Shown: one piece after another, positions 1 to 64,000 of the stretch
Numbering within the stretch: position 1 is the stretch's first letter
Layout of the letters: each line of letters opens with the position of its first letter
DNA from: Runella sp. CRIBMP
Lineage (GTDB): Bacteria; Bacteroidota; Bacteroidia; Cytophagales; Spirosomataceae
Length of the DNA: 64,000 nt
Assembly (NCBI RefSeq): GCF_009905605.1
Contig: NZ_JAAAKZ010000003.1
Span: forward strand, 682,001-746,000
Direction: 5' to 3'
Program-made: the position numbers and the translations under genes
Notes under the pieces: generated by a model
Told to the model about the DNA's origin: nothing
The model's input: only the letters and a program-made list of their open reading frames with translations
Databases searched by the model: none

Positions 1-98
1 GTTGCTGATTTGAACGCAAATTAGTATTCAAACGCAAACATAACGCATAAACTTGCAAAGTGCTATGAACAAAGTGGCAAGAAGAAGTCGAGAGTCTG

Positions 99-740
99 CT
101 ATTTGCGACGCCCCCAAAGATTCACTCTGCTCTCGTTGCCGTTGAGTAGACGAACAATATTTTTTTGGTGGGTGATGACCACAACCGCAAACAATAAAAA
201 GCCAAAAACAATTAATAAGGTGCTGGCTTTCCCAAAAATACCCAAGACCAACATCATCGGAAATGCAAACGCGGCAATGATAGAACTGAGTGATACATAA
301 TGAGATACCAACAATACCAATACAAAAATAACAATGCAGACCGAAGCAACGAGCGGGTCAATGGCCAAGATCATCCCCAATGAAGTAGCGACTCCCTTGC
401 CGCCCTTAAATCGCACAAAAATGGGGTAGAGATGCCCCAAAACGGCCGCAAAACCCAATATTAATTTGAAGGTGGGAACTTGGTTTGGCTGGATAACTTC
501 CAGAAAAAACAGAATACTGGCCAGCTTGGTGGCCGTCCAGCCTTTCAATACGTCTATCAACAGTACAATTGTACCCGCACGTTTGCCCAATACCCGGAAA
601 GTATTCGTTGCCCCCGCATTTCCGCTCCCAAATTTCCGAACATCAATCCCAAAATACGCTTCACCGTACCAAATGGCAGAAGGGATAGACCCCAACAGGT
701 AAGCAGTAATAATGGCAGAACAAATGTGCCAAATATTCAT
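99..740 (-). CDS. plsY: Glycerol-3-phosphate acyltransferase PlsY
   Basis: This 213-residue polytopic inner-membrane protein transfers the acyl group of acyl-phosphate to glycerol-3-phosphate, the first step of phospholipid synthesis. The family motifs are present: SGNAGATN at residues 39-46 and the glycine-rich KGGKGVATSLG at 112-122, with about five hydrophobic segments around them. Length matches the usual PlsY of about 200 residues. The ATG at 740 places the first membrane segment immediately at the N-terminus. The gene is divergent from the short-chain dehydrogenase at 873. Bases 1-98 beyond its 3' end hold nothing I can support. Identification is firm from the motifs. Confidence 0.95.
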   Translation of the reverse strand: MNIWHICSAIITAYLLGSIPSAIWYGEAYFGIDVRKFGSGNAGATNTFRVLGKRAGTIVLLIDVLKGWTATKLASILFFLEVIQPNQVPTFKLILGFAAVLGHLYPIFVRFKGGKGVATSLGMILAIDPLVASVCIVIFVLVLLVSHYVSLSSIIAAFAFPMMLVLGIFGKASTLLIVFGFLLFAVVVITHQKNIVRLLNGNESRVNLWGRRK

Positions 741-872
741 TGACGAAGTGTAAGTTTTTTAAGGTTATAAAAAGAACAATATTAAGTTAAAAATACCTTT
801 TTCTTACAAAAAAGCCAACAAAAGTAAAACTTTATCTTAACCTTTGCTTAACGAAAATGATATTTTTTTAAG

Positions 873-1583
873 ATGAACCCTCTTGTGATTGTGAGTAGTG
901 GAACCAAAGGAATTGGCAAAGCTACCGTAGAACGATTTATGGCTGGTGGTTTTGACGTGGTCACCTGTGCCCGTACCGAGTCGGATTTGTTGGAACTTCA
1001 ACGGTCCCTTCAAGCAAAATATCCATCGGCAAAGCTGTATGTGAAAGCCGTGAATATGGCCGTCAAAGCAGAAGTTGAAGCGTTTGTGACATTCATTGCG
1101 GCGCTCAACCGACCCGTCGAGATCATTGTTAACAACGCGGGGCTTTTTGTGCCTGGTCAAATCCACGAAGCGCCCGCAGGAACTTTAGAGCAAATGATGG
1201 AAATCAACCTGTATAGTGCTCATTATCTGACGGGAGGCTTGGTAGAAGGGATGAAAGAGCGCAAAAAAGGCCATATTTTTACGCTGTGCTCAACGGCGAG
1301 CATCACGGCTTACCCCAATGGAGGGGCGTATTGTATTGCCAAATTTGCCCTTTACGGTTTTACCAAAGTACTGAGAGAGGAACTCAAAACCAAAGGAATT
1401 CGAGTGACGGCTATTTTGCCCGGGGCCACGTTTACTTCAAGTTGGGAAGGAGTAGAATTGCCGCCCGAACGGTTTATAAAGGCTGAAGATATTGCGGAAG
1501 CAATTTGGTCGGCGTACCATCTTTCGGCGGGAGCGGTGGTAGAAGAAATTTTGATACGTCCGCAATTGGGAGATATTGTTTAA
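873..1583 (+). CDS. SDR family oxidoreductase
   Basis: This 236-residue classical short-chain dehydrogenase/reductase is presumably cytoplasmic and NAD(P)-dependent. The cofactor-binding glycine motif is SSGTKGIG (residues 8-15, replacing the usual TGxxxGIG), NNAG is at 87-90, and the catalytic residues read as S140, Y153 and K157. The order and spacing are canonical. The substrate cannot be told from sequence; general annotations such as 3-oxoacyl-ACP reductase-like or sepiapterin reductase-like would be guesses. It stands alone, divergent from plsY and 85 bases before the ROK gene. The start at 873 gives a normal SDR N-terminus directly before the first beta strand. Confidence 0.88.
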   Translation: MNPLVIVSSGTKGIGKATVERFMAGGFDVVTCARTESDLLELQRSLQAKYPSAKLYVKAVNMAVKAEVEAFVTFIAALNRPVEIIVNNAGLFVPGQIHEAPAGTLEQMMEINLYSAHYLTGGLVEGMKERKKGHIFTLCSTASITAYPNGGAYCIAKFALYGFTKVLREELKTKGIRVTAILPGATFTSSWEGVELPPERFIKAEDIAEAIWSAYHLSAGAVVEEILIRPQLGDIV

Positions 1584-1668
1584 GTTTAGGATTTTTGCGC
1601 GTTAAATCAGTACTTTGCACCTAGCCTTGTACTATTAACCACTAACTGATAACGATTTATATTTTCAA

Positions 1669-2577
1669 ATGGAACAATATTTGGGTATTGACGTGGGCGG
1701 AACCAACGTCAAAATGGGTGTCGTGGACACAGAAAGCGGTCGAATTTCAAATTTTTATAGCCACGATACTACCAGTTGGCGCCAGTCAGGACACTTTGAG
1801 GAACGCCTCGGTGACGCAATCGCGATTCAGTTGCACGAATATCCAAACGTAAAGAAAGTAGGCATCGGATTGCCGGGAATGATTAACCGAAACCGGACCG
1901 TTCCGTTAGAAATTACGGCTATTCCCGAAATTGATAACGTTCCGTTGGTGGAGTATCTGTCAAAACGATTTGCAGGTGTACAGTTTTTTCTTGAAAATGA
2001 CGCCAATGCAGCGGCTTTGGGAGAATTCTACTTTGCCGAAGAAAAAATCAACGAAAATTATATATTCATCACCCTTGGTACGGGCGTAGGTGGTGCCGCG
2101 ATTATCAACCGTAAAGTGTTTGTGGGTGGTGATGGAAATGCCATGGAGCCAGGGCATATTCCCTCGCGCAACGGGAAGGTACTCGAACGCAACATCGGAA
2201 AGAAAGAATTATTGGATTTAGCCAATGAAATGCGTCGGACGTACACTGGTGCGACTCAACTGCCCGATGATGGGACGATTTCTACCACGGGCTTAGTGGC
2301 CGCTGCCGCCGAAGGCGACGAATTGGCGCTTCAAGTCTGGACCGCAGTAGGAGAGATGCTAGGCGATGGGCTGGTGTCTATGATTCGGATTTTGGACATT
2401 AAGCTGATTCTTATCGGTGGTGGTTTGTCGGCTTCGTTTGATTATATCATTCCTGCCGTGACCAAACAACTCAACTATTGGTTGACACCGTATTATCTGA
2501 AAGACCTCGAAATCAAACGCGCCACTTTGGGCAATGATGCTGGCTTGCTTGGGGCGGCTTCGTTGTGTTTTGACTAG
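1669..2577 (+). CDS. ROK family sugar kinase (glucokinase-like)
   Basis: This 302-residue protein of the ROK (repressor, ORF, kinase) family most likely phosphorylates glucose or a related hexose or hexosamine. The phosphate-binding DVGGTN motif is at residues 8-13. The sugar-binding and catalytic-base segment ENDANAAALGE lies near residue 107 and LGTGVGG follows. There is no N-terminal DNA-binding domain, so it is a kinase and not a repressor. One oddity is that the region after EPGH, where ROK kinases usually carry a CxCGxxGC zinc site, reads IPSRNGKVLERNIGKK and has no cysteine. The gene ends in front of a clear terminator. The exact sugar is not known. Confidence 0.87.
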   Translation: MEQYLGIDVGGTNVKMGVVDTESGRISNFYSHDTTSWRQSGHFEERLGDAIAIQLHEYPNVKKVGIGLPGMINRNRTVPLEITAIPEIDNVPLVEYLSKRFAGVQFFLENDANAAALGEFYFAEEKINENYIFITLGTGVGGAAIINRKVFVGGDGNAMEPGHIPSRNGKVLERNIGKKELLDLANEMRRTYTGATQLPDDGTISTTGLVAAAAEGDELALQVWTAVGEMLGDGLVSMIRILDIKLILIGGGLSASFDYIIPAVTKQLNYWLTPYYLKDLEIKRATLGNDAGLLGAASLCFD

Positions 2578-2594
2578 ATAAATAAATAAAATTA

Positions 2595-2645
2595 AAGAAA
2601 GGGTTAAGAGGTTGTTTATCAATACTTTTAACCCTTTCTTGTTTG
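2595..2645 (+). terminator. Rho-independent terminator after the ROK kinase
   Basis: A perfect 13-bp inverted repeat (AAGAAAGGGTTAA at 2595-2607 with its complement at 2628-2640) encloses a 20-base loop and is followed by a T-rich stretch. It ends the ROK transcript and separates it from the GH130 gene. Confidence 0.75.
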
Positions 2646-2666
2646 TGTTCCAATCTCCTTTAATTT

Positions 2667-3782
2667 ATGAAAAAAATCCTGCTGCTTCTGCTTGTTTCTC
2701 CCCTTGTTTTTGCCCAAAAAACACAATCTTGGATGTTAGGACCGTTCCAAAAAATGGACGCCGCCAATCCGATTTTAGAGGCCAAGGCCAACACAACCTT
2801 TGCGTGCCCCGTCCGAGGAGAAACCGTTCGTTGGGAAGAAAAAGATGTGTTTAATCCCGCCGTAGTGGTTCGTAATGGCAAAGTATACATGATTTATCGG
2901 GCCGAAGATAAATTGGGCAAATATGCGGGTACTTCTCGTTTAGGATTGGCCGTTAGTAGCGATGGGGTTCATTTTAAAAGAATGCCTCAGCCGGTGTTTT
3001 ATCCCGACAATGATTTTATGAAAAAATACGAGTGGGAAGGCGGCTGCGAAGACCCTCGCATTGTAGAGACCGAAGACGGGCACTACGTAATGACGTATAC
3101 CTCCTACGATGGCGACAAGGCGCGTCTATGCGTGGCAAGCTCGCAGGATTTGGTCAAGTGGCAAAAACACGGTTTGGCGTTTAATAATTTTATCAAAGGA
3201 AACCGTGATTTTTGGTCAAAATCGGGTGCAATCGTGTGCAAAAAAGTGGGAGATAGATTTATTGCTACCAAAATCAACGGGAAATATTGGATGTACTGGG
3301 GTGACCAAGCCCAACTTTACGTGGCTACTTCGGATGATTTAATCAATTGGTATCCAAGCACTAAGCCCAAAGATACCTCGTATCAGCCCCAAAATGTGTC
3401 GGATGTGAACTGCGTGGCGGTGGCATCAACGCGCCCCGGAAAACATGATTCACGTTTGCTGGAGTCGGGGCCACCTGCTTTTTTGACAAAAAAAGGAATT
3501 GTGTTGATTTACAACGGCATGAATTACGCCCAAACGGGCGACCCCACCCTGCCCGAAGGTGCCTATGCCGCGGGTCAGTTTTTATTTGATGCCGAAAATC
3601 CCGCTCAGTTGAACGACCGTTCTGAAAATTATTTTATCAAACCCGACCGCCCCTACGAAATTACTGGCCAAATCAATCAGGTGTGTTTTGTGGAAGGGCT
3701 AGCGTCGTATAAGGGCAAGTGGTTTTTGTACTACGGAACGGCAGATTCTAAAATTGCGGTAGCCGTAGCTCGTCAAAAATGA
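2667..3782 (+). CDS. Exported GH130-family glycoside phosphorylase/hydrolase
   Basis: This is a 371-residue protein with a short signal peptide ending in VFAQ (residues 1-16), so it is exported to the periplasm or cell surface. The rest is a five-bladed propeller of glycoside hydrolase family 130. FNPAVVV precedes the MIYRAED strand, SRLGLAVSSDG follows, and GGCEDPRI (around residue 130) carries the conserved acidic residue. GH130 enzymes cleave beta-mannosides by phosphorolysis or, in some exported Bacteroides members, by hydrolysis. The signal peptide favours a hydrolase or an uncharacterised specificity. A DUF1080 protein begins 50 bases downstream, suggesting a two-gene sugar-processing unit. 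The family is clear; the substrate is inferred. Confidence 0.85.
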   Translation: MKKILLLLLVSPLVFAQKTQSWMLGPFQKMDAANPILEAKANTTFACPVRGETVRWEEKDVFNPAVVVRNGKVYMIYRAEDKLGKYAGTSRLGLAVSSDGVHFKRMPQPVFYPDNDFMKKYEWEGGCEDPRIVETEDGHYVMTYTSYDGDKARLCVASSQDLVKWQKHGLAFNNFIKGNRDFWSKSGAIVCKKVGDRFIATKINGKYWMYWGDQAQLYVATSDDLINWYPSTKPKDTSYQPQNVSDVNCVAVASTRPGKHDSRLLESGPPAFLTKKGIVLIYNGMNYAQTGDPTLPEGAYAAGQFLFDAENPAQLNDRSENYFIKPDRPYEITGQINQVCFVEGLASYKGKWFLYYGTADSKIAVAVARQK

Positions 3783-3832
3783 GTAAATTAGACGAATGTA
3801 TTCCCTTTTTCAATAAAACTAAAATCAATCAA

Positions 3833-4528
3833 ATGCACATGAAAAGTCTTCGCATTTTAATGAGTGCCTTTTTAGTTGGCGCGGTTACTTTTTCTTACGC
3901 TTCCAAACCTGGACCTTGGAAAAACCTGTTTGACGGCAAAACTACGGCTGGTTGGCACAGTTATGGCAAAACGGGCGTGAGTGGCTGGATGGTGATGGGT
4001 GGGGCATTGATGACCCACGGAAAATCAGGCGACCTCGTAACCGATGCTGAATTTGAAAACTTTGAAATGGAGTTTGAATTTAAAGTAAAACCCAAAGGCA
4101 ACAGCGGTGTCATGTATAAAGTAATCGAAGATCCCGCGCACCCGCCGTACTACTCAGGACCTGAGTATCAGGTGATTGACGATGAAGGATACCCGCCGTT
4201 TAACGACAATGGTAAAATGGTGAAAATCAACGACAAACAAAAAACGGGCGCTAACTACGACATGCAGGCCCCGAGTAAGTTTGTGAGCAAGCCCGCCGGC
4301 GAGTGGAACAAAGGAAAAATTGTGGTCAATGGCACTCACATAGAGCATTGGCTCAATGGCGTGAAAGTGGTGGAATACGAGTATGGTGGTGCCGAATGGA
4401 AAGCGCAATTGGCCAAAAGTAAATTTACAAAATGGACCTATGCTACGCCCCGTGCCAAAGGAAAAATCGCGCTTCAGGACCACGGCGATGAGTCTTGGTA
4501 CAAAAATGTAAGAATCAGAACGTTATAG
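3833..4528 (+). CDS. DUF1080 (3-keto-disaccharide hydrolase-type) secreted protein
   Basis: This 231-residue exported protein consists of a single DUF1080 domain (PF06439, a concanavalin-like jelly roll). It opens with a signal peptide (MHMKSLRILMSAFLVGA), then WKNLFDGKTTAGW, the typical N-terminal strand, and later motifs SGVMYKV, GPEYQVIDDEG, NGTHIEHWLNG and IALQDHGD. Characterised members hydrolyse 3-keto-glycosides. An in-frame ATG at 3779 overlaps the GH130 stop codon, but it would add 18 hydrophilic residues before the signal peptide, so 3833 (or 3839) is preferred. It follows the GH130 gene and is probably cotranscribed with it. Function beyond the family is inferred. Confidence 0.85.
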   Translation: MHMKSLRILMSAFLVGAVTFSYASKPGPWKNLFDGKTTAGWHSYGKTGVSGWMVMGGALMTHGKSGDLVTDAEFENFEMEFEFKVKPKGNSGVMYKVIEDPAHPPYYSGPEYQVIDDEGYPPFNDNGKMVKINDKQKTGANYDMQAPSKFVSKPAGEWNKGKIVVNGTHIEHWLNGVKVVEYEYGGAEWKAQLAKSKFTKWTYATPRAKGKIALQDHGDESWYKNVRIRTL

Positions 4529-4546
4529 TAAACTAAAATCCAAACG

Positions 4547-5422
4547 ATGCTTGATCAATTCCTCCAACATCTCACGGTCGAAAAACGACTCAGTGTACAC
4601 ACCCTCACGGCGTACAAAAAAGATTTGGAGCAGTTTGCGGAGTTTTTGGAAAAAACCTATAACCTCACTGAACTCAGCCAAGCCGACTTTCGCATGGTGC
4701 GGGGGTGGGCGGTGAGTTTGGTCGAGGCCGAATTACACCACCGCAGCGTGAACCGAAAATTGGCCACGCTGCGGTCTTTTTATGGGTATCTGCTGCGCTG
4801 CAAAGTGATTACGATGAACCCCATGCTGCGGGTTTCGGCGCTAAAGACCGACAAGCCCTTACCGCAATTTGTCGAAGAAAAAAGCCTTCTCCTCTTGTTT
4901 GAAGAGATGGAGTTTGGAGCTGATTTTGAAGGCCTGCGCGACCGCTTGATTCTTGAGCTTTTGTACGGAACAGGAATGCGTTTGGCTGAATTGCTGGAGC
5001 TGAAAGATGGCGATATTAATTTTTATGACCTCACACTAAAAGTGATGGGAAAACGAAGCAAACAGCGTGTTATTCCCATCTATAAAAACCTTGCCGACCT
5101 TGTAAAAAGCTATCAGGCGCTCAAAAATGAGCAGTTTCCTGGTACGAACGTCCTGATTCTGACCAATAAAGGCGAACCCGCCTACGCGATGCTGATTCAG
5201 CGGATTGTCAAAAAATACCTTTCGGCGGTTACTTCTCTTCAAAAACGCAGCCCGCACGTACTGCGCCATACGTTTGCTACTCATTTGCTCAACAACGGGG
5301 CTGACCTAAACTCTATCAAAGATTTGCTCGGCCACAGTAGCTTGGCCGCCACTCAGGTCTACACCCACAATTCCATCGAAAAATTAAAGAAGATTTTCAA
5401 GCAATCGCATCCGAAAGCCTAG
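4547..5422 (+). CDS. XerC/XerD-type tyrosine recombinase
   Basis: This 291-residue site-specific recombinase has a SAM-like N-terminal DNA-binding domain (residues 1-90) and a phage-integrase catalytic domain (about 105-285). All catalytic residues are present: R145 (GTGMRLAEL), K169 (GKRSKQR), H237 and R240 (HVLRHTFATH), H263 (LGHSS) and the nucleophile Y272 (QVYTH). Size and sequence match the chromosomal Xer recombinases that resolve chromosome dimers at dif, rather than phage integrases. No tRNA, att repeat or phage gene lies nearby. Whether it is the XerC or the XerD partner is not clear. It starts 18 bases after the DUF1080 gene. Confidence 0.87.
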   Translation: MLDQFLQHLTVEKRLSVHTLTAYKKDLEQFAEFLEKTYNLTELSQADFRMVRGWAVSLVEAELHHRSVNRKLATLRSFYGYLLRCKVITMNPMLRVSALKTDKPLPQFVEEKSLLLLFEEMEFGADFEGLRDRLILELLYGTGMRLAELLELKDGDINFYDLTLKVMGKRSKQRVIPIYKNLADLVKSYQALKNEQFPGTNVLILTNKGEPAYAMLIQRIVKKYLSAVTSLQKRSPHVLRHTFATHLLNNGADLNSIKDLLGHSSLAATQVYTHNSIEKLKKIFKQSHPKA

Positions 5423-5532
5423 CGCTTAGTGAATTAGTTTGTAATGTGGTTATGGTCAGACGATAGTCAGATTATTGTTGACAATCTAACAAACCAATAC
5501 AGGTAAAAGGAAAATGGATGTGGGAAAAAAGG

Positions 5533-6183
5533 TCACCGATTGGCTTGTTCTTGTTTATGTGCTCGATACGAATACACAAAAACCCAGATGACAGTGGCAA
5601 AAATCAGGGAAAGTGTCCAGACGATTTTCCACATTTCGGGTAACCAAACCACGACCAGTGCGCCTACAATTCCCATCGCAAAAAACAACTTTGCGCCCAT
5701 TTGGTGGGTTTTGCGCCATACCGTTTCGCTTTCCAGCGTCCACGGGGTACGAATTCCTACGAAGTAATTGGATTTGAGGGTGTTAAGGTAATTGCCAATG
5801 CCAGCCAACAATAAAAAAACACCGACAAATACTAAGTTGATGAATACTTCTCCCGCCATTTGCTCCAGTGCCGAACGGATAATTAGGATATGAATAGCCC
5901 CCAAAAAAGTAAGTACCAATAGAATCAGTTTGGGATAATGCTCCGATACGCTTGCCTGATTGAGACGAGGGTCGAGGTGAGGAACATTGCGCATGAGAAA
6001 ATAAAGCCCGATAGACACAACGGTCAGGATACCCAGCGTCCATTTAGGCCCGAAAGCGTCGGGTTTGCCACTAGGGCCAAAGTGTGTAGGAACAATGTCG
6101 GGCAATTGATTCCAGACAAAAGCTAAATAAATAAGTGGCGCGGTAATGGCTGCCAACATTAAGTAGTTAAGGGACTTTTTCAT
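5533..6183 (-). CDS. SdpI-like membrane protein (DUF1648/SdpI)
   Basis: This 216-residue inner-membrane protein has about six hydrophobic segments. The N-terminal part carries the DUF1648 signature (LPDIVPTHFGPSGKPDAFGPK). The C-terminal part carries the SdpI signature NYFVGIRTPWTLESETVWRKTH. SdpI of Bacillus subtilis is the immunity protein against the SDP toxin and sequesters the repressor SdpR; here only the family resemblance is visible. ATG 6183 overlaps the stop codon of the upstream ArsR gene in an ATGA arrangement, implying translational coupling, so it is preferred over the in-frame ATG at 6207. No toxin gene is visible nearby. Confidence 0.85.
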   Translation of the reverse strand: MKKSLNYLMLAAITAPLIYLAFVWNQLPDIVPTHFGPSGKPDAFGPKWTLGILTVVSIGLYFLMRNVPHLDPRLNQASVSEHYPKLILLVLTFLGAIHILIIRSALEQMAGEVFINLVFVGVFLLLAGIGNYLNTLKSNYFVGIRTPWTLESETVWRKTHQMGAKLFFAMGIVGALVVVWLPEMWKIVWTLSLIFATVIWVFVYSYRAHKQEQANR

Positions 6184-6437
6184 GGTTGTTTTAGGGTAAA
6201 AATCCACGTTAGAAGTTCATCTAAAATGGTAGTATTGAGGGAGTAATAAATAAATTGTCCTTGTTTGTCGGCAGTAACGAGCTCGGCCTGTTTCAGCAAA
6301 TCTAAGTGATGCGAAATGCTGGGTTTGGTCATTTCAAACTTATCGGCAATTTCGCCCGCAGTAAAATCTTTTTCCCGCAATATTTCGAGAATTTTTCTTC
6401 GGGTAGGGTCATTGAGGGCACGAAATAGGTTGTTCAT
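6180..6437 (-). CDS. ArsR/SdpR-type HTH repressor
   Basis: This 85-residue winged-helix regulator of the ArsR family is a compact one-domain protein. NDPTRRKILEILR forms the first helices, and the recognition region is FEMTKPSISHHLDLLKQAELV. No metal-binding cysteines are present, which separates it from metal-sensing ArsR proteins and agrees with the SdpR subgroup. It is followed with a 4-base overlap by the SdpI-like gene, reproducing the sdpR-sdpI order of Bacillus. A perfect inverted repeat lies 10 bases before its start codon and overlaps the likely promoter, so autoregulation is probable. Confidence 0.88.
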   Translation of the reverse strand: MNNLFRALNDPTRRKILEILREKDFTAGEIADKFEMTKPSISHHLDLLKQAELVTADKQGQFIYYSLNTTILDELLTWIFTLKQP

Positions 6438-6446
6438 AGAATTAAA

Positions 6447-6468
6447 TAATTAGACAAATATCTAATTA
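6447..6468 (-). promoter_or_regulatory. Putative ArsR/SdpR operator
   Basis: TAATTAGA (6447-6454), a 6-base spacer and TCTAATTA (6461-6468) form a perfect palindrome just upstream of the repressor start codon. ArsR-family dimers bind palindromes of this size. That it is the operator of the adjacent regulator is inferred from position. Confidence 0.75.
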
Positions 6469-6486
6469 CCTTTTGATACTTTCAAG
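6455..6486 (-). promoter_or_regulatory. Promoter of the sdpR-sdpI-like pair
   Basis: On the minus strand CTTG (6486-6483), a 20-base spacer and GATATTTG (6462-6455) match the Bacteroidota consensus TTTG-N20-TAnnTTTG with one mismatch in each element. The -7 element lies inside the palindrome at 6447-6468, so a bound repressor would block it. Confidence 0.6.
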
Positions 6487-6620
6487 ATTTTTTGTTTAAT
6501 TGGTCTAAATGCAACGTTGAATGGCGAGGTATTAACTATTTTTAACAGTATTTCCGCACTAATCGCTCTTCAATGGCGTTATTTCGGGCAAGATTATCCA
6601 CAAGATTATCTCATCTGACC

Positions 6621-7850
6621 ATGAAACGATTATACCATTTTTTAGGCCTCTTGTTGCTACTTTCGGGAGGGGCTGTTGCGCAAAAAATTACCACCCTGAG
6701 CCCTTATGTGGAGCAACAATCTCAACCCTATGTCAATATCACAAAAGTGGAGTTGACGAAGGACTTTACAATCCTCTATTTTACCCTTGATTACAGTTCG
6801 AATCCGCGTTCGTTGGAGGATATGATTCTGGGGAGACGCCGTTCAAACGAAGAAATCGAAATTGACCCTAATTGTCGGCTGTATGAACCTGGAAATGCTG
6901 GGCGTAAGTTTAGATTTATCAAAGCAGAAGGTATTCCTGTAGCCCCCCAAAAGCGTGAAATACGACCTGGTGATATGGTTAAATTTGTTGTTTATTTTGA
7001 GCGACTAGAACCAGGCATTGAGGTGTTTGATATGTTTGAAGGGCGTGATCAGGGAACAAAAAGGTACTGGAACTATTTCAGTGTTCATGTCCGGAACCCG
7101 AAGCGGCCATTGCCCAAAAAGCAGCCAACACCTGAACCTAAGAATGAGGAGCCTCCTATCATAGCCGAAAAGCCCAAGGATGTTCCGCCGCCTATTGAAC
7201 CTAAAAAAGAGACAGTACCCGCGCCGCAATTAGTAACCTTGCGTGGCACCGTGGTGGATGCAAAAACCAAAAAGCCTATTTCAGCACGAATCAGTTATGT
7301 AGTGCCAAGTGAGGGCAACGGGCTGGATTCCATGCAGTTGTCGGCCTCGTCGGGAAGGTTTCGAATTAACTTGGATGCGGGAAACAAATACGCTTACGTG
7401 GCAACGGCTAAGGGATATTTTCCGAGCAGTGGCGCGTTTGACCTGACGCAGGCCAAAGGAGGGCAAGAAATAGACAACCAAATTGTGTTAAATCCTGTAG
7501 CGATTGGGGAGGCGATTACCCTCAATAATATCTACTTTGACATTTCTAAATTCGATTTACTATCGTCTTCATTTGCCGAGATGGATCGCCTGACACAGCT
7601 CATGCGCGAAAACCCAACCATGGAAATTCGGGTGGAAGGACATACCGACAATCTGGGTGATTTTGACAAAAACATGGAGCTTTCTCAAAACCGAGCCAAT
7701 GCCGTCAAGCAGTACCTGGTCAGCAAAGGGATTGACGCGGGACGTATCGAAGCCAAAGGCTTTGGACCCACGCGCCCCGTGACGAAGGGAACCTCAGAGA
7801 GCGAACGTCGTCGTAACCGACGGGTGGAGTTGGTGGTGGTAAAAATGTAA
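6621..7850 (+). CDS. OmpA-family peptidoglycan-associated outer-membrane protein
   Basis: This 409-residue exported protein has a signal peptide (MKRLYHFLGLLLLLSGGAVAQ). A beta-rich N-terminal part of unknown type follows, then a proline/lysine-rich linker around residues 165-210. Next is a carboxypeptidase-regulatory-like fold (LRGTVVDAKTKKPISARI). The C-terminal OmpA domain carries IRVEGHTDNLGD and NRANAVKQYL, with the peptidoglycan-binding ERRRNRRVEL motif near the end. It probably tethers the outer membrane to the cell wall. An upstream in-frame ATG at 6573 would put 16 residues before the signal peptide; 6621 is preferred. Confidence 0.87.
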   Translation: MKRLYHFLGLLLLLSGGAVAQKITTLSPYVEQQSQPYVNITKVELTKDFTILYFTLDYSSNPRSLEDMILGRRRSNEEIEIDPNCRLYEPGNAGRKFRFIKAEGIPVAPQKREIRPGDMVKFVVYFERLEPGIEVFDMFEGRDQGTKRYWNYFSVHVRNPKRPLPKKQPTPEPKNEEPPIIAEKPKDVPPPIEPKKETVPAPQLVTLRGTVVDAKTKKPISARISYVVPSEGNGLDSMQLSASSGRFRINLDAGNKYAYVATAKGYFPSSGAFDLTQAKGGQEIDNQIVLNPVAIGEAITLNNIYFDISKFDLLSSSFAEMDRLTQLMRENPTMEIRVEGHTDNLGDFDKNMELSQNRANAVKQYLVSKGIDAGRIEAKGFGPTRPVTKGTSESERRRNRRVELVVVKM

Positions 7851-8004
7851 AATCATTGAAAACGAATCGCTTATTATGGGGTGAAAAAAAATGAAAACAC
7901 ATTTTTTTTTGTTCATCTATTGATTCATTATCAATAAAATCTCAAAATACTTTTGGAAACTTTAAATAACTTTTCTAAGTTTTCAGAAAAATCACACATC
8001 AACC

Positions 8005-8673
8005 ATGCTGGCCGAAGAACTTATCAACCCCGCTACCCCCGTTTTACGACCTTACGACTCGGTCGGGCAAGCGGTTGACTTAATGGACGAATATGGCATT
8101 CGGCAATTAGCTTTAGTGGAAAATGAAGTATACAAAGGGCTTTTGAGTGAGGATACACTCTTAAATTTTCCAGACGATGAGAAGCTGCTTTCCGAACTTA
8201 ATTTGCCACCTAATCCTGTCCACGCCAATCTATTTCAGCACATTTATGAAGTCATAGGCATTGCCAATCAGTACCAGTTAGATACTGTTCCAGTGTTGGA
8301 TGAGGATAATCTCTACGCTGGCACAATCGTCGTAACCGACATGATGGCCAAGTTTGCCGGACTGCTGGGCGCGCAGGAAGCGGGAGCGGTAGTGGTGCTT
8401 AAGATGTCAAACCGCGATTACTCCATGACCGACATCAGCCGTCTGGTGGAATCCAATAATGTAAAAATCATCAGCAGTTATTTTTCGGGTGCTGAATACG
8501 GCGATATTGATCAGGCAACGCTCACGCTCAAACTTAACCGCACCGAAGTGTCGGCGGTGGTAGCTACCTTTGAACGTTTCAGTTATGTAGTGGAGAATGT
8601 GTATGCCAATGAGCCACTTGAAAACCCCGATCGGCACCGTTTGGATTTATTACTGAGGTATTTGGAAACCTAA
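8005..8673 (+). CDS. CBS-domain protein
   Basis: This 222-residue soluble protein has two CBS motifs. The first is at about residues 5-60 (ATPVLRPYDSVGQAVDLMDEYGIRQ, here with a gap-free spacing typical of the family). The second is at about 75-125 (IYEVIGIANQYQLDTVPVLD). A C-terminal region (about 130-205, VVLKMSNRDYSMTDISRLVE) resembles an ACT-like regulatory fold. CBS pairs bind adenosyl ligands and sense energy state. No effector domain is attached, so its target is unknown. It lies 61 bases upstream of nadK in the same direction, but nadK has its own promoter. Confidence 0.8.
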   Translation: MLAEELINPATPVLRPYDSVGQAVDLMDEYGIRQLALVENEVYKGLLSEDTLLNFPDDEKLLSELNLPPNPVHANLFQHIYEVIGIANQYQLDTVPVLDEDNLYAGTIVVTDMMAKFAGLLGAQEAGAVVVLKMSNRDYSMTDISRLVESNNVKIISSYFSGAEYGDIDQATLTLKLNRTEVSAVVATFERFSYVVENVYANEPLENPDRHRLDLLLRYLET

Positions 8674-8697
8674 GTGTCGACTTAAAAAGGATTCTTA

Positions 8698-8705
8698 TAC
8701 CTTTG
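8698..8705 (+). promoter_or_regulatory. nadK promoter -7 element
   Basis: TACCTTTG matches the Bacteroidota TAnnTTTG consensus exactly and lies 29 bases before the nadK start codon. No clear TTTG was found at the -33 position. Confidence 0.55.
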
Positions 8706-8734
8706 CGTCCAAATCTATCCCCGAAGCGATACCC

Positions 8735-9610
8735 ATGAAAATCGCCATTCACGGACGCAGTTTTACAACCGACACGCAGCCGTACGTACAGGCATTGTTT
8801 GATATTCTGAAGAGTAAGCAAATAGACTATTCTATTTCTTCTTCCTTCTATTCTTTTTTGTTGAGTGCTGGGGTCAATCCTTACACCGAAAAGAACTACC
8901 CGCACCCGCACGGTGCGCCTGATGCTGATTTTATTTTTAGTATCGGCGGCGACGGCACCCTGCTGGAGTCGGTTATGCAGTCGCGCTCGCGGCAAATCCC
9001 CATTTTAGGTATCAATACGGGCCGCCTTGGTTTCTTAGCCACGGTTTCGCCGCCCATGATTAATGATTCGCTAGAGGCGCTCTTTCAGGGGAATTTTCAA
9101 ACTGAAGACCGTACGTTGGTAAGTTTATTGTCTGATACAGACTTATTTGAAGATTATAATTTTGCGCTCAACGATTTTACCATTACCAAAACGGATACCT
9201 CTTCCATGATTACGGTACACGCCTATTTGGACGGAGAGTTCTTGAATTCTTATTGGGCGGATGGTCTGATTGTGTCAACCCCAACGGGTTCTACGGGTTA
9301 CTCACTGAGTTGCGGTGGCCCAGTGGTATTGCCAACAAACGATGTTTTTGTGATTACGCCCATCAGCCCTCATAATCTCAATGTTCGTCCCATGATTATT
9401 CCAGACGTGAGTAAGCTAAGTTTCAGGGTCGAAAGTCGGAGCAGTAATTTTCTGGTCTCGTTAGATTCCCGCTTCAGGATTGTGGATTCAACCGTCACTT
9501 TACTGGTTAAGAAAGAACTCTTTAAGGCGCGTTTGGTCAAATTGAGCCAAGATAACTTTGTGCAGACCTTACGGACCAAATTACATTGGGGTTTGGATGC
9601 TAGAAACTAA
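8735..9610 (+). CDS. nadK: NAD kinase
   Basis: This 291-residue cytoplasmic enzyme phosphorylates NAD to NADP using ATP or inorganic polyphosphate. The signature GGDGT lies at residues 71-75, followed by GINTGRLGFLA (92-102) and the substrate-binding TPTGSTGYSLSCGGPVV. Length and motif order match bacterial NAD kinases. The TAccTTTG promoter 29 bases upstream supports this start and independent transcription. Downstream genes encode unrelated outer-membrane proteins. Confidence 0.95.
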   Translation: MKIAIHGRSFTTDTQPYVQALFDILKSKQIDYSISSSFYSFLLSAGVNPYTEKNYPHPHGAPDADFIFSIGGDGTLLESVMQSRSRQIPILGINTGRLGFLATVSPPMINDSLEALFQGNFQTEDRTLVSLLSDTDLFEDYNFALNDFTITKTDTSSMITVHAYLDGEFLNSYWADGLIVSTPTGSTGYSLSCGGPVVLPTNDVFVITPISPHNLNVRPMIIPDVSKLSFRVESRSSNFLVSLDSRFRIVDSTVTLLVKKELFKARLVKLSQDNFVQTLRTKLHWGLDARN

Positions 9611-9695
9611 TTCTCGGCGCGATTTTTGTAGTGCTATTCAATAAATACAATCATTTTTGCGTTGAATCAAAGTCACGCATAAATCAGTAAAGCGA

Positions 9696-10679
9696 ATGAA
9701 ATTCAAAATACTTGTCGGCACCGTGTTGTTTACGCTACTGGTGACGTATGCTTCGGAAGCTCAACGCCGTAAAACTCCTTTTGAACAGTATTCAACCGTG
9801 AGTTTTGGCTTGGGAACTTCTTCTTATTTGGGAGAATTAGCCCCCCTTCGTACTCCAGTAAGGTCGGTATTCAGGATGATGCGTTGGAATGTGAATGCGG
9901 GGTACACGCGAAATTTTACCCCTCATTTGGCGGCTCGTCTGGGTTTTACGTGGGCACGGCTCGCGGGAGATGATGAATATTATAACCGTGGTGCGGGCGG
10001 AAACCCTTTTCCTAATTTTTATGTGCGGAATCTTCATTTCCGTAATGATATTAAGGAATTCAGTTTAGTCGGCATCTATAAACTACGGGGTGATGGCCGA
10101 AGCCCTAACCGAAGAGTAGCATTTAGCCCGTATCTGTTTGCGGGTATTGCGGTTTTGGCCCATAACCCCAAAGCTAAAACCCCGCAAGCACCAGGATACG
10201 ACAATAATTGGGTAGCACTTCAGCCGCTCGGCACCGAAGGGCAGGGCCAGCCAGGCTATGCTAAGCCGTACTCATTGGTTACGTATTCAATTCCCTTCGG
10301 AATGGGTTTTACTTGGCGTGTAAACAACCAATGGAACGTTGGAATTGAAGGAGGGATCCGTATTTCGGGCTCGGACCACTTGGATGATGTGGGTGGACTT
10401 TTTCCTGACCCCGCAGTGTTGAAAAATGATTTGGCTCGCGCCATGTCTAACCGTACCAATGAACCGATCGCGGCTCGTACTGGAAGAGATCGTACCGATA
10501 TTGTAAGACAAATTGTGTATCCAAATGAGCCCTCTATTGATCCGTTTGCAACAAGCCCCCTATCGGGTTGGGGACAGGGAGATTTTCGAGGAGGTGGACG
10601 CAGTGACAACTACCTATTGACCAATATTACGGTAAGTTATGTATTACCATCCAAAATTAAGTGTCCTCCCATCCGTTAA
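9696..10679 (+). CDS. DUF6089-type outer-membrane beta-barrel protein
   Basis: This 327-residue protein has an N-terminal signal peptide (cleavage near EAQ, residue 23). The body has alternating amphipathic strands such as VSFGLGTSSYLGEL, WNVNAGYTRNF and WNVGIEGGIR. It ends in an aromatic-rich strand (TVSYVLPSKIKCPPIR), consistent with an outer-membrane barrel. It resembles the Bacteroidota family annotated DUF6089, often found near gliding and T9SS genes, though no molecular function is established for it. The next gene encodes a shorter relative with the same C-terminal pattern, so the two are probably a tandem duplication. Confidence 0.7.
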   Translation: MKFKILVGTVLFTLLVTYASEAQRRKTPFEQYSTVSFGLGTSSYLGELAPLRTPVRSVFRMMRWNVNAGYTRNFTPHLAARLGFTWARLAGDDEYYNRGAGGNPFPNFYVRNLHFRNDIKEFSLVGIYKLRGDGRSPNRRVAFSPYLFAGIAVLAHNPKAKTPQAPGYDNNWVALQPLGTEGQGQPGYAKPYSLVTYSIPFGMGFTWRVNNQWNVGIEGGIRISGSDHLDDVGGLFPDPAVLKNDLARAMSNRTNEPIAARTGRDRTDIVRQIVYPNEPSIDPFATSPLSGWGQGDFRGGGRSDNYLLTNITVSYVLPSKIKCPPIR

Positions 10680-10711
10680 TACTTGAGAGGTTTAACGTTA
10701 AGAAAGCGATT

Positions 10712-11404
10712 GTGAGCAACAAAAACTCTTATCTTTTAATTGGCTTCCTTGTGGGAGCCTTTTGTTTACAGGTCAACGCCCAACGCATCAATATCGGCGC
10801 TGGACTGGGAGGATTAAATTATAAGGGTGACTTGTCGCCCGCCTTTAATCCTCGCAATTATCTCCCAGCAGGCCATGCCTTGTTTCGTTATAATATCAGT
10901 CCTTCGGTTTCGCTCCGGGCGGGCGGTACTTTTGGTTTGGTAGGGGCAAAAGACAGCCGCTCTGCCGACCCGCTCAACCAAGCCCGCAATGCGTCTTTTA
11001 GGTCTTCGATTTTGGAAGGAAGTTTAATCACCGAATATAATTTTTTGAACTATTCACAAAAGCGAAAAGCGAAAAACTGGACGCCTTATCTTTTTGGAGG
11101 ATTAGGGTTTTATAAGTTTAATCCACGCAACAAAACAGCAGATTACAAAACTACCCAAATAAATATCCCATTTGGCGCGGGCGTAAAATGGGAGTTTAAA
11201 CGCCCTTGGAGCCTTGAATTTGAATTTGGTACGCGTAAGTTATTCACCGATTATCTGGATGATTTGGGCGATAATGTCCCTATTACTCAAAAGATTCAAC
11301 TGGGCAATCCTACCACCAAAGATATGTATTATTATACCTCAATTACGCTCAGTTATACCTTTTACTCAATTATTTGCCCGCCTGGTTTTTCTACAGATTA
11401 TTAA
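10712..11404 (+). CDS. DUF6089-like outer-membrane protein, second copy
   Basis: This is a protein of about 230 residues with a signal peptide (SYLLIGFLVGAFCLQVNAQ) and barrel strands. It is related to the preceding gene: both open with a GLG..NYKGDL/SYLGEL pattern and end with ITxSYxxxxxxxCPP. There is no ATG near the front. GTG codons at 10661 and 10712 are both in frame; 10712 places the signal peptide at the true N-terminus and avoids overlapping the previous gene, so it is chosen with moderate certainty. It is probably cotranscribed with the gene at 9696. Function is unknown beyond an outer-membrane location. Confidence 0.7.
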   Translation: MSNKNSYLLIGFLVGAFCLQVNAQRINIGAGLGGLNYKGDLSPAFNPRNYLPAGHALFRYNISPSVSLRAGGTFGLVGAKDSRSADPLNQARNASFRSSILEGSLITEYNFLNYSQKRKAKNWTPYLFGGLGFYKFNPRNKTADYKTTQINIPFGAGVKWEFKRPWSLEFEFGTRKLFTDYLDDLGDNVPITQKIQLGNPTTKDMYYYTSITLSYTFYSIICPPGFSTDY

Positions 11405-11471
11405 ACAAACTTGGGCGATGGTACCCGTTTGACGTGTATATTTACCGATATAAACGTCTGCTTTCGGCCCT

Positions 11472-12482
11472 ATGCAACTCTTTTTCCATCGCTTTGATTT
11501 ACGCCTTCGTCATACATTTACCATTGCGCACGATTCGCGGGATGTTCAGCCAACGCTCGTGGTAGAACTACGCGACGGTACTATAAGTGGATTTGGTGAA
11601 GCGACTTCCAATAAATACTACGGCATTACCATTGAAGGCATGGTGGAAGCGCTGGAAAATATCCGCGAACGCATCGAAAGCTACGACCTCAAGTCTCCAG
11701 AAGCTTTTTGGGCATCTGTTCACCCTTTTCTTCTAAATAATCCCTTTGCCCAATGTGCATTAGATGAGGCCGCTAATGATCTTTGGGCCAAAAAAAAGCA
11801 CCAAAAGTTGTACGAAGCATGGGGGCTTTCTGCCGAGGATATCCCGATGACTAACTACACTATCGGTATTGATACCGTGGAAAAAATGGTCGCCAAGATG
11901 AAAGAATTGCCTTGGCCGATTTATAAAATCAAGCTTGGCACTGCCGACGATTTAGCCATCATTAAAGAGCTTAGAAAACACACCGATGCCATTTTTCGGG
12001 TAGATGCCAACTGCGCATGGACGGCCGACCAAGCCATTCAGTACAGCTATGAATTGAAAGCCTTAGGGGTTGAATTCATAGAACAACCCCTCAAAGCTGA
12101 CGATTGGAAAGGCATGAAGCGCGTTTTTGACCAAAGCGTCCTTCCCTGCATTGCCGACGAAAGCTGCATCGTAGAGGCAGATGTGGCTAAATGTCAAGGG
12201 TATTTTCACGGGGTGAATGTCAAACTTACCAAATGCGGTGGCCTCACGCCTGCCCGTAGAATGATTGCCGAAGCCAAAGCCTTGGGCATGAAAACCATGG
12301 TGGGATGCATGAACGAAACGAGCGTGGGAATTTCTGCCATTGCCCATCTTCTACCGTTACTAGATTACGTTGACATGGACGGCACTTTGCTCATTTCCAA
12401 CGACCCCACCTCAGGCGTAACTTTTGATTATGGTAAGGTGATTTTTGCCCCTGAAAACGGCACTGGCGCGGCGCTCCTTTAA
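11472..12482 (+). CDS. Dipeptide epimerase (enolase superfamily)
   Basis: This 336-residue enolase-superfamily enzyme matches the L-Ala-D/L-Glu epimerase group (YcjG/YkfB-like), which recycles murein peptides. A capping domain occupies residues 1-115 and a TIM barrel follows. Catalytic and metal-binding residues are visible: the KIKLG lysine pair, D in RVDANCAW, E in FIEQP, D in IADES and K in VKLTKCGG. These positions match the mandelate-racemase/muconate-cycloisomerase fold with lysines on both faces, as an epimerase requires. The exact dipeptide is inferred from the family. It is not in an obvious operon with peptidoglycan genes. Confidence 0.85.
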   Translation: MQLFFHRFDLRLRHTFTIAHDSRDVQPTLVVELRDGTISGFGEATSNKYYGITIEGMVEALENIRERIESYDLKSPEAFWASVHPFLLNNPFAQCALDEAANDLWAKKKHQKLYEAWGLSAEDIPMTNYTIGIDTVEKMVAKMKELPWPIYKIKLGTADDLAIIKELRKHTDAIFRVDANCAWTADQAIQYSYELKALGVEFIEQPLKADDWKGMKRVFDQSVLPCIADESCIVEADVAKCQGYFHGVNVKLTKCGGLTPARRMIAEAKALGMKTMVGCMNETSVGISAIAHLLPLLDYVDMDGTLLISNDPTSGVTFDYGKVIFAPENGTGAALL

Positions 12483-12684
12483 AATCAATGGTTTGTTATT
12501 GCTTTCTAAAAGAACTGCTTAGTACATTTTGTGATTAAATCAGTACTCTTCCTAAAGAAGTGTATTTCTCCCCTCATTTGTAATTATTTTGGCAAAATCG
12601 TAGCTTATTTTTAAAAAAAATGAGTAATGAAGGCTTTTAATCATCTTACTGTTATTAAGGAAAAAATACGCATAACGCTGTCTT

Positions 12685-13959
12685 ATGAAAGAAAATATCC
12701 CTGTTTCTGGCTCCCGAAGAAAATTTATCAAAGGCTCACTCGCTACGTTGGCGGCCTTTTCGATTGTACCGCGTCACGTATTGGGCAAAGGCTATTTAGC
12801 CCCCAGTGACCAATTGACCAAAGCCATAGTGGGCGTAGGCGGCATGGGCCGTGGGCACATCCCTTACGCTGGCACCAAAGTAGTGGCTATTTGTGACGTA
12901 GACAAACGCCACCTTAAACTAGCGCTTGACCAGTTGGAACCGGGTGTAAAAACCTTTTCTGACTATCGTGAATTGATTCAACTGCCCGAAGTGGATATTG
13001 TACACGTAGCTACTCCGCCGCATTGGCACGGAATCATCGCCGCCGATGCCGCCCGTGCGGGCAAAGACGTGTGGTGTGAAAAACCCATGACACGCACCAT
13101 CGGTGAAGGCAAACGCCTCGTGGAAGCCGTACAGCAGCACGGTCGTATTTTTCGCTTAAATACTTGGTTCCGTTTTGAATCGAATTTTTATGGCATGAAT
13201 ACCACCGTAAAACCCATTAAAAAACTCGTGGAAAGTGGCTTGCTCGGTTGGCCGCTCAAAGTGACGGTAAGTCGTCATACGGGTTTTGATTGGAAATTTT
13301 ATTGGGTCGGAAAAACAAATCTTCAACCCGAACCCATCCCCGCTGAATTGGACTATGACATGTGGCTCGGACCCGCACAATACAAACCCTACAGCGAGCA
13401 TCGCGTACACGGTACATTCCGTGGCTATTGGGACTACGACGGCGGTGGTTTGGGCGACATGGGACAGCATTATTTAGACCCTATTCAGTACTTTTTGGGC
13501 AAAGACGATACCAGCCCCATCAGCGTAGAAATTGACGCGCCGCAGCAACACACCGATGCCGTGGGTACGTGGCGTCGCATTGAATATACCTACGCCGATG
13601 GCTGTAAAATCATTTTGGATGGAGAAGGTAAGGACGAAAGTGTTCCTTACATCGAAGGGCCTAAAGGGAAACTATACCCCAATTTCCGCTCTGATATTCC
13701 TGATTTAGAGAAAAAACTCGCGGCGTTTCCCGATTCGGAGCCCCAAGTAACGGATTTTGTGGAAGCCGTGAAAAAGCGTCAGAAATTTGCGCTGAATGAA
13801 GAAAATGGACACCGTTCATGTACCATTGTCAACATGGGATTGACGGCATTGCGTTTGGGACGCTCTTTGAAATTTGACCCTGTTAAGCAGTTATTCGTGG
13901 ACGATGAAGGGGCCAATCGCCTCATAGACCAGCCCATGCGCGGCCCTTGGACCATGTAA
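12685..13959 (+). CDS. Exported Gfo/Idh/MocA-family oxidoreductase
   Basis: This is a 424-residue NAD(P)-dependent oxidoreductase. A Tat-type leader (SRRKFIKGSLATLAAF) shows that it is exported folded with its cofactor. The Rossmann motif GVGGMGRGH is near residue 52 and the family's EKPMTRT motif near residue 132. The C-terminal sheet carries GGGLGDMGQHYLDP, a likely catalytic histidine region. Exported members in Bacteroidota oxidise sugars to 3-keto derivatives. The next gene, 48 bases on, carries two DUF1080 domains, a family that cleaves 3-keto-glycosides, so the two probably act in sequence. The specific sugar is unknown. Confidence 0.88.
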   Translation: MKENIPVSGSRRKFIKGSLATLAAFSIVPRHVLGKGYLAPSDQLTKAIVGVGGMGRGHIPYAGTKVVAICDVDKRHLKLALDQLEPGVKTFSDYRELIQLPEVDIVHVATPPHWHGIIAADAARAGKDVWCEKPMTRTIGEGKRLVEAVQQHGRIFRLNTWFRFESNFYGMNTTVKPIKKLVESGLLGWPLKVTVSRHTGFDWKFYWVGKTNLQPEPIPAELDYDMWLGPAQYKPYSEHRVHGTFRGYWDYDGGGLGDMGQHYLDPIQYFLGKDDTSPISVEIDAPQQHTDAVGTWRRIEYTYADGCKIILDGEGKDESVPYIEGPKGKLYPNFRSDIPDLEKKLAAFPDSEPQVTDFVEAVKKRQKFALNEENGHRSCTIVNMGLTALRLGRSLKFDPVKQLFVDDEGANRLIDQPMRGPWTM

Positions 13960-14007
13960 CAATGCGTAACTGTGCAAAATGATTGAATCAATTCTTTTCC
14001 TGCATTT

Positions 14008-17000
14008 ATGAAAAAAATACAATATATACTGATTGCTCTTTTGGTGAGCGGGTCGATGGCCACGGCGCAGGTTGACAACCGAATCACCGCGCTATTGGGC
14101 CAGTTTCCTGCCCAAAATGCCAAACAATTGCAAAAAAACATGGACGATATGGCCGCTTTGGGTAAGTCGGGTATTGTCCAATTGGCCTCGGGGTTGGTGC
14201 CTTCGGCTAAAGGAAATAACGCCAAAGTTCAATACGCACTTGGTGGATTTTCATCCTTTGTCATGCAGCCTGGCAAGGAAGAATGGCGGAAAATGGCCGC
14301 TGAAGCCTACGCCGAAGCTTTAGGTAGAGTGACCGATAAAGACAACCAAGCCTTTCTTATTTTTCAACTTCAACAGGTGGGCAAAGAGGAAAGTGTCGGC
14401 ACCTTGTCTACTTATCTAAACGATGAAAGATTAAGTGGTCCTGCCGCTAGGGCTTTGGCAAGAATAGGCTCTTCAGCGGCGAGTCAGGCCTTATTGAAAG
14501 CACTTAATGGTGCTTCTGGAGAGGCTCAGATTTCCATTGTAGAAGCCTTGGGCGACAGTCGCTTTGCGGAAGCCGCGCCCGCCATTGAAAAATTAGCTTC
14601 AAGTAGTGACCTAAAAAGCAAAAAAGTAGCGCTTTATGCGTTGGCAATGATGGGTGCTCCGTCGTCAGAAAGTATTCTGATGAGTGCGGCGGCCAAGGCT
14701 TCTTACGGGTATGATGAAGCCAACGCTACATCATCTTACCTTACTTATTTGGGGCGATTGACCGAGAATGGGAACAAAGCCCTGACGGTAAAAGCAGCCA
14801 CAGCATTGTTGAAAAACGCCACCCAAACGCCCACGCGCTCGGCGGCATTGAAATTATTGTCCGACGCACAGGGGGCAGTCAGCATACCTGTATTGCTCAA
14901 AGCGTTGCAAAGCACTGATATCAACTACCGGGTAGTGGCGCTGAAATACGCGCAGAAATACATCACTCCTGCTACGACTGGTCTGTTTTTGGCAGCCATG
15001 CCTACTTTGAAGCCCATTGCGCAAGCCGAGGTGATTGGGGTATTGGGAGAAACGGGAGCGAAATCGGCATTGCCAGTTATCCTTAAAAATCTGGCCAATA
15101 AAGAAAGTGGTGTAAAATTGGCGGCAATCAAGGCTGCTGGAAGAATTGGGCATGAAGGTGTTTTGCCTAATTTATTGGGTGTCCTGAAAAAAGGCACACC
15201 AGATGAAGTAACTGCCGTTAAAAATGCGTTGCTCGTCATGAAAGGCGATAAAGTGGTAGACCAAATCGCGACCGCGCTTCCTTCCATGCCTGCAAGTGCA
15301 CAGCCCGCATTGCTCGAAGTATTGGCGGCGCGTGCGGCCGACAGCAAAATAGAGGTGGTTTTGGCACAGTTAAAAAACAACGATGCCAATGTAAAAGCCG
15401 CGGCTTTTGCGGCACTTAAGAGCGTTTCTGTGTCAAAAGACCTGCCTACCTTAGTGGGGCTATTGAATAGTGTTTCGACTCCGCAAGAGGTGCTTTCAAC
15501 GCAGGAAGCAATAACGGCCGTGGTAAAGAAAACAGGCGATGCATTGCAACAAACCAACACAGTATTGGAACAGATGAATGCAGCACCGACGGATAAGAAA
15601 CCCAATTATTTGCTCATTTTGGCCAATATCGGTGGCAAAAAAGCATTGTCAACCGTGGCGGCAGCCTTCCAAAATGGCGATGCCGCTACACAAAACGCGG
15701 CCCTGAATGCCCTTTCCAATTGGAAAGATGCCAGTGCTGCTTCAGAACTGTATAAAATTGGGAAAAACACCGCCGATGCGGGCTACCTTGACCAAGCGGT
15801 GAGTGGCTATATCAAAGCGGCTAATCGGCTGAATCAAACGCCCACGCAAAAAGTATTGATGTTGCGTAAAGCAATGGATATGTCTAAAACAGCCGCCCAA
15901 AAAGAAAGTATTCTGAAAGAACTCGTTCGCAATCGCACCTTCAATGCGTTGATTTTAGCGGGCAATTATTTGGATGATACTCAATTGCAGCAAACTGCCG
16001 CGCAAGTGGTCATCAATAGTGCACTGGCCAATAAAGATTTTCAGGGAAATACCGTACGTCAATTGTTAAATAAGGCCCTGAATTTTGCCAACAACGAGCA
16101 AAAAGAGGCCGTTCGGAAGCATTTGGCTGAAATGCCAGCGGGCGAAGGTTTTGTTTCGTTGTTTAACGGAAAAGACCTGACAGGCTGGAAAGGTTTGGTC
16201 GCCAACCCCATTGCCCGGGCCAAAATGCACCCCGATACGCTCGCTGCCAAACAGGCAAAAGCCGACGAAGTGATGCGGAAAGGGTGGGTTGTCAAAGATG
16301 GCGAACTCATCTTCACGGGTCACGGTGATAATCTCTGTACGGTTAAAAAATACGGAGATTTTGAAATGTACGTCGATTGGCGCATTGAACCTAAAGGTGA
16401 TGCTGGCATCTATCTGCGCGGTTCGCCGCAGGTTCAGGTGTGGGACACCTCACGCGTAGAAGTAGGTGCGCAGGTAGGCTCGGGCGGTTTGTACAATAAC
16501 CAAAAGAACCCAAGCAAGCCGCTTAAATTGGCCGACAACGCCATTGGCGATTGGAACACGTTCTACATCCAAATGAAAGGCGACCGCGTGACGGTGCGTC
16601 TCAATGGTGAATTGGTAGTAGATAATGTTATTCTGGAAAACTATTGGGACCGAAAACAACCCATATTTCCGATGGAGCAGTTAGAACTTCAGGCGCATGG
16701 TACACTCGTGGCCTACCGTGACATTTACGTTCGCGAATTGCCCCAAACAAAGCCGTTTGTATTGAGCGAGCAGGAAAAACAGGATAACTTTAAAATGTTG
16801 TTTGACGGCACAAATATGTTTGAGTGGATGGGCAACACCACCGATTATGTCATGGAAGATGGTGCAATGGTGATTTATCCCAACCGTGGTGGCAAAGGCA
16901 ACCTATATACCAAAGACGAATACAGCGATTTTGAATTCCGTTTTGAATTCCAATTGACGCCCGGCTCCAACAATGGCCTGGGTATTCGCGCGCCGTTGCA

Positions 17001-17427
17001 GGGCGATGCCGCCTATGTGGGTACGGAATTGCAGATTCTGGACAATGAGGCCGAAATCTATAAGAATCTGCAACCATATCAGTATCACGGCTCGGCCTAC
17101 GGCATCATTGCTGCCAAGCGTGGCTACCTCAAACCTGTGGGTGAGTGGAATTATCAGGAGGTGGTTGTCAAAGGCTCTAAAGTTAAAGTAACGCTTAATG
17201 GCACCGTGATTTTAGATGGTGATTTGGCCGAAGCGTCCAAAAACGGCACTGCCGACCACCGCGACCATCCGGGGCTTAGCCGCACGTCGGGGTACATTGG
17301 ATTTCTTGGCCACGGTGATGTGGTGAGGTTCCGGAATATCCGAGTCAAAGACTTGAGCATTCCGCCGCCACCGCCGCCCGTAGAACCCGAAAAAGTAATT
17401 GAGAAGAAAAAGAAACGTAAAAAATAG
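14008..17427 (+). CDS. Large exported protein: HEAT repeats plus two DUF1080 domains
   Basis: This is a 1139-residue exported protein. A signal peptide (1-21) is followed by about 650 residues of alpha-helical HEAT-like repeats, with recurring modules such as ALLKALQSTD..VR..ALK and LPVILKNLANKESGVKLAAIKAAGRIG. Two DUF1080 jelly-roll domains follow at about 714-911 (FVSLFNGKDLTGW to IYVRELP) and 927-1115 (FKMLFDGTNMFEW to IRVKDL). The tail is proline-rich then lysine-rich (PPPPPPVEPEK to KKKKRKK). DUF1080 members act on 3-keto-glycosides. The HEAT solenoid may hold partners or substrate; that is inference. It directly follows the Gfo/Idh/MocA oxidoreductase and ends at a strong terminator. 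Confidence 0.88.
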   Translation: MKKIQYILIALLVSGSMATAQVDNRITALLGQFPAQNAKQLQKNMDDMAALGKSGIVQLASGLVPSAKGNNAKVQYALGGFSSFVMQPGKEEWRKMAAEAYAEALGRVTDKDNQAFLIFQLQQVGKEESVGTLSTYLNDERLSGPAARALARIGSSAASQALLKALNGASGEAQISIVEALGDSRFAEAAPAIEKLASSSDLKSKKVALYALAMMGAPSSESILMSAAAKASYGYDEANATSSYLTYLGRLTENGNKALTVKAATALLKNATQTPTRSAALKLLSDAQGAVSIPVLLKALQSTDINYRVVALKYAQKYITPATTGLFLAAMPTLKPIAQAEVIGVLGETGAKSALPVILKNLANKESGVKLAAIKAAGRIGHEGVLPNLLGVLKKGTPDEVTAVKNALLVMKGDKVVDQIATALPSMPASAQPALLEVLAARAADSKIEVVLAQLKNNDANVKAAAFAALKSVSVSKDLPTLVGLLNSVSTPQEVLSTQEAITAVVKKTGDALQQTNTVLEQMNAAPTDKKPNYLLILANIGGKKALSTVAAAFQNGDAATQNAALNALSNWKDASAASELYKIGKNTADAGYLDQAVSGYIKAANRLNQTPTQKVLMLRKAMDMSKTAAQKESILKELVRNRTFNALILAGNYLDDTQLQQTAAQVVINSALANKDFQGNTVRQLLNKALNFANNEQKEAVRKHLAEMPAGEGFVSLFNGKDLTGWKGLVANPIARAKMHPDTLAAKQAKADEVMRKGWVVKDGELIFTGHGDNLCTVKKYGDFEMYVDWRIEPKGDAGIYLRGSPQVQVWDTSRVEVGAQVGSGGLYNNQKNPSKPLKLADNAIGDWNTFYIQMKGDRVTVRLNGELVVDNVILENYWDRKQPIFPMEQLELQAHGTLVAYRDIYVRELPQTKPFVLSEQEKQDNFKMLFDGTNMFEWMGNTTDYVMEDGAMVIYPNRGGKGNLYTKDEYSDFEFRFEFQLTPGSNNGLGIRAPLQGDAAYVGTELQILDNEAEIYKNLQPYQYHGSAYGIIAAKRGYLKPVGEWNYQEVVVKGSKVKVTLNGTVILDGDLAEASKNGTADHRDHPGLSRTSGYIGFLGHGDVVRFRNIRVKDLSIPPPPPPVEPEKVIEKKKKRKK

Positions 17428-17442
17428 AAGTAGTAAAAAGTT

Positions 17443-17484
17443 AAAAAAGGTGGAGGCTTCTAAAGGGTTTCCACCTTTTTTTAT
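17443..17484 (+). terminator. Rho-independent terminator after the HEAT/DUF1080 gene
   Basis: AAAAAAGGTGGA (17443-17454) pairs with TCCACCTTTTTT (17470-17481) around a 15-base loop and leads into a T run. It lies 15 bases after the stop codon. Confidence 0.8.
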
Positions 17485-17600
17485 CCTATTTGAGGGGTTT
17501 ATTTGGCTCTTTTTTCGTTTTACCCAACAATTCCTTCTGTTAGGCAAAATATGAAGAAATTATCGACAATATTGCCTTATAATCCAAACCTCAATCATAG

Positions 17601-18428
17601 ATGTTCAAGTACTTCAGAGACTCTTTCCGTCGAAAAATAGCCAGAAGATATACCAAAGAGTATCCTTCTCTCATCAATCATTACCAATTGGAGAAAGACG
17701 GGCAAATCGATTTTGCAGAATGGGCCAATCCTTTGGCTACGCGGTTGGGCTTGAAGCAGGAAACTGTCGATTTTTTTCGAAAATTCATCAAAGAAGGAGA
17801 TTTGGTCATTGACATTGGCGCCAACATTGGCGATACCACCGTACCGATGGGGCTGGCAGCGGGAAAATCAGGCTTGGCGCTGGGCTTTGACCCCAATCCG
17901 TACGTGTTTAAAATACTGAAGGAAAACGCCACCCTCAACCAAAACAAACTATCCATTCATGCCCTACCGTTTGCAATTTCGGTAGAGGAAGAAGAATTCT
18001 TTTTTATCTCTTCAGAGGCCTCCTTTGTAAACGGCGGAATTTCTCCAACCAAAGAAAGCCGTCATGGGAAATTCGTTTATCCCGCGAAAATAAAGGGTAT
18101 TCCATTGATGCGTTTTTTGGAGGCGAATTACGGAGATTGGCTCCCCAAACTATCGTTCATCAAAGTGGATACTGAAGGTTACGATAAGGAAATTCTCAAA
18201 TCTATCTCGGACTTAATTGCCCAATATAAGCCCGTTATTGTGGCGGAAAGTTTTGAGCACAACAGCCCTGCCGATAAAATGGAGCTGTTTGAAACCATTG
18301 CCAAACACGGTTACGATATTTTTTACTTTGAAGAGTTTGATACCACCGCCAAAGTTGTTTCTATTCCTACCAAAGAAGACATAACTAAATGGCATATAAA
18401 CATCAATATCTATGCCCTGCCGCGCTAG
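17601..18428 (+). CDS. FkbM-family methyltransferase
   Basis: This 275-residue SAM-dependent methyltransferase belongs to the FkbM family, which O-methylates sugars and other secondary metabolites. The SAM-binding motif is DIGANIGDTTVPMG (around residue 73), followed by the acidic strand LGFDPNPYVF and the family C-terminal segment FIKVDTEGYDKEILKS. No signal peptide or membrane segment is seen. The stop codon is one base from the 3' end of the convergent response-regulator gene with no terminator between them. The substrate is unknown; a glycan is likely given the nearby sugar genes, but that is inference. Confidence 0.85.
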   Translation: MFKYFRDSFRRKIARRYTKEYPSLINHYQLEKDGQIDFAEWANPLATRLGLKQETVDFFRKFIKEGDLVIDIGANIGDTTVPMGLAAGKSGLALGFDPNPYVFKILKENATLNQNKLSIHALPFAISVEEEEFFFISSEASFVNGGISPTKESRHGKFVYPAKIKGIPLMRFLEANYGDWLPKLSFIKVDTEGYDKEILKSISDLIAQYKPVIVAESFEHNSPADKMELFETIAKHGYDIFYFEEFDTTAKVVSIPTKEDITKWHININIYALPR

Positions 18429-18429
18429 C

Positions 18430-19140
18430 TCATTCATCAACCAATAACTTAAAACCTTCGCCGTGGAGGTTGATAATTTGGAGAGATGCATCGTCTTTGA
18501 GGTGCTTGCGGAGCTTCGTAATGTAGACATCCATGCTGCGGGCGTTGAAGTAGGAATCGTCGCCCCAAATGAGCTTCAACGCAAAACTTCGGTTAATAGG
18601 TTGGTTTTTGTTTTCGCAAAACAATTTGAGCAATGCCGCTTCTTTGCTTGTCAGTTTTTGTGGGGTGTCGTTTTGGGTAAGGACTTGGTGCGCAAAATCG
18701 AAGGTGTATTTCCCGAGTTGAAATACACTCAATTGTGGTTCATGCATTGGGGCTGTTTTTTGATAACGGCGCAATACAGCTTGTATACGTAGCAATAGTT
18801 CTTCCATGCTGAACGGCTTTGTGATGTAGTCGTCGGCACCTGCTTTAAAACCCTGAATAGTGTCTTCCTTCATGCTTTTGGCCGTCAGAAAAATGATGGG
18901 AACTTCTTTGTCGGTGAGGCGAATTTCTTTGGCTAACGAAAAGCCATCTTTTTTTGGCATCATCACATCTAGCAGGCACAAATCGAACGAACCTTCCAGA
19001 AACCGCTTCAAACCCGCATTGCCATCCACGGCCAAATCCGTTTTGTAGCCTTTGTTGGTGAGGTATTCCTGTAACAATTGCCCCAGATTAGGGTCATCTT
19101 CGGCCAGGAGGATTTTCGTAGGCGGTAGTTTGGTCGTCAT
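18430..19140 (-). CDS. OmpR-family response regulator
   Basis: This 236-residue two-component regulator has a receiver domain (residues 8-122) with acidic pocket E14/D15/D16, phosphoacceptor D58 (LLDVMMPKKDG) and the KPF lysine motif. A winged-helix Trans_reg_C DNA-binding domain (about 140-232, KLTSKEAALLKLF, DVYITKLRKHLK) follows. It starts 13 bases after the histidine kinase gene and is clearly its partner. Target genes are unknown. The protein encoded divergently at 21098 is a plausible target by position only. Confidence 0.93.
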   Translation of the reverse strand: MTTKLPPTKILLAEDDPNLGQLLQEYLTNKGYKTDLAVDGNAGLKRFLEGSFDLCLLDVMMPKKDGFSLAKEIRLTDKEVPIIFLTAKSMKEDTIQGFKAGADDYITKPFSMEELLLRIQAVLRRYQKTAPMHEPQLSVFQLGKYTFDFAHQVLTQNDTPQKLTSKEAALLKLFCENKNQPINRSFALKLIWGDDSYFNARSMDVYITKLRKHLKDDASLQIINLHGEGFKLLVDE

Positions 19141-19153
19141 GCTGTTTGGGTTA

Positions 19154-20935
19154 TTAGTTCAAAGTCTCTTTTTGTAACGGCAACTGAATCGTAAAGGTAC
19201 TGCCTTCACTGGGCTTGCTTTTGACGTCGATGCGGCCGCCGTGGGCTTCAATCATTTTTTTGACGTAACTCAACCCCAATCCAAACCCTTTTACGTCGTG
19301 AACATTGCCCGTCGGAACGCGGTAAAACGGCTCAAAAATCTTGGTTTGCTGTTCTTTGTTCATGCCCAAACCGTGGTCTGTGACGCGGATATATACGTTT
19401 TCGGCATCACTTTCGGTGCTTACCATAATCTGCGGCGGCGCGTCAAGGGAGTATTTGTTGGCATTATCAATCAAATTGGTGAGGATATTGGTCAAATGCA
19501 GCTCATCGGCCTGAATGATTTCTTGCTCGGCCTCAAAACTCAGTTCCACTTCTCCTTGCCGCTGTTCTAGCTGTACGCTCAGATTGTTCAAGACTTTTTC
19601 AATGACGTCGTGAATATTGAGCGTGGTGGGCCGAAGTTTTATTTCGCCACGGTCGAGCAACGCCATTTGCAATACTTTTTCTACGTGCCCACCCAAACGT
19701 TGAATCTCGTCCTGCACAATGCCCAAATAGCGTTTGATTTTGAGGGGTTCGCCCTGCGTTTCTACTTGTTCGCGCGCCATGCCTACGGCCAACGAAATGG
19801 TCGAAATGGGCGTTTTGAACTCGTGCGTCATGTTATTGATAAAGTCATTTTTGACGTCCGAGAGTTTTTTCTGTTTCAAAATGGTTGCCACTGCTACGTA
19901 AAAACAACCCAAAATAACAAGCAACAACAAGGCCGAACTGACGAGGGTAAAGCCCATGTTTTCCAAAATAAACGCCTGCCGTTCGGGAAAATACACCAAC
20001 AGCTTACTTGGCATGGTATTGAGCTCATTGGGGAATAAACTTGCCTTAAATAGTTCTGAATCAGTGCTATCGGGGCGGTAAGATGCCGTTGAAAAGATGA
20101 TGTTTTGATGTACGTTGTTCTGAATAGCAAACTCATACGCAATTCCGATGCCCCGCTCCTGCAACGACTTTCGCAGCAGTGAATCAAGCATAATGCGATT
20201 GACGCGCTGCTCCACCGGACGTTTGCTGAAAAGCAAATCTTTAAACACATCTTTCAATAAATCACTCTGCGATGCAGAAGCTACCTTAAGCAGTTTTTCT
20301 TTGGTCTTAGCGCGATTGGGCAGGTAGGTCGGCGGCTCATTTTCAGCGTTTTGACGCGCCTTTTGCACCGACGACCGCACCGTCATCAACACTGAGCCAT
20401 TGGAGGTGCTATCGGTAGGCCAAAATGCGTGGTCCATTTGGTTAAACCACGCGTCAAATATTCGTTCTTGTTCGGCATGAATGCGCAAAAAACGCTCGAT
20501 ATGAGGTAATTCGCTGTTGCGTTGGCGCAAAAATTCATTAATAAGGTTGGCCTGAAAATCCGTCATGGAGCGGTTGCGCGGGGTAAGGGCGTCGGTGGGA
20601 TTAGAGCCAGTCAGTTTGTCGTCGCGATTGGAAGCATATTCGCTGGGCAAAGAGTGTTTGGGCGACTGGCTCGACTTTGCCAGGCGATTTTTATTCAATG
20701 CTTCCAATTTGCGCTGTTGTTGTTCGATTTGTTCGCGTTGACGAATCAAATAAATGATTTCCTGCTTTTCTAATTTACGAACTACATCCTGCAACGCATC
20801 CGACACTTTCAGGTCAAATTGCTCATTGCGTAGCGTCAGAGCACTTGTAATCCAATGCCACTGAAATCCCATCAACCCCAACGCCGCGAGGCCCATGAGC
20901 GTAATCAACAACCGTATTTTTTGGGTGGTCATCAT
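19154..20935 (-). CDS. Sensor histidine kinase with large periplasmic domain
   Basis: This is a 593-residue membrane kinase. One membrane helix is near the N-terminus (about 8-25) and a second near 330-350. The periplasmic region of about 300 residues between them has a charged, probably coiled, segment (KLEKQEIIYLIRQREQIEQ). The cytoplasmic part has the HisKA H-box FINNMTHEFKTP with the phosphorylated histidine near residue 370. Its HATPase domain has N box NLIDNANKYS, G1 DHGLGM and G2 GFGLGLSYV. The signal sensed is unknown. It forms an operon with the OmpR-type regulator 13 bases downstream. Confidence 0.93.
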   Translation of the reverse strand: MMTTQKIRLLITLMGLAALGLMGFQWHWITSALTLRNEQFDLKVSDALQDVVRKLEKQEIIYLIRQREQIEQQQRKLEALNKNRLAKSSQSPKHSLPSEYASNRDDKLTGSNPTDALTPRNRSMTDFQANLINEFLRQRNSELPHIERFLRIHAEQERIFDAWFNQMDHAFWPTDSTSNGSVLMTVRSSVQKARQNAENEPPTYLPNRAKTKEKLLKVASASQSDLLKDVFKDLLFSKRPVEQRVNRIMLDSLLRKSLQERGIGIAYEFAIQNNVHQNIIFSTASYRPDSTDSELFKASLFPNELNTMPSKLLVYFPERQAFILENMGFTLVSSALLLLVILGCFYVAVATILKQKKLSDVKNDFINNMTHEFKTPISTISLAVGMAREQVETQGEPLKIKRYLGIVQDEIQRLGGHVEKVLQMALLDRGEIKLRPTTLNIHDVIEKVLNNLSVQLEQRQGEVELSFEAEQEIIQADELHLTNILTNLIDNANKYSLDAPPQIMVSTESDAENVYIRVTDHGLGMNKEQQTKIFEPFYRVPTGNVHDVKGFGLGLSYVKKMIEAHGGRIDVKSKPSEGSTFTIQLPLQKETLN

Positions 20936-21097
20936 TTTTTTTCAACTCCATGCAACGTTCTTTCCCTAAAACGTGACTTTTGATTTGTTACCGTTCAAAA
21001 TAACGTAATTCAACCAATCCTTTAACACAATTTAAGAAAATTTAACACCGCGACTTTTTAAATTTTAAACACTTTTGAGCCTCAAAACAACAAACGC

Positions 21098-21967
21098 ATG
21101 AAAACAAAATTTGCATTAATCGCATTGGTCGCTGGGCTGGGAGTAGCCACAACGGCGCTGTCGCAGGAGGAAAAGAAAGAAGCGAGAGATTCTGCCAAAG
21201 ACAAAGTAACTGTTCGCGTACGTATGAGCGAGGAAAAAGACGGAAAAACCGAAATCGTTGAACGCTCGTATACCTACAATAATCTTTCGGAAGCCGAGCG
21301 AGAAGCCAAAGTGAAGGCCATCGTGGATTCATTGAAAGGTACTAGTAAAGACGCCGCCAACCGCCGATTGAGCATCGAGATTGAAGAAGGAGAAAGCCGC
21401 CACCTAGACCATGACCGTCGGTATGACGATGACCGAATTGTGCGGAAGCAAAAAGAAGAAAAGGAGCGCGTAAAAATTTACAAGTCCAACCCAAAAGACC
21501 GTCAGGATAATTACAACTACAATCATAATTTTAGGTTTGACTTTGACGAAGAGGCATTTGCCGATCGTATGAAGCGCGTTGAAAAAAGAATTGAGCCTCA
21601 AATGCGGAAGCTGGAGCGCAACATGGAAGACTGGAGCCGCGATTTTGAACCCAAATTTCGTGAGTTTTGGCACAGCGACATCAATCTCGGGGGCTCAGGT
21701 AAGCCTGCGTCGATTCGCGGTTTGGAGGCATTCCCCAACAACCCCGACAAAAACGAACTCAACCTCCGCTTCTACGCCCCCAACAAAGGCGACGTGACCA
21801 TCACCGTGACCGACACCAAAGGAAAGCAGGTAAGCCGCAAAGAAGTGAAAGATTTTTCGGGCGATTATGTAGGGCAACTTGAACTGGGCAAAAATGCCAA
21901 AGGAACGTATTTTGTCAACGTAGTTCAGAACGAAGACGGTGCCGTAAAACGCATTGTGATTGAGTAA
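21098..21967 (+). CDS. Secreted charged protein with possible T9SS-type C-terminal domain
   Basis: This 289-residue protein has a signal peptide (MKTKFALIALVAGLGVATTALSQ). A long, highly charged and probably helical middle region rich in E, K, R and D follows (about 24-205). The beta-sandwich C-terminal region (LNLRFYAPNKGDVTITVTDTKGKQV to GTYFVNVVQNEDGAVKRIVIE) resembles type IX secretion sorting domains. The middle part matches nothing I recognise. It is divergent from the histidine kinase gene across a 162-base intergenic region, hinting at shared control, and ends at a strong terminator. Secretion by the T9SS is inferred. Confidence 0.7.
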   Translation: MKTKFALIALVAGLGVATTALSQEEKKEARDSAKDKVTVRVRMSEEKDGKTEIVERSYTYNNLSEAEREAKVKAIVDSLKGTSKDAANRRLSIEIEEGESRHLDHDRRYDDDRIVRKQKEEKERVKIYKSNPKDRQDNYNYNHNFRFDFDEEAFADRMKRVEKRIEPQMRKLERNMEDWSRDFEPKFREFWHSDINLGGSGKPASIRGLEAFPNNPDKNELNLRFYAPNKGDVTITVTDTKGKQVSRKEVKDFSGDYVGQLELGKNAKGTYFVNVVQNEDGAVKRIVIE

Positions 21968-21995
21968 TCTTAAACTTAATTAAGTGTACCTAGAG

Positions 21996-22026
21996 GAGGC
22001 TGCCTTACGCAAGGTAGCCTCTTTTT
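21996..22026 (+). terminator. Rho-independent terminator
   Basis: GAGGCTGCCTT (21996-22006), loop ACGC and AAGGTAGCCTC (22011-22021) form an 11-bp stem with one G-T pair, followed by TTTTT. It ends the transcript of the secreted charged protein. Confidence 0.85.
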
Positions 22027-22234
22027 GCTGATTGCGATATTGTGTTTAAAATTTGAAAAGTAATCGCTTTTTATTTGAATTATTCGGAGTCTTTCTCCTC
22101 AAACTACCTCATTTTAGCAAAATCCTTTTTTAATTTATGCCCGAAAACCGTTGAGTAGTGTGATGAAATTGTAAATTTGCGTAGTCAAACCTCAAAAACA
22201 TAGCTCTACCTCCACCAAAAGCCCTTTCAGTCAG

Positions 22235-22804
22235 ATGCTTAATATTGTACTTTTTGGCCCTCCGGGTGCGGGCAAAGGCACCCAAGCTGCAAAACTCATC
22301 GAAAAATATCAGTTGGTCCATATCTCAACCGGTGATTTGTTTCGGATGCACATCAAAGAACAAACCGAGTTGGGAAAACGCGTAAAAGACCTGCTTGACA
22401 ACGGGATTTTGGTGCCAGATTCGGTCACGATTGATATGTTGGAAGAAGAAGTTCAAAAAAATCCCGACGCGAAGGGCATTATTTTTGATGGTTTTCCGCG
22501 TACGGTGCCTCAAGCTGAGGCCTTGGATGCTTTTTTGGCGTCAAAAAACAGTGATATCAAAGCGGTACTCCAGTTGGATGTGGATGAGGCCGAACTCAAA
22601 CGCCGCATTGCCGAGCGCAAAAAAGTGAGTGGTCGTGCCGATGACGACGAAGATAAATTGGTCAAAAGAATTGACGAATATTTTAACAAGACCGTCCATG
22701 TATTGCCGTATTACCAAGCGCAAGGCAAGCTGACCGTGGTAAATGGAATCGGTCAAATCGAGGAAATTTTTAATAATTTGTGTTCGGCCATCGATACCGA
22801 ATAA
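22235..22804 (+). CDS. adk: Adenylate kinase
   Basis: This 189-residue cytoplasmic enzyme interconverts ATP+AMP and 2 ADP. The P-loop GPPGAGKGTQ lies at residues 7-16, the AMP-binding HISTGDLFR follows, then the DGFPRT motif near residue 88. The lid is short (KKVSGRADDDEDK) and has no zinc cysteines, so this is the short-lid form. Start and length fit the family. It is a single gene bounded by a terminator on each side; obg lies 212 bases downstream and is expressed separately. Confidence 0.96.
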   Translation: MLNIVLFGPPGAGKGTQAAKLIEKYQLVHISTGDLFRMHIKEQTELGKRVKDLLDNGILVPDSVTIDMLEEEVQKNPDAKGIIFDGFPRTVPQAEALDAFLASKNSDIKAVLQLDVDEAELKRRIAERKKVSGRADDDEDKLVKRIDEYFNKTVHVLPYYQAQGKLTVVNGIGQIEEIFNNLCSAIDTE

Positions 22805-22856
22805 TAATTTTAGGGGTCCATACACATAGACTCTGCCGTTTCTTTCCCAAATTTGT

Positions 22857-22902
22857 AACTCGTGTGGCTGTGCCTAGAGGCATTCCATACGAGTTTTTTT
22901 GT
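22857..22902 (+). terminator. Rho-independent terminator after adk
   Basis: AACTCGTGTGG (22857-22867) pairs with CCATACGAGTT (22885-22895) with one G-T pair, followed by a T run. It separates adk from obg. Confidence 0.8.
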
Positions 22903-23016
22903 TGTAAAATAAGCAATCAAAGAATCATTGTTGTCTATTAGGAGTTAGGTAATAGTAAGTACTAAATTCACTAAAAGATAATTTTTCCGATACTTTCGGA
23001 AGATAAACACGTCAAA

Positions 23017-24009
23017 ATGGCAAGTTCAAACTTTATAGATTACGTTAAAATTAGCTGCCGCTCAGGAGCAGGAGGAGCTGGCTCACGGCATTTCAGGAGA
23101 GAAAAATTCGTTGATAAAGGCGGTCCAGACGGTGGCGATGGAGGCCGGGGCGGGCACGTGATTCTGAAGGCCAATTCTCAGCACTGGACCCTGCTCCACT
23201 TGAAGTATAAAAGACATATCCGGGCCGAAAACGGAGAGGCTGGAAGCGGGGCCCGTTGCAACGGAAAGCAAGGAGATGACGTCATAGTAGAAGTACCGCT
23301 TGGTACCATCGCCAAAAACCCCGAAACAGGGGAGATTTTGGCGGAAGTAACCGAGGATGGGCAGGAGGTGATTTTGCTCAAAGGCGGTCGGGGTGGATTG
23401 GGAAACCACCATTTCAAAACCGCCACCAACCAAACGCCCGAGCACTTCCAACCCGGAGAGCCGTCGCAAGAGGAGTGGATTGTGTTGGAATTGAAACTGT
23501 TGGCCGATGTGGGCCTGGTTGGGTTTCCGAACGCGGGTAAATCAACGTTGCTTTCAACGGTATCGGCGGCGCGGCCCGAGATTGCTGACTATCCATTTAC
23601 TACTTTGGTCCCAAATTTGGGGGTGGTAGGATACCGGGATTATAAGTCGTTTGTAATGGCCGATATTCCAGGGATTATCGAAGGGGCGTCGCAAGGTAAA
23701 GGGTTGGGTTTGAGGTTTTTAAGGCATATTGAGCGAAACTCTATTTTGCTATTTATGGTCCCTGCTACCAGCGACAATATCGGTGACGAATACCGGACAT
23801 TGTTGAATGAGTTGGAATTGTATGATCCGTCGTTGGTAGAGAAAGAACGATTGTTGGCCATTACAAAAGGCGACCTGATTGACGAGGAAACAAAACAAGA
23901 AATAATGAAAACGGTCCCTAGTGATATTCCCCACGTATATATATCATCAGTGACCCAAGAAGGAATCAGTGAATTAAAAGATTTAATCTGGAAAACTTTA
24001 AATCCTTAG
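23017..24009 (+). CDS. obg: GTPase Obg
   Basis: This 330-residue essential GTPase acts in ribosome assembly and stress signalling. The glycine-rich Obg fold (residues 1-158) is recognised from [13 protein letters not shown] and GGRGGLGN. The G domain carries G1 GFPNAGKST (near residue 168), switch [14 protein letters not shown]3 [10 protein letters not shown] and G4 TKGDL. The protein stops just after the G domain, so the variable C-terminal OCT domain is absent, as in many short Obg proteins. It is not adjacent to the ribosomal-protein genes that often accompany obg in other phyla. Confidence 0.96.
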
Positions 24010-24127
24010 GTGTGCCGTTGAAAGGCGTGTGGTAGGTAGGCAGGATGAATTGAGGCTCCAAAGGATTGAAAAGTTAGTGGCGTTTAAGTAAGTTTAGAAA
24101 GTATATATTCCACCAAATGCTGAACAA

Positions 24128-27100
24128 ATGAAATTGAACTTTTACCTGAGGAATCTCTGGCAAAGCTTTGCGTGTATTCTATTTCCTTTGACCATTTTCG
24201 CACAGATAAACATCACATTTCCTACCAGTCGAATCGTATTTCAACGTGACAATTTTGGGAATGGTATCATCCACGTCACTGGTCAATACTCCCAGAATAT
24301 TGACCGAGTGGAGGTGAGGGTGGTACCCATGAGTCCCGGACAAGGGGAGCAAACGGATTGGCGCCTTCTTAAAGATAACCCGCAGGGAGGATTTTATTCG
24401 GGTACTATTCAGGTGCGAGGCGGATGGTACGAACTTCAGGTCAGAGGTATGGTAAACGGCAATGTCATCAGTACAGCCGAATTACAACGCGTGGGAGTGG
24501 GGGAGGTGTTTTTAGTGGCTGGCCAATCCAACGCACAGGGATTTTTTAACTATGGTGCGCCTGGCCCAGGAGATGACCGCGTCAACTGCGTTAATTATCG
24601 AAATAACGATAATCAGAATAACTCCTTTCCTAAGCCTGATTTTGTTCGAATGAGCGACAATGGGAATGTGGGCCCCCGAGGGCTTTCTTCCTGGTGTTGG
24701 GGGCGTTTGGGTGACATGATTGCCAATCGTCTCAATGTACCTGTGTTATTTTATAATGCCGCATGGGAAGGAACTGCCTCCAAAAACTGGAGTGAAACCG
24801 TGGATGGTGGCATTACCAATAGTATTTATATCAATGATACTTACCCTCCAGGGCAGCCCTACGGGAATTTGAGGATGGCCCTCAATTATTACGCGAGTGT
24901 TACGGGAATCAGAGCGGTACTTTGGCACCAAGGCGAAGCCGACAACTTGCTCAATAATTCTGCTGGAACGTACGAATCCAATTTGCGCAGAATCATTGAA
25001 AAATCCCGCCAACATTTTGGTAAAAACGTAGGATGGGTGATTTCAAGGGTCTCCTATTATAACTCCAAAGGAAGCAATCAGGAGATTATTAATGGGCAAA
25101 ATCAGGTCGTTTTGGGGGGCAATTCAGTATTTTTTGGGCCTTCTACTGACAATATTCAAACGCCACGTCCTGACGGTTTCCATTTTCAAAACGGCGGATT
25201 GTCAGACGCAGCAGGTGCTTGGAATGCAGCCTTGGACGACAACTTTTTTAATTCCTGTTTTCCTCAAACTGGAACATTTCCGAGTTTTTCGGTTAGCTGT
25301 GCTGGTGGAAACCAGTTGAATATTAATGTACAAGGTCCTTTTTCATCGGTTCAATGGAATAACGGTGCCAATGGCTCATCGGTTAACTTCGGGCCAGGAA
25401 ATTATCAAGCCACCGTAAGAGACGGTGCTGGAAATGTCTATTATACCCCAAACATCATCGTTCCTAATGACCTGCAAAGCGCTCCAATTACGATTTCAGT
25501 AGACGGAAAATTGCCACTGTGCCAAGGGAGCACCGTGGGGCTTATTTCGAGTGGAGCGACTGGAAATCAGTGGAATACTGGTTCGACAAATCAACGTATA
25601 GAAGTGTCGGCATCGGGCACTTATTCCGTTTCGACCCAAAACTTATACGGTTGCAAAGGCTCCGCTAGTATCAATGTTACGTCCTTTTCTTCTCCTTTGC
25701 CCTCAAAGCCAACCATTGCTGCTTCGGGGCCACTTACTTTTTGTCAGGGGGAGTCGGTTAATCTGACGGCTACCTCGGCCGCAGAATATCGTTGGTCGAC
25801 AGGCGACAGAGGACAGGTCGTAACGGCTCGCAGCAGCGGCAAGTACGAGGTGCGAGTGCTAGATGACAAGGGCTGTACGTCTGAGCCGACAAGCGTAAAT
25901 GTACAGGTCAATGCGCCTCCAGCGGCCCCTACCATCAGTGCCTCTGGAAACACGTCGTTTTGCCAGGGAGGGCGCGTAACGCTATCTTCCAATTATGAAT
26001 CTGGTAATATTTGGAGCTCAGGTCAACAAGCAAAAAACATTGAAGTAACAACCTCAGGGACCTATAATGTTCGCTTTCGGGATGCAAATGGCTGCGACGG
26101 AATATCAAATAATATCACAGTAACGGTCAATCCATTGCCACCCGCGCCCACCATTACACCCGAAAGGCCCGTGGTTTTTTGCGACGGCGACAGTACCATT
26201 TTAACTTCAAGCAGTTCTGCTCAGTACAACTGGAGCAACGGCGCACGCGGTCGTCGTATCAACATTCTAAAAGCGGGTAATTTTTCATTGACCGTTACCG
26301 ACGCCAACGGCTGTACCTCGCCAGGTTCGGAGGTGGTGACCGTAAAAGTCAATCCTTTGCCAGCTCCACCGACCATCACTGCTGACCGCAGCACCACCAT
26401 TTGTGAAAATGAAGTAGTTACCCTTACCTCGTCTGACCAAACAGGATACATTTGGAGCAACGGGCAAAGTACGAAAAGCGTAATTGTCAACCTTCCAGGG
26501 CGATACTCGGTCAGGACGGTTGACGCCAACAGGTGCCAGTCGCCTTCGTCCAACAATATTTCGATAACGGTCAATGCATTGCCAGCTAAACCAATTATTA
26601 CCGCTCTTGGACCAACCACTTTTTGCCAGGGTGGGCAAGTATCTTTAACCACTAATTACAGCACTGGCATTACTTGGAATAATTTCCAAAATAGCCAAAC
26701 AATTACGGCAACTACTGGGGGAAATTATAATGTGAGTTACGTAGATAAAAATGGTTGCCGCTCGGTTTCGGATGCGTTTCCGGTCAAGGTCAACCCCCTG
26801 CCTGCCGCGCCAACGGTGGTCAATGAGCGACCTACCACTTTTTGCGCCACCGACAATACGGTGTTGACAATTACATCGGGTGGTAATATTTTTGAATGGA
26901 GCAATGGCGATAGAGGAAGAAGCATCAGAGTGTATAGTGCAGGAAGTATTTCGGCCACGGTTTTTGAGCCTTCTACGGGATGTACTTCTCCTGCGTCGGT
27001 ACCTATTCAAATTGTGGTTAATCCAAATCCAGGGCGGCCTACCATTTCGGTGGGAGGGCCTACAACCATTTGTGCGGACCAAAGTGTAACCTTGACCGCA

Positions 27101-27955
27101 CCCGATGCAAGCGCCTACCAATGGTCAAACAACGCTAATACCAAAAGTGTAGCCGTCAATTTAGCGGGAAATTATACCTTGATAATCCGGAATCAATTTG
27201 GCTGTTCTTCTCCCGCTTCAGAACCCGTCAATGTGCGAGTAAATCAACTACCGCCCGTTCCATCCGTTATTTCTGAAGGACGTTTAACCTTTTGCGACGG
27301 TGACCAGGTCGGCCTTAGAGTAGAAACAAATTATGATGTATTCTGGAACACGGGAGAATCAGGTAAGCGAATTGTTGCGACTAAATCTGGCAATTATGCC
27401 GCACGCGTCCGGGACGGCATCGGTTGTTTATCTCCGTTTACGGGACCGACAAGGGTTGATGTAAAAGCCCTGCCGCTGACTCCAGTCATTGAAAAAATAG
27501 GGGTTTATACCCTCCAGGTCTCCAATCCAACCGCTTCTGCGGTATATGCTTGGAAATCAGGTAATCAAGCCTTGGGGGAGACAAAATCAGTGATAAGGGT
27601 AAATCAATCAGGAATGTTTACCGTGAGTGCATCTGTACAACACAGCTCAACGTTGACGTGCGTTTCAAAAACGTCTTCTGTATTTGATTTTATTCTGGAG
27701 GCCGATAATAATGGCATAGCAGTGTATCCAAACCCTTCGTCGGATGGAAAAGTAATAGTCGAAACACAGGAGATTCTCAAAAATGCCACCTTAATAGTAT
27801 ACGACTTGATGGGAAGACCGATTCAAACCATTAATGTACCGTCTTTTGATAATCAAAAGCTATTTGATTTTAGCGCTTTGCCAGTAGGTGTTTATGTAAT
27901 ACGCGTTGAAAGCCAAGGTTTTAGAAGAAATAAAAAACTGATAATTGTTCAATAA
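24128..27955 (+). CDS. Giant secreted SGNH/sialate-O-acetylesterase-type protein with tandem repeats and T9SS sorting domain
   Basis: This is a 1275-residue exported protein. A signal peptide (1-26) and a beta domain (about 27-120) precede an SGNH-hydrolase domain of the sialate O-acetylesterase (SASA) type. Its nucleophile is S134 in AGQSNAQG, its WHQGE block is W266-E270, and its catalytic pair is D349/H352 in PDGFH. Nine tandem repeats of about 74 residues follow (453-1118), each with FC and GC cysteines, WSNG and VTVNPLP motifs, then a degenerate tenth. The C-terminus (from about 1197, VYPNPSSDGK to KLIIVQ) is a type A T9SS sorting domain. It probably deacetylates polysaccharides at the cell surface; the substrate is unknown. 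aroE starts within its stop codon (TAATG). Confidence 0.9.
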   Translation: MKLNFYLRNLWQSFACILFPLTIFAQINITFPTSRIVFQRDNFGNGIIHVTGQYSQNIDRVEVRVVPMSPGQGEQTDWRLLKDNPQGGFYSGTIQVRGGWYELQVRGMVNGNVISTAELQRVGVGEVFLVAGQSNAQGFFNYGAPGPGDDRVNCVNYRNNDNQNNSFPKPDFVRMSDNGNVGPRGLSSWCWGRLGDMIANRLNVPVLFYNAAWEGTASKNWSETVDGGITNSIYINDTYPPGQPYGNLRMALNYYASVTGIRAVLWHQGEADNLLNNSAGTYESNLRRIIEKSRQHFGKNVGWVISRVSYYNSKGSNQEIINGQNQVVLGGNSVFFGPSTDNIQTPRPDGFHFQNGGLSDAAGAWNAALDDNFFNSCFPQTGTFPSFSVSCAGGNQLNINVQGPFSSVQWNNGANGSSVNFGPGNYQATVRDGAGNVYYTPNIIVPNDLQSAPITISVDGKLPLCQGSTVGLISSGATGNQWNTGSTNQRIEVSASGTYSVSTQNLYGCKGSASINVTSFSSPLPSKPTIAASGPLTFCQGESVNLTATSAAEYRWSTGDRGQVVTARSSGKYEVRVLDDKGCTSEPTSVNVQVNAPPAAPTISASGNTSFCQGGRVTLSSNYESGNIWSSGQQAKNIEVTTSGTYNVRFRDANGCDGISNNITVTVNPLPPAPTITPERPVVFCDGDSTILTSSSSAQYNWSNGARGRRINILKAGNFSLTVTDANGCTSPGSEVVTVKVNPLPAPPTITADRSTTICENEVVTLTSSDQTGYIWSNGQSTKSVIVNLPGRYSVRTVDANRCQSPSSNNISITVNALPAKPIITALGPTTFCQGGQVSLTTNYSTGITWNNFQNSQTITATTGGNYNVSYVDKNGCRSVSDAFPVKVNPLPAAPTVVNERPTTFCATDNTVLTITSGGNIFEWSNGDRGRSIRVYSAGSISATVFEPSTGCTSPASVPIQIVVNPNPGRPTISVGGPTTICADQSVTLTAPDASAYQWSNNANTKSVAVNLAGNYTLIIRNQFGCSSPASEPVNVRVNQLPPVPSVISEGRLTFCDGDQVGLRVETNYDVFWNTGESGKRIVATKSGNYAARVRDGIGCLSPFTGPTRVDVKALPLTPVIEKIGVYTLQVSNPTASAVYAWKSGNQALGETKSVIRVNQSGMFTVSASVQHSSTLTCVSKTSSVFDFILEADNNGIAVYPNPSSDGKVIVETQEILKNATLIVYDLMGRPIQTINVPSFDNQKLFDFSALPVGVYVIRVESQGFRRNKKLIIVQ
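25484..27481 (+). repeat. Nine tandem coding repeats of about 222 bases
   Basis: Nine diverged units averaging 74 residues each begin near PTI and end near VNPLP, with conserved FCQGG, WSNG, SGxY and DxNGC positions. Two cysteines per unit suggest one disulfide. DNA-level identity is low, so the repeats are old, and selection has kept the protein pattern. They form Ig-like or PKD-like stalk modules between the esterase and the sorting domain. Confidence 0.85.
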
Positions 27956-28713
27956 TGAGAGTATTTGGTTTGATTGGTTACCCATTGACCCATTCTTTTT
28001 CTAAAAAATATTTTACTGAAAAATTCGAAAAAGAAGGGGTTGAAAACAGCCGTTATGAGTTGCTTGAACTCCCCGATCACCATAATTTCCCCGAATTGAT
28101 TAAGGCAAATCCTGACCTGTCGGGATTGAATGTCACTATCCCGCACAAGCAAAACATCATCCCTTTTTTGGATGAACTCGACGCGGCCTCGGCAGCGCGA
28201 ATCGGCGCGGTCAATACGATAAAATTCCTTCCTGATGGTAAATTAAAAGGCTATAATACTGATTATTACGGATTCCGAATTTCGTTGGAACAATGGCTGG
28301 AGAATTTAAAAATCGTTCCCAATCACTTGAAATCCTTGGTGTTGGGCAATGGTGGGGCGGCAAAAGCCGTCTTGGCCGCGTTGAAAGACCTTCAGATTGA
28401 GTACACCATTGTTTCCCGACAACCAGAACATCAGTCTGCCGCTATTTCTTACCATGATCTAACAGCGGATGTCATTGCTCAGCACCTGCTGATTATCAAT
28501 ACCTCTCCCGTTGGCACCTATCCCAAGACTGAGGAGTGTCCCGCTGTCCCGTATGAACTGCTGGGGGCAAATCATTTATTGTACGACCTAGTATACAATC
28601 CAGCCGAAACGCTTTTCTTGAAAAAAGGCAAAGAGCAGGGGACCCAAATACATAACGGTCTGCCAATGCTTCAATTACAGGCTGAAAAAGCTTGGGAAAT
28701 CTGGAATAGCTAA
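27955..28713 (+). CDS. aroE: Shikimate dehydrogenase
   Basis: This 252-residue enzyme reduces 3-dehydroshikimate to shikimate with NADPH in aromatic amino acid synthesis. The substrate-binding region GYPLTHSFSKKYF (residues 8-20) and the catalytic lysine in NVTIPHK are present. The NADPH-binding LGNGGAAKAV and the C-terminal YNPAETLFLKKGKEQGTQIHNGLPML follow. The ATG shares one base with the preceding stop codon (TAATG), so translation is probably coupled to the giant esterase gene, an unexpected partner for a housekeeping enzyme. A metallophosphoesterase gene follows after 16 bases. Confidence 0.94.
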   Translation: MRVFGLIGYPLTHSFSKKYFTEKFEKEGVENSRYELLELPDHHNFPELIKANPDLSGLNVTIPHKQNIIPFLDELDAASAARIGAVNTIKFLPDGKLKGYNTDYYGFRISLEQWLENLKIVPNHLKSLVLGNGGAAKAVLAALKDLQIEYTIVSRQPEHQSAAISYHDLTADVIAQHLLIINTSPVGTYPKTEECPAVPYELLGANHLLYDLVYNPAETLFLKKGKEQGTQIHNGLPMLQLQAEKAWEIWNS

Positions 28714-28729
28714 AAAAACTAGAAACACT

Positions 28730-29521
28730 ATGCTTCGTCGTCGAGAATTTCTCCAACTTTCGGTTGGATTACTGGCCTTTGGATGCCAAAAACCTGCGGC
28801 CAAATCCGCCAAAAATCTACGTTTCGCGGTTGCATCCGACGGGCATTATGGGCAGCCAAATACAGATTTTAAGCTTTACCACGAAAACATTATCAAGAAC
28901 CTGCAAAAAGAACATGCCGAAAGACGGCTCGATTTTGTGGTTTTTAACGGAGATTTATTTCACGACAACGTAGCGTTTTTGCCCGACGTAAAGAAAGTTT
29001 TTGACAGTCTTGGGCTTCCTTATTACGTGACGCGCGGCAACCACGACCACGTAACACCTGAGCAATGGCGCGCTACTTGGGGCTACGATCTCAATCATGC
29101 GGTTGAAATAGGGAAAAACGCCATTATTTTGGCCGACACTTCTAACATCAAAGGCGAATACCTTTGCCCCGATATTCCGTGGATAGACAAGCAGTTGGCG
29201 GGGTTTACCAAGAAGGAAAATGTGTTTTTGTTTATGCACATTCCCGCTAAAATGTGGTCTGAACACGGCACCGAATGCCCCGAATTGGAAAAAATGCTTG
29301 GGAAGTACTCAAATTTGAAAGCCATGTTTCACGGGCACGACCATGCCATTGATATGGGGAAAACCACTTCAAAGCCCGCGTTTTTCGACGGTCATTATGG
29401 TGGAAATTGGGGCGTATCGTACCGTGGCTATCGAATTGTGGAGACCCAAGCCGACAACAAATGCTACACGTACCAGTTCAACCCTGAGGCTCAAATCAAA
29501 GTAAATGAGCAGGTATTTTGA
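28730..29521 (+). CDS. Exported lipoprotein metallophosphoesterase
   Basis: This 263-residue calcineurin-like phosphoesterase has a leader MLRRREFLQLSVGLLAFGC that combines a Tat-like RRREF motif with a lipobox (LAFGC, C19), so it is probably a membrane-anchored lipoprotein. Metal-binding motifs occur in order: SDGHYG, NGDLFHDN, RGNHDH, FMHIP and HGHDHAID. This is a complete dinuclear metal site, although the first motif reads D-G-H instead of the usual D-x-H with T or S. The substrate (nucleotide, phosphodiester or phosphoprotein) cannot be told. It lies 16 bases after aroE and is probably cotranscribed with it. Confidence 0.87.
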   Translation: MLRRREFLQLSVGLLAFGCQKPAAKSAKNLRFAVASDGHYGQPNTDFKLYHENIIKNLQKEHAERRLDFVVFNGDLFHDNVAFLPDVKKVFDSLGLPYYVTRGNHDHVTPEQWRATWGYDLNHAVEIGKNAIILADTSNIKGEYLCPDIPWIDKQLAGFTKKENVFLFMHIPAKMWSEHGTECPELEKMLGKYSNLKAMFHGHDHAIDMGKTTSKPAFFDGHYGGNWGVSYRGYRIVETQADNKCYTYQFNPEAQIKVNEQVF

Positions 29522-29572
29522 GGAAAGGTTGAAACAAAGCAGAAATGTAGCGTGTTATATATACGTTCGTTG

Positions 29573-29580
29573 TAATTTTG
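29573..29580 (+). promoter_or_regulatory. ispH promoter -7 element
   Basis: TAATTTTG matches TAnnTTTG exactly, 47 bases before the ispH start. No convincing -33 element was found. Confidence 0.45.
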
Positions 29581-29627
29581 CAACGAAACGATTATTTTCA
29601 ACGAACGCGTAATTCTGCTCCAACAGC

Positions 29628-30854
29628 ATGAAGACCTTCCACATACCTGATTTTTACCGTAGTCGCATCATTACGCCCATCAAAGAGCTGCGTCGAAAAA
29701 ACGATAAGCTTAAACGCGATTTTTCGCCAACGGTGCTTGATTTTGGCCCTGTAAAGTTTCTGATTGCACGGCACTTTGGGTTTTGTTATGGTGTCGAAAA
29801 TGCCATCGAAATCGCTTATAAAGCGATTGCTGACAATCCAGGCAAGCGCATTTTTTTGTTGAGCGAAATGATTCACAATCCCGACGTAAACCGGGACTTG
29901 TTGGAAAGAGGAGTTAGATTCCTAATGGAAACCACTGGGCGGCAGATTATCCCGTGGGAGGCACTACGCCCCGATGATATTGTAATTGTGCCAGCGTTTG
30001 GAACCACCGTCGAAATACAAAATCGGTTGAGACTGTTGGGAATTGATGCTTATCAATACGACACTACTTGCCCCTTTGTAGAAAAAGTGTGGAATCGTGC
30101 CACCCAAATCGGTCAGAAAAACTATACCATTGTTGTACACGGAAAGCCACTGCACGAAGAAACCCGGGCGACCTTTTCGCACAGTAAAGAAAATGCACCG
30201 ACAGTGGTGCTTAAAAACCTGAAACAGGCCGAGCGATTGGCGCGATACATTACGGGAGAGGGGTCAAAAGAAGATTTTTTCGAAGAATTTAGGGGGCAAT
30301 ATTCGGTGGGCTTTGATCCAGAGCAGGATTTGCAACGGATAGGTGTGGTTAATCAAACCACGATGTTGGCCTCTGATACACAGGGTATTGCGGATTATCT
30401 AAAAGGGGTAATGATACAGCACTATCAACTGGCACCGCAGCAAGTGGAGGAGCATTTTGCCAATACCCGTGACACACTCTGCTACGCAACCAATGATAAC
30501 CAAGACGCAACCTACGCTTTACTGCAACACGAAGCTGATTTCGTGCTGGTAGCAGGCGGTTACAACAGCTCCAACACCTCGCACATTGTAGAGTTGTGCG
30601 AACAAAAACTGCCGACTTACTTTATTGAGTCAGATAATAAAATACTCAGTAACACCCTCATCAAGCACTATAATCTCCATAAAAAAAAGGAGGAAGTGAC
30701 CGAAAATTTTATCCCTCAAAAGGAGCAAGTTACGGTGATGCTTACCTGCGGCGCTTCGTGTCCAGATGCGATTATCGAAGGTGTTTTAACTAGAATAGTG
30801 TCGTTCTTCCCCGAAGCGAAGCCCATCGAAGAGGTAGTGGGGGAGTTGGCATGA
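29628..30854 (+). CDS. ispH: 4-hydroxy-3-methylbut-2-enyl diphosphate reductase, long form
   Basis: This 408-residue iron-sulfur enzyme performs the last step of the MEP isoprenoid pathway. The three cluster cysteines are visible in HFGFCYGVENA, TTCPFVEKVW and TCGASCPDA. Substrate-binding histidines occur in MIHNP, VVHGKPLHEE and the SSNTSH segment. It is about 100 residues longer than the common enterobacterial form, with an N-terminal extension of about 45 residues and an insertion near residues 195-270. In this it resembles the long IspH of cyanobacteria and plants. It is monocistronic, with its own promoter and a bidirectional terminator after it. Confidence 0.93.
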   Translation: MKTFHIPDFYRSRIITPIKELRRKNDKLKRDFSPTVLDFGPVKFLIARHFGFCYGVENAIEIAYKAIADNPGKRIFLLSEMIHNPDVNRDLLERGVRFLMETTGRQIIPWEALRPDDIVIVPAFGTTVEIQNRLRLLGIDAYQYDTTCPFVEKVWNRATQIGQKNYTIVVHGKPLHEETRATFSHSKENAPTVVLKNLKQAERLARYITGEGSKEDFFEEFRGQYSVGFDPEQDLQRIGVVNQTTMLASDTQGIADYLKGVMIQHYQLAPQQVEEHFANTRDTLCYATNDNQDATYALLQHEADFVLVAGGYNSSNTSHIVELCEQKLPTYFIESDNKILSNTLIKHYNLHKKKEEVTENFIPQKEQVTVMLTCGASCPDAIIEGVLTRIVSFFPEAKPIEEVVGELA

Positions 30855-30897
30855 TGATGGTAGGTGAAAAATACCTTCAGATTCGATAAAAGATATA

Positions 30898-30936
30898 AAC
30901 AAAATTGCCCCGCTTTTCTGGCGGGGCAATTTTGTT
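30898..30936. terminator. Bidirectional terminator between ispH and fcl
   Basis: A perfect 16-bp stem (AACAAAATTGCCCCGC at 30898-30913 with its complement at 30921-30936) has a 7-base loop. The A- and T-rich ends give a T tract on both strands, and the structure reaches into the fcl stop codon. It serves both convergent genes. Confidence 0.9.
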
Positions 30937-31876
30937 ATACAGCATATTCTTCAACTTTGGATAAGAAATCCTGATACGTAATTCGGATTCCTTCTTCGAG
31001 GTTGTATTTATGTTTCCAACCCATACTGTGTAATCGGCCTACATCCATGAGTTTGCGGGGGGTGCCGTCGGGTTTGTCGGTATTCCAGTGCAATGCACCT
31101 TCGTAGCCTACGGTTTCTTTGATAAGCTCGGCGAGGTTTTTGATGGTAATATCTTCACCTACACCGATGTTTACAAACTGCTCACCATCGTAGGTTTTCA
31201 TGAGGTAGACGCAGGCGTCGGCCAAATCATCGGCGTGTAAAAACTCCCGAAGCGGCGAGCCTGTTCCCCACAATTCAACAAAAGGCTTGCCTTCTACCTT
31301 GGCTTCGTGAAACTTCCGAATCATGGCGGGCAGCACGTGCGAGTTGTTGAGGTCGTAGTTGTCGTTGGGCCCGTAGAGGTTTGTTGGCATGGCCGAAATA
31401 AAATTACAGCCGTACTGTTTGCGATAGCTCTCGCACATCTTGATGCCCGTAATCTTCGCGATGGCATAGGGCTCATTGGTGTATTCAAGCGGCCCAGTCA
31501 ACAAGTAATCCTCTTTGAGGGGTTGGGGAGCCATTTTAGGATAAATACACGACGAACCCAAAAACATCAGTTTTTTCACCCCCGTAAGGTATGAATTGTG
31601 GATGATGTTATTTTGAATCTGTAAATTATCGTACAAAAACTCCGCACGATAGACGTTGTTGGCCATGATGCCACCTACCTTTGCCGCCGCCAAAAAGACG
31701 TAGTCGGGACGTTCGGTCTCAAAAAATTCACTTACAGCTTGTTGATTACGTAAATCCAGTTCACGTGAGGTGCGAACTACTATATTTTCATAACGTTCGG
31801 CTTGCAAGCGTCGTACAAGCGCCGAGCCTACCATTCCTCGGTGACCAGCGACATATATTTTAGCAGTGCTCTCCAT
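30935..31876 (-). CDS. fcl: GDP-L-fucose synthase
   Basis: This 313-residue extended-SDR enzyme epimerises and reduces GDP-4-keto-6-deoxymannose to GDP-L-fucose for surface glycans. The cofactor motif is [14 protein letters not shown] near residue 11. The catalytic serine lies in LGSSCIYPK, and the YxxxK pair in [10 protein letters not shown]. The substrate loop [21 protein letters not shown] is typical of Fcl. The partner GDP-mannose dehydratase gene is not in this window. The C-terminal coding end is part of the bidirectional terminator. Confidence 0.95.
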
Positions 31877-31937
31877 TCCACAAAGTTAAACCATTTTGGT
31901 AAAAAATAGAGGTGATCGCCTAAAAAATGACACCCCT

Positions 31938-32708
31938 TTATAGCTCAAACCAAATCCGAAACTGCGCCGCTTTGTCTTTGCTGATAATAATTTCTTCTTT
32001 GACGGGTACGGTAAGCGACAATTCTATTTTGCCCGAATAATGCGTTCGATAGCTTTCTAGCGCTCCTTTTCTGACGATGTATTGCCGGTTGGCCCGTATA
32101 AATTGGGTAGGGTCGAGCAGGTCTTCGATTTCATCGAGCGATTGATAATCCGTAATCAGGCGCTGATTATCGGTGGTGACGAGCCAAATGACTTCTTCCC
32201 GCACAAAATAAGCCACCCGCGTTTCGGGGACGGCAACCACCGCTCGCTGATAATGAGCCGTAAAGCGATGTTTGTATTGCTTTGCGGCTCGATGTTCTAA
32301 ATCATGAAGTAAATCCCGTAATTGATGAGAGAAAACGTCTTTATCAGGCGCGTTTTGCCAGCGGCTAAATTTTTCAAAAGCAGACTTAAGGTCTTCTTTA
32401 TCAATGGGTTTTAGTAGATAATCAATGCTGTTGACCTTAAAAGCCCGAATGGCGTATTCGTCATAAGCGGTGGTAAATATAATAGGGCAGGATACCTTCA
32501 ATTCATGAAAAATATCAAAGCTAACGCCGTCGGCCAATTGAATGTCGGCCAAAATAAGGTCAGGTTCGGCGTTTTGTTTAAACCAATTCAATGCTGCCTC
32601 TACACTGACTAGCGGTCCCAAGAGGGTTGCCTGTGGCAGGAGTTCTCGGACTAGTTTTTCCAGATTTTTGGCCACCAACGGCTCATCTTCAAGCATTAAT
32701 ATTTGCAT
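31938..32708 (-). CDS. LytTR-family response regulator
   Basis: This 256-residue regulator has an N-terminal receiver (residues 2-118, E7/D8 acidic pocket, D55 in LILADIQLADG, KPI lysine) and a C-terminal LytTR DNA-binding domain (about 150-250, FIRANRQYIV). LytTR domains bind imperfect direct repeats. It is 99 bases downstream of the LytS-type kinase gene and is certainly its partner. That 99-base gap holds a short heptad repeat. Target genes are unknown. Confidence 0.92.
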   Translation of the reverse strand: MQILMLEDEPLVAKNLEKLVRELLPQATLLGPLVSVEAALNWFKQNAEPDLILADIQLADGVSFDIFHELKVSCPIIFTTAYDEYAIRAFKVNSIDYLLKPIDKEDLKSAFEKFSRWQNAPDKDVFSHQLRDLLHDLEHRAAKQYKHRFTAHYQRAVVAVPETRVAYFVREEVIWLVTTDNQRLITDYQSLDEIEDLLDPTQFIRANRQYIVRKGALESYRTHYSGKIELSLTVPVKEEIIISKDKAAQFRIWFEL

Positions 32709-32737
32709 ACTTCGGGTTTTAAGGGAGTTTTAAAAAA

Positions 32738-32765
32738 GAAGTAGGAAGTACGAAGTATGAAGTAT
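32738..32765. repeat. Short tandem heptad repeat (GAAGTAN)
   Basis: Four consecutive 7-base units GAAGTAG, GAAGTAC, GAAGTAT and GAAGTAT lie between the kinase and regulator genes, with a decayed fifth unit (GAAATTC) after them. Such short tandem repeats occur in intergenic DNA; a role here is unknown. Confidence 0.8.
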
Positions 32766-32807
32766 GAAATTCACCCCTACCTCTTACTTTTCATCTCTTG
32801 TGTTCAC

Positions 32808-33839
32808 TCAGGCGATCAAAGGTATGTAAGCTACAAATTTTCCGTTGTGGATGATGGTCTCAAAAGGCGTATCGGTCAGGAATTTATACAAATTTTTGAG
32901 GTTTTGTAGTCCCTGACCATTGGAGGTTTCCACCTGTTTTTTGGGTTGAATATTATTTTCAACTTTTAAATACTGTTCATCCGAACAAATTCGGATGGTG
33001 AGCGGGTGAGCTGCACTAACGATATTATGTTTGAGTGCATTTTCAATCAAAATTTGGAGTGTAACGGGTGTTATTTTTTTTTCAAGACTTTCGTTCGAAA
33101 TCTGAAAATCAATCGTCAGAGAGGTTTCAAAACGTGTTTGAAGCAAAAAAACGTAGTTTTTTATGAAATCAATCTCGGTATAAAGCGGTACTAATCCTTT
33201 GTCTTTATGTTGTAAAACATACCTAAATACCTTCGAAAGCTGCTGTAAAAACTGCCGCGCTAAGTCGGGGTTTTCTTGAATCAGGCTGTCCAATGAGGTC
33301 AGGCTGTTGAACAGAAAATGAGGATTCAGCTGGTTTTTTAAATTATCAAATTGTACTTGTGATTTTTCTTTTTCGAGGTGAATGGCCCGCGTGGCATTTT
33401 CGCGCCACTTATGGAATAAATAATCGGAAAGGTGCAGTACGTTGATGAGCAAGACAACCAAAAATTGGGCGAAATACCCCGCTATTTTGGCCAAATCGGT
33501 GTATTGTTGGGCAATCAGTGAACTAAAAGGGAAAAGAGACATCACCCATGAGACAGTAACTCCCGATACTACCAAAACAAAAACGAAGGTGAGTAATACC
33601 TGCGGAATCATGCGCATGATGATACCGTTTTCGTAGGGGAAAAAGGAGTCGAAAAAATGGTGGAGTTTACTGAAAAAAAACCACGAAATAACCATGACCG
33701 AGCCCGAGATAAGGGCGAGAAAGAGGTTGGCCTGCCACGGGATTTTAAAAACATACCACCGCATCAAAAAGGCGCATACAATCAGAAATGTGATGACAAC
33801 GATGAAGATTCGCGTTTTGGATGCAAGCGGATTTGACAT
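32808..33839 (-). CDS. LytS-type sensor histidine kinase (His_kinase family)
   Basis: This 343-residue kinase has four predicted membrane helices in the first half and a coiled linker near residue 155 (HLEKEKSQVQFDNLKNQ). The PF06580 His_kinase motif is NPHFLFNSLTSLDSL, whose H is phosphorylated. The ATPase region (LIENALKHNI) completes the protein. ATG 33839 is preferred over the ATG at 33908 because the extra 23 residues are not conserved-looking and the first membrane helix follows 33839 directly. It pairs with the LytTR regulator at 31938. No periplasmic sensor domain is present, so it probably senses within the membrane. Confidence 0.9.
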   Translation of the reverse strand: MSNPLASKTRIFIVVITFLIVCAFLMRWYVFKIPWQANLFLALISGSVMVISWFFFSKLHHFFDSFFPYENGIIMRMIPQVLLTFVFVLVVSGVTVSWVMSLFPFSSLIAQQYTDLAKIAGYFAQFLVVLLINVLHLSDYLFHKWRENATRAIHLEKEKSQVQFDNLKNQLNPHFLFNSLTSLDSLIQENPDLARQFLQQLSKVFRYVLQHKDKGLVPLYTEIDFIKNYVFLLQTRFETSLTIDFQISNESLEKKITPVTLQILIENALKHNIVSAAHPLTIRICSDEQYLKVENNIQPKKQVETSNGQGLQNLKNLYKFLTDTPFETIIHNGKFVAYIPLIA

Positions 33840-33945
33840 ACTTTGATTTTTTATCAAAGAAAGATAGTGAAACAGGATTGTCCAATTTTTAATGTTTGAA
33901 ACCGTCAAAAACCAATAAGAAACGGAAATAAAACCGATTGACTGC

Positions 33946-33953
33946 TATCTTTG
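33946..33953 (+). promoter_or_regulatory. Promoter -7 element for the carbonic anhydrase gene
   Basis: TATCTTTG matches the TAnnTTTG consensus and lies 90 bases before the start codon. No clear -33 partner was found. Confidence 0.45.
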
Positions 33954-34043
33954 CGTTGAATGTTGGAGAAAGAAAAACGGAGAAAAAGGAACGAGAAGAA
34001 AAAGCAAATCGAAAATTAATAACCACAAATCGACACTGGAAAA

Positions 34044-34568
34044 ATGGCTCTCATAAAATCTGTGCGCGGCGCAACTCCCCAATACGGCCCAAATTGTTGG
34101 TTTGCCGATAACGCCACCGTTGTGGGTGAAGTTATCATGGGGGATTATTGCACAGTTTGGTTCAATGCCGTGGTGCGCGGCGATGTAAATACCATTCAAA
34201 TGGGTGATTACGTCAACATTCAGGACGGCGCCGTGATTCATTGTACCTATCAAAAAACCAAAACCATCATCGGCAACCACGTTTCTATTGCTCACAATGC
34301 CATTGTTCACGGTTGTACCATCGAAGATAAAGTGCTGATTGGGATGGGGGCCATCGTGATGGATGGTGTACACGTTGGAACAGGCTCAATCATTGCCGCT
34401 GGGGCGGTGGTAACCCAAGGGAAAACGATTCCGCCGGGTACGATTTGGGCGGGTAATCCTGCCAAATACCTCAAAGACGTAACGCCCGACTTGGGCGAGG
34501 TGTTTATGCGCACCGCCAACAATTATGTGATGTACGCGGGGTGGTTTAAGGAGGAAGGTACTATCTGA
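34044..34568 (+). CDS. Gamma-carbonic anhydrase family protein
   Basis: This 174-residue left-handed beta-helix protein of the gamma-class carbonic anhydrase / PaaY-YrdA group is built of hexapeptide repeats (ADNATVVGEVIMGDYCTVWFNAVVRGD). The metal-ligand histidines are in VIHCTYQ, VSIAHNAIVHG and its neighbours, consistent with a zinc or iron site at the trimer interface. Family members are often annotated as transferases, but the histidine pattern favours a carbonic anhydrase-like site. Its stop codon overlaps the 3' end of the convergent Uma2 gene by 8 bases. Activity is inferred. Confidence 0.88.
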   Translation: MALIKSVRGATPQYGPNCWFADNATVVGEVIMGDYCTVWFNAVVRGDVNTIQMGDYVNIQDGAVIHCTYQKTKTIIGNHVSIAHNAIVHGCTIEDKVLIGMGAIVMDGVHVGTGSIIAAGAVVTQGKTIPPGTIWAGNPAKYLKDVTPDLGEVFMRTANNYVMYAGWFKEEGTI

Positions 34569-35142
34569 AAACTTTCTCCAACGCCGCTTCAAATCCCTCG
34601 AAAATCACCGATTGAGCCGGAGATTTGTCGTAAATTCCACCCAATTGGTATTGACCGTTTTCGAGATGATAGACCTGTATCGCTTTTTCGCTCGGGATGG
34701 CAATCCAGTATTCACGTACCCCTGTTTTTTCGTACCAGTTAAACTTTTCGTTGAAGTCTTTTTTATACGTTGATGTCGAAGTGATTTCAACGATTAAATC
34801 GGGAGCACCTAGACAACCGTCTTCATCTAATTTGGATTCATCACGAATCACACAAATATCAGGCTGCACTACGGTATAGATTTTCTCTGGGAAATGATCA
34901 TTTCCAATGGGTAAACGTACATCGAACGGCGCTTCAAAGATGGTGCACAATTTTCCCTCACAATGCTTATTCAGCAGGAAAGATAGCTTATTTGATACCC
35001 ATTGATGAGCCATTTTTGGAGCTGGCGACATTCGGTAGAGTTTCCCTTTGATAATCTCTACCTGCTCATCAAATCGCCATTTCAGGTAATCAGCGTAGGT
35101 ATATGTGCCGTTTGGGTCAAGCGAATGGATGTCAGTAATCAT
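34561..35142 (-). CDS. Uma2 family protein (DUF820, PD-(D/E)XK fold)
   Basis: This is a 193-residue Uma2 protein of the restriction-endonuclease-like PD-(D/E)XK superfamily. The likely active-site segments are PDICVIRD and GAPDLIVEITS, followed by the conserved lysine region YKKDFNEKFNWYEKTGVREYW. Uma2 genes occur in many copies in cyanobacteria and Bacteroidota and their function is not established. A TAATTTTG promoter element at 35165-35158 puts the transcript start just upstream of ATG 35142, which rules out the longer reading from 35160. A second Uma2 gene lies at 55883. Confidence 0.87.
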   Translation of the reverse strand: MITDIHSLDPNGTYTYADYLKWRFDEQVEIIKGKLYRMSPAPKMAHQWVSNKLSFLLNKHCEGKLCTIFEAPFDVRLPIGNDHFPEKIYTVVQPDICVIRDESKLDEDGCLGAPDLIVEITSTSTYKKDFNEKFNWYEKTGVREYWIAIPSEKAIQVYHLENGQYQLGGIYDKSPAQSVIFEGFEAALEKVFR

Positions 35143-35157
35143 TGCGTTAGTTTTTAA

Positions 35158-35165
35158 CAAAATTA
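35158..35165 (-). promoter_or_regulatory. Promoter -7 element for the Uma2 gene
   Basis: On the minus strand TAATTTTG (35165-35158) is an exact TAnnTTTG match. A near match in the other direction, TAATTTTC at 35188-35195, faces the peptidase gene, so this 82-base region probably holds two divergent promoters. Confidence 0.55.
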
Positions 35166-35224
35166 CCGTATTTCCAGGAAGATATTGTAATTTTCAGCGT
35201 TAAAAACACTCCTTCTTAATCGCT

Positions 35225-37300
35225 ATGTCCCAAAGTCAGACTTCCTTTCAACCGCCTAAAGCCCCCAAGATTCCGCACCGATTTGAATTACACAATGATG
35301 TCAGAACCGACGATTATTATTGGCTTCGGGAGCGTGAAAGCGCGCAGGTAATCGACTACCTAAATGCTGAAAATGCTTACACGGAAGCCGTTTTGGCGCC
35401 CGTCAGTGAGCTGAGGGAGAAATTGTTTTTGGAAATGAAGGCCCGTATCAAAGAAGAAGATGAATCGGTGCCGTATAAAGTTGGGAATTACTATTATTAT
35501 TATCGCTATGAACACGGTGGCGAATACCCCGTGTATTGCCGTAAGCGAGAATCGTTGGCCGCCGCAGAAGAGGTTATGCTCAATATCAACGAATTGGCCC
35601 AAGGCTATTCGTACTATAACGCCACCTTTCCCGAGATAGCTGATAATGAAGAAATTGCGGCTTTTGGCGAAGATACCGTCAGCCGTAGGCTATACACGTT
35701 GAAATTTAAAAACCTGACTACGGGTGAGATATATCCCGATGCGGTACCCGATACTGAAGGAGGAAACTACGCGTGGGCGGCCGATAATCAAACGATTTTT
35801 TATATTAGAAAACACACCGCTACGCTTCTGGGATTTCAGGTTTGGCGGCACCGGCTCGGTACCGATGTGAGTGAAGATGTATTGGTGTATGAAGAGTCGG
35901 ACGACCAGTTTTATCTAGGACTGTTCCGGATGAAATCTAAAAAGTACATTGCTATTGTATCGGATCAAAATGGGGTTTCGACTGAGTATCAACTCTTAAA
36001 AGCTGCCGAACCTACGGGTGAGTGCGTTTCATTTTTGCCGCGCCAACGCGGGCACGAATATTTTATTGAGCATTTAGACGATGCCTTTTATGTCCGTACC
36101 AACCTCGGTGGGGCCACCAATTTTAAGCTGATGTCGGTGTCAGAAACTCACCATGGAGATTTAACACAATGGCGTGAGCTCATCGCGCACCGGCCCGATG
36201 TGTATCTGGAAGGGCTAGAGGCTTTTCAGCATCATTTGGTATTGCAGGAAAGGGGCGAAGGGTTGTTGAAAATTCGCATCATCAACCAAAAAACACAGGC
36301 CGAGCATTATCTAAACTTTGGAGAGCCTGCTTATACGGCCTATTTGAGCAATAATCCCGATTTTAATACCACCGTGTTACGCTACGGATACACGTCGCTC
36401 ACGACCCCCAACAGTACGTTTGACTACGACATGGACTCTCAAGCGCGTGTTCTGCTCAAACAGCAGGAAGTGTTGGGTGATTTTAACACAGAAGATTACC
36501 AAACCGAACGGCTTTTTGCTACCGCTCGCGACGGAGCGCTGATTCCGATGTCAATTGTGTATAAAAAAGGCTTTCAAAAAGACGGGAAAGCGCCGCTCTT
36601 GCAATATTCCTACGGCTCCTATGGCTATTCTATGGACCCGACGTTCAGCGCGGGGCGTTTGAGTTTGTTGAACCGAGGATTTGCGTTTGCCATTGCGCAC
36701 ATTCGCGGCGGGCATGAAATGGGCCGGGCGTGGTACGAAAGCGGTAAAATGCTCCAAAAGAAAAATACTTTTACCGATTTCATTGATTGCTCTGAATACT
36801 TAATTCAAACAAAATGGACGTCGCCCGAAGGGCTTTTTGCCATGGGCGGCAGTGCAGGTGGACTACTGATGGGGGCGGTGGTCAACATGGCTCCGCAATT
36901 GTACAAAGGGGTGGTGGCGCAGGTACCTTTTGTGGACGTGGTCACGACTATGCTCGACGAAACCATCCCACTCACCACGGGTGAATACGAAGAATGGGGT
37001 AATCCCAATGAGAAAATCTATTACGACTACATGAAATCCTACAGCCCTTACGACAATGTAGTAGCGCAGGATTATCCAAATATGTTGGTAACAACGGGTT
37101 TACACGACTCTCAGGTGCAGTATTGGGAGCCCGCCAAGTGGATTGCAAAGTTGCGCGAACTCAAAACCGATGAACATCAACTACTGCTTCACTGCGACAT
37201 GGAAGCGGGCCACGGCGGTGCATCTGGGCGGTTTAAGCGCTTGAAAGACATTGCATTGGAATACGCCTTTATGTTGAATTTGCTGGGGATAAGGGCGTAA
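35225..37300 (+). CDS. ptrB: Oligopeptidase B (S9 family)
   Basis: This 691-residue cytoplasmic serine peptidase cleaves short peptides after basic residues. It has an N-terminal propeller (about 70-405) and a C-terminal alpha/beta hydrolase domain. The catalytic triad reads as S543 (GGSAGG), D628 (LHDSQVQYWEP) and H663 (EAGHGG). Family blocks such as GGEYPVYCR and YDDDY-like NDVRTDDYYWLR are present near the N-terminus. There is no signal peptide. The gene is monocistronic and ends at a bidirectional terminator shared with recQ. Confidence 0.93.
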   Translation: MSQSQTSFQPPKAPKIPHRFELHNDVRTDDYYWLRERESAQVIDYLNAENAYTEAVLAPVSELREKLFLEMKARIKEEDESVPYKVGNYYYYYRYEHGGEYPVYCRKRESLAAAEEVMLNINELAQGYSYYNATFPEIADNEEIAAFGEDTVSRRLYTLKFKNLTTGEIYPDAVPDTEGGNYAWAADNQTIFYIRKHTATLLGFQVWRHRLGTDVSEDVLVYEESDDQFYLGLFRMKSKKYIAIVSDQNGVSTEYQLLKAAEPTGECVSFLPRQRGHEYFIEHLDDAFYVRTNLGGATNFKLMSVSETHHGDLTQWRELIAHRPDVYLEGLEAFQHHLVLQERGEGLLKIRIINQKTQAEHYLNFGEPAYTAYLSNNPDFNTTVLRYGYTSLTTPNSTFDYDMDSQARVLLKQQEVLGDFNTEDYQTERLFATARDGALIPMSIVYKKGFQKDGKAPLLQYSYGSYGYSMDPTFSAGRLSLLNRGFAFAIAHIRGGHEMGRAWYESGKMLQKKNTFTDFIDCSEYLIQTKWTSPEGLFAMGGSAGGLLMGAVVNMAPQLYKGVVAQVPFVDVVTTMLDETIPLTTGEYEEWGNPNEKIYYDYMKSYSPYDNVVAQDYPNMLVTTGLHDSQVQYWEPAKWIAKLRELKTDEHQLLLHCDMEAGHGGASGRFKRLKDIALEYAFMLNLLGIRA

Positions 37301-37306
37301 AATCCT

Positions 37307-37341
37307 ACCGATGTTACGCCTCTCGGAGGCGCAACATCGGT
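37307..37341. terminator. Bidirectional terminator between ptrB and recQ
   Basis: ACCGATGTTACGCCTC, loop TCG and GAGGCGCAACATCGGT form a 16-position stem with a single mismatch, flanked by A- and T-rich sequence. It separates two convergent genes. Confidence 0.8.
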
Positions 37342-37357
37342 CAAAATTTTATACGCG

Positions 37358-39505
37358 TTATTTCCCTTTCCCCCAAATCGCTAGCGCTATGCGCAGTTTA
37401 TAGTATTCATATTGGCCTTCCAGTTGCTCAAACAATGGTTTTAGCGCTGCGCCGGGCGTTACTTGGAGTAGGTCGGCGGCTTCGGTGATGGTGCGGTATT
37501 CATTTTTGGTCAGGTACTGCCATACGTCTACTTCGTAGCCATCTTCGTACAGCTTGGCCAAGTGCGAGTATACCGTCAGTTCGTTCAAGTTTCGGCGTTG
37601 GGCAATCTGGCTTGGCGTCAATCCCTGTTTGTACAAATCGTGAGTTTCGATGTAAGTCATGCCATTAACGATTCGCGTACCTGGCTGGGTTTTGGAACGG
37701 GCGTATTCCAGAATCTCGTTGATAAACGCTTCGCCGTAATGCGAAAACTTCGTTTCACCCACGCCCGACACCTGCAACATCTGAAAACGGTTTATAGGGC
37801 GTTTTTCGGCCATGTCTGATAAGGTAGCATCCGAAAACACCACAAACGGCGGCACGTTCAGGTCATCGGCCAACTGCTTCCGCACCTTGCGTAGTCGCTC
37901 AAACAGTTCATCGCGAATGACCTCCTTCTTGGTCTTCACGGGTTCGGCGGTTTCTTCCTGACGCTTCCGCTTTTCTTCGTACGATTCAAACCGCACCAAT
38001 TGCACCTTGCGCTCTCCGCGCAGTACTTGCCACGAGGTATCGTTAAGCTTGAGTGAATGTGCTTCGTCGTAGGCTACATCCATCACGCCCGAGTTGAGCA
38101 TTTGGGTGAGGTAGTCGGCCCATTCTTCAGCGCGCAGCTCGCGGCCTGCGCCAAAAGTCTTGATGCGGTCGTAGCCGCGCTCGGTTACGTTGCGGTTGTG
38201 GGAGCCGCGCAGTACGTCAACCAACAAACCCATCGCAATTCTCTGGTCCGTACGCGCAATGGCCGATAGGGCCTTTTGGGCGGGGAGTGTTGCGTCAAAT
38301 TTGGAGCGGGGATTGCGGCATACATCACAGTTGCCGCAATCGCGGTCGACGGCTTCGTTGAAATAACTCAACAAAATGCGCCGCCGACAGTGGTCTGCTT
38401 CGGCGTATTGCTTCATGCGGTCGAGTTTTGCAAATTGAATGTCTTTGAGGTGTTGGGGCAATTCCGAACTTGCAATCATGTCGCGGCGCATCATCCAATC
38501 GGCAAAACTATAAAACAGCATCGTGTCGGATTTAAGTCCGTCGCGGCCTGCGCGGCCAATTTCTTGGTAAAAACTTTCGACGTTGCTGGGCATGTTGTAG
38601 TGCATAATCCAGCGTACGTTCGATTTATCAATCCCCATTCCAAAAGCGATGGTGGCGACCATGATTTGTATATCGTCGCGCAGAAAATCATCCTGCACTT
38701 TGGAGCGTTCTTCGGGAGGGAGTTTGGCATGATAATGCCGTGCATTGATGCCCTTTGCGCGTAGTTTTTGGGCAATGTCTTCGGTGGTTTTGCGGGCCAG
38801 ACAGTAGATGATGCCCGACTGATTGGGGTGGTCATTGATAAATTGCTCAATGACCCTGATTCGGTTGCGCCCCGGCAGCACATTGAGCGAAAGGTTGGGG
38901 CGGTCAAACGACGCCTCAAACACCCGCGCTTCGGGAATGCCCAATTGTTTGAGCACGTCGCGCCGCGTTACGCGGTCGGCGGTGGCCGTTAGGGCCACCA
39001 TGGGTACGTGCGGAAAAGCCGCTTTTAGAATGTGCAACTGCGTGTATTCTGGACGAAAATCGTGCCCCCACACTGATACACAGTGAGATTCGTCTACGGC
39101 AAATAGATTGATTTTCAGTGACCTAATAAAGTCCAGTGAGCCAGAGGCAAAAAGCTTCTCTGGCGCAATATAGAGCAGTTTTAGCTCGCCCGCGTGGCAT
39201 TGTTTTTCGATGGCGTATTGCTCCGCTGTACTCTGCGTACTGTTTAGAAAAGCGGCCTCAATGCCGTTGGCGCGGAGGGCTTGGACTTGGTCTTTCATGA
39301 GCGCAATCAACGGCGATATCACGAGTGTGATGCCCTCTTTCATTAAGGCAGGGACTTGAAAACACACAGATTTGCCACCGCCTGTAGGCATCAGCACCAT
39401 GCAGTCGTTGCCTGCCGCTATCCAATCAATGATTTCGGATTGTAACGGTCTAAAGGTATCGTATCCAAAGTATTGTTTTAAAATCTGTTCTTTACTGAGC
39501 AACAT
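37358..39505 (-). CDS. recQ: ATP-dependent DNA helicase RecQ
   Basis: This 715-residue 3'-5' helicase acts in recombination and fork repair. Motif I is GGGKSVCFQ, motif II is DESHCVSVWGHDFRPEY (S where DEAH is usual), and motif VI is QEIGRAGRDG. The RQC zinc cysteines are in CRRRILLSYF and DCGNCDVC. An HRDC domain lies near residues 535-605 (DELFERLRKVRKQLADDLN). A C-terminal helix-turn-helix domain follows (THDLYKQGLTPSQIAQRRN), typical of RecQ proteins in Bacteroidota. Length and order are complete. It is convergent with ptrB and divergent from the unknown gene at 39674. Confidence 0.96.
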   Translation of the reverse strand: MLLSKEQILKQYFGYDTFRPLQSEIIDWIAAGNDCMVLMPTGGGKSVCFQVPALMKEGITLVISPLIALMKDQVQALRANGIEAAFLNSTQSTAEQYAIEKQCHAGELKLLYIAPEKLFASGSLDFIRSLKINLFAVDESHCVSVWGHDFRPEYTQLHILKAAFPHVPMVALTATADRVTRRDVLKQLGIPEARVFEASFDRPNLSLNVLPGRNRIRVIEQFINDHPNQSGIIYCLARKTTEDIAQKLRAKGINARHYHAKLPPEERSKVQDDFLRDDIQIMVATIAFGMGIDKSNVRWIMHYNMPSNVESFYQEIGRAGRDGLKSDTMLFYSFADWMMRRDMIASSELPQHLKDIQFAKLDRMKQYAEADHCRRRILLSYFNEAVDRDCGNCDVCRNPRSKFDATLPAQKALSAIARTDQRIAMGLLVDVLRGSHNRNVTERGYDRIKTFGAGRELRAEEWADYLTQMLNSGVMDVAYDEAHSLKLNDTSWQVLRGERKVQLVRFESYEEKRKRQEETAEPVKTKKEVIRDELFERLRKVRKQLADDLNVPPFVVFSDATLSDMAEKRPINRFQMLQVSGVGETKFSHYGEAFINEILEYARSKTQPGTRIVNGMTYIETHDLYKQGLTPSQIAQRRNLNELTVYSHLAKLYEDGYEVDVWQYLTKNEYRTITEAADLLQVTPGAALKPLFEQLEGQYEYYKLRIALAIWGKGK

Positions 39506-39673
39506 CAGACTATCTACTTTTTGTGGTTTATGCGGTTCTAATTCCTTCTCATATCCCTCGTTTCAGGCGCTCTTGCAGGTTAGACGCGATTACTTATTTT
39601 ATGGTACAGCAAGTAAGGGAAAAGTTGCCTAAAATTGGGTAATTATTCCAAAACCTTTATCTCTTTACTTAAG

Positions 39674-40507
39674 ATGAAAACCTATTTGATGGCCCTTACA
39701 ACGCTGTTGTGGGGGTGTACCGCACTTGCTCAAAAAGTGGCTCTTGTAAGCCTAGAAGACCGCCGTTCTCTTAGTAATTCTTACTTCGGAAACCGTTGTG
39801 AAATTGAAATTAAAACGACTGGCGACGAAGTACGTAAATACAAATACGTCAGAATTAAAAATCTCACCAAGGCGATTGATAGTGAAGGTGTTGAGCTTCT
39901 TACTGATAAGCAAGATCGGGCCGACTATGCCGAAATTGGCGACGAAAAACTTAAAATTGAGCTTAAAAATCCGCTGCGTAAAGCGACCTCTATCAAAGAA
40001 GTTTCGGGGACGTTGGATTTGTATAATCCTACCGAAGCCAACGGCGCGATTGTAAAAGTGGCCAATTTTCAGGCAAAGCCCAACGTCAATTTATTGCCTA
40101 AAAAAGCGCCGCTATCCATTGTTTTTTTCACCAAAGAGTCGGTCGAAAAAATGGCTAAAGAACAAAAAGCCGAACGCGAAGCCAAGATGAAACAGCTCGA
40201 CCCCGCCACGCGCGAAATCGCCGCTGGACTCATGGCCTTGGTGGAGGGATTTGGGTCGGGCATGGCCGGAGAGAATGAACTTTCGTTTTACGTAAACGGC
40301 GATATCGGCAAACTCGTAGACATCAAAATGGAGGATGAAACGGGCAAAGAAGTACGGCGAAGCGGCCGCTTTATCTCAGGCGAACACCTGCACACCTACA
40401 GCTATGATGAGAAACCAAACCCCAAATGGAAGCTCAAAATCCTCATCGAAACCCCTGCTTCTGTTAAGTCTGTGCCGTTTAGCCTGAAAGATATTGAATT
40501 GCCGTAA
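39674..40507 (+). CDS. Secreted protein of unknown function
   Basis: This 277-residue protein has a signal peptide (MKTYLMALTTLLWGCTALAQ). A soluble, mixed alpha/beta body follows with a lysine/glutamate-rich helix near residues 165-190 (KMAKEQKAEREAKMKQLDPATREIA). I do not recognise a domain. The strand-rich C-terminal part (LSFYVNGDIGKLVDIKMEDETGKEV) could be immunoglobulin-like, but this is a guess. ATG 39674 is chosen over the in-frame start at 39635 because the signal peptide begins there. It is divergent from recQ and convergent with the methyltransferase-HIT gene. Coding character is clear; function is not. Confidence 0.72.
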   Translation: MKTYLMALTTLLWGCTALAQKVALVSLEDRRSLSNSYFGNRCEIEIKTTGDEVRKYKYVRIKNLTKAIDSEGVELLTDKQDRADYAEIGDEKLKIELKNPLRKATSIKEVSGTLDLYNPTEANGAIVKVANFQAKPNVNLLPKKAPLSIVFFTKESVEKMAKEQKAEREAKMKQLDPATREIAAGLMALVEGFGSGMAGENELSFYVNGDIGKLVDIKMEDETGKEVRRSGRFISGEHLHTYSYDEKPNPKWKLKILIETPASVKSVPFSLKDIELP

Positions 40508-40581
40508 ACAAATTGTCGCGCAGATCATAAAGGTATATAGCTTGTAAGGTAATGCTATAATTTACAGGATATTAAGTGTTT

Positions 40582-41430
40582 TTACTTTAAAATAGCTCGA
40601 ATGCCGCCGCTTGGGTTTTTGCAATCGCCGTTAAAGCGCGGGATGAGGTGCAGGCTGGCGTGGGGGAATTTTTGCCCAGCGCTTTTGCCGATGTTCATGC
40701 CGGTGGTGAAGCCATCAGGTTGAAAGTCGGCTTTGATGCGTTTTTGCACAAAAGTGGAGAGTTGCACCAAGTCTTTTTGTTCTTCAAACGTCAGCTCAAA
40801 ATAATCGGCAACGTGGCGTTTTGGAATGATCAACGTATGACCTTTGGCAACAGGATAACCGTCCAACACCGCGTAACTCAGCGGCGTTTCTGCCAGTAAT
40901 TGCAATCGTTCGGCAGGCTTACAAAAAGGACACTTTGACTGATTATCAGCTATTTGATTGATAGGTCGATATTCATAAAACTCGGTATTTTCGTTCAGAA
41001 AAATGGAAGTATATGGCAATTTTACAAAACACTGATAGGTAGGTTTTCCATGCACCTGATGCGTACGAAATCCGTCTTTTTGAATATCGCGCCGAACGGC
41101 GAAATAGGCTTTGCCCGTTGGTTTGAGCAAACTTGAAATTTGCATTAATACCTGATTTTGCTCTTCGGGAAAGAGCACATTTAATACATAAAAACAGAGA
41201 ATGGTATCAAACGTTTCAGAAGGATATTGTGGAAAATAGTACGGGTCAAACCCCTGAGCATCAAACCCTTTTTGGTGCAAAAAATCAACGTCCTTGCCAA
41301 ATCCGCAACCAAAATCCAGAATTTTACCTAATAATACATTTTTTTCTAGGAGTTTACGAATCGGAAAAGATGGCTTGTCTCTTGGGATTGCTGTAAGATG
41401 GTTGAAGCAATTTAGTTTTTGATATTCCAT
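40582..41430 (-). CDS. SAM methyltransferase fused to a HIT-family domain
   Basis: This is a 282-residue two-domain protein. Residues 1-150 form a class I SAM methyltransferase: motif I LDFGCGFGKD (38-47), D62 in GFDPYY, and YVLNVL at 81-86. The pattern recalls the phosphorothioation-associated methyltransferases. No NPPY/DPPY motif and no target-recognition domain are present. Residues 165-282 form a HIT nucleotide-hydrolase/transferase domain with zinc ligands CPFC (167-170), H206 and H257. The HIT triad reads H257-A-S259-L-H261, with serine at the usual catalytic histidine position. It overlaps the upstream HNH gene by 19 bases. Its G+C content is near that of its neighbours, unlike the HNH gene. 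The substrate is unknown. Confidence 0.85.
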   Translation of the reverse strand: MEYQKLNCFNHLTAIPRDKPSFPIRKLLEKNVLLGKILDFGCGFGKDVDFLHQKGFDAQGFDPYYFPQYPSETFDTILCFYVLNVLFPEEQNQVLMQISSLLKPTGKAYFAVRRDIQKDGFRTHQVHGKPTYQCFVKLPYTSIFLNENTEFYEYRPINQIADNQSKCPFCKPAERLQLLAETPLSYAVLDGYPVAKGHTLIIPKRHVADYFELTFEEQKDLVQLSTFVQKRIKADFQPDGFTTGMNIGKSAGQKFPHASLHLIPRFNGDCKNPSGGIRAILK

Positions 41431-42530
41431 TCTTCAAACCCTCTAATTGTTGTTAAATAATCACACGTTTTTTGTAATTGCTGAATTGCATCTGTTTGCC
41501 AATTTTCAAAAGAAGAGTCCCCTAAAAGTGATATTTTTATCTCCTTATCAAACCTTGTAGGATTAGTATTATGTAAAAGTTCCCAATAATACAAAATCAG
41601 GTTTTTTTGACGCTCAATTAAATTTACTGATGGCAATTTGTCTCTTTTAAGGTTATTAATACTTGGTTTCGCTGGCAGTAAATTCCATAAATCATTATTT
41701 TTCAACACTGAAAAAGGAATGACATGGTCAATATCATAATTACTGATTTTGTCACCTGTCCAAACACAAAAAACAGCACCTTCACTTTTCAGCAACTCCT
41801 TATATTTCACTTTAGACTCCTTTACATCTCTTTCTGTCACAGGACTTTTTAAAACTTCCTGTAAAACCATTTGTGTTGATAATAATTTATTTGAAGCACT
41901 AACAGAAAATTCAGCCCATTTAACGAGAAGAGAGTCTTGTCCTGTAATAAAACTGCCTAAAAGCTTGAATGCTTCATAGTACTCTTTGGAAATCCAGAAG
42001 GAGCCAAATGATTGGATTAAATATTCTTTATCAATTTTAACTGACCGTAAACTCGCCTTGACAAGATTAAATTTATAAATGCTATATTCTTCATTTGATA
42101 TTGAACGCCCAATGTATCGCATAGGCATAGTGACAATTGTATTACGGAGCTTTTTGATGAGTTCAACAAAGACAGGTTGTATATCTTGCGGGATTCCTTT
42201 ATACTTTAAATCATTATAGAATGCTGAAAATCCTCCATATGGTTGATATCTATCTGTAAGTTCTTTAAATGGCCGTTCAAAAGCCAATTGGACATTACCT
42301 TGTATTTGTGCAAATGAAATATTTGCTTCGAAAATTGGATAATAATAGACAAGCCATTTTTCTACTAATAGCCACAAAGGGATATAAATCTTATCATCCT
42401 TTGAATTAATAAAAGGTGAGTTCTCTTGAATAATATCAATTGTACCTCGAAGGAGAGCAAATTTATAGGTAGTTGTTTTACTATCTCTTTCAATAATTTT
42501 ATTAATGTTTTTAAATATTTCGTAATTCAT
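41412..42530 (-). CDS. HNH endonuclease-domain protein
   Basis: This 372-residue protein has a helical N-terminal region of unknown fold (TYKFALLRG at residues 21-29) and a C-terminal HNH-type nuclease domain. The motif runs C255-VWTG, D268-H269 (DIDHVIPFS), N283 (WNLLP) and N293/K295 (NNLKRDKLP). This is the HNN-like variant with the metal-binding D-H and N in place. ATG 42530 is preferred; a longer start at 42563 adds 11 residues. The gene is AT-rich: two 60-base samples I counted gave 30% and 33% G+C, against 47% in the neighbouring GH106 gene, suggesting horizontal acquisition. The following methyltransferase-HIT gene starts inside its last codons. A defence role is possible but unproven. 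Confidence 0.85.
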   Translation of the reverse strand: MNYEIFKNINKIIERDSKTTTYKFALLRGTIDIIQENSPFINSKDDKIYIPLWLLVEKWLVYYYPIFEANISFAQIQGNVQLAFERPFKELTDRYQPYGGFSAFYNDLKYKGIPQDIQPVFVELIKKLRNTIVTMPMRYIGRSISNEEYSIYKFNLVKASLRSVKIDKEYLIQSFGSFWISKEYYEAFKLLGSFITGQDSLLVKWAEFSVSASNKLLSTQMVLQEVLKSPVTERDVKESKVKYKELLKSEGAVFCVWTGDKISNYDIDHVIPFSVLKNNDLWNLLPAKPSINNLKRDKLPSVNLIERQKNLILYYWELLHNTNPTRFDKEIKISLLGDSSFENWQTDAIQQLQKTCDYLTTIRGFEEWNIKN

Positions 42531-42687
42531 AGAAATAAATATTTTGAACCACAAATTACTCAAAAAGTTGATATGACTTAATTATACTCCTACCTAAGAG
42601 ACCTCAAGATGTATAATCAATAGTAAATGAACCACTTAAAGCTATAACGTATCAAAAGAAGGGTGCGAAGGAGACAAAAAATAAAAA

Positions 42688-42718
42688 AAATCCCCGCCGG
42701 CAGGACCAGCGGGGATTT
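42688..42718 (-). terminator. Terminator of the GH106-like gene
   Basis: AAATCCCCGC (42688-42697) pairs with GCGGGGATTT (42709-42718). Read on the minus strand the hairpin is followed by a long T-rich run, so it ends the rhamnosidase-like gene before the HNH gene. The rest of the 287-base gap (42531-42817) shows no gene and no clear promoter. Confidence 0.85.
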
Positions 42719-42817
42719 ATCTCTCTAACAGCCATAAAAACGAATACGATTAATGTTGTAACCATAATCTGTTATCCAATACGCCAGTCGATGGGCGGCC
42801 GTTGCAGCCGAGACCCA

Positions 42818-45397
42818 TTAATTTTTTGCCGCTTCCAAAGTCACATTACCCAACAAGCCCGAAGGCATGGGTGTCCATTGGGCGGCGTTAAACGGTTTGT
42901 ACTGAATATCTACCATGTTGATTTCCTGAAACTTCTTCCATTCGGGCTGCTGCGTGTCGCGCAGGCGCATGTAGTTGGCCGAAAGGTTGGTCACCTCAAT
43001 CACAATACGATTTTGTTTGTTTTTCAGGGTATTGGCAGGAATGTCCAGTTGAAAAGGCAGACTCCATGCTGTACCGATTTTTTTGCCATTGAGGGTCACA
43101 TCAGCCACTTCGCGGACGTCGCCCAGATCCAGTGTTATCTTTTGGGTCGGGCTAAAACCCTTGGGCAAATCAAAAGTGAGTGAATAGCGTGCCGTGCCCG
43201 AAAAATAACTTGCAGAGTCTGAAAGTGAAGCCCAAGAACCGAGTTGAGTAAGGGTGGTGGCTTGGGGCAAATAGGGTTTGCCTTCAATAAATTCTAATTT
43301 CCAAGTGCCTTGGAGCGGTGCGGTTTTAACGTTGGCAAGAACTGGCCCGCGCCCGCGGACTGGTTTGGCGTTTGAAACGGCAGGCCGGTACGCCGGTGCG
43401 GCCGAGCCCTCGCCGACGTTGGTGTCCAGCATCAAAAAGCAGGATTCACCCGAACGAAGTTTTAAGTACACCTGCGTTTTTCCGCCTTCTATCTTCATGG
43501 GCAACAGCGTGGTGTTGCCCGTCAGGGGTTGATAAAGGGCTACTTTTTTGGCCGGAGTGGACAGAGTAATCCAGCCCTCGCTGAATTTTTGGTCTTGGTT
43601 GGCAATGAAGTAAACCCCTTTGCCATTTTGCGTTTTACGAATGTATTTCAGCCCCTCTTTGGCCCAAGTTTCCTGACGAAGATTGGCGGAGGTCAGCAGA
43701 ATTTCAAGTCCTTGAAGGCTTGGGAAGCTTTGGCCCGTCCATGTTTGAAGCATTTTTTGAAAGGCTTCATTTCGTTCTTTGTGCTCCTGAAAACCCGTGG
43801 GTTGTTTGGGTAAATGTTCCATAAAAATCACTTTAACACCCATTTTTGTCAACTCTCCCAATCGCGTTAGCGTGGTTTTGGGAAGGTAAGTAGTGGCGGG
43901 AACGAGCAATGTTTTGTACTTGCCCGAAGCGTCAGGTTTGAACTGTTGAAGTTGATGGTCCGAAATAAAATCAAACGCAAAACCATTGTTCCAAAGCCAT
44001 TCGCCCAACTGCCCAAAAGGCAGTTTTAGCAGCCATTTGTCTACGTGATGGACTTCCAACAGATGGATGCCGCCGCTGGCTCGGGCTTGGGTGGCCCACA
44101 AGTCGTGAATGGGAAAGTACACCAGCAGGTCGTTGTCGGGCTGACTGTTCTGCAAAATCGTCTGACAGCGCTCTACGTATTGATTCATCAGTGGATAATG
44201 TTTCCAAAAGTGCGAATTGATGCCGTAGTTGGTGGAGGCATAAAACAGCCAACCCGGATAGTCGGCATTTTTGGGCGAGTAGGTGGTGCCGTGGTAAAAA
44301 ATATGGTTGATACCCGCCGTAAACAGCTCATCAAGCTGGGGTTTGATTTGCGATAGCGACACTTTAAAGTGGTTGGCGAGCCAAGTCGTGGATTCTGAGC
44401 TGACCAGTTTTTTGCCCGTCAGGTGCGCCGCTGAGCTAGCAAACTTCATCGCCAGCGGATTGGGCGTGCCGTAGCGGTCCACTTCGTATTGGTCATCTAC
44501 GCGCAGGCCTTTGATGGGAAAACGGCTGCTGCCGAAGGATTCGGTTTCGGGAATATCCGACAGTGCGTACAAATCCAACAGATTGCCGGGGGAGCCGTGG
44601 GCTTGATAGCGGGTTACAAAGCCTTTTTTCCTAGACCAATCGGTCCATTTTTTGGCGTAATTTTCCGCCAATAGCTCCGCCAACGTTTGGTGATAATCTA
44701 TTTTGACCAAGGCAGTGGTGGTATCCGTAAAAGCGTTCCACTGGCTGTGGAGGTCGTAGCCGCGTCTTTTTTTGAATTCATTCAGAAAATCATCCGTCCA
44801 GTTGGCACCATATACTTCGTAGGAATCGTTGTACATGGCACGAGGAAGGTCTTTGATGGTGGCAAACGCCGAATCAAAACGCTGCACGTACTTCGGAATG
44901 GCATCTACCGCAAATGGGTCGAGCACCAATCCAGCGCCGCCGGGGGCGGCACGTTTGACGGCCTGCTTGGTCAAAACACTTTGGATTTGGCCGTTGGTGT
45001 ACTGCCATTTTTTTGCCGCCATATCGGGCGTCACATTCGGGCCACCGAAGGGCCAGCCCGTTCCGGTGGTCATGTCTACGCCGAGTCCGAGGCGCTTTCC
45101 TTCGCGCACGGTGTGCGTCAGCATCTGCATCCATCGTGGACTCAGGTAAGAAATGGCCTCTTTTTCAAGACCTTTAACGCCGTAAATCGGAATAATATGA
45201 ACACCTCCTAGCCCCGCCTTCGCGAAGTTTTCGAGTTGCCAAGTGATGTCGCTCGCCGTAACGGTGCTGCCCATCCACCACCAGTACGTCCAGGGTTTGG
45301 CGGTATTGGAGAGGGGCTGTGGGGTGTTGGTCTGGGCCGTGATAGATGGCCCCGCTGCCAAGGTAATTAAAAGGCAAAGGGAGATGATTTTTTTCAC
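42818..45397 (-). CDS. Exported GH106-like alpha-L-rhamnosidase family protein
   Basis: This is an 859-residue exported protein with a signal peptide (MKKIISLCLLITLAAGPSITAQ). A catalytic TIM-barrel-type region follows, with the N-terminal hallmark YWWWMGSTVTASDITWQLENFAKAG split around WWW, then GLGVDMTTGTGWPFGGP. The C-terminal galactose-binding-like beta domain is near residues 740-840 (LDLGDVREVADVTLNGKKIGTAW). These features match glycoside hydrolase family 106 and relatives, which remove rhamnose from plant or algal polysaccharides. It is a single gene ending in a strong terminator. Linkage and substrate are inferred from the family only. Confidence 0.85.
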   Translation of the reverse strand: MKKIISLCLLITLAAGPSITAQTNTPQPLSNTAKPWTYWWWMGSTVTASDITWQLENFAKAGLGGVHIIPIYGVKGLEKEAISYLSPRWMQMLTHTVREGKRLGLGVDMTTGTGWPFGGPNVTPDMAAKKWQYTNGQIQSVLTKQAVKRAAPGGAGLVLDPFAVDAIPKYVQRFDSAFATIKDLPRAMYNDSYEVYGANWTDDFLNEFKKRRGYDLHSQWNAFTDTTTALVKIDYHQTLAELLAENYAKKWTDWSRKKGFVTRYQAHGSPGNLLDLYALSDIPETESFGSSRFPIKGLRVDDQYEVDRYGTPNPLAMKFASSAAHLTGKKLVSSESTTWLANHFKVSLSQIKPQLDELFTAGINHIFYHGTTYSPKNADYPGWLFYASTNYGINSHFWKHYPLMNQYVERCQTILQNSQPDNDLLVYFPIHDLWATQARASGGIHLLEVHHVDKWLLKLPFGQLGEWLWNNGFAFDFISDHQLQQFKPDASGKYKTLLVPATTYLPKTTLTRLGELTKMGVKVIFMEHLPKQPTGFQEHKERNEAFQKMLQTWTGQSFPSLQGLEILLTSANLRQETWAKEGLKYIRKTQNGKGVYFIANQDQKFSEGWITLSTPAKKVALYQPLTGNTTLLPMKIEGGKTQVYLKLRSGESCFLMLDTNVGEGSAAPAYRPAVSNAKPVRGRGPVLANVKTAPLQGTWKLEFIEGKPYLPQATTLTQLGSWASLSDSASYFSGTARYSLTFDLPKGFSPTQKITLDLGDVREVADVTLNGKKIGTAWSLPFQLDIPANTLKNKQNRIVIEVTNLSANYMRLRDTQQPEWKKFQEINMVDIQYKPFNAAQWTPMPSGLLGNVTLEAAKN

Positions 45398-45631
45398 TTT
45401 CTATGGGGTTAATACATCATTACTTTGTGGCAAGGGGAATTGATACGTATAAATGTTTTTTTGCGAAGCTATCTACCTGTTTTTTTGCGGAAATGTTGAA
45501 GATGAATGCAATAAGCAAATTCAGACTGATTCCAAATTTTACGCAAAAATGTTGGAAATCGAACAATTTCAACGACTTGGTTGTAGTATTGTAACAAAGA
45601 AACTCAAGAATTATAACCTCGCATAACCAAT

Positions 45632-46174
45632 ATGAAAGATTTGATGCGTCTTCGGACCTCCCTCAAAGAAGAGTTGCAAATTGCCCTCAATGCCCAAGTG
45701 AAGATGGAAGCGGAGTCTTCGTCAAAATACTTGGCAATGGCAGCGTGGTGCGACCGCAACGGCTATTCCAACAGCGCGGATTTTTTCTTTACGCAAGCCG
45801 AAGAAGAGCGTGCGCATATGCTCAAAATCTTCAAGTACATTGGCGATATGGGCGGGGTAGCCATTACGCCCGAAGTAACTAATATTCCGCAAGAATACCC
45901 CACGTTTCGGAGTGTATTCGAAACGGCGTTGGAGCAAGAAATTGCCGTGTCTCAATCCATCAATCGCATTGTGGGCATCAGCCGCCGCAATGATGATTAT
46001 GCCACTGAGAATTTTATTCAGTGGTTTGTGAAAGAGCAAATCGAAGAAGAATACATCGCCCGCCGTCAGGTAGAATTGTTTGACGTTATCGGCGAAGAAG
46101 GCATTGGCCGCTTTACTATTGACATGGAAATCCCCAAAGTCACCTATCCCGGAGCTGCCGCCGAAGCGGAGTAA
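45632..46174 (+). CDS. ftnA: Ferritin
   Basis: This 180-residue iron-storage protein is predicted to form a 24-subunit cage. The four-helix bundle carries ferroxidase ligands: E in KMEAESSSKY, E and H in QAEEERAHM, then E in ALEQEIAVSQ and the EQIEEEY block. It lacks the heme-ligand pattern of bacterioferritin. Length is normal. A start a few codons later (MRLRTS) is possible, but 45632 gives the standard N-terminus length. It is monocistronic and ends at a clear terminator. No Fur box could be identified with confidence. Confidence 0.94.
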   Translation: MKDLMRLRTSLKEELQIALNAQVKMEAESSSKYLAMAAWCDRNGYSNSADFFFTQAEEERAHMLKIFKYIGDMGGVAITPEVTNIPQEYPTFRSVFETALEQEIAVSQSINRIVGISRRNDDYATENFIQWFVKEQIEEEYIARRQVELFDVIGEEGIGRFTIDMEIPKVTYPGAAAEAE

Positions 46175-46214
46175 AAAGACGATATTTGTCATTCCGAAGG
46201 AATCTCAACATTTT

Positions 46215-46254
46215 AAAAGCGCGTCGCAAAATTTGTGACGCGCTTTTATTTTTG
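46215..46254 (+). terminator. Rho-independent terminator after ferritin
   Basis: AAAAGCGCGTC (46215-46225) pairs perfectly with GACGCGCTTTT (46237-46247), followed by a T-rich tail. Confidence 0.85.
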
Positions 46255-46271
46255 TCTTTATGTAAAAAATA

Positions 46272-46303
46272 TTTGCTTAAATGTAAAGTTTATTTTACAT
46301 TTG
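46272..46303 (+). promoter_or_regulatory. Promoter of the membrane protein/HTH operon
   Basis: TTTG (46272-46275), a 20-base spacer and TACATTTG (46296-46303) match the Bacteroidota consensus exactly. This is the best promoter in the window. A transcript start near 46310 would leave a leader of about 34 bases before ATG 46344. Confidence 0.75.
46279..46302 (+). promoter_or_regulatory. Putative operator of the HTH regulator at 46841
   Basis: AAATGTAAA (46279-46287), a 6-base spacer and TTTACATTT (46294-46302) form a perfect palindrome between the -33 and -7 elements. A further half site ATGTAAA at 46260-46266 lies 21 bases, two helical turns, upstream of the left arm. Autoregulation by the operon's own regulator is inferred. 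Confidence 0.72.
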
Positions 46304-46343
46304 AATCGAAAATAAATTTTTAACCAATTACCTATTAACAGCT

Positions 46344-46844
46344 ATGGAAACCAAGTTACTTTTGCCCAATCGCTACAAGCGTCTCGGTTGGATTATCTTT
46401 GTGCCCTGTTTAATTCTCACTATTTTGAGTATTCTCCAACTAACTCCTGCCCTCAGCTTTTTTGATGGTGAACACATTTTATCCCAATGGACAACGATTA
46501 AAGTGCCTGAAAAAGGGACTTTGGAAGCCCTTTTTGATGAAACATCCAATGACCTTGCCGGTGAAATTTTGATGACACTTACGGCCATTGGCTTCTTTTT
46601 CGTAGCCTTTTCTCGCGAGCGTACCGACGACGAATGGATTATGAAGGTTCGGCTCGAATCTCTATTGTGGGCGTTTTATGTACATTTAGGGGCCTTTTTA
46701 TTGTCCGTTTGGTTTTCCTACAGTTTGGCTTTCTACGCTGTGTTATCGTGGAATATGCTCACAGCCCCGTTGGTATTTCTGGCGCGGTTTCACTGGATTG
46801 TTTACGTAAAACCATATTTGGAAGAAAGGAGAGCGACGGTATGA
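46344..46844 (+). CDS. Small polytopic membrane protein
   Basis: This 166-residue protein has about four membrane segments (LGWIIFVPCLILTILSIL, MTLTAIGFFFVAF, LWAFYVHLGAFLLSV and SLAFYAVLSWNMLTAPLVF). A soluble stretch of about 45 residues lies between the first two. I recognise no functional motif. Its stop codon overlaps the start of the HTH regulator gene (ATGA), so the pair is translationally coupled. Small membrane protein plus YozG/XRE-like regulator pairs are common in bacteria and the membrane protein often modulates the regulator, but that role here is inference. Confidence 0.82.
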   Translation: METKLLLPNRYKRLGWIIFVPCLILTILSILQLTPALSFFDGEHILSQWTTIKVPEKGTLEALFDETSNDLAGEILMTLTAIGFFFVAFSRERTDDEWIMKVRLESLLWAFYVHLGAFLLSVWFSYSLAFYAVLSWNMLTAPLVFLARFHWIVYVKPYLEERRATV

Positions 46845-47041
46845 AAAACACCATTCACGTAGAGCGCGCCATCCGACGTATCACGCAGGCCGATTTGGCT
46901 GCGGCCGTGGGCGTATCGCGTCAAACCATCAACGCCCTCGAAGCGGCCAAGTACGTGCCTTCGGTGGTGTTGGCCATGAAAATTGCCAACTATTTTGAAA
47001 AGCCCGTCGAAGCCATTTTTGAATTAGGAGAGGAAGATTAG
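46841..47041 (+). CDS. Small XRE-family HTH regulator
   Basis: This 66-residue single-domain Cro/C1-type regulator has its helix-turn-helix in ITQADLAAAVGVSRQTINALEAAKYVPS. It then continues VVLAMKIANYFEKPVEAIF, which is typical of YozG-like regulators. The correct start is ATG 46841, overlapping the upstream stop codon by four bases; longer readings from further upstream run through the membrane protein gene in another frame and are rejected. A palindrome inside the operon promoter at 46279-46302 is the likely binding site. It ends at a strong hairpin terminator. Confidence 0.9.
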   Translation: MKNTIHVERAIRRITQADLAAAVGVSRQTINALEAAKYVPSVVLAMKIANYFEKPVEAIFELGEED

Positions 47042-47060
47042 CGAGCATTGCCAAAGTTTC

Positions 47061-47100
47061 ATAACGGTCAGACGGTTCAGTACCGTCCGACCGTTATTTT
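47061..47100 (+). terminator. Terminator / palindrome after the HTH gene
   Basis: ATAACGGTCAGACGGT, loop TCAGT and ACCGTCCGACCGTTAT form a 16-position stem with one mismatch, followed by a T-rich tail. The GACGGT-TCnnn-ACCGTC core is shared with the palindrome at 54889. Confidence 0.78.
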
Positions 47101-47242
47101 ATAATATTCGGAAGCCGCTAAAGAATTGAGCCGACGCAGATTTATTTATTGATGCGTCGATAAAAAAGGCTGTGCGGTCGGTATTTATTAGTTCTTCAGG
47201 ATTGTATTTTGTATTTTGCTCTTCAATCCTAAATCTCTATTA

Positions 47243-47707
47243 ATGAACACTTTTTTGCGCGCCAGCCTTCTTCTATTGATTTGTTTTTCTTGTAAAGAAG
47301 AAACGCCTGCGCCTACCAGAACCGAATTGCTTACGGGCAAGCCGTGGAAATGGATTGGGGGAGCGGTAACGCCCGCGTTTGATGTTTTCAGCAACGGCAA
47401 TCTCAACAATGGGGAGTATTGGAGCCAAGCGCCCAAATGTTGGCAGGACGATATTCGGGTGTTTACGACGGCGGGAAAATTCACGCATGAGGAGGGGGCT
47501 ACCAAATGTAATGTAGCCGACCCCCAAATTTATGCGCAAGGCACGTGGCAATTTGACGCTTCTGAAAAAGTCGTTAAGATAAACGATAGTGCGCTGGGTG
47601 AACAAATGTGGGAAATACAGGAACTCACCGCCACATCCCTAAAAGTAGTGGAGGTTTACCAAGAAAAAGGTAAAACTTATACGTTTAACTATTCTTTTAC
47701 GCGCTAA
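47243..47707 (+). CDS. Small lipoprotein of unknown function
   Basis: This 154-residue protein has a lipoprotein signal (MNTFLRASLLLLICFSC, lipid-anchored cysteine C17) followed by KEETPAP. The small beta-rich body has a strand pattern WQFDASEKVVKIND that recalls lipocalin-like small periplasmic proteins, and a cysteine pair (KCW, KCN) that may form a disulfide. I recognise no named family. ATG 47243 is preferred to 47216 because the signal peptide begins there. Its stop codon overlaps the 3' end of the convergent histidinol-phosphatase gene by 4 bases. Confidence 0.72.
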   Translation: MNTFLRASLLLLICFSCKEETPAPTRTELLTGKPWKWIGGAVTPAFDVFSNGNLNNGEYWSQAPKCWQDDIRVFTTAGKFTHEEGATKCNVADPQIYAQGTWQFDASEKVVKINDSALGEQMWEIQELTATSLKVVEVYQEKGKTYTFNYSFTR

Positions 47708-48528
47708 ATGGCCACATCCTGCCATTTTCCACCCAATAATATTCTTACTTGCTCGTATCCTGCTGCTTTGGCTACTTGATATGCCAACGGAAACGACGCC
47801 GTGATTTCTTCGGGACGGTGGCTGTCGGAATTGATGCAAATCGGGATGTTTAATTCCCTTAAGCGGTGGATAATCCACGGAGAAGGATACAGTTCTAAAC
47901 CGCGTTTGTAGTTGCCCCGCGTATTGATTTCGGTCGTGATTCCTGCTTTGGCAATGGCCTGCAGGGTTTGTTCTACTTCTGCAACGTACCAACTTTCTGA
48001 CTCATCAAACAAATGACGGGCGGCATTGTGCATCTTGATTTTATCCAAATGCCCCACCACCTGCGGCGGGTCGGTCTCGACCATTTGCCGAATAATACCG
48101 TAGTATTTTTGAATAACCGCCTGTATATCTCCGCCGTAAACCGTGTCCAAACATTCCAGAAACTCCACCGAACTACCGTCAATTTCCCACGGTTGTCCGA
48201 ATTGATTTAGCCCAACATAATGCACCGAGCCGACGCAGTAATCGAGCATAGGAAAATCACTAGGCCCCACCATTTCAGGAATAAAATCTACTTCCAAACC
48301 CACGTAAAGCTCAATTTGACCTTCGTATTTGGCTTGTAGGGCGCGGGTTTCGGTCAGGTATTCGTCTAAGCGCTCGGCCTTCATGCTCCATTGATTTTCA
48401 AACGAAACGGGGCAGTGCGATGAAAAGCCAAAGGCGCGCAGCCCTTGGGCCAGCGCGCCTTGTACCTGTTGCTCTGGGGAGCCTTTGCCATCGCAAAAGT
48501 GGCTGTGGCTGTGGTAGTTGGTGAGCAT
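47704..48528 (-). CDS. hisK: PHP-family histidinol-phosphatase
   Basis: This 274-residue PHP-domain enzyme hydrolyses histidinol phosphate in histidine synthesis. Metal-ligand histidines occur in NYHSHSHFCDG (residues 4-14), FGFSSHCP, CVGSVHYVG and VVGHLDKIK, with the C-terminal NSDSHRPEEI block. This matches the HisK/HisJ type, not the HAD type fused to HisB. It has no other his gene next to it; hisF lies 3 kb downstream in another transcription unit. Some PHP proteins have other substrates, so the pathway is inferred. gltX ends 7 bases upstream in the same direction. Confidence 0.87.
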   Translation of the reverse strand: MLTNYHSHSHFCDGKGSPEQQVQGALAQGLRAFGFSSHCPVSFENQWSMKAERLDEYLTETRALQAKYEGQIELYVGLEVDFIPEMVGPSDFPMLDYCVGSVHYVGLNQFGQPWEIDGSSVEFLECLDTVYGGDIQAVIQKYYGIIRQMVETDPPQVVGHLDKIKMHNAARHLFDESESWYVAEVEQTLQAIAKAGITTEINTRGNYKRGLELYPSPWIIHRLRELNIPICINSDSHRPEEITASFPLAYQVAKAAGYEQVRILLGGKWQDVAI

Positions 48529-48534
48529 AGTGTA

Positions 48535-50052
48535 TTATACTTGCGGTAACGTACTGATTGCTTTTTCTAAACGACTGATTACTTCATCTTTCCCCAAAAT
48601 CTCCATGGTAAGCATCAAGTCGGGGCCGTGGCCTGCCCCCGTGACGGCGAGGCGCAGGGCCTGCATTACTTTCCCCATTTTGATGCCCACTCGCTCAGCG
48701 GCAGCGGCCCAAATGGCCTTGGCCGAATCGGCCAGAAAATCACCTTCGTAGATTTTTAAGTCCTCCACGTAGGCAGTGATGGCTTTGATGGCGTCGGCGT
48801 TCCATTTGCTGGCTACAATGGCTTCTTCGTACTCCGTTGGTGTTTCAAAAAGGAAAGCCGTTTCGCTCAAAATCTCCTGCGGAAAAGTCACCCGCTCTTT
48901 CATCAGATGACAAACCTTTAGTAACGTATCGTGACTTACCGCTGGCGCGTTGTGGCTTGCTTCCAAAATAGCGGCTAGTTCTTTGTCAGACTTTCCTTTC
49001 AAATACTGCTGATTGAACCACTTCGCTTTCGTAATGTCAAAACGCGCCCCTGCTTTGTGGATGCGCTCCAGCGAAAAAGCTTCGATAAGTTCGTCCATTG
49101 TAAACAGTTCTTGCTCGGTGCCTGGATTCCAGCCCAAAAAAGCTAAAAAGTTGACGATGGTTTCTTGCAAATAACCATCCTCGCGAAAACCGCGTGCGAT
49201 GGTCTCCGTAGTGGGGTCTTGCCACTGCAACGGGAATATCGGGAAGCCGCCCAAATCGGCATCACGCTTCGAGAGCTTGCCGTTGCCTTCTGGTTTGAGC
49301 AACAATGGTAAGTGCGCAAATTGGGGGGCGGCCCAGCCAAAATATTGGTACATCAATACGTGCAACGGCGCCGAAGGAAGCCACTCCTCACCGCGAATCA
49401 CGTGCGTGATGCCCATCAAATGGTCATCGACGATGTTGGCTAAGTGATACGTGGGCATTCCGTCAGATTTGAGCAGGACTTTGTCGTCGAGTGTAGAAGC
49501 GTGGACCGCTACCCATTCTCGAACGATGTCTTTGAAACGGATGTCTTGTTTTGGATCAATTTTGATGCGAACTACGTACGGGTCGCCGTTGGCGATACGT
49601 TGTTGAACTTCTTCGGCCGACAAAGTCAGCGAGTTGGTCATTTGCAAACGCGTGATTGCGTTGTATTGAGCTGCGTCGGCACCTGCTTCTTCGAGGCGTT
49701 TGCGCATGGCTTCAATTTCTTCGGCGGTGTCAAACGCGTAGTAGGCTTTGCCCGCCGCAATGAGTTGTTCGGCGTAGGTGCGATACATATCTTTGCGTTC
49801 TGACTGACGGTACGGTGCGTGTGGACCCCCAACCCCCTGACCTTCATCTATCTCAATACCTACCCACTTCAGCGCTTCCAAAATATAGTTTTCGGCTCCC
49901 GGCACGTAGCGATTTTGGTCGGTGTCTTCGATGCGAAGGAGCATTTTTCCGCCGTTTTTACGGGCAAATAAATAGTTATACAAAGCCGTACGAACACCGC
50001 CAATGTGAAGCGGTCCCGTAGGACTGGGAGCAAAACGAACTCTTACGGACAT
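48535..50052 (-). CDS. gltX: Glutamate-tRNA ligase
   Basis: This 505-residue class I aminoacyl-tRNA synthetase charges tRNA-Glu. The HIGH-type motif is HIGG at residues 16-19 (APSPTGPLHIGGVRTALYNY), and KMSKS appears as KLSKRD near residue 258. The anticodon-binding helical domain makes up the C-terminal half. Length is normal for bacteria. A TAACTTTG promoter lies about 90 bases upstream and a nested hairpin sits in the leader between them. hisK follows after 6 bases, so the two are probably cotranscribed. Confidence 0.96.
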   Translation of the reverse strand: MSVRVRFAPSPTGPLHIGGVRTALYNYLFARKNGGKMLLRIEDTDQNRYVPGAENYILEALKWVGIEIDEGQGVGGPHAPYRQSERKDMYRTYAEQLIAAGKAYYAFDTAEEIEAMRKRLEEAGADAAQYNAITRLQMTNSLTLSAEEVQQRIANGDPYVVRIKIDPKQDIRFKDIVREWVAVHASTLDDKVLLKSDGMPTYHLANIVDDHLMGITHVIRGEEWLPSAPLHVLMYQYFGWAAPQFAHLPLLLKPEGNGKLSKRDADLGGFPIFPLQWQDPTTETIARGFREDGYLQETIVNFLAFLGWNPGTEQELFTMDELIEAFSLERIHKAGARFDITKAKWFNQQYLKGKSDKELAAILEASHNAPAVSHDTLLKVCHLMKERVTFPQEILSETAFLFETPTEYEEAIVASKWNADAIKAITAYVEDLKIYEGDFLADSAKAIWAAAAERVGIKMGKVMQALRLAVTGAGHGPDLMLTMEILGKDEVISRLEKAISTLPQV

Positions 50053-50073
50053 AGTAATCGTGATTATTTAATC

Positions 50074-50111
50074 GTTAGCCGCTGTCAATCCTAATTACAG
50101 GAATGGCTAAC
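50074..50111 (-). promoter_or_regulatory. Hairpin in the gltX leader
   Basis: GTTAGCC (50074-50080) pairs with GGCTAAC (50105-50111), and TCCT (50089-50092) inside pairs with AGGA (50099-50102). The structure lies between the gltX promoter and the start codon, about 22 bases upstream of ATG. It has no T tract, so it is not a terminator. Its role is unknown. Confidence 0.4.
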
Positions 50112-50137
50112 CCTAACTTTTAATTTTTTTGAGCGGG

Positions 50138-50145
50138 CAAAGTTA
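50138..50145 (-). promoter_or_regulatory. gltX promoter -7 element
   Basis: On the minus strand TAACTTTG (50145-50138) is an exact TAnnTTTG match. It predicts a transcript start near 50131 and a leader of about 79 bases. No clear -33 element was found. Confidence 0.55.
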
Positions 50146-50233
50146 CCACAAAAAGAAGTTCAATCGGGCAATTATGTACAACTTACTCAATAAGTTACTA
50201 TTTTTAATCTCTAAACGCCAACCTTGTGTTCTG

Positions 50234-50920
50234 ATGAAACGGGTGCTTCGGTTCTTGGTTTTGCTACTGCTCGCTGGTTCATTCCGAACCGAGTCGCCTG
50301 ATTATTATGCGTTTCCATTGGAGCGTTTTGTTCAACTCCCCGAATTGAAAAGTGCGGTGGATGCTCGCCGTCCCAATTATGCACTGTTGGATGCGGCTAT
50401 TTTTCACCTGACCAACCAAACCCGTAGCCAATTTGGTATAAAATTACTTGAATACGATTCAGGGCTTCATCAAACGGCGCAGGGCTACGCGACCGATATG
50501 ATTCAGATGGGTTTTTATGGACACAATCACCCTTATAGCCCGTCGCTGACCACGCTGGCCCAGCGGGTAAAAGTGCATACGTGGGCTTTTCTCAAAATAG
50601 GAGAAAATATAGGCCAGTATCAGCTCATTGATACTGCACCAGAGTACTGTTGTCGCAAAAAACGGGACGGTACTTTTGAGTATTTTGATTGCGAGAGCAA
50701 AACGGTTTATCACTCATATACTTACGAGGATTTTGCCCAGTATGCCGTGGATGAATGGATGAAATCACCGGGGCACCGCCGAAATCTTTTAGACTCTACC
50801 TACACGCATCTGGGTACGGCCGTCCGAATTTCCAAAGACCCTTACGGCACTTGCAGCGCGCCATTTGGTCGTTTTGTGCAGAATTTTGGCGTGATTAAAC
50901 CAGAAGTCGCCAAACAATAA
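50234..50920 (+). CDS. CAP-domain (SCP/PR-1) secreted protein
   Basis: This 228-residue protein has an N-terminal hydrophobic leader (MKRVLRFLVLLLLAGS) and a CAP superfamily domain (about 60-225). Motifs include LLDAAIFHLTNQTRSQFG, GHNHPYSPSLTTLAQR, GENIG and WMKSPGHRRNLLD, which provide the CAP cavity histidines and glutamates. Bacterial CAP proteins are secreted and of varied or unknown function. The longer reading from 50129 would begin inside the gltX promoter and lacks a sensible N-terminus, so ATG 50234 is chosen. Divergent from gltX. Confidence 0.85.
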   Translation: MKRVLRFLVLLLLAGSFRTESPDYYAFPLERFVQLPELKSAVDARRPNYALLDAAIFHLTNQTRSQFGIKLLEYDSGLHQTAQGYATDMIQMGFYGHNHPYSPSLTTLAQRVKVHTWAFLKIGENIGQYQLIDTAPEYCCRKKRDGTFEYFDCESKTVYHSYTYEDFAQYAVDEWMKSPGHRRNLLDSTYTHLGTAVRISKDPYGTCSAPFGRFVQNFGVIKPEVAKQ

Positions 50921-50975
50921 CGCAGAAAAATCGCCTTTTTTTCGGTTCTTTGTGGGCTAATAATTGTCAGTAGCC

Positions 50976-51437
50976 ATGTCATTGCTCGATACTGTTGTTC
51001 ACGAATTCCAGAAAGAAGCTTTTTTGATTTCTACCCAAAAGTCAAAATTAGACCTTGATTTGATTCACGATTATCTGTCAAAGCATTCGTATTGGGCCGA
51101 GAACATCCCCCGCGACATTGTGGAGCGGTCCATTCAAAATTCGCTGAGCTTTGGCGTGTATCACCACGAAAAACAAATAGGATTTGCCCGCGTAACCACG
51201 GATTTTGCCACGTATGGCTACTTAGCAGATGTGTTTATTGTCGAAACTTACCGTGGCCAGGGGCTGTCAAAATGGTTGATGGAATGTATATTTAATCAAA
51301 TTCCTGAATTGCAGGGGTTTCGTAAATGGTCATTGGGAACGGCCGACGCGCACGGCTTGTATGAACAATTTGGATTTACGACGTTGGCGCGTCCCGAACG
51401 CATGATGGAAAAAGTTAACTTTAAGAAATATAGTTAA
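50976..51437 (+). CDS. GNAT-family N-acetyltransferase
   Basis: This 153-residue acetyltransferase has the GNAT core: YLADVFIVETYRGQGLSKWLM holds the acetyl-CoA-binding RGQGLS pyrophosphate loop, and LGTADAHGLYEQFGF is the typical C-terminal motif. The acceptor substrate is unknown. ATG 50976 is used; the non-ATG codon at 50964 would add four residues. hisF starts directly after its stop codon (TAAATG), so the two are likely cotranscribed. Confidence 0.87.
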   Translation: MSLLDTVVHEFQKEAFLISTQKSKLDLDLIHDYLSKHSYWAENIPRDIVERSIQNSLSFGVYHHEKQIGFARVTTDFATYGYLADVFIVETYRGQGLSKWLMECIFNQIPELQGFRKWSLGTADAHGLYEQFGFTTLARPERMMEKVNFKKYS

Positions 51438-52232
51438 ATGCTCACAAAACGTATCATACCTTGCCTCGATGTGAAAGACGGGCGAACTGTAAAAGGAGTT
51501 AATTTTGTAAATCTCCGCGACGCTGGCGATGCCGTCGAACTCGCCGCCGTATATGCCGAGCAGGGAGCTGATGAGCTGGTGTTTTTGGATATAACGGCCA
51601 CCGTCGAAGGGCGCGGAACACTCCTAGAACTGGTACGTCGCGTAGCGCATACCATCAATATTCCTTTTACCGTTGGTGGGGGAATCTCATCCAAAGCGGA
51701 TGTTTCGGCGCTGCTCAACGCGGGTGCTGATAAGGTTTCTATCAATTCAGCGGCGGTCCGTAATCCCGACTTAATCAATGAGTTGGCACTGGAGTTTGGT
51801 AGCCAGTGCATCGTGGTAGCGATTGATACCCGACAGGTTGAGAGGTCAGATAAACTTCTGACCGCAGAGGCGGCCGCTTCTAATTTTGTTCATACCCATG
51901 GCGGGCGTAAGCCGACCGAACTGCGTACGTTGGAATGGGCCAAGGAAGTAGAAGAGCGCGGCGCGGGGGAGATTTTGCTGACCTCGATGGACACAGATGG
52001 TACCAAAAATGGCTTTGCGTTGGAACTAACTTCTACCATATCGCGCAACGCCAATATTCCCGTGATTGCTTCGGGCGGGGCGGGTACGATGGAGCATTTT
52101 TATGAAGTATTTACCACTGGCTACGCTGACGCGGGTTTGGCGGCGAGTATTTTTCACTTCAAAGAAATCGAGATTCCGGCGTTGAAACAGTATTTGCACG
52201 AGCGGGGGATTCCGATGCGGATGTCGCGCTAA
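51438..52232 (+). CDS. hisF: Imidazole glycerol phosphate synthase subunit HisF
   Basis: This 264-residue TIM-barrel cyclase subunit converts PRFAR and ammonia to imidazole glycerol phosphate and AICAR. The catalytic aspartates are D11 ([14 protein letters not shown]) and the one in [10 protein letters not shown]. Phosphate-binding loops are at VGGGISS and IASGGAG. The gene lies outside a his operon: its upstream neighbour is an acetyltransferase and HisH, its glutaminase partner, is not in this window. Its stop overlaps the 3' end of the convergent LytTR regulator gene by four bases. Confidence 0.95.
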
Positions 52233-52954
52233 CTTTGTTTGCGTTCAATAAACTCTTTTACGCTTTTTCGGTACGTATCGCTGATTGGAATCCATACTTT
52301 TCCGATTTGTATTTTTTCTTTTTCGATGGTGTCAATCGCGTCAAATGATACTAGAAAAGAATGATGCACGCGGATAAAGTGATGAGGGGTGAGCTGTGCT
52401 TCCAAGGACTTCAACGTTTGCAGGGTCACCACCTTTTTTTCTTTGGTATGAATCGTGACGTAGTCTTTTAGACCTTCGATATAAAGGATTTCGTTGAGCC
52501 GGATTTTGACCAATTTGGTGCCATCTTTGACAAAAATGGAGGCTTGTGTTTGGTCAATGGGAGCGACGGTTTCGAGAGCAGGCGGCGGGGGTGCGGTGGA
52601 AAGCCGTTGCGTGGCTTTTTCGACAGATTTTAAAAATCGCTCCAGCGTAATGGGTTTTAATAAATAATCTAACACATCCAGTTCATAGCCTTCAATGGCG
52701 TACTCTGAGTAGGCGGTGGTAAGAATGACCAACGGCTTTTTGGGCAGTATTTTCAGTAGCGATATGCCCGTGATTTCGGGCATTTGAATGTCAGAGAAAA
52801 GAATATCAACGGAGTTGTTACGTAAATATTCCAAAGCGGCCAATGGATTAGCAAACGATTTGACCAGCTGTAAGTGGCTAACTTTCAGGATGTATTGCTC
52901 CAATAAGTTTCGGGCCAGCGGCTCGTCTTCCACCACTACGCAGGTCAGGGTCAT
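52229..52954 (-). CDS. LytTR-family response regulator
   Basis: This 241-residue regulator has a receiver domain (3-118; acidic pocket E9/D10, phosphoacceptor D55 in [13 protein letters not shown] lysine) and a LytTR DNA-binding domain (about 140-238, [18 protein letters not shown]). It starts with a four-base ATGA overlap at the stop codon of its kinase gene, so the pair is translationally coupled. It is a paralogue of the system at 31938-33839, with the same order and domain types. Targets are unknown. Confidence 0.93.
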
Positions 52955-54012
52955 ACCAAATTTAATTTAAGCCGTACGCGATATTCATCAGCGTTGTCTT
53001 CGATTTCGAGTTCAAAGTTATCGGGATAACTCAATTCTAAACGTCTCTTGACGTTTTTTAGGCCAATTCCAGATTGTTCTTCCTGATTTACCAGACTTTG
53101 GGGTAACTTGCTGTTGGCAACCGTATAAATGCAGGCCGTTCCTTCCAATAAAATATCAGCGGTAATCCAAGCCCCTGAAAAATTGTTGCTGACGCCATGT
53201 TTAAAGGCATTTTCGAGAAAACTAATAAAAATCAAAGGTACAATCAGTACGCCGCTGGTATTGCCAGCCACTTCAAAATTAATGGGAATGGGCTCATTGA
53301 GGCGGAGTTTTTCGAGACTGATATAATTTTTCATGTACTCGATTTCCTTAATCAACGGTACTTTGGCGTGGTTGGAGTCGTAAATCATGTACCGCATCAT
53401 CTGCGACAGTTTGGCAATCACTTCTGTGGTATTGGGGGAATTGGTAAAGGCCAAATAATACAGGTTATTGAGGGTATTAAACAAAAAATGTGGGTTGATT
53501 TGGGCTTTTAAAAAGCGAAGTTCGGACGTAAGTTTCTCATTCTCAATTTCTTTCTTTTTGGCTTCTAGTTCAAACCAGCCCTCGGCAAATTTGAGCATTC
53601 CTACAAAAATCACAATAAAGAGTGTACTCAATACGACATTAACGGTAAATTTATCTTCGTAGAAATAACAGATTTTCTGGGTATTGCCATCAATCAAATA
53701 CCGTTTTAGCAGAATAAACGCCCGTACCAACACCGCAAACGGGATAGAAAATTCTACAACATAACGCACCAAACTTTTGTGTTTGAGAAATCGGGGAAGA
53801 AAGAAAAAATAATTGAGATACACTACCAACGCCATGAAGAGGACTTCAAACGAAGTATTCTTAAACGCATCCCAAAAACTGACTTCCTGCCCTCGAATGG
53901 GAAAGCGAATTTGGTAAAAGAAAAAAGAGAAATAAACGCACCAAAAGGAAAGGTGTAAAAGTAAAATTCGGTGTCGTTTGATGAATACTTGCATGATAGC
54001 AGGCAGGCGCAA
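52951..54012 (-). CDS. LytS-type sensor histidine kinase
   Basis: This 353-residue membrane kinase has about four helices in the first 150 residues and a coiled region (AKKKEIENEKLTSELRFLKAQ). The His_kinase motif NPHFLFNTLNNLYYLAF carries the phosphorylated H. The ATPase motifs are ENAFKHGVS and SGIGLKNVKRRL. There is no periplasmic sensor domain. It overlaps the LytTR regulator gene by four bases and is its partner. The intergenic region upstream (54013-54293, 281 bases) shows no gene; the only clear element is the yceI promoter. Confidence 0.91.
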   Translation of the reverse strand: MRLPAIMQVFIKRHRILLLHLSFWCVYFSFFFYQIRFPIRGQEVSFWDAFKNTSFEVLFMALVVYLNYFFFLPRFLKHKSLVRYVVEFSIPFAVLVRAFILLKRYLIDGNTQKICYFYEDKFTVNVVLSTLFIVIFVGMLKFAEGWFELEAKKKEIENEKLTSELRFLKAQINPHFLFNTLNNLYYLAFTNSPNTTEVIAKLSQMMRYMIYDSNHAKVPLIKEIEYMKNYISLEKLRLNEPIPINFEVAGNTSGVLIVPLIFISFLENAFKHGVSNNFSGAWITADILLEGTACIYTVANSKLPQSLVNQEEQSGIGLKNVKRRLELSYPDNFELEIEDNADEYRVRLKLNLV

Positions 54013-54237
54013 GGCGTAAAGTAAGATTCGCTAAAGCGGCTAAATTTCGGGAAAAGAAAGGTATTGTGCTAATTTCTGTGATTTAATGGGGGATTTCTGC
54101 GCTTTTTTTCGGCATTCTTGGTATTTTAGTCGACTATTCAGCTGAATGGTTCTGCTTTACTGATTGGTCGAATAATCTACCGTATGGCCGATTTAGTGGA
54201 GTCAATGGTCGAAAAGGTGCGGAGAAGTTTAAAACTT

Positions 54238-54245
54238 TATTTTTG
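54238..54245 (+). promoter_or_regulatory. Promoter -7 element for the YceI gene
   Basis: TATTTTTG matches TAnnTTTG exactly, 48 bases before the start codon. No clear -33 element. Confidence 0.5.
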
Positions 54246-54293
54246 ATTTGTGCTCATTAAACTATTTGCTAAATCATTACAACCAAAACAACA

Positions 54294-54860
54294 ATGAAAA
54301 AAATCACGCTAGTAGCCACGGCCCTTCTGATGTCATTCGCCACTTTTGCTCAAACATGGAAAGTTGACAAAGCGCACGCAAAAGTAGGTTTTACCGTAAC
54401 CCACTTATTGATGTCGGAAGTAGATGGTAATTTCAAAGCATTTGATGCTACCATTACCTCCTCAAAAGAAGATTTTTCGGATGCGGTTTTTGAAGTTTCG
54501 GCCGATATAAACAGCATCGATACCGACAATGAGATGCGTGATAATGACCTCAAAAGCGAAAAGCATTTTGACGCGGCAAAATTTCCAAAGTTTACTTTCA
54601 AGAGCACTTCAATCTCTAAAGTAGCCGACAAAAAATACAAATTAACGGGCGACTTAACGCTTAAAGGCGTAACAAAACCGATCACGCTTGATTTAGCATT
54701 GACTGGAACGGGCATGAATGGCCGTACCAAAAAGCCCAAAGCAGGTTTTAAAATCACGGGTGTCATCAAACGCACTGATTTTGGGGTAGGTAGTATGCCA
54801 GCTGCCGTAGTGGGTGAAGATGTAGAGCTGCGCGCTGTTGGTGAGTTTGAGCAGATGTAA
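54294..54860 (+). CDS. YceI-family protein
   Basis: This 188-residue exported lipocalin-like protein has a signal peptide (MKKITLVATALLMSFATFAQ) and the YceI barrel (WKVDKAHAKVGFTVTHL, the SIDTDNEMRDNDLKSEKHFD motif, LTGDLTLKGVTKP and GFKITGVIKRTDFG). Family members bind long-chain lipids such as polyprenols, and some respond to stress or low pH. The exact ligand is unknown. It has its own promoter and ends at a palindromic terminator. Confidence 0.9.
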   Translation: MKKITLVATALLMSFATFAQTWKVDKAHAKVGFTVTHLLMSEVDGNFKAFDATITSSKEDFSDAVFEVSADINSIDTDNEMRDNDLKSEKHFDAAKFPKFTFKSTSISKVADKKYKLTGDLTLKGVTKPITLDLALTGTGMNGRTKKPKAGFKITGVIKRTDFGVGSMPAAVVGEDVELRAVGEFEQM

Positions 54861-54888
54861 GTATTGCGCTTAAAAATAAGTAATAAAG

Positions 54889-54922
54889 GCGTCTGACGGT
54901 TCCAAACCGTCGGACGCTTTTA
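54889..54922. terminator. Bidirectional terminator between yceI and the MBL gene
   Basis: GCGTCTGACGGT, loop TCCAA and ACCGTCGGACGC form a 12-position stem with one mismatch, flanked by A- and T-rich bases. Its GACGGT-TCnnn-ACCGTC core matches the palindrome at 47061. Confidence 0.75.
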
Positions 54923-54952
54923 CTTTTAGCCTATTCAGTGGTTTGTGGAGAG

Positions 54953-55798
54953 TTAGATAAAATCACTGAGCAGGCCTTTGTTTTTCACCCGAATGCCTTT
55001 TTCCGTCATTTCTACCGTACAGCAATCGTGCAGTGGGTCGTGGTCAAAAAACAGAATATAATTATTGTCCAATGCTTCTTTGAGCAGCGCTTCTTTTTCC
55101 TTCATGGTTTCGAGCGGGCGCACATCGTAGCCCATCACGTACGGTACTGGCAAATGCGCGTGCGAAGGAATCGTATCGGCCATAAAAACCACGGTTTGGC
55201 CCTTGTAGGCTATCTTCAACATGGTCATTTTTTCGGTGTGCCCATCCACATAAAGGGGCTGCACATTTGCCCCGAAGGGATTCTGCGTTTTATCCGAAAA
55301 ATACAATTGTCCTGCTTCCTGAATAGGTAAAATGTTTTCCTTAAAAAACGTCGCTTTTTCGCGGGCGTTGGGGAAATTGGCCGTTTGCCAATGCTCCGAA
55401 TGTGTCCAATAATGGGCCTTCGGAAACGTCAGTTCGTAGCCGCTACGGTCAGAATTCCATTTGACCCCGCCGCCGCAATGGTCAAAATGAAGGTGTGAAA
55501 AAATGACATCCGTGATTTCGTGCGCGCCAAAACCTGCTTTTTCGATGGATTTAACCAAATCTCCTTCGCCGTGGCGGTAATAGTACGACTGCCATTTGGG
55601 GTCTTGTTTATCACCCATTCCCGTATCAATGAGCATCAGTCGATTGCCTTCTTCGACGAGCAAACAGCGCATGTCCCAGGAGCATAGGTTGTTTTCGTCG
55701 GCAGGAATTATCCGATTCCAGATTGTTTTGGGCACAACACCAAACATCGCGCCTCCGTCGAGTTTGAAATGTCCGGCATCAATAACGTGTAGTTGCAT
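54953..55798 (-). CDS. MBL-fold metallo-hydrolase
   Basis: This 281-residue cytoplasmic protein has the metallo-beta-lactamase fold. The zinc motif HLHFDHCGG lies near residue 98, the next ligand in THSEHWQ or YVDGHTEKM, and a further D and H in FMADTIPSHAH and FFDHDP. The sequence resembles the lactonase/quorum-quenching and N-acyl homoserine lactonase-like branch, but the family is broad and the substrate is unknown. ATG 55798 is preferred over 55846 because the MQLHVID strand starts there. Confidence 0.86.
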   Translation of the reverse strand: MQLHVIDAGHFKLDGGAMFGVVPKTIWNRIIPADENNLCSWDMRCLLVEEGNRLMLIDTGMGDKQDPKWQSYYYRHGEGDLVKSIEKAGFGAHEITDVIFSHLHFDHCGGGVKWNSDRSGYELTFPKAHYWTHSEHWQTANFPNAREKATFFKENILPIQEAGQLYFSDKTQNPFGANVQPLYVDGHTEKMTMLKIAYKGQTVVFMADTIPSHAHLPVPYVMGYDVRPLETMKEKEALLKEALDNNYILFFDHDPLHDCCTVEMTEKGIRVKNKGLLSDFI

Positions 55799-55882
55799 GA
55801 TAGTGAGTGATTGCGTAATTGGCCTAAAACAACTAAATTCTATCAAAACTTGTTATATTTACTGTATAAAAATTAAAAACTG

Positions 55883-56494
55883 ATGACTGCCGTACTTGTC
55901 AATGAGTGGATGAATGGGGGCACAGAACCCTTTACGTTGGAATTGGCCGATGAAATGGACGACAAAGCATTCTACAAATTTTGCCGCCGGAATGACCACC
56001 TTCGTTTTGAACGCAATCCCGACGGGACCATTTTAATTATGCCTCATACAGGAGGAAAAACAGGAAAAAGAAATTCTGAAATCAATTTTGAATTGGTTTT
56101 ATGGAATCGTCAACACAAAAAGGGAGTTGTTTTCGACTCTTCAACAGCTTTCAAACTTCCCAATTTTGCGACTCGCTCACCAGATGCCGCGTGGATTAGC
56201 GACGAGCGTTGGAACAGCCTGAATGAGGACGAACAGGAGCGCTTTCCTCCCATTGCCCCAGATTTTGTGGTGGAACTGATGTCGGCAAGTGATATCCTGA
56301 AAAAAGCCCAGGAAAAAATGCACGAATACATCGAAAACGGGGTGCAACTGGCTTGGCTTATTCAACCAAGCAGTCAAACCGTGTTTATTTATCGAATAGA
56401 CGGAACGATTAGTAAAGTAGTTGATTTTGATAATAAACTATCTGGAGAAAATGTCTTACCCGAATTTGAGTTTTCACTAAAGCTGCTGCTTTAA
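55883..56494 (+). CDS. Uma2 family protein, second copy
   Basis: This 203-residue PD-(D/E)XK-fold protein has the Uma2 pattern: NGYR-like RNSEINFELVLWNRQ, active-site region SPDAAWISDERW, FPPIAPDFVVELMS and the lysine-containing KKAQEKMHEYIENGVQLAWLI. It is a second Uma2 gene in this window, about 20 kb from the one at 34561 and only distantly similar. Function is not established. It is followed by an orphan response regulator; no link is evident. Confidence 0.86.
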   Translation: MTAVLVNEWMNGGTEPFTLELADEMDDKAFYKFCRRNDHLRFERNPDGTILIMPHTGGKTGKRNSEINFELVLWNRQHKKGVVFDSSTAFKLPNFATRSPDAAWISDERWNSLNEDEQERFPPIAPDFVVELMSASDILKKAQEKMHEYIENGVQLAWLIQPSSQTVFIYRIDGTISKVVDFDNKLSGENVLPEFEFSLKLLL

Positions 56495-56542
56495 GTACCG
56501 AAATTTCGTCCACTTTTATACACAAACCTGAGAGCTTGATTG

Positions 56543-57244
56543 ATGACCCACGACGCAAAAAAAATCCTCATCGTAGAAGATGACTCCCGTATTGCCCAAA
56601 ATATAAGTAAAGGACTTCGTGAAAAAGGTTTTGAAACGGAGATTGCGTATGATGGACTCATTGGTAGTAAAATAGCTACCGCCCATCATTTTGATTTGGT
56701 CATTTTAGACATCAATTTGCCGTCTATGAACGGCTACGAAGTGTGTAAACTCATTCGCCAACGTGACCCCAATGTGCCCGTTTTGATGCTCACGGCCCTT
56801 GGCGAGCCCGACGATAAAATCGAAGGCTTTAACGTGGGAGCCGATGATTATATCGTCAAGCCGTTTGATTTTCGGGAGTTGTTGGCGCGAGTTAACGTAT
56901 TTCTCAAACGCTCACAATCAGACGCCGACAACACGGGCGGTAATATTTTGCGCGTGGCCGACCTTGAAATAAATACGGATACCAAAATCGTGGTTCGGGC
57001 CAATCACGCCATCGACCTTACCCCCAAAGAATTGGCGCTTTTGGAGTATTTGGTGCGCAACAAAGGACGCGTTGTTTCCAAAACCGATATTGCCGAAAAG
57101 GTTTGGGACATGAATTTTGACAGCGGAACCAACGTAGTGGAAGTGTACATTAATTTTCTACGTAAGAAAATAGACCGTGATTTTGATACAAAGCTGATTC
57201 ATACCAAATCTGGAATGGGGTACGTTTTAAAAGAAGATTCGTAA
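56543..57244 (+). CDS. OmpR-family response regulator, orphan
   Basis: This 233-residue regulator has a receiver domain (E12/D13/D14, phosphoacceptor D56 in VILDINLPS, KPF lysine) and a winged-helix domain (about 135-228, DLTPKELALLEYLVRNKG, VEVYINFLRKKID). No kinase gene is next to it, so its partner is elsewhere or it is cross-regulated. ATG 56543 gives the standard N-terminus. It precedes an M3 peptidase by 130 bases. Confidence 0.92.
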   Translation: MTHDAKKILIVEDDSRIAQNISKGLREKGFETEIAYDGLIGSKIATAHHFDLVILDINLPSMNGYEVCKLIRQRDPNVPVLMLTALGEPDDKIEGFNVGADDYIVKPFDFRELLARVNVFLKRSQSDADNTGGNILRVADLEINTDTKIVVRANHAIDLTPKELALLEYLVRNKGRVVSKTDIAEKVWDMNFDSGTNVVEVYINFLRKKIDRDFDTKLIHTKSGMGYVLKEDS

Positions 57245-57374
57245 AAAAAGACTGAGAAGGTAACCAGTACTCACGCAATGATGCCTTCTGTGTAATCACC
57301 TGTTTTGGGGGAGTTGTTTCTCCTGCTTTACCGTTAAATTGCCGCACTTTTGCATCAAACCAATCGTTCATCAC

Positions 57375-59480
57375 ATGAAAACCTATATTTTAGCGGCAAG
57401 CCTGCTCTTTAGTAGCATTGCTTTTGCACAAAACCCGAGTAGTATGAGTTCAAATCCTCTGTTGCAGCCGTTTAATACCCCCCACCAAACGGCCCCCTAT
57501 GACAAAATTAAGCCCGAGCATTTTTTGCCAGCGCTCAAAGAATCCATGGCAGAAGGGCGCAAAGAAATCGATGCGCTTATCAACAACCCCGCCCAGCCTA
57601 CTTTCGAAAACACCATTCTCGCGCTTGAGCAGGGCGGCGGAAATGTGGGGAAAGTAAGCAGTATTTTGTTTCACCTTAACGGTGCCGAAACCAATCCCGA
57701 AATCCAGAAAACCATTCGGGAAGCCTCGCCGATGTTGACCGAATATGGCAATGACATTACGCTCAATGACAAGCTTTTTGCGCGGGTTAAAGCCGTTTGG
57801 GACCAACGCGATAAGCTAAAATTGGATACTGAAAGCGCGATGCTGCTTGAAAAAACCTACAAAAGCTTTTCACGTAACGGGGCCAATTTGAACGACGCCG
57901 ACAAAGAAAAACTTCGTGGAATCAACAAAGAACTGTCGCAGTTGTCCATCAAATTTGCCGAAAATAACTTGGCCGAAACCAACGAATACGCTCTCACGGT
58001 CAACGACGAAAAAGACTTGGCCGGTTTGCCTGATTTTGTGAAAGAAGGAGCCAAAGCGGCGGCTAAAAAAATGAATAAAGAAGGCTGGGTCTTTACGTTG
58101 CAAGCCCCGAGTTATGGGCCGTTTATGCAATACGCCGAAAATCGCGACCTTCGTAAAAAACTCTTTTTGGCGTTCAACGCGCGCGGATTTGGCGGAGATA
58201 AAAACGACAACCAAGCCAATATCGCCCAAATTGTCAAACTTCGTTATGACAAGGCCAAGTTGCTGGGATACGCAACTTGGGCCGACTATATGTTGGAAGA
58301 GCGCATGGCCAACAGCAAGCAAATTGTTACGGACTTCCTGAACGACGTGAAGAAATACGCCGAACCCGCCGCTGCCAAAGAATTGGCTGAATTGACGGCC
58401 TACGCGAAGAAAAACGGTTTTACGGAAGACAAACTTCAGCGTTGGGACGTGTCGTTTTATTCTGAAAAACTGAAGAAAGAAAAATATGCCATCAACGACG
58501 AATTGTTGAAGCCTTATTTCAAACTCGAAAACGTATTGGATGGCATTTTTACGTTGACCAATAAACTGTACGGCATCACATTCAAAGAAAATAAAGAAAT
58601 CGCGGGTTGGCACCCAGAAGTGAAAACGTATGAGGTGTTTGATAAAGACGGTAAATTTTTGGCGGTTTGGTACGGAGATTATTTCCCCCGTCCTGGCAAA
58701 CGTGCTGGCGCGTGGAATAACAGCATTCAGGACCAGTGGGTTGAAAATGGCAAAGAGTTTAGGCCACACGTGGTCAATGTGTGTAACTTCTCGCGACCAA
58801 CCGATAGCAAGCCTTCCTTGTTGTCTTTCAGTGAAGTAACAACGCTTTTCCATGAATTTGGACACGCCTTGCACGCTATGCTGGCCAACGGAAAATACCA
58901 AACTACCTCTGGTACCAGCGTGGCTTGGGACTTTGTAGAGTTGCCGAGTCAAATCATGGAAAACTTTGCCGAAGAGCCAGAAGTATTACGGATTTTTGCA
59001 AGACATTATCAAACTGGCGAAGTGATTCCGCAGGAATACATCGACAAAATTCGCGCCAGCTCTAATTTTATGGCGGGCCTCGCCAATATGCGTCAGGTAG
59101 GTTTGGGCATGATTGATATGGCTTGGCACAGTACCGTTCCTAACGGTGAGACCGTAGTTCAAATCGAAGAAAAGGCCGACGTGGGCGCTAAACTATACCC
59201 CAAAACCGAAGGAACGAGCGTCAGCACCGCATTTAGTCACATTTTTGCGGGGGGCTATTCGTCTGGTTATTATAGCTACAAATGGTCTGAAGTATTGGAT
59301 GCCGATGCGTTTGAGTTGTTCAAAGAAAAAGGCATTTTCAATCAAGAAGTGGCGCAATCTTTCCGTGATAATGTACTCTCAAAAGGCGGCAGCGAAAAGC
59401 CAATGGTGCTTTATAAGCGCTTCCGTGGCCGTGAACCTAGACCCGAAGCAATGCTAAAGCGCGCTGGTTTGACTTTGTAA
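57375..59480 (+). CDS. Exported M3 peptidase (peptidyl-dipeptidase Dcp-like)
   Basis: This 701-residue zinc metallopeptidase of family M3 has the HEFGHALH motif (H493, E494, H497) and a downstream glutamate in ELPSQIMENF. The N-terminal helical domain and C-terminal SPEDR-like region YKWSEVLDADAFE are as expected. A signal peptide (MKTYILAASLLFSSIAFAQ) indicates export. It probably trims dipeptides from peptides in the periplasm. ATG 57375 is preferred to 57339 because the leader starts there. It ends at a bidirectional terminator. Confidence 0.93.
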   Translation: MKTYILAASLLFSSIAFAQNPSSMSSNPLLQPFNTPHQTAPYDKIKPEHFLPALKESMAEGRKEIDALINNPAQPTFENTILALEQGGGNVGKVSSILFHLNGAETNPEIQKTIREASPMLTEYGNDITLNDKLFARVKAVWDQRDKLKLDTESAMLLEKTYKSFSRNGANLNDADKEKLRGINKELSQLSIKFAENNLAETNEYALTVNDEKDLAGLPDFVKEGAKAAAKKMNKEGWVFTLQAPSYGPFMQYAENRDLRKKLFLAFNARGFGGDKNDNQANIAQIVKLRYDKAKLLGYATWADYMLEERMANSKQIVTDFLNDVKKYAEPAAAKELAELTAYAKKNGFTEDKLQRWDVSFYSEKLKKEKYAINDELLKPYFKLENVLDGIFTLTNKLYGITFKENKEIAGWHPEVKTYEVFDKDGKFLAVWYGDYFPRPGKRAGAWNNSIQDQWVENGKEFRPHVVNVCNFSRPTDSKPSLLSFSEVTTLFHEFGHALHAMLANGKYQTTSGTSVAWDFVELPSQIMENFAEEPEVLRIFARHYQTGEVIPQEYIDKIRASSNFMAGLANMRQVGLGMIDMAWHSTVPNGETVVQIEEKADVGAKLYPKTEGTSVSTAFSHIFAGGYSSGYYSYKWSEVLDADAFELFKEKGIFNQEVAQSFRDNVLSKGGSEKPMVLYKRFRGREPRPEAMLKRAGLTL

Positions 59481-59496
59481 CTCCTTAAAATACAGC

Positions 59497-59531
59497 AAAA
59501 AGGCAGGTTTTCTAAAAGCCTGCCTTTTTTG
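59497..59531. terminator. Bidirectional terminator after the M3 peptidase
   Basis: AAAAAGGCAGG (59497-59507) pairs perfectly with CCTGCCTTTTT (59519-59529), flanked by A and T runs, between convergent genes. Confidence 0.88.
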
Positions 59532-59551
59532 TATTTATGGGTTTTATTTTA

Positions 59552-60979
59552 CTACCCAATGGTTGTCGCGATTTTCTCAATCTCTGCCAAAAGTGCTACT
59601 AAATCTTCCTTTGTTGTGAGGGGATTCATCAACGATACCCGTAAATATAATTTTTCGCGCAGGGTGGTTTGAACAATGTAAAAATTGCCCTTTTCCAATA
59701 ATCGTTGCCTAATGACCGTATTGACTGAATTGTACGCTTCTGGGTTTTGACGCTCTCCCACAAACCGAAAACAAACGATATTGCTTTGTGGCTCGACGCC
59801 TAATTCAAAACGTGGATTTGCTTGTAGTATTTCGACGAAATCATGCGCTAAGCCGTGAAGTGTGTCTACATTTTCGGCAAAGATTTCTTCGCCGTAGGCT
59901 TTCAAAATGGAATATACTTTGACGCTCATCATCAGTTTGGTACATTCAAAGGTGCGTTTGCCCGAGTTAAACCATTCTTGTGAGCCCTGATTAGCCCACA
60001 AATACTGCGCTTTTTGGTGAAAGGTTTTAAATGCATCGTCTCCGTTTTTGAAAATAAGCGCCGTGGCTAGCGCAGGTGTCATGAGCATTTTGTGCCAATC
60101 AATCACGACTGAATCGGCAAGGTTGATGCCTGCGACCAATGATTTGTATTTTTCGGAGAATACCACCGCGCCGCCGTGCGCCCCGTCGACGTGAAACCAA
60201 AGGTTGTGTTGAGCGCAAAATTTGCCGATGGCCTTCAAATCGTCGTACGAGCCAGTGGAAGTTGAGCACGCGCTTCCGATAACTGCAATAACGCTTAAAC
60301 CCTCGTTGGACGCTTGTTGGTAATATTCCTCCAAGAGTTCGGTGCGTAGTTGAAAACGCTCGTTTGTCGGAATTTTGATGATGCCTTCGCTGCCCATTCC
60401 CATGATGCGTGCCGCCCTGTCGATGCAGTAGTGGGCTTCTTCCGAAACCATCACGGCCAAGCGCCCGCTGTGGCCTTCTTCCCACACATCGGTGGGGGCT
60501 TTAGCCGCACGGGCTGCCAACAAAGCCGTCAGGTTGGCTAAGGTACCACCAGAGGTTAACAAGCCAGAGGCGTGTGTAGTAAAGCCGATTTTATTGGCCA
60601 ATAAATCACCCAAAATTCGTTCTAATGGGTTGGAGACCAGTCCCATTTCATAAACCGCCATGCCGTTGTTGAGCATTCCAGTCAAAAGCCCCGTCAATGC
60701 CGCAATGGGCAAGGGAGGTGATACTTGATGACCCATGTAGCGGGGATGATGCAAATGCGTGGATTGCTGAATTACTTTCTCAAAAAATGTCAATGGATTG
60801 CCCTTTCCTTCCTCAAAGTCTTGTTGCCAAACTTCCAGATTCTCTTCTGGTAAACGGTACGGAATCACCGTTTCTAGGGCCTGATTTTGGGCGTTGGAAA
60901 GATAGTCCGCCAGCATATCCACCAATTGGTGGGCTTCTTGGCGAAAATGTTCAGGCGAATAGGCTTGTGTAAGATTCAT
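59552..60979 (-). CDS. PLP-dependent amino acid decarboxylase (group II)
   Basis: This 475-residue PLP enzyme is similar to L-2,4-diaminobutyrate and aromatic amino acid decarboxylases. The cofactor-binding HVDGAHGGAV and the PLP-lysine in VVIDWHKMLMTP are present, together with TSGGTLANLTALLAAR. It is shorter than some group II decarboxylases. ATG 60979 is preferred; a longer start at 61021 would add 14 residues and reach toward the LysR gene. The LysR regulator gene is divergent 101 bases upstream, so it probably controls this gene. The substrate is not determined. Confidence 0.87.
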   Translation of the reverse strand: MNLTQAYSPEHFRQEAHQLVDMLADYLSNAQNQALETVIPYRLPEENLEVWQQDFEEGKGNPLTFFEKVIQQSTHLHHPRYMGHQVSPPLPIAALTGLLTGMLNNGMAVYEMGLVSNPLERILGDLLANKIGFTTHASGLLTSGGTLANLTALLAARAAKAPTDVWEEGHSGRLAVMVSEEAHYCIDRAARIMGMGSEGIIKIPTNERFQLRTELLEEYYQQASNEGLSVIAVIGSACSTSTGSYDDLKAIGKFCAQHNLWFHVDGAHGGAVVFSEKYKSLVAGINLADSVVIDWHKMLMTPALATALIFKNGDDAFKTFHQKAQYLWANQGSQEWFNSGKRTFECTKLMMSVKVYSILKAYGEEIFAENVDTLHGLAHDFVEILQANPRFELGVEPQSNIVCFRFVGERQNPEAYNSVNTVIRQRLLEKGNFYIVQTTLREKLYLRVSLMNPLTTKEDLVALLAEIEKIATTIG

Positions 60980-61080
60980 GTTGAGGGTACGTGTTGCGGT
61001 TCTGGCTACAAAACAAATCACTATATTTGATACTAAAAAATACTTAATTTTTACTAATTAATGCTGAATACGTATCAGTT

Positions 61081-61983
61081 ATGGATATTCGTACCCTTAA
61101 AAATTACCTGAGATTAACCCAAAACCTGAATTTTCGTAAAACTTCCGAAGAGGTGTTTATTGCTCAACCTGCCTTAAGCCGGCAAATTCAACAGTTGGAA
61201 GAGACGATTGGAGCGGTGCTTTTTGACCGCGACAAGCGTAATGTACGCCCGACCCCCGCAGGGTTATTCTTTCAAAAGGAAGTAGAACGAATTGTTTTTT
61301 TGTGGGAAGAGGCTTGTCGAAAAACCGCCCAGATTCACCGAGGCGAAGCTGGGGAAGTAAGGATTGGGCACGCAAGCTCGGCGATGCAGTCGATTTTGCC
61401 GCAAATTTTGGTGATTTTGCGACACCAAATGCCCGATTTACACACGGTTTTAACCGAAACTGCCAATTTATTTTTGGTTGAAGAAATTCAAAACCACCGT
61501 TTGGATTTGGGCTTTGCGCCCAATATATTGCCCCCTTCGGGTATTGCGCAGCGTTTGGTGTATCAGGAAAATTTTGTGCTTATTTTGCCCAAAAATCATG
61601 CAATTGACCCAGAACATTTTACGGATTTGTCGGTTTTAAAGGACGAAGATTTTATCATCCCGCCGTTGTGGCTCGGAATGGGTTATGTAGAAACCATCCA
61701 TCAGATTTGCCGTGATTATGGGGGTTTTATTCCCAAAATCGTCCATGAGTCGGCCTATTCTGCGTCGGTGCTTCGATTGGTAGAAGCGGGGATTGGTATC
61801 TCAATCGAGCCAAAATCCACGCTTCGTGGTCAAAATCTCCAAATTAAGTCGGTGGAATTGTCGGACATTGCCCAAAAAGCGGATATGAAAATGCTGTGGT
61901 TGGAGGAAAGGTCGGAAGAATTAAAGTCAATATTACAACTCGTCGAAAGTAGTGTTTTTGATTCCTTATTTGACATAGAATAA
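61081..61983 (+). CDS. LysR-family transcriptional regulator
   Basis: This 300-residue regulator has an N-terminal winged helix-turn-helix (IRTLKNYLRLTQNLNFRK, FIAQPALSRQIQQLEETIG) and a C-terminal effector-binding domain (about 90-295). It is divergent from the decarboxylase gene; such pairs usually share a bidirectional promoter. A near-palindrome CTGAATACGTATCAG at 61064-61078 lies just before its start, although it does not match the classical T-N11-A box closely. The co-inducer is unknown, possibly an amino acid. Confidence 0.9.
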   Translation: MDIRTLKNYLRLTQNLNFRKTSEEVFIAQPALSRQIQQLEETIGAVLFDRDKRNVRPTPAGLFFQKEVERIVFLWEEACRKTAQIHRGEAGEVRIGHASSAMQSILPQILVILRHQMPDLHTVLTETANLFLVEEIQNHRLDLGFAPNILPPSGIAQRLVYQENFVLILPKNHAIDPEHFTDLSVLKDEDFIIPPLWLGMGYVETIHQICRDYGGFIPKIVHESAYSASVLRLVEAGIGISIEPKSTLRGQNLQIKSVELSDIAQKADMKMLWLEERSEELKSILQLVESSVFDSLFDIE

Positions 61984-62055
61984 GATCATTTGACTAAAAT
62001 CATTTTTTTTGTATTATTGAAAGATTTATTTTGACTTTACTAAACCTTTATGTGA

Positions 62056-62280
62056 ATGAAACAGTTTAATTCTGCGGCTGAGAAAGAAAGCTATTATGCC
62101 AAACGCCGCCAACGCGGACTTATCGTCGGGGCCATTGGCGGGGCCATATTGGGCCTTGGATTTCTTATTCAATACATTCTATACATGCAGGGACATTCCT
62201 TCAATGGCGTGATGTATACGCTCACCAGCATCGGTATTATCATGGTCCTCTACGCAGGAGTAGAGATTTTTGGATGGTAA
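62056..62280 (+). CDS. Small membrane protein
   Basis: This 74-residue protein has two probable membrane segments (LIVGAIGGAILGLGFLIQYIL, GVMYTLTSIGIIMVLYAGVEIFGW) after a charged N-terminus (EKESYYAKRRQRG). It has no recognised family. It lies between the LysR gene and the ECF sigma operon, 72 bases after the former. The length, codon pattern and hydrophobicity support a real gene. Its function is unknown. Confidence 0.62.
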   Translation: MKQFNSAAEKESYYAKRRQRGLIVGAIGGAILGLGFLIQYILYMQGHSFNGVMYTLTSIGIIMVLYAGVEIFGW

Positions 62281-62323
62281 ATCGCGGCTATAATAAAGAC
62301 ATAATATTCTGATAAAGAATGTC

Positions 62324-62797
62324 CTAGGGTTGTCGATTTAATCGTTTTCTGAGAATTCGTTCGGCAATCAATAGGAACAAAACGGCGTTAAAGGGGAGGA
62401 GCACCTGTTGTACAAGGGTGGGATTAAGTGTTTGGTCCCAACTTTGTAATTGCTCAGTCCATAAACTTGTGGATTGTATTTCTCCTAAAATGGACACCCC
62501 AATCAATGTGAGTATAAGCATTATTGAAATAAATACGAAAGGTACCCATTTGGCCAACATGGTGCGTGTAGAGCGAGATTTCTCGGATGCCCATTGGCGT
62601 ATCACATTATTCTCAAAAGCCATCGAAGGACTTTCAAGGTGCATCGTTTCTAAATCATTATGCAGTTGCGACAATTCGATAAAGTACTCGCAGTACGCGG
62701 TATCTGTTTTGAGCCAATACTGGTGCCGTTGCCGCAATTCTTCGGTTACAGTTCCATCGAGTACCTCAAAAAGTTCGTCGTCGTTGGGTTTTTGCAT
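62324..62797 (-). CDS. Putative anti-sigma factor
   Basis: This 157-residue protein has an N-terminal soluble part (DELFEVLDGTVTEELRQRHQYWL), resembling a zinc-free anti-sigma domain, and two membrane segments near residues 85-106 and 130-145. It starts 6 bases after the sigma factor stop codon, in the same operon, which is the usual arrangement for an ECF sigma factor and its membrane-bound inhibitor. No HxxxCxxC motif is present, so the assignment rests on context and topology. Confidence 0.72.
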   Translation of the reverse strand: MQKPNDDELFEVLDGTVTEELRQRHQYWLKTDTAYCEYFIELSQLHNDLETMHLESPSMAFENNVIRQWASEKSRSTRTMLAKWVPFVFISIMLILTLIGVSILGEIQSTSLWTEQLQSWDQTLNPTLVQQVLLPFNAVLFLLIAERILRKRLNRQP

Positions 62798-62803
62798 GAG
62801 TTT

Positions 62804-63370
62804 TTAGTACAAATTGTTTACTTCTTCTCCCAATTGCTTCCGTAAGGTGTCGGCCAAACGTTTGCGTGCGCGGTGCAATTTTACTTTTATCGTTTCGGCC
62901 GATATTCCCGTTATCTCCGCAATTTCTTCCAACGATTGTTCACGCAAATAAAATAGCGTAATCATGGTTACATCGTCGGCCGAAAGTTGCTTCATCGCCT
63001 GCTGAATATTTTTGATACGCTCCTTCTTATGAAGGTTTTGGGGGGTATCTGTCACGGCATACGCCAAGGCATTGATTTCGGTGATTCTTTCCGTCGGTTT
63101 TTGTCGTCGTTTGGCGCCCAAAGCGGCGTTGAAAACGATTCTGTAAAACCAAGTCGTAAATTTAGCGGTTTGGTTAAATTCTTTCAACGCCCCAAAAGCC
63201 TGTAAAAAGGCATCCTGGGCAGCTTCTTCGGCTTCTTCGCGGTGATTGAGAATCCGATACGCTATCGTAAAAGCAAAATCTTTGTGGCGTTGTACCAAGG
63301 CCTGGTAGGCCGAGGTCTCGCCCGCCAAAATTCGCTCAATGAGTTGTATATCTTTCAGATTTTCATTCAC
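62804..63370 (-). CDS. ECF RNA polymerase sigma factor
   Basis: This 188-residue group 4 sigma factor has region 2 (about 8-85, FAFTIAYRILNHREEAEEAAQD, TWFYRIVFNAA) and region 4 (about 128-180, SLEEIAEITGISAETIKVKLHRARKRL). No C-terminal extension is seen. It is followed by a membrane anti-sigma candidate. The signal and the target promoter are not known. The upstream region (63371-63518) holds no obvious gene. Confidence 0.94.
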   Translation of the reverse strand: MNENLKDIQLIERILAGETSAYQALVQRHKDFAFTIAYRILNHREEAEEAAQDAFLQAFGALKEFNQTAKFTTWFYRIVFNAALGAKRRQKPTERITEINALAYAVTDTPQNLHKKERIKNIQQAMKQLSADDVTMITLFYLREQSLEEIAEITGISAETIKVKLHRARKRLADTLRKQLGEEVNNLY

Positions 63371-63518
63371 AACGGATTGGATGCTAAAAGGTCGAATAAG
63401 GTTACGGCTAGGTTCGGATTTTTTCAGGTAAAAGTTTTTTAGGTATACCGTAACCTTCCGCCAACCTTTTTCATCCTATGCCCAAAGAAACTTGTTCAAC
63501 ACTTAAAAATAAGTCATT

Positions 63519-63860
63519 ATGAATCCCCTTATTATTCCGCTTATCTCTGTTATTGCTGGCCTGATTATGATTGTTTTTCTCCGTTATTTTCAAAATATGG
63601 AACGAATGTCGATGATTGAAAAAGGGCTAAATCCTTTTGATAATCAATCATTGAAACGCAGCCGTATCAGTCCTGACAACACCCTTCGATTTGGGTTGTT
63701 GCTTGTAGGAGCGGGACTAGGTTTATTGATAGGTGCTATTATAGCTCCTTATACCCAAAGCGAAGGTATTCAGGTAGCGCTTGTTATGATTTTTGGTGGA
63801 GCAGGCTTGTTGCTTTCTTATGTAATTCAGATAAAGAATGACAAGAAAGCTCAGGAGTAA
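63519..63860 (+). CDS. DUF6249-like small membrane protein
   Basis: This 113-residue protein has three likely membrane helices (IPLISVIAGLIMIVFL, FGLLLVGAGLGLLIGAIIA, VALVMIFGGAGLLLSYVIQI) and a short soluble loop (ERMSMIEKGLNPFDNQSLKRSR). The MIEKG motif in a membrane-protein loop is typical of the Bacteroidota family annotated DUF6249, often next to ECF sigma/anti-sigma operons. It is divergent from the sigma gene and ends at a strong terminator. Function is unknown. Confidence 0.75.
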   Translation: MNPLIIPLISVIAGLIMIVFLRYFQNMERMSMIEKGLNPFDNQSLKRSRISPDNTLRFGLLLVGAGLGLLIGAIIAPYTQSEGIQVALVMIFGGAGLLLSYVIQIKNDKKAQE

Positions 63861-63875
63861 TCAAAGGATATATTA

Positions 63876-63910
63876 TAAAAGCGGGTTGGTGATGAGCCAA
63901 CCCGCTTTTA
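63876..63910. terminator. Bidirectional terminator
   Basis: A perfect 14-bp stem (TAAAAGCGGGTTGG at 63876-63889 and its complement at 63897-63910) has a 7-base loop and lies between the DUF6249-like gene and the convergent gene at the window edge. Confidence 0.9.
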
Positions 63911-63912
63911 TG

Positions 63913-64000
63913 TTAGATATCTTCTATCCTGAACAAATGGAACGGCAGAAAATACGGGTCAAGCTCAATGTAATTGTATTCGCCTTTCCACACGTATTTA
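63913..64000 (-). CDS. Partial gene, C-terminus resembling GlgE/alpha-amylase family
   Basis: The minus strand encodes 28 complete codons before a TAA at 63915-63913, reading KYVWKGEYNY then IELDPYFLPFHLFRIEDI. The pattern (W-x-G-x-x-N-Y-x-x-L-D-P-x-x-x-P, then H-x-F-R) is what I would expect at the C-terminus of maltosyltransferase GlgE and related alpha-amylase family proteins. The gene runs off the window. Calling it a real gene end is supported by the terminator just beyond; the family name is tentative. Confidence 0.5.
   Translation of the reverse strand, partial: KYVWKGEYNYIELDPYFLPFHLFRIEDI

Follow-up and report, generated by a model that had tools for sequence, protein, structure and literature searches.

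What kind of system is formed by two overlapping Runella genes that encode an HNH nuclease and a methyltransferase fused to a HIT domain? The pair lies in a 64,000-nucleotide stretch of DNA from Runella sp. CRIBMP (hereafter the window), where both open reading frames (ORFs) and their overlap were confirmed where the first-pass annotation had placed them (Table 1). The overlap suggests that translation of the HNH gene and the methyltransferase-HIT (MT-HIT) gene is coupled; gap and overlap values refer to ORFs taken from the first start codon, and an in-frame TTG at 42563 offers an alternative HNH start (+11 residues). In a Pfam scan the pair is flanked by ordinary genes, and no Ssp or RNA-repair genes were found beside it.

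Table 1. Features of the gene pair and its flanks (window positions)
Feature	Position	Strand	Basis
HNH endonuclease gene, 372 aa	42530 (ATG)..41412	-	type A of 'TYKF' HNH family; HNH_4 match
Thr-Tyr-Lys-Phe motif T21-F24, N-terminal	42459..42470	-	Tyr22 and Lys23 invariant in 55 aligned relatives
HNH domain, aa 255-300	41631..41768	-	HNH_4; solved-structure comparison
HNH/MT-HIT gene overlap, 19 bases	41412..41430	-	ORF coordinates
MT-HIT fusion gene, 282 aa	40582..41430	-	Pfam and TIGR04096 matches; 1 of 52 full-length loci
Class I methyltransferase half, about aa 10-155	40966..41403	-	Pfam; conserved motifs
HIT half, about aa 165-282	40585..40938	-	Pfam; solved HIT structures
HIT motif H257-A-S259-L-H261, Ser for middle His	40648..40662	-	MT-HIT alignment
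RecQ helicase (flank, context outside unit)	37358..39505	-	Pfam; same flank in L073-L076
GH106 rhamnosidase (other flank, context outside unit)	42818..45397	-	Pfam

Domain make-up of the two proteins

The HNH protein has the domain, the catalytic histidine and the metal-binding residues of an HNH endonuclease: it matches Pfam HNH_4 (E = 1e-8; 35.2 bits, cut-off 22), and H269, N283 and N292 are unchanged in 55/55 aligned relatives. Among the matches listed, the closest solved structures are Cas9 HNH domains, which the protein also matches in PADLOC, together with a weak match to PDC-M01B. For the N-terminal ~215 aa, no convincing solved relative was found among the best 60 of 75 matches. The dN/dS of the HNH gene against the nearest genome (0.25, based on 8 + 8 changes only) is compatible with purifying selection, and its dS in the window's lineage is 0.037, while five flanking genes range from 0.14 to 0.44 and MT-HIT stands at 0.67, a contrast that points to a recent HNH exchange in this lineage.

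The methyltransferase half matches Pfam Methyltransf_23 (E = 4e-11; 43.3 bits, cut-off 27) and retains the motifs LDFGCGFGKD and YVLNVL. G41, G43, G45, D47 and YVLNVL are invariant in 50/50 aligned members, and the dN/dS of MT-HIT against the nearest genome (0.065) is likewise compatible with purifying selection. The resemblance to the phosphorothioation-associated methyltransferase group, proposed earlier, stands as kinship and falls as membership: TIGR04096 (DNA phosphorothioation-associated putative methyltransferase) is matched by 50/50 aligned MT-HIT proteins at E <= 1e-5, but the window match (E = 1e-17) covers a short part of the profile (residues 11-95 against positions 5-92 of 478), its 63.8 bits lie below the curated cut-off of 150, and in MT-HIT a HIT domain follows the methyltransferase. 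Motif searches of the window MT-HIT found neither [DNS]PP[YFW] nor a C5-type Pro-Cys pair, in agreement with the first-pass annotation, which had reported no NPPY-type DNA-methylase motif and had seen no classical restriction-modification arrangement; the DNA methyltransferase motif of a type II restriction-modification system is thus missing.

The HIT half matches Pfam HIT (E = 1e-18; 67.9 bits, cut-off 21.5) and, with a family profile, solved HIT proteins at up to E = 2e-23. The middle histidine of the HIT His-x-His-x-His motif is the usual nucleophile. The window copy, which reads H-A-S-L-H, departs from the complete motif of the catalytic HIT branch while retaining the outer histidines, and the earlier label of nucleotide hydrolase/transferase is doubtful for it because Ser259 stands at the middle position. 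Across the aligned members this position is H in 32/50, L105 among them, and S, A, T or G in 18/50, a loss that amounts to one change on the tree. MT-HIT thus has its HIT domain in common with the HIT hydrolases (Ap4A phosphorylase, Fhit, HINT) and differs from them in its fusion to a methyltransferase and in the missing middle histidine of the window's clade. The clade without the nucleophile, in which HIT catalysis must be dispensable, contains all Tpt1-bearing MT-HIT loci.

Pairing and nuclease exchange across Bacteroidota

In the family, order and phylum samples, an HNH-nuclease gene lies upstream of MT-HIT, in the same orientation, at 51/52 full-length loci; the remaining locus is cut by a contig end. 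The nuclease gene precedes MT-HIT in 51/51 Bacteroidota pairs, so that the proposed coupled two-gene unit is borne out. Seen from the nuclease, the association is looser, with no nearby MT-HIT at 11/28 HNH places of the family sample, in which eight intact HNH ORFs without MT-HIT were found (loci reaching about 1-1.5 kb on each side). The concern that the two genes might rarely be adjacent elsewhere is therefore answered for MT-HIT and less fully so for HNH. The set of 52 includes L119 (with an ORF that stops some 13 codons early) and L146, both outside alignment A1, and the 51 pairs include short HNH ORFs at L080 and L110 (contig ends) and L150 (truncated, 296 aa); it leaves out L161 (MT-HIT in pieces, an HNH fragment beside it), L162 (partial, no HNH) and the HIT-only relics L169, G112 and G206. 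Two truncated MT-HIT relics, L162 and L169, have no HNH nearby.

Carriers are patchily distributed (17/222 family genomes, 17/395 phylum genomes), and an HNH gene lies next to, or one gene away from, all six methyltransferase relatives that have no fused HIT domain. Mapped onto the MT-HIT tree, a quick tree with 15/47 inner branches open, nuclease class switches 11 times, and well-supported branches force 6-7 of these switches. At 2 of the 51 paired loci the nuclease is of the HNH_2 type. A profile from alignment A2 rebuilt without the L166 nuclease recovers L166, L181, L182, L217 and L218 (E = 2e-9 to 1e-12).

No clean empty site for the window pair was found. Within the genus, the 290-aa flank gene occurs in the window's genome, three carriers and one further genome (G169) only, and the latter was checked: its equivalent site is occupied by RNA ligase and HD-kinase genes. 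Since it holds these repair genes and a 38-base match to the MT-HIT end near a contig edge, this genome is probably a carrier missed by the family count, and we left it uncounted.

Relatives also occur on plasmids outside Bacteroidota, those of Proteobacteria included, as MT-HNH fusions, MT and HNH pairs, and HIT and HNH pairs, with the partner gene first in five plasmid pairs. HNH stands without methyltransferase or HIT at 4/16 plasmid loci viewed (L197, L198, L202, L211); these 16 were taken from search output, a HIT search having supplied four, which biases the partner ratios. One of four fused plasmid methyltransferases reaches the MT-HIT profile (E = 2e-4). We also considered a phage origin of the pair and rejected it: a search of the phage collection (E <= 1e-4) found no relative of the window HNH, the seven phage records matched by MT-HIT align to its HIT part, and the retrieved stretches of viral contigs, which contain seven methyltransferase relatives, hold no HNH-family ORF.

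Phosphorothioation, RNA-repair and defence neighbours

Ssp genes lie directly before HNH at L084, L085, L086, L088, L118 and L159 (contig end), with HNH directly after SspB-SspC or SspD, both in Spirosomataceae-type loci and in the distant Bacteroidota locus L118. An association with phosphorothioation genes is thus seen in some members, and genome-wide searches with SspB and DndC found no match in the window's genome. Ssp genes are incomplete at most of the adjoining loci: L085, L086 and L088 keep fragments, and beside L082 stands an SspB remnant with a stop. The SspB, SspC and SspD set of an Ssp system was not found around the window pair and is partly present around other members. At genome level, SspB co-occurrence is non-significant (5/17 carriers versus 26/205 non-carriers, P = 0.07), and the link is convincing for local adjacency only. 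In contrast to the Ssp systems (SspABCD with SspE or SspFGH), neither P0002 nor any of the 55 aligned HNH proteins is recognised by an SspE model of PADLOC. Human HINT1 converts nucleoside 5'-phosphorothioates to nucleotides and H2S (PMC8775712), which raises the possibility that the HIT half removes phosphorothioate nucleotides, a reading made attractive by a stand-alone HIT gene that lies between a DndA-like gene and DndC-DndD-like genes (L170). Because most Ssp links fall in the clade whose HIT half has lost the nucleophile, we dropped desulfuration as the leading interpretation.

Tpt1 is found in 7/17 family carriers (one a remnant), always at the MT-HIT locus, versus 25/205 non-carriers (Fisher, P = 0.005, uncorrected for kinship), and was not found in the window's genome. 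At L076 HNH and MT-HIT are separated by the Tpt1 gene, which encodes the characterised Runella slithyformis enzyme (PDB 7kw8, E = 3e-115); the biochemistry of Runella HD-Pnk and Tpt1 is published. RNA ligase and HD-kinase cassettes accompany the pair at L076 and L081, the same two genes occupy the same genomic site at L208, and RNA ligase is present at 2 of 73 loci searched, L208 being a further case. HNH enzymes normally leave 5'-phosphate and 3'-OH ends. The ends healed by Tpt1, HD-Pnk and RNA ligase are 2',3'-cyclic-phosphate RNA ends, so a chemical link between the repair genes and HNH is not required. At most MT-HIT/HNH loci, Ssp and RNA-repair genes are both absent.

The expected enrichment near defence genes is observed: at E <= 1e-30, neighbours of the pair match 71 PADLOC families and same-contig control regions match 5, figures that count families and not independent genes, as several families match one protein, and among the 25 matches listed of the 71, those to DpdF and PsyrT are very probably RecQ. 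The comparison covers 20 hand-picked loci and 20 hand-picked control positions; ORFs of >1400 aa were excluded from both lists and then those of >1000 aa, a second step that took neighbours from 149 to 142 and controls from 135 to 128. This size filter removed the L107 type IV restriction enzyme, a would-be defence count.

No named system matching the pair was found in PADLOC v2.0.0, NCBIfam 20.0 or literature searches; the two window proteins do not fall together in one PADLOC system. Full-text literature, with most subscription journals outside coverage, yielded no description of an HNH and MT-HIT pair, nor did the accessible parts of PMC10853773, PMC9503650, PMC12839542, PMC8775712, PMC6333775, PMC8565338 and PMC12409345. 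Two known systems show partial likeness. Thoeris type II ThsC is a HIT protein beside conflict genes (PMC8565338), as is MT-HIT, which weakly matches the ThsC (E = 4e-8) and mad2 models; unlike in Thoeris, its partner is an HNH nuclease, and no TIR or SIR2 was found among the individually scanned neighbour proteins. Septu joins the PtuA ATPase to the PtuB HNH protein and so also couples an HNH effector to a partner gene, but our pair is without an ATPase, and the PtuB model matches 1/55 HNH members (E = 7e-4). These comparisons point to a nuclease system that is undescribed.

Function of the unit

We tentatively read the pair as a mobile two-gene nuclease unit, most likely in conflict with invading DNA of phage or plasmid (probability of roughly 0.4). 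The HNH protein would be the effector that cuts nucleic acid, most likely DNA, and MT-HIT a dedicated accessory enzyme produced in step with it. As MT-HIT is never seen full-length without a nuclease (where visible) and is kept through nuclease swaps, it probably acts on a common nuclease product, namely the ends or nucleotides that cleavage leaves behind, and may there hinder repair or clear blocked ends. Accessory genes present at some loci either act on the ends of nucleic acids, as do Tpt1, RNA ligase and HD-kinase, or mark the backbone, as does Ssp phosphorothioation. The HIT half of the window's lineage should bind nucleotides rather than turn them over, leaving the methyltransferase as the active half. 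Weighing against this reading are the loss of the nucleophile in 18/50 members, nucleases that occur without methyltransferase or HIT (11/28 family places have no MT-HIT, and 4/16 plasmid loci have neither domain), the two truncated relics with no HNH nearby, the many loci without Ssp or RNA-repair genes, the differing end chemistry of HNH and repair enzymes, and the non-significant SspB co-occurrence. A more specific and distinctly unlikely version, 'cut and block', would be a new kind of nucleic-acid immunity: the exchangeable HNH cuts invader DNA and the constant partner (methyltransferase, HIT or Tpt1) chemically blocks or strips the ends, which invader ligases and kinases could then not reseal.

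Among the alternatives, a ligand-gated nuclease is unlikely but worth weighing. Here MT-HIT would be a sensor, with SAM or SAH in the methyltransferase and an adenine nucleotide in the HIT half, that holds or releases HNH as infection shifts the levels of these ligands. Both domains bind adenosine compounds, and the two are interchangeable as partners within one HNH family; a HIT half that has lost its nucleophile and kept its outer histidines fits a binding-only role, and a constant partner with a swapped effector recalls sensor-effector defence systems, where this is a known pattern. Strict conservation of the methyltransferase motifs, by contrast, suits catalysis, HNH occurs without MT-HIT at 11/28 family places, and specific protein contact is harder to envisage for a partner common to nucleases of two Pfam families. 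Very little probability falls to an unusual restriction-modification system in which the methyltransferase protects host DNA and HNH cuts unmodified DNA recognised by its N-terminal domain. Patchy distribution and nuclease swaps agree with it, as do the single-chain MT-HNH proteins of Proteobacteria, which resemble type IIG layouts, but MT-HIT has neither [DNS]PP[YFW] nor Pro-Cys, its best profiles are general class I and TIGR04096-type (PADLOC mad2 is weak, E = 7e-4), only one of the four fused plasmid methyltransferases reaches its profile (E = 2e-4), and the nuclease is also present without any methyltransferase.

That HNH is a toxin neutralised by MT-HIT, possibly through modification of the invariant Tyr22-Lys23, is improbable. 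The genes overlap, cousins reside on plasmids, and the pair survives where adjoining Ssp genes have decayed (L082, L085, L086, L088); the eight intact lone HNH genes are nevertheless incompatible with an obligate antitoxin, and the nuclease comes first in all 51 Bacteroidota pairs, though the partner does so in the five plasmid pairs. It is just as improbable that MT-HIT belongs to a housekeeping Tpt1-RNA ligase-HD-kinase operon with HNH incidental to it. The cassettes at L076 and L081, the RNA ligase and HD-kinase at L208 and the identity of the L076 Tpt1 favour such RNA repair, against which stand the rarity of RNA ligase (2/73 loci) beside the near-constant HNH (51/52 full-length MT-HIT loci) and the window's genome, in which no Tpt1 was found.

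The two-gene unit recurs across Bacteroidota, has cousins on Proteobacterial plasmids, and links HNH effectors with phosphorothioate-linked methyltransferases and with Tpt1-type RNA repair, three fields that are seldom connected. Given the lost HIT nucleophile, the name nucleotide hydrolase is best avoided for the protein of the window's lineage. If cut ends are indeed blocked by the constant partner, one end-processing step would have taken the place of another when the Tpt1-recruiting clade lost HIT catalysis, and bacterial Tpt1 would gain a natural role.

Pairing of MT-HIT with an HNH nuclease

We observe that both genes of the window unit, HNH and MT-HIT (a fused class I SAM methyltransferase and HIT domain), lie where the first-pass annotation had placed them, overlapping by 19 bases, and that the HNH, methyltransferase and HIT assignments hold up in domain search. 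The substitution pattern of both is compatible with purifying selection (dN/dS of 0.25 for HNH, from few changes, and 0.065 for MT-HIT). The genome measures 7.13 Mb, and the nearest named relatives of MT-HIT are from Runella. The window holds neither a tRNA nor any Rfam family that reaches the gathering cut-off, and genome search gave no SspB match, no DndC match and no Tpt1.

Location of the two genes of the unit in the window
Gene	Position	Strand	Length
HNH	42530-41412	-	372 aa
MT-HIT	41430-40582	-	282 aa

Searching 222 family, 390 order and 395 phylum genomes (overlapping samples) yielded 52 distinct full-length MT-HIT loci, 17 from the family, with a further 15 from the phylum and 20 from the order sample. 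The proposed pairing recurs across genomes, with an HNH-nuclease gene upstream on the same strand in 51 of these 52 loci. The nuclease is the immediately adjacent gene in 47 pairs (overlaps of up to 47 bases, gaps of up to 144), and Tpt1/KptA lies between the two genes in four (L076, L085, L087, L088). In the 52nd locus, L083, a contig end falls inside Tpt1; another contig of that genome, L084, carries HNH followed by the complementary part of Tpt1, broken by the contig end. One HNH family accounts for 49 of the 51 partners, and L115 and L154 have an HNH_2-type nuclease. Six further order-level matches are methyltransferases without a fused HIT, five of which adjoin HNH, either divergently and 1 base apart (L163, L165, L167) or in tandem (L164, L168), with the sixth (L166) in a three-gene run HNH-HIT-MT. 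HNH was not found in the DNA stretches examined beside the truncated MT-HIT of L162 or the HIT relics of L169, G112 and G206. McrBC genes immediately adjoin the pair of HNH and HIT-less methyltransferase at L164:4018-8425 and L167:9811-14316.

The HNH search of the family sample was positive in 27 of 222 genomes, at 28 places altogether: MT-HIT lies downstream at 16, one is contig-cut, and 11 (8 intact, 3 broken) have no MT-HIT within the examined locus, nor, for six of them (L171-L176), in wider stretches. Because 11 of 28 places are without MT-HIT, the coupling is one-sided, the partner depending on the nuclease and the nuclease not on the partner. Some lone copies adjoin UDG-like and Piwi-like genes (L019) and a NACHT-like gene (L021), all read from translations and not profile matches.

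Nuclease exchange and the HIT nucleophile

The nuclease gets swapped and MT-HIT is retained. Mapped onto a quick tree of 50 MT-HIT proteins, nuclease class (types A and B of the main HNH family, or HNH_2) changes 11 times, and well-supported branches taken singly force six changes for class B and seven for class A. Class is somewhat clustered on this tree (equally low in 3 of 200 shuffles), and therefore vertical descent also contributes. At the RecQ-GH106 genomic site, the window and L073 carry a type A HNH and L074, L075 and L076 type B. The MT-HIT proteins of the window and L074 are identical at 15 of residues 1-36 and at 230 of the remaining 246. Against L073, dS is 0.037 for HNH, 0.14-0.44 for five flanking genes and 0.67 for MT-HIT. 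We read this as a recent exchange of the nuclease in the window lineage, with a breakpoint within the MT-HIT gene.

The catalytic residues of HNH and of the methyltransferase are kept. The HIT motif is H-x-H-x-H, and the nucleophile in characterised HIT enzymes is the middle His. Of the 50 MT-HIT proteins, 32 have His at this position. The other 18, which comprise L141 and the whole set of 17 from the family, the window protein among them, carry Ser, Ala, Thr or Gly instead; the outer histidines are kept in 49 and 50 of 50. Every Tpt1-bearing MT-HIT locus falls within the clade without the middle His, and Tpt1 was not seen in the DNA examined at any of the 32 His-bearing loci. One change on the tree suffices for the loss, so its coincidence with Tpt1 amounts to a single evolutionary event.

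Genomic neighbours and distant relatives

At some loci the unit has defence genes and RNA-end genes as neighbours. Immediately before HNH lie SspB (E 2e-96) and SspC (E 0) in L084, a shortened SspC (E 1e-225) in L118, with SspB too by phmmer, and SspD (E 1.5e-93) in L085. By phmmer, L086 also has SspB with an SspC piece, L085 and L088 each have SspD plus SspC pieces, and L159 has a piece of SspD where the contig ends. Directly upstream of HNH, G108 has an SspB remnant with a stop. In G192 a 22-position match at the HNH start falls below the family cut-off. Separately, a free-standing HIT gene, a relative of the HIT half of MT-HIT, lies antisense between cysteine desulfurase and DndC-DndD-like genes (L170:8071-13232).

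Of the 17 family carriers, 7 have Tpt1 at the MT-HIT locus, one of these copies being a remnant; of 205 non-carriers, 25 have it anywhere in the genome (P = 0.005, kinship ignored). The L076 Tpt1 matches PDB 7kw8 (E 3e-115) and agrees with Runella slithyformis Tpt1 at 9 of 9 positions named in excerpts of PMC6333775. RNA ligase and HD-kinase genes follow in L076 and L081, and the same genomic site in G169 holds both; there, two small genes resembling a toxin-antitoxin pair, as read from sequence, lie between a 290-aa gene and the HD-kinase (L208:8488-9300).

Neighbours of these kinds occur at other loci and not at the window, whose flanking genes are ordinary. Neighbours at 20 loci (142 proteins) matched 71 PADLOC families at E <= 1e-30 versus 5 for 128 proteins in 20 same-contig control regions, these being families and not independent genes, several of which hit one protein, at hand-picked loci and controls. 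A protein of about 1600 aa recurs in five genomes, a few kb or less from the unit at L116:10119-14933, L154:3240-8048, L158:4131-8996 and L152:910-5727, and from a HIT fragment at L169:11089-15918, where the protein has DEAD and UvrD helicase domains. Two distant genomes share a convergent 493-508-aa gene just downstream of MT-HIT (L079:2780-4261, L118:10372-11898; phmmer E about 1e-209) with a weak GHKL-ATPase match. An ORF of near-identical tandem repeats upstream of HNH (L082:7828-8106) is probably a DNA repeat and not a gene.

A search of plasmid records with the HNH profile brought up MT and HNH fused in one chain of 576-602 aa, from Azospirillum, Roseomonas, Pseudoalteromonas and Sphingobium. 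A methyltransferase gene immediately precedes HNH on two Acinetobacter plasmids and one Pseudoalteromonas plasmid; a HIT gene does so in Polaromonas and Aromatoleum and immediately follows in Hymenobacter and Persicobacter. Of 16 plasmid HNH loci viewed, taken from search lists and hence not an unbiased ratio, 11 have an MT, HIT or fused partner and four have none (Tolypothrix, Deinococcus, Leptolyngbya, Pseudoalteromonas shioyasakiensis). On the Marinomonas plasmid L213 a 79-aa methyltransferase-like fragment (3380-3619) lies just before HNH, adjoined by McrBC-like genes; cas1f and cas3 lie near one plasmid HNH locus and McrC near another. The N-terminal Tyr-Lys is kept in 55 of 55 aligned HNH members and in distant ones, with one exception, His-Lys. 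With the MT-HIT profile, methyltransferases from other phyla give a weak match at best, suggesting that the "methyltransferase" role may be filled by different families.

A viral contig of 355,874 bases codes for a protein related to the methyltransferase half at 45% identity (L187:7980-8408), and the stretch examined shows no HNH-family ORF. A Picosynechococcus plasmid protein annotated as a TIGR04096-type methyltransferase (L216:4461-6530) has cas1-cas2 next to it and an HNH gene close by. Hits H40 and H41, on Mycolicibacterium vanbaalenii plasmids, each list a HIT-domain and a TIR-domain gene under the match, a possible Thoeris-like pair.

Possible mode of action and known systems

HNH would cut invader DNA, and MT-HIT may have as its target either the ends or nucleotides left by the cut or the nuclease protein. 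We favour action at nucleic-acid ends, since nucleases of two Pfam families have the same partner and the recurrent additional genes encode nucleic-acid-end enzymes. MT-HIT as a ligand sensor would account equally well for the mutual substitution of MT and HIT and for a HIT site that may serve for binding only. A toxin-antitoxin pair is weakened by the intact lone nucleases, as is restriction-modification by the absent DNA-methylase motif and the lack of a conserved methyltransferase type.

In PADLOC v2.0.0, HNH matched Cas9-type HNH domains and, weakly, PDC-M01B and PtuB, and MT-HIT weakly matched ThsC and mad2, with nothing else for either. The window proteins P0001 and P0002 fall below every NCBIfam cut-off, and the NCBIfam TIGR04096 and HIT models match 50 of 50 MT-HIT proteins, cut-offs being given for the window protein alone. 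Excerpts of phosphorothioate and BREX surveys describe HNH nucleases in the vicinity of Dnd and BREX genes and mention no HIT or methyltransferase-HIT partner for them (PMC10853773, PMC12839542). A precedent for HNH and methyltransferase genes restricting invaders comes from E. coli, where an HNH enzyme accompanied by two methyltransferases restricts both phage and plasmid (PMC12409345, in excerpt). On comparison with PADLOC, NCBIfam and these three excerpted sources, the unit is best placed among the known nuclease-based conflict modules and may yet turn out to be a new kind of system.
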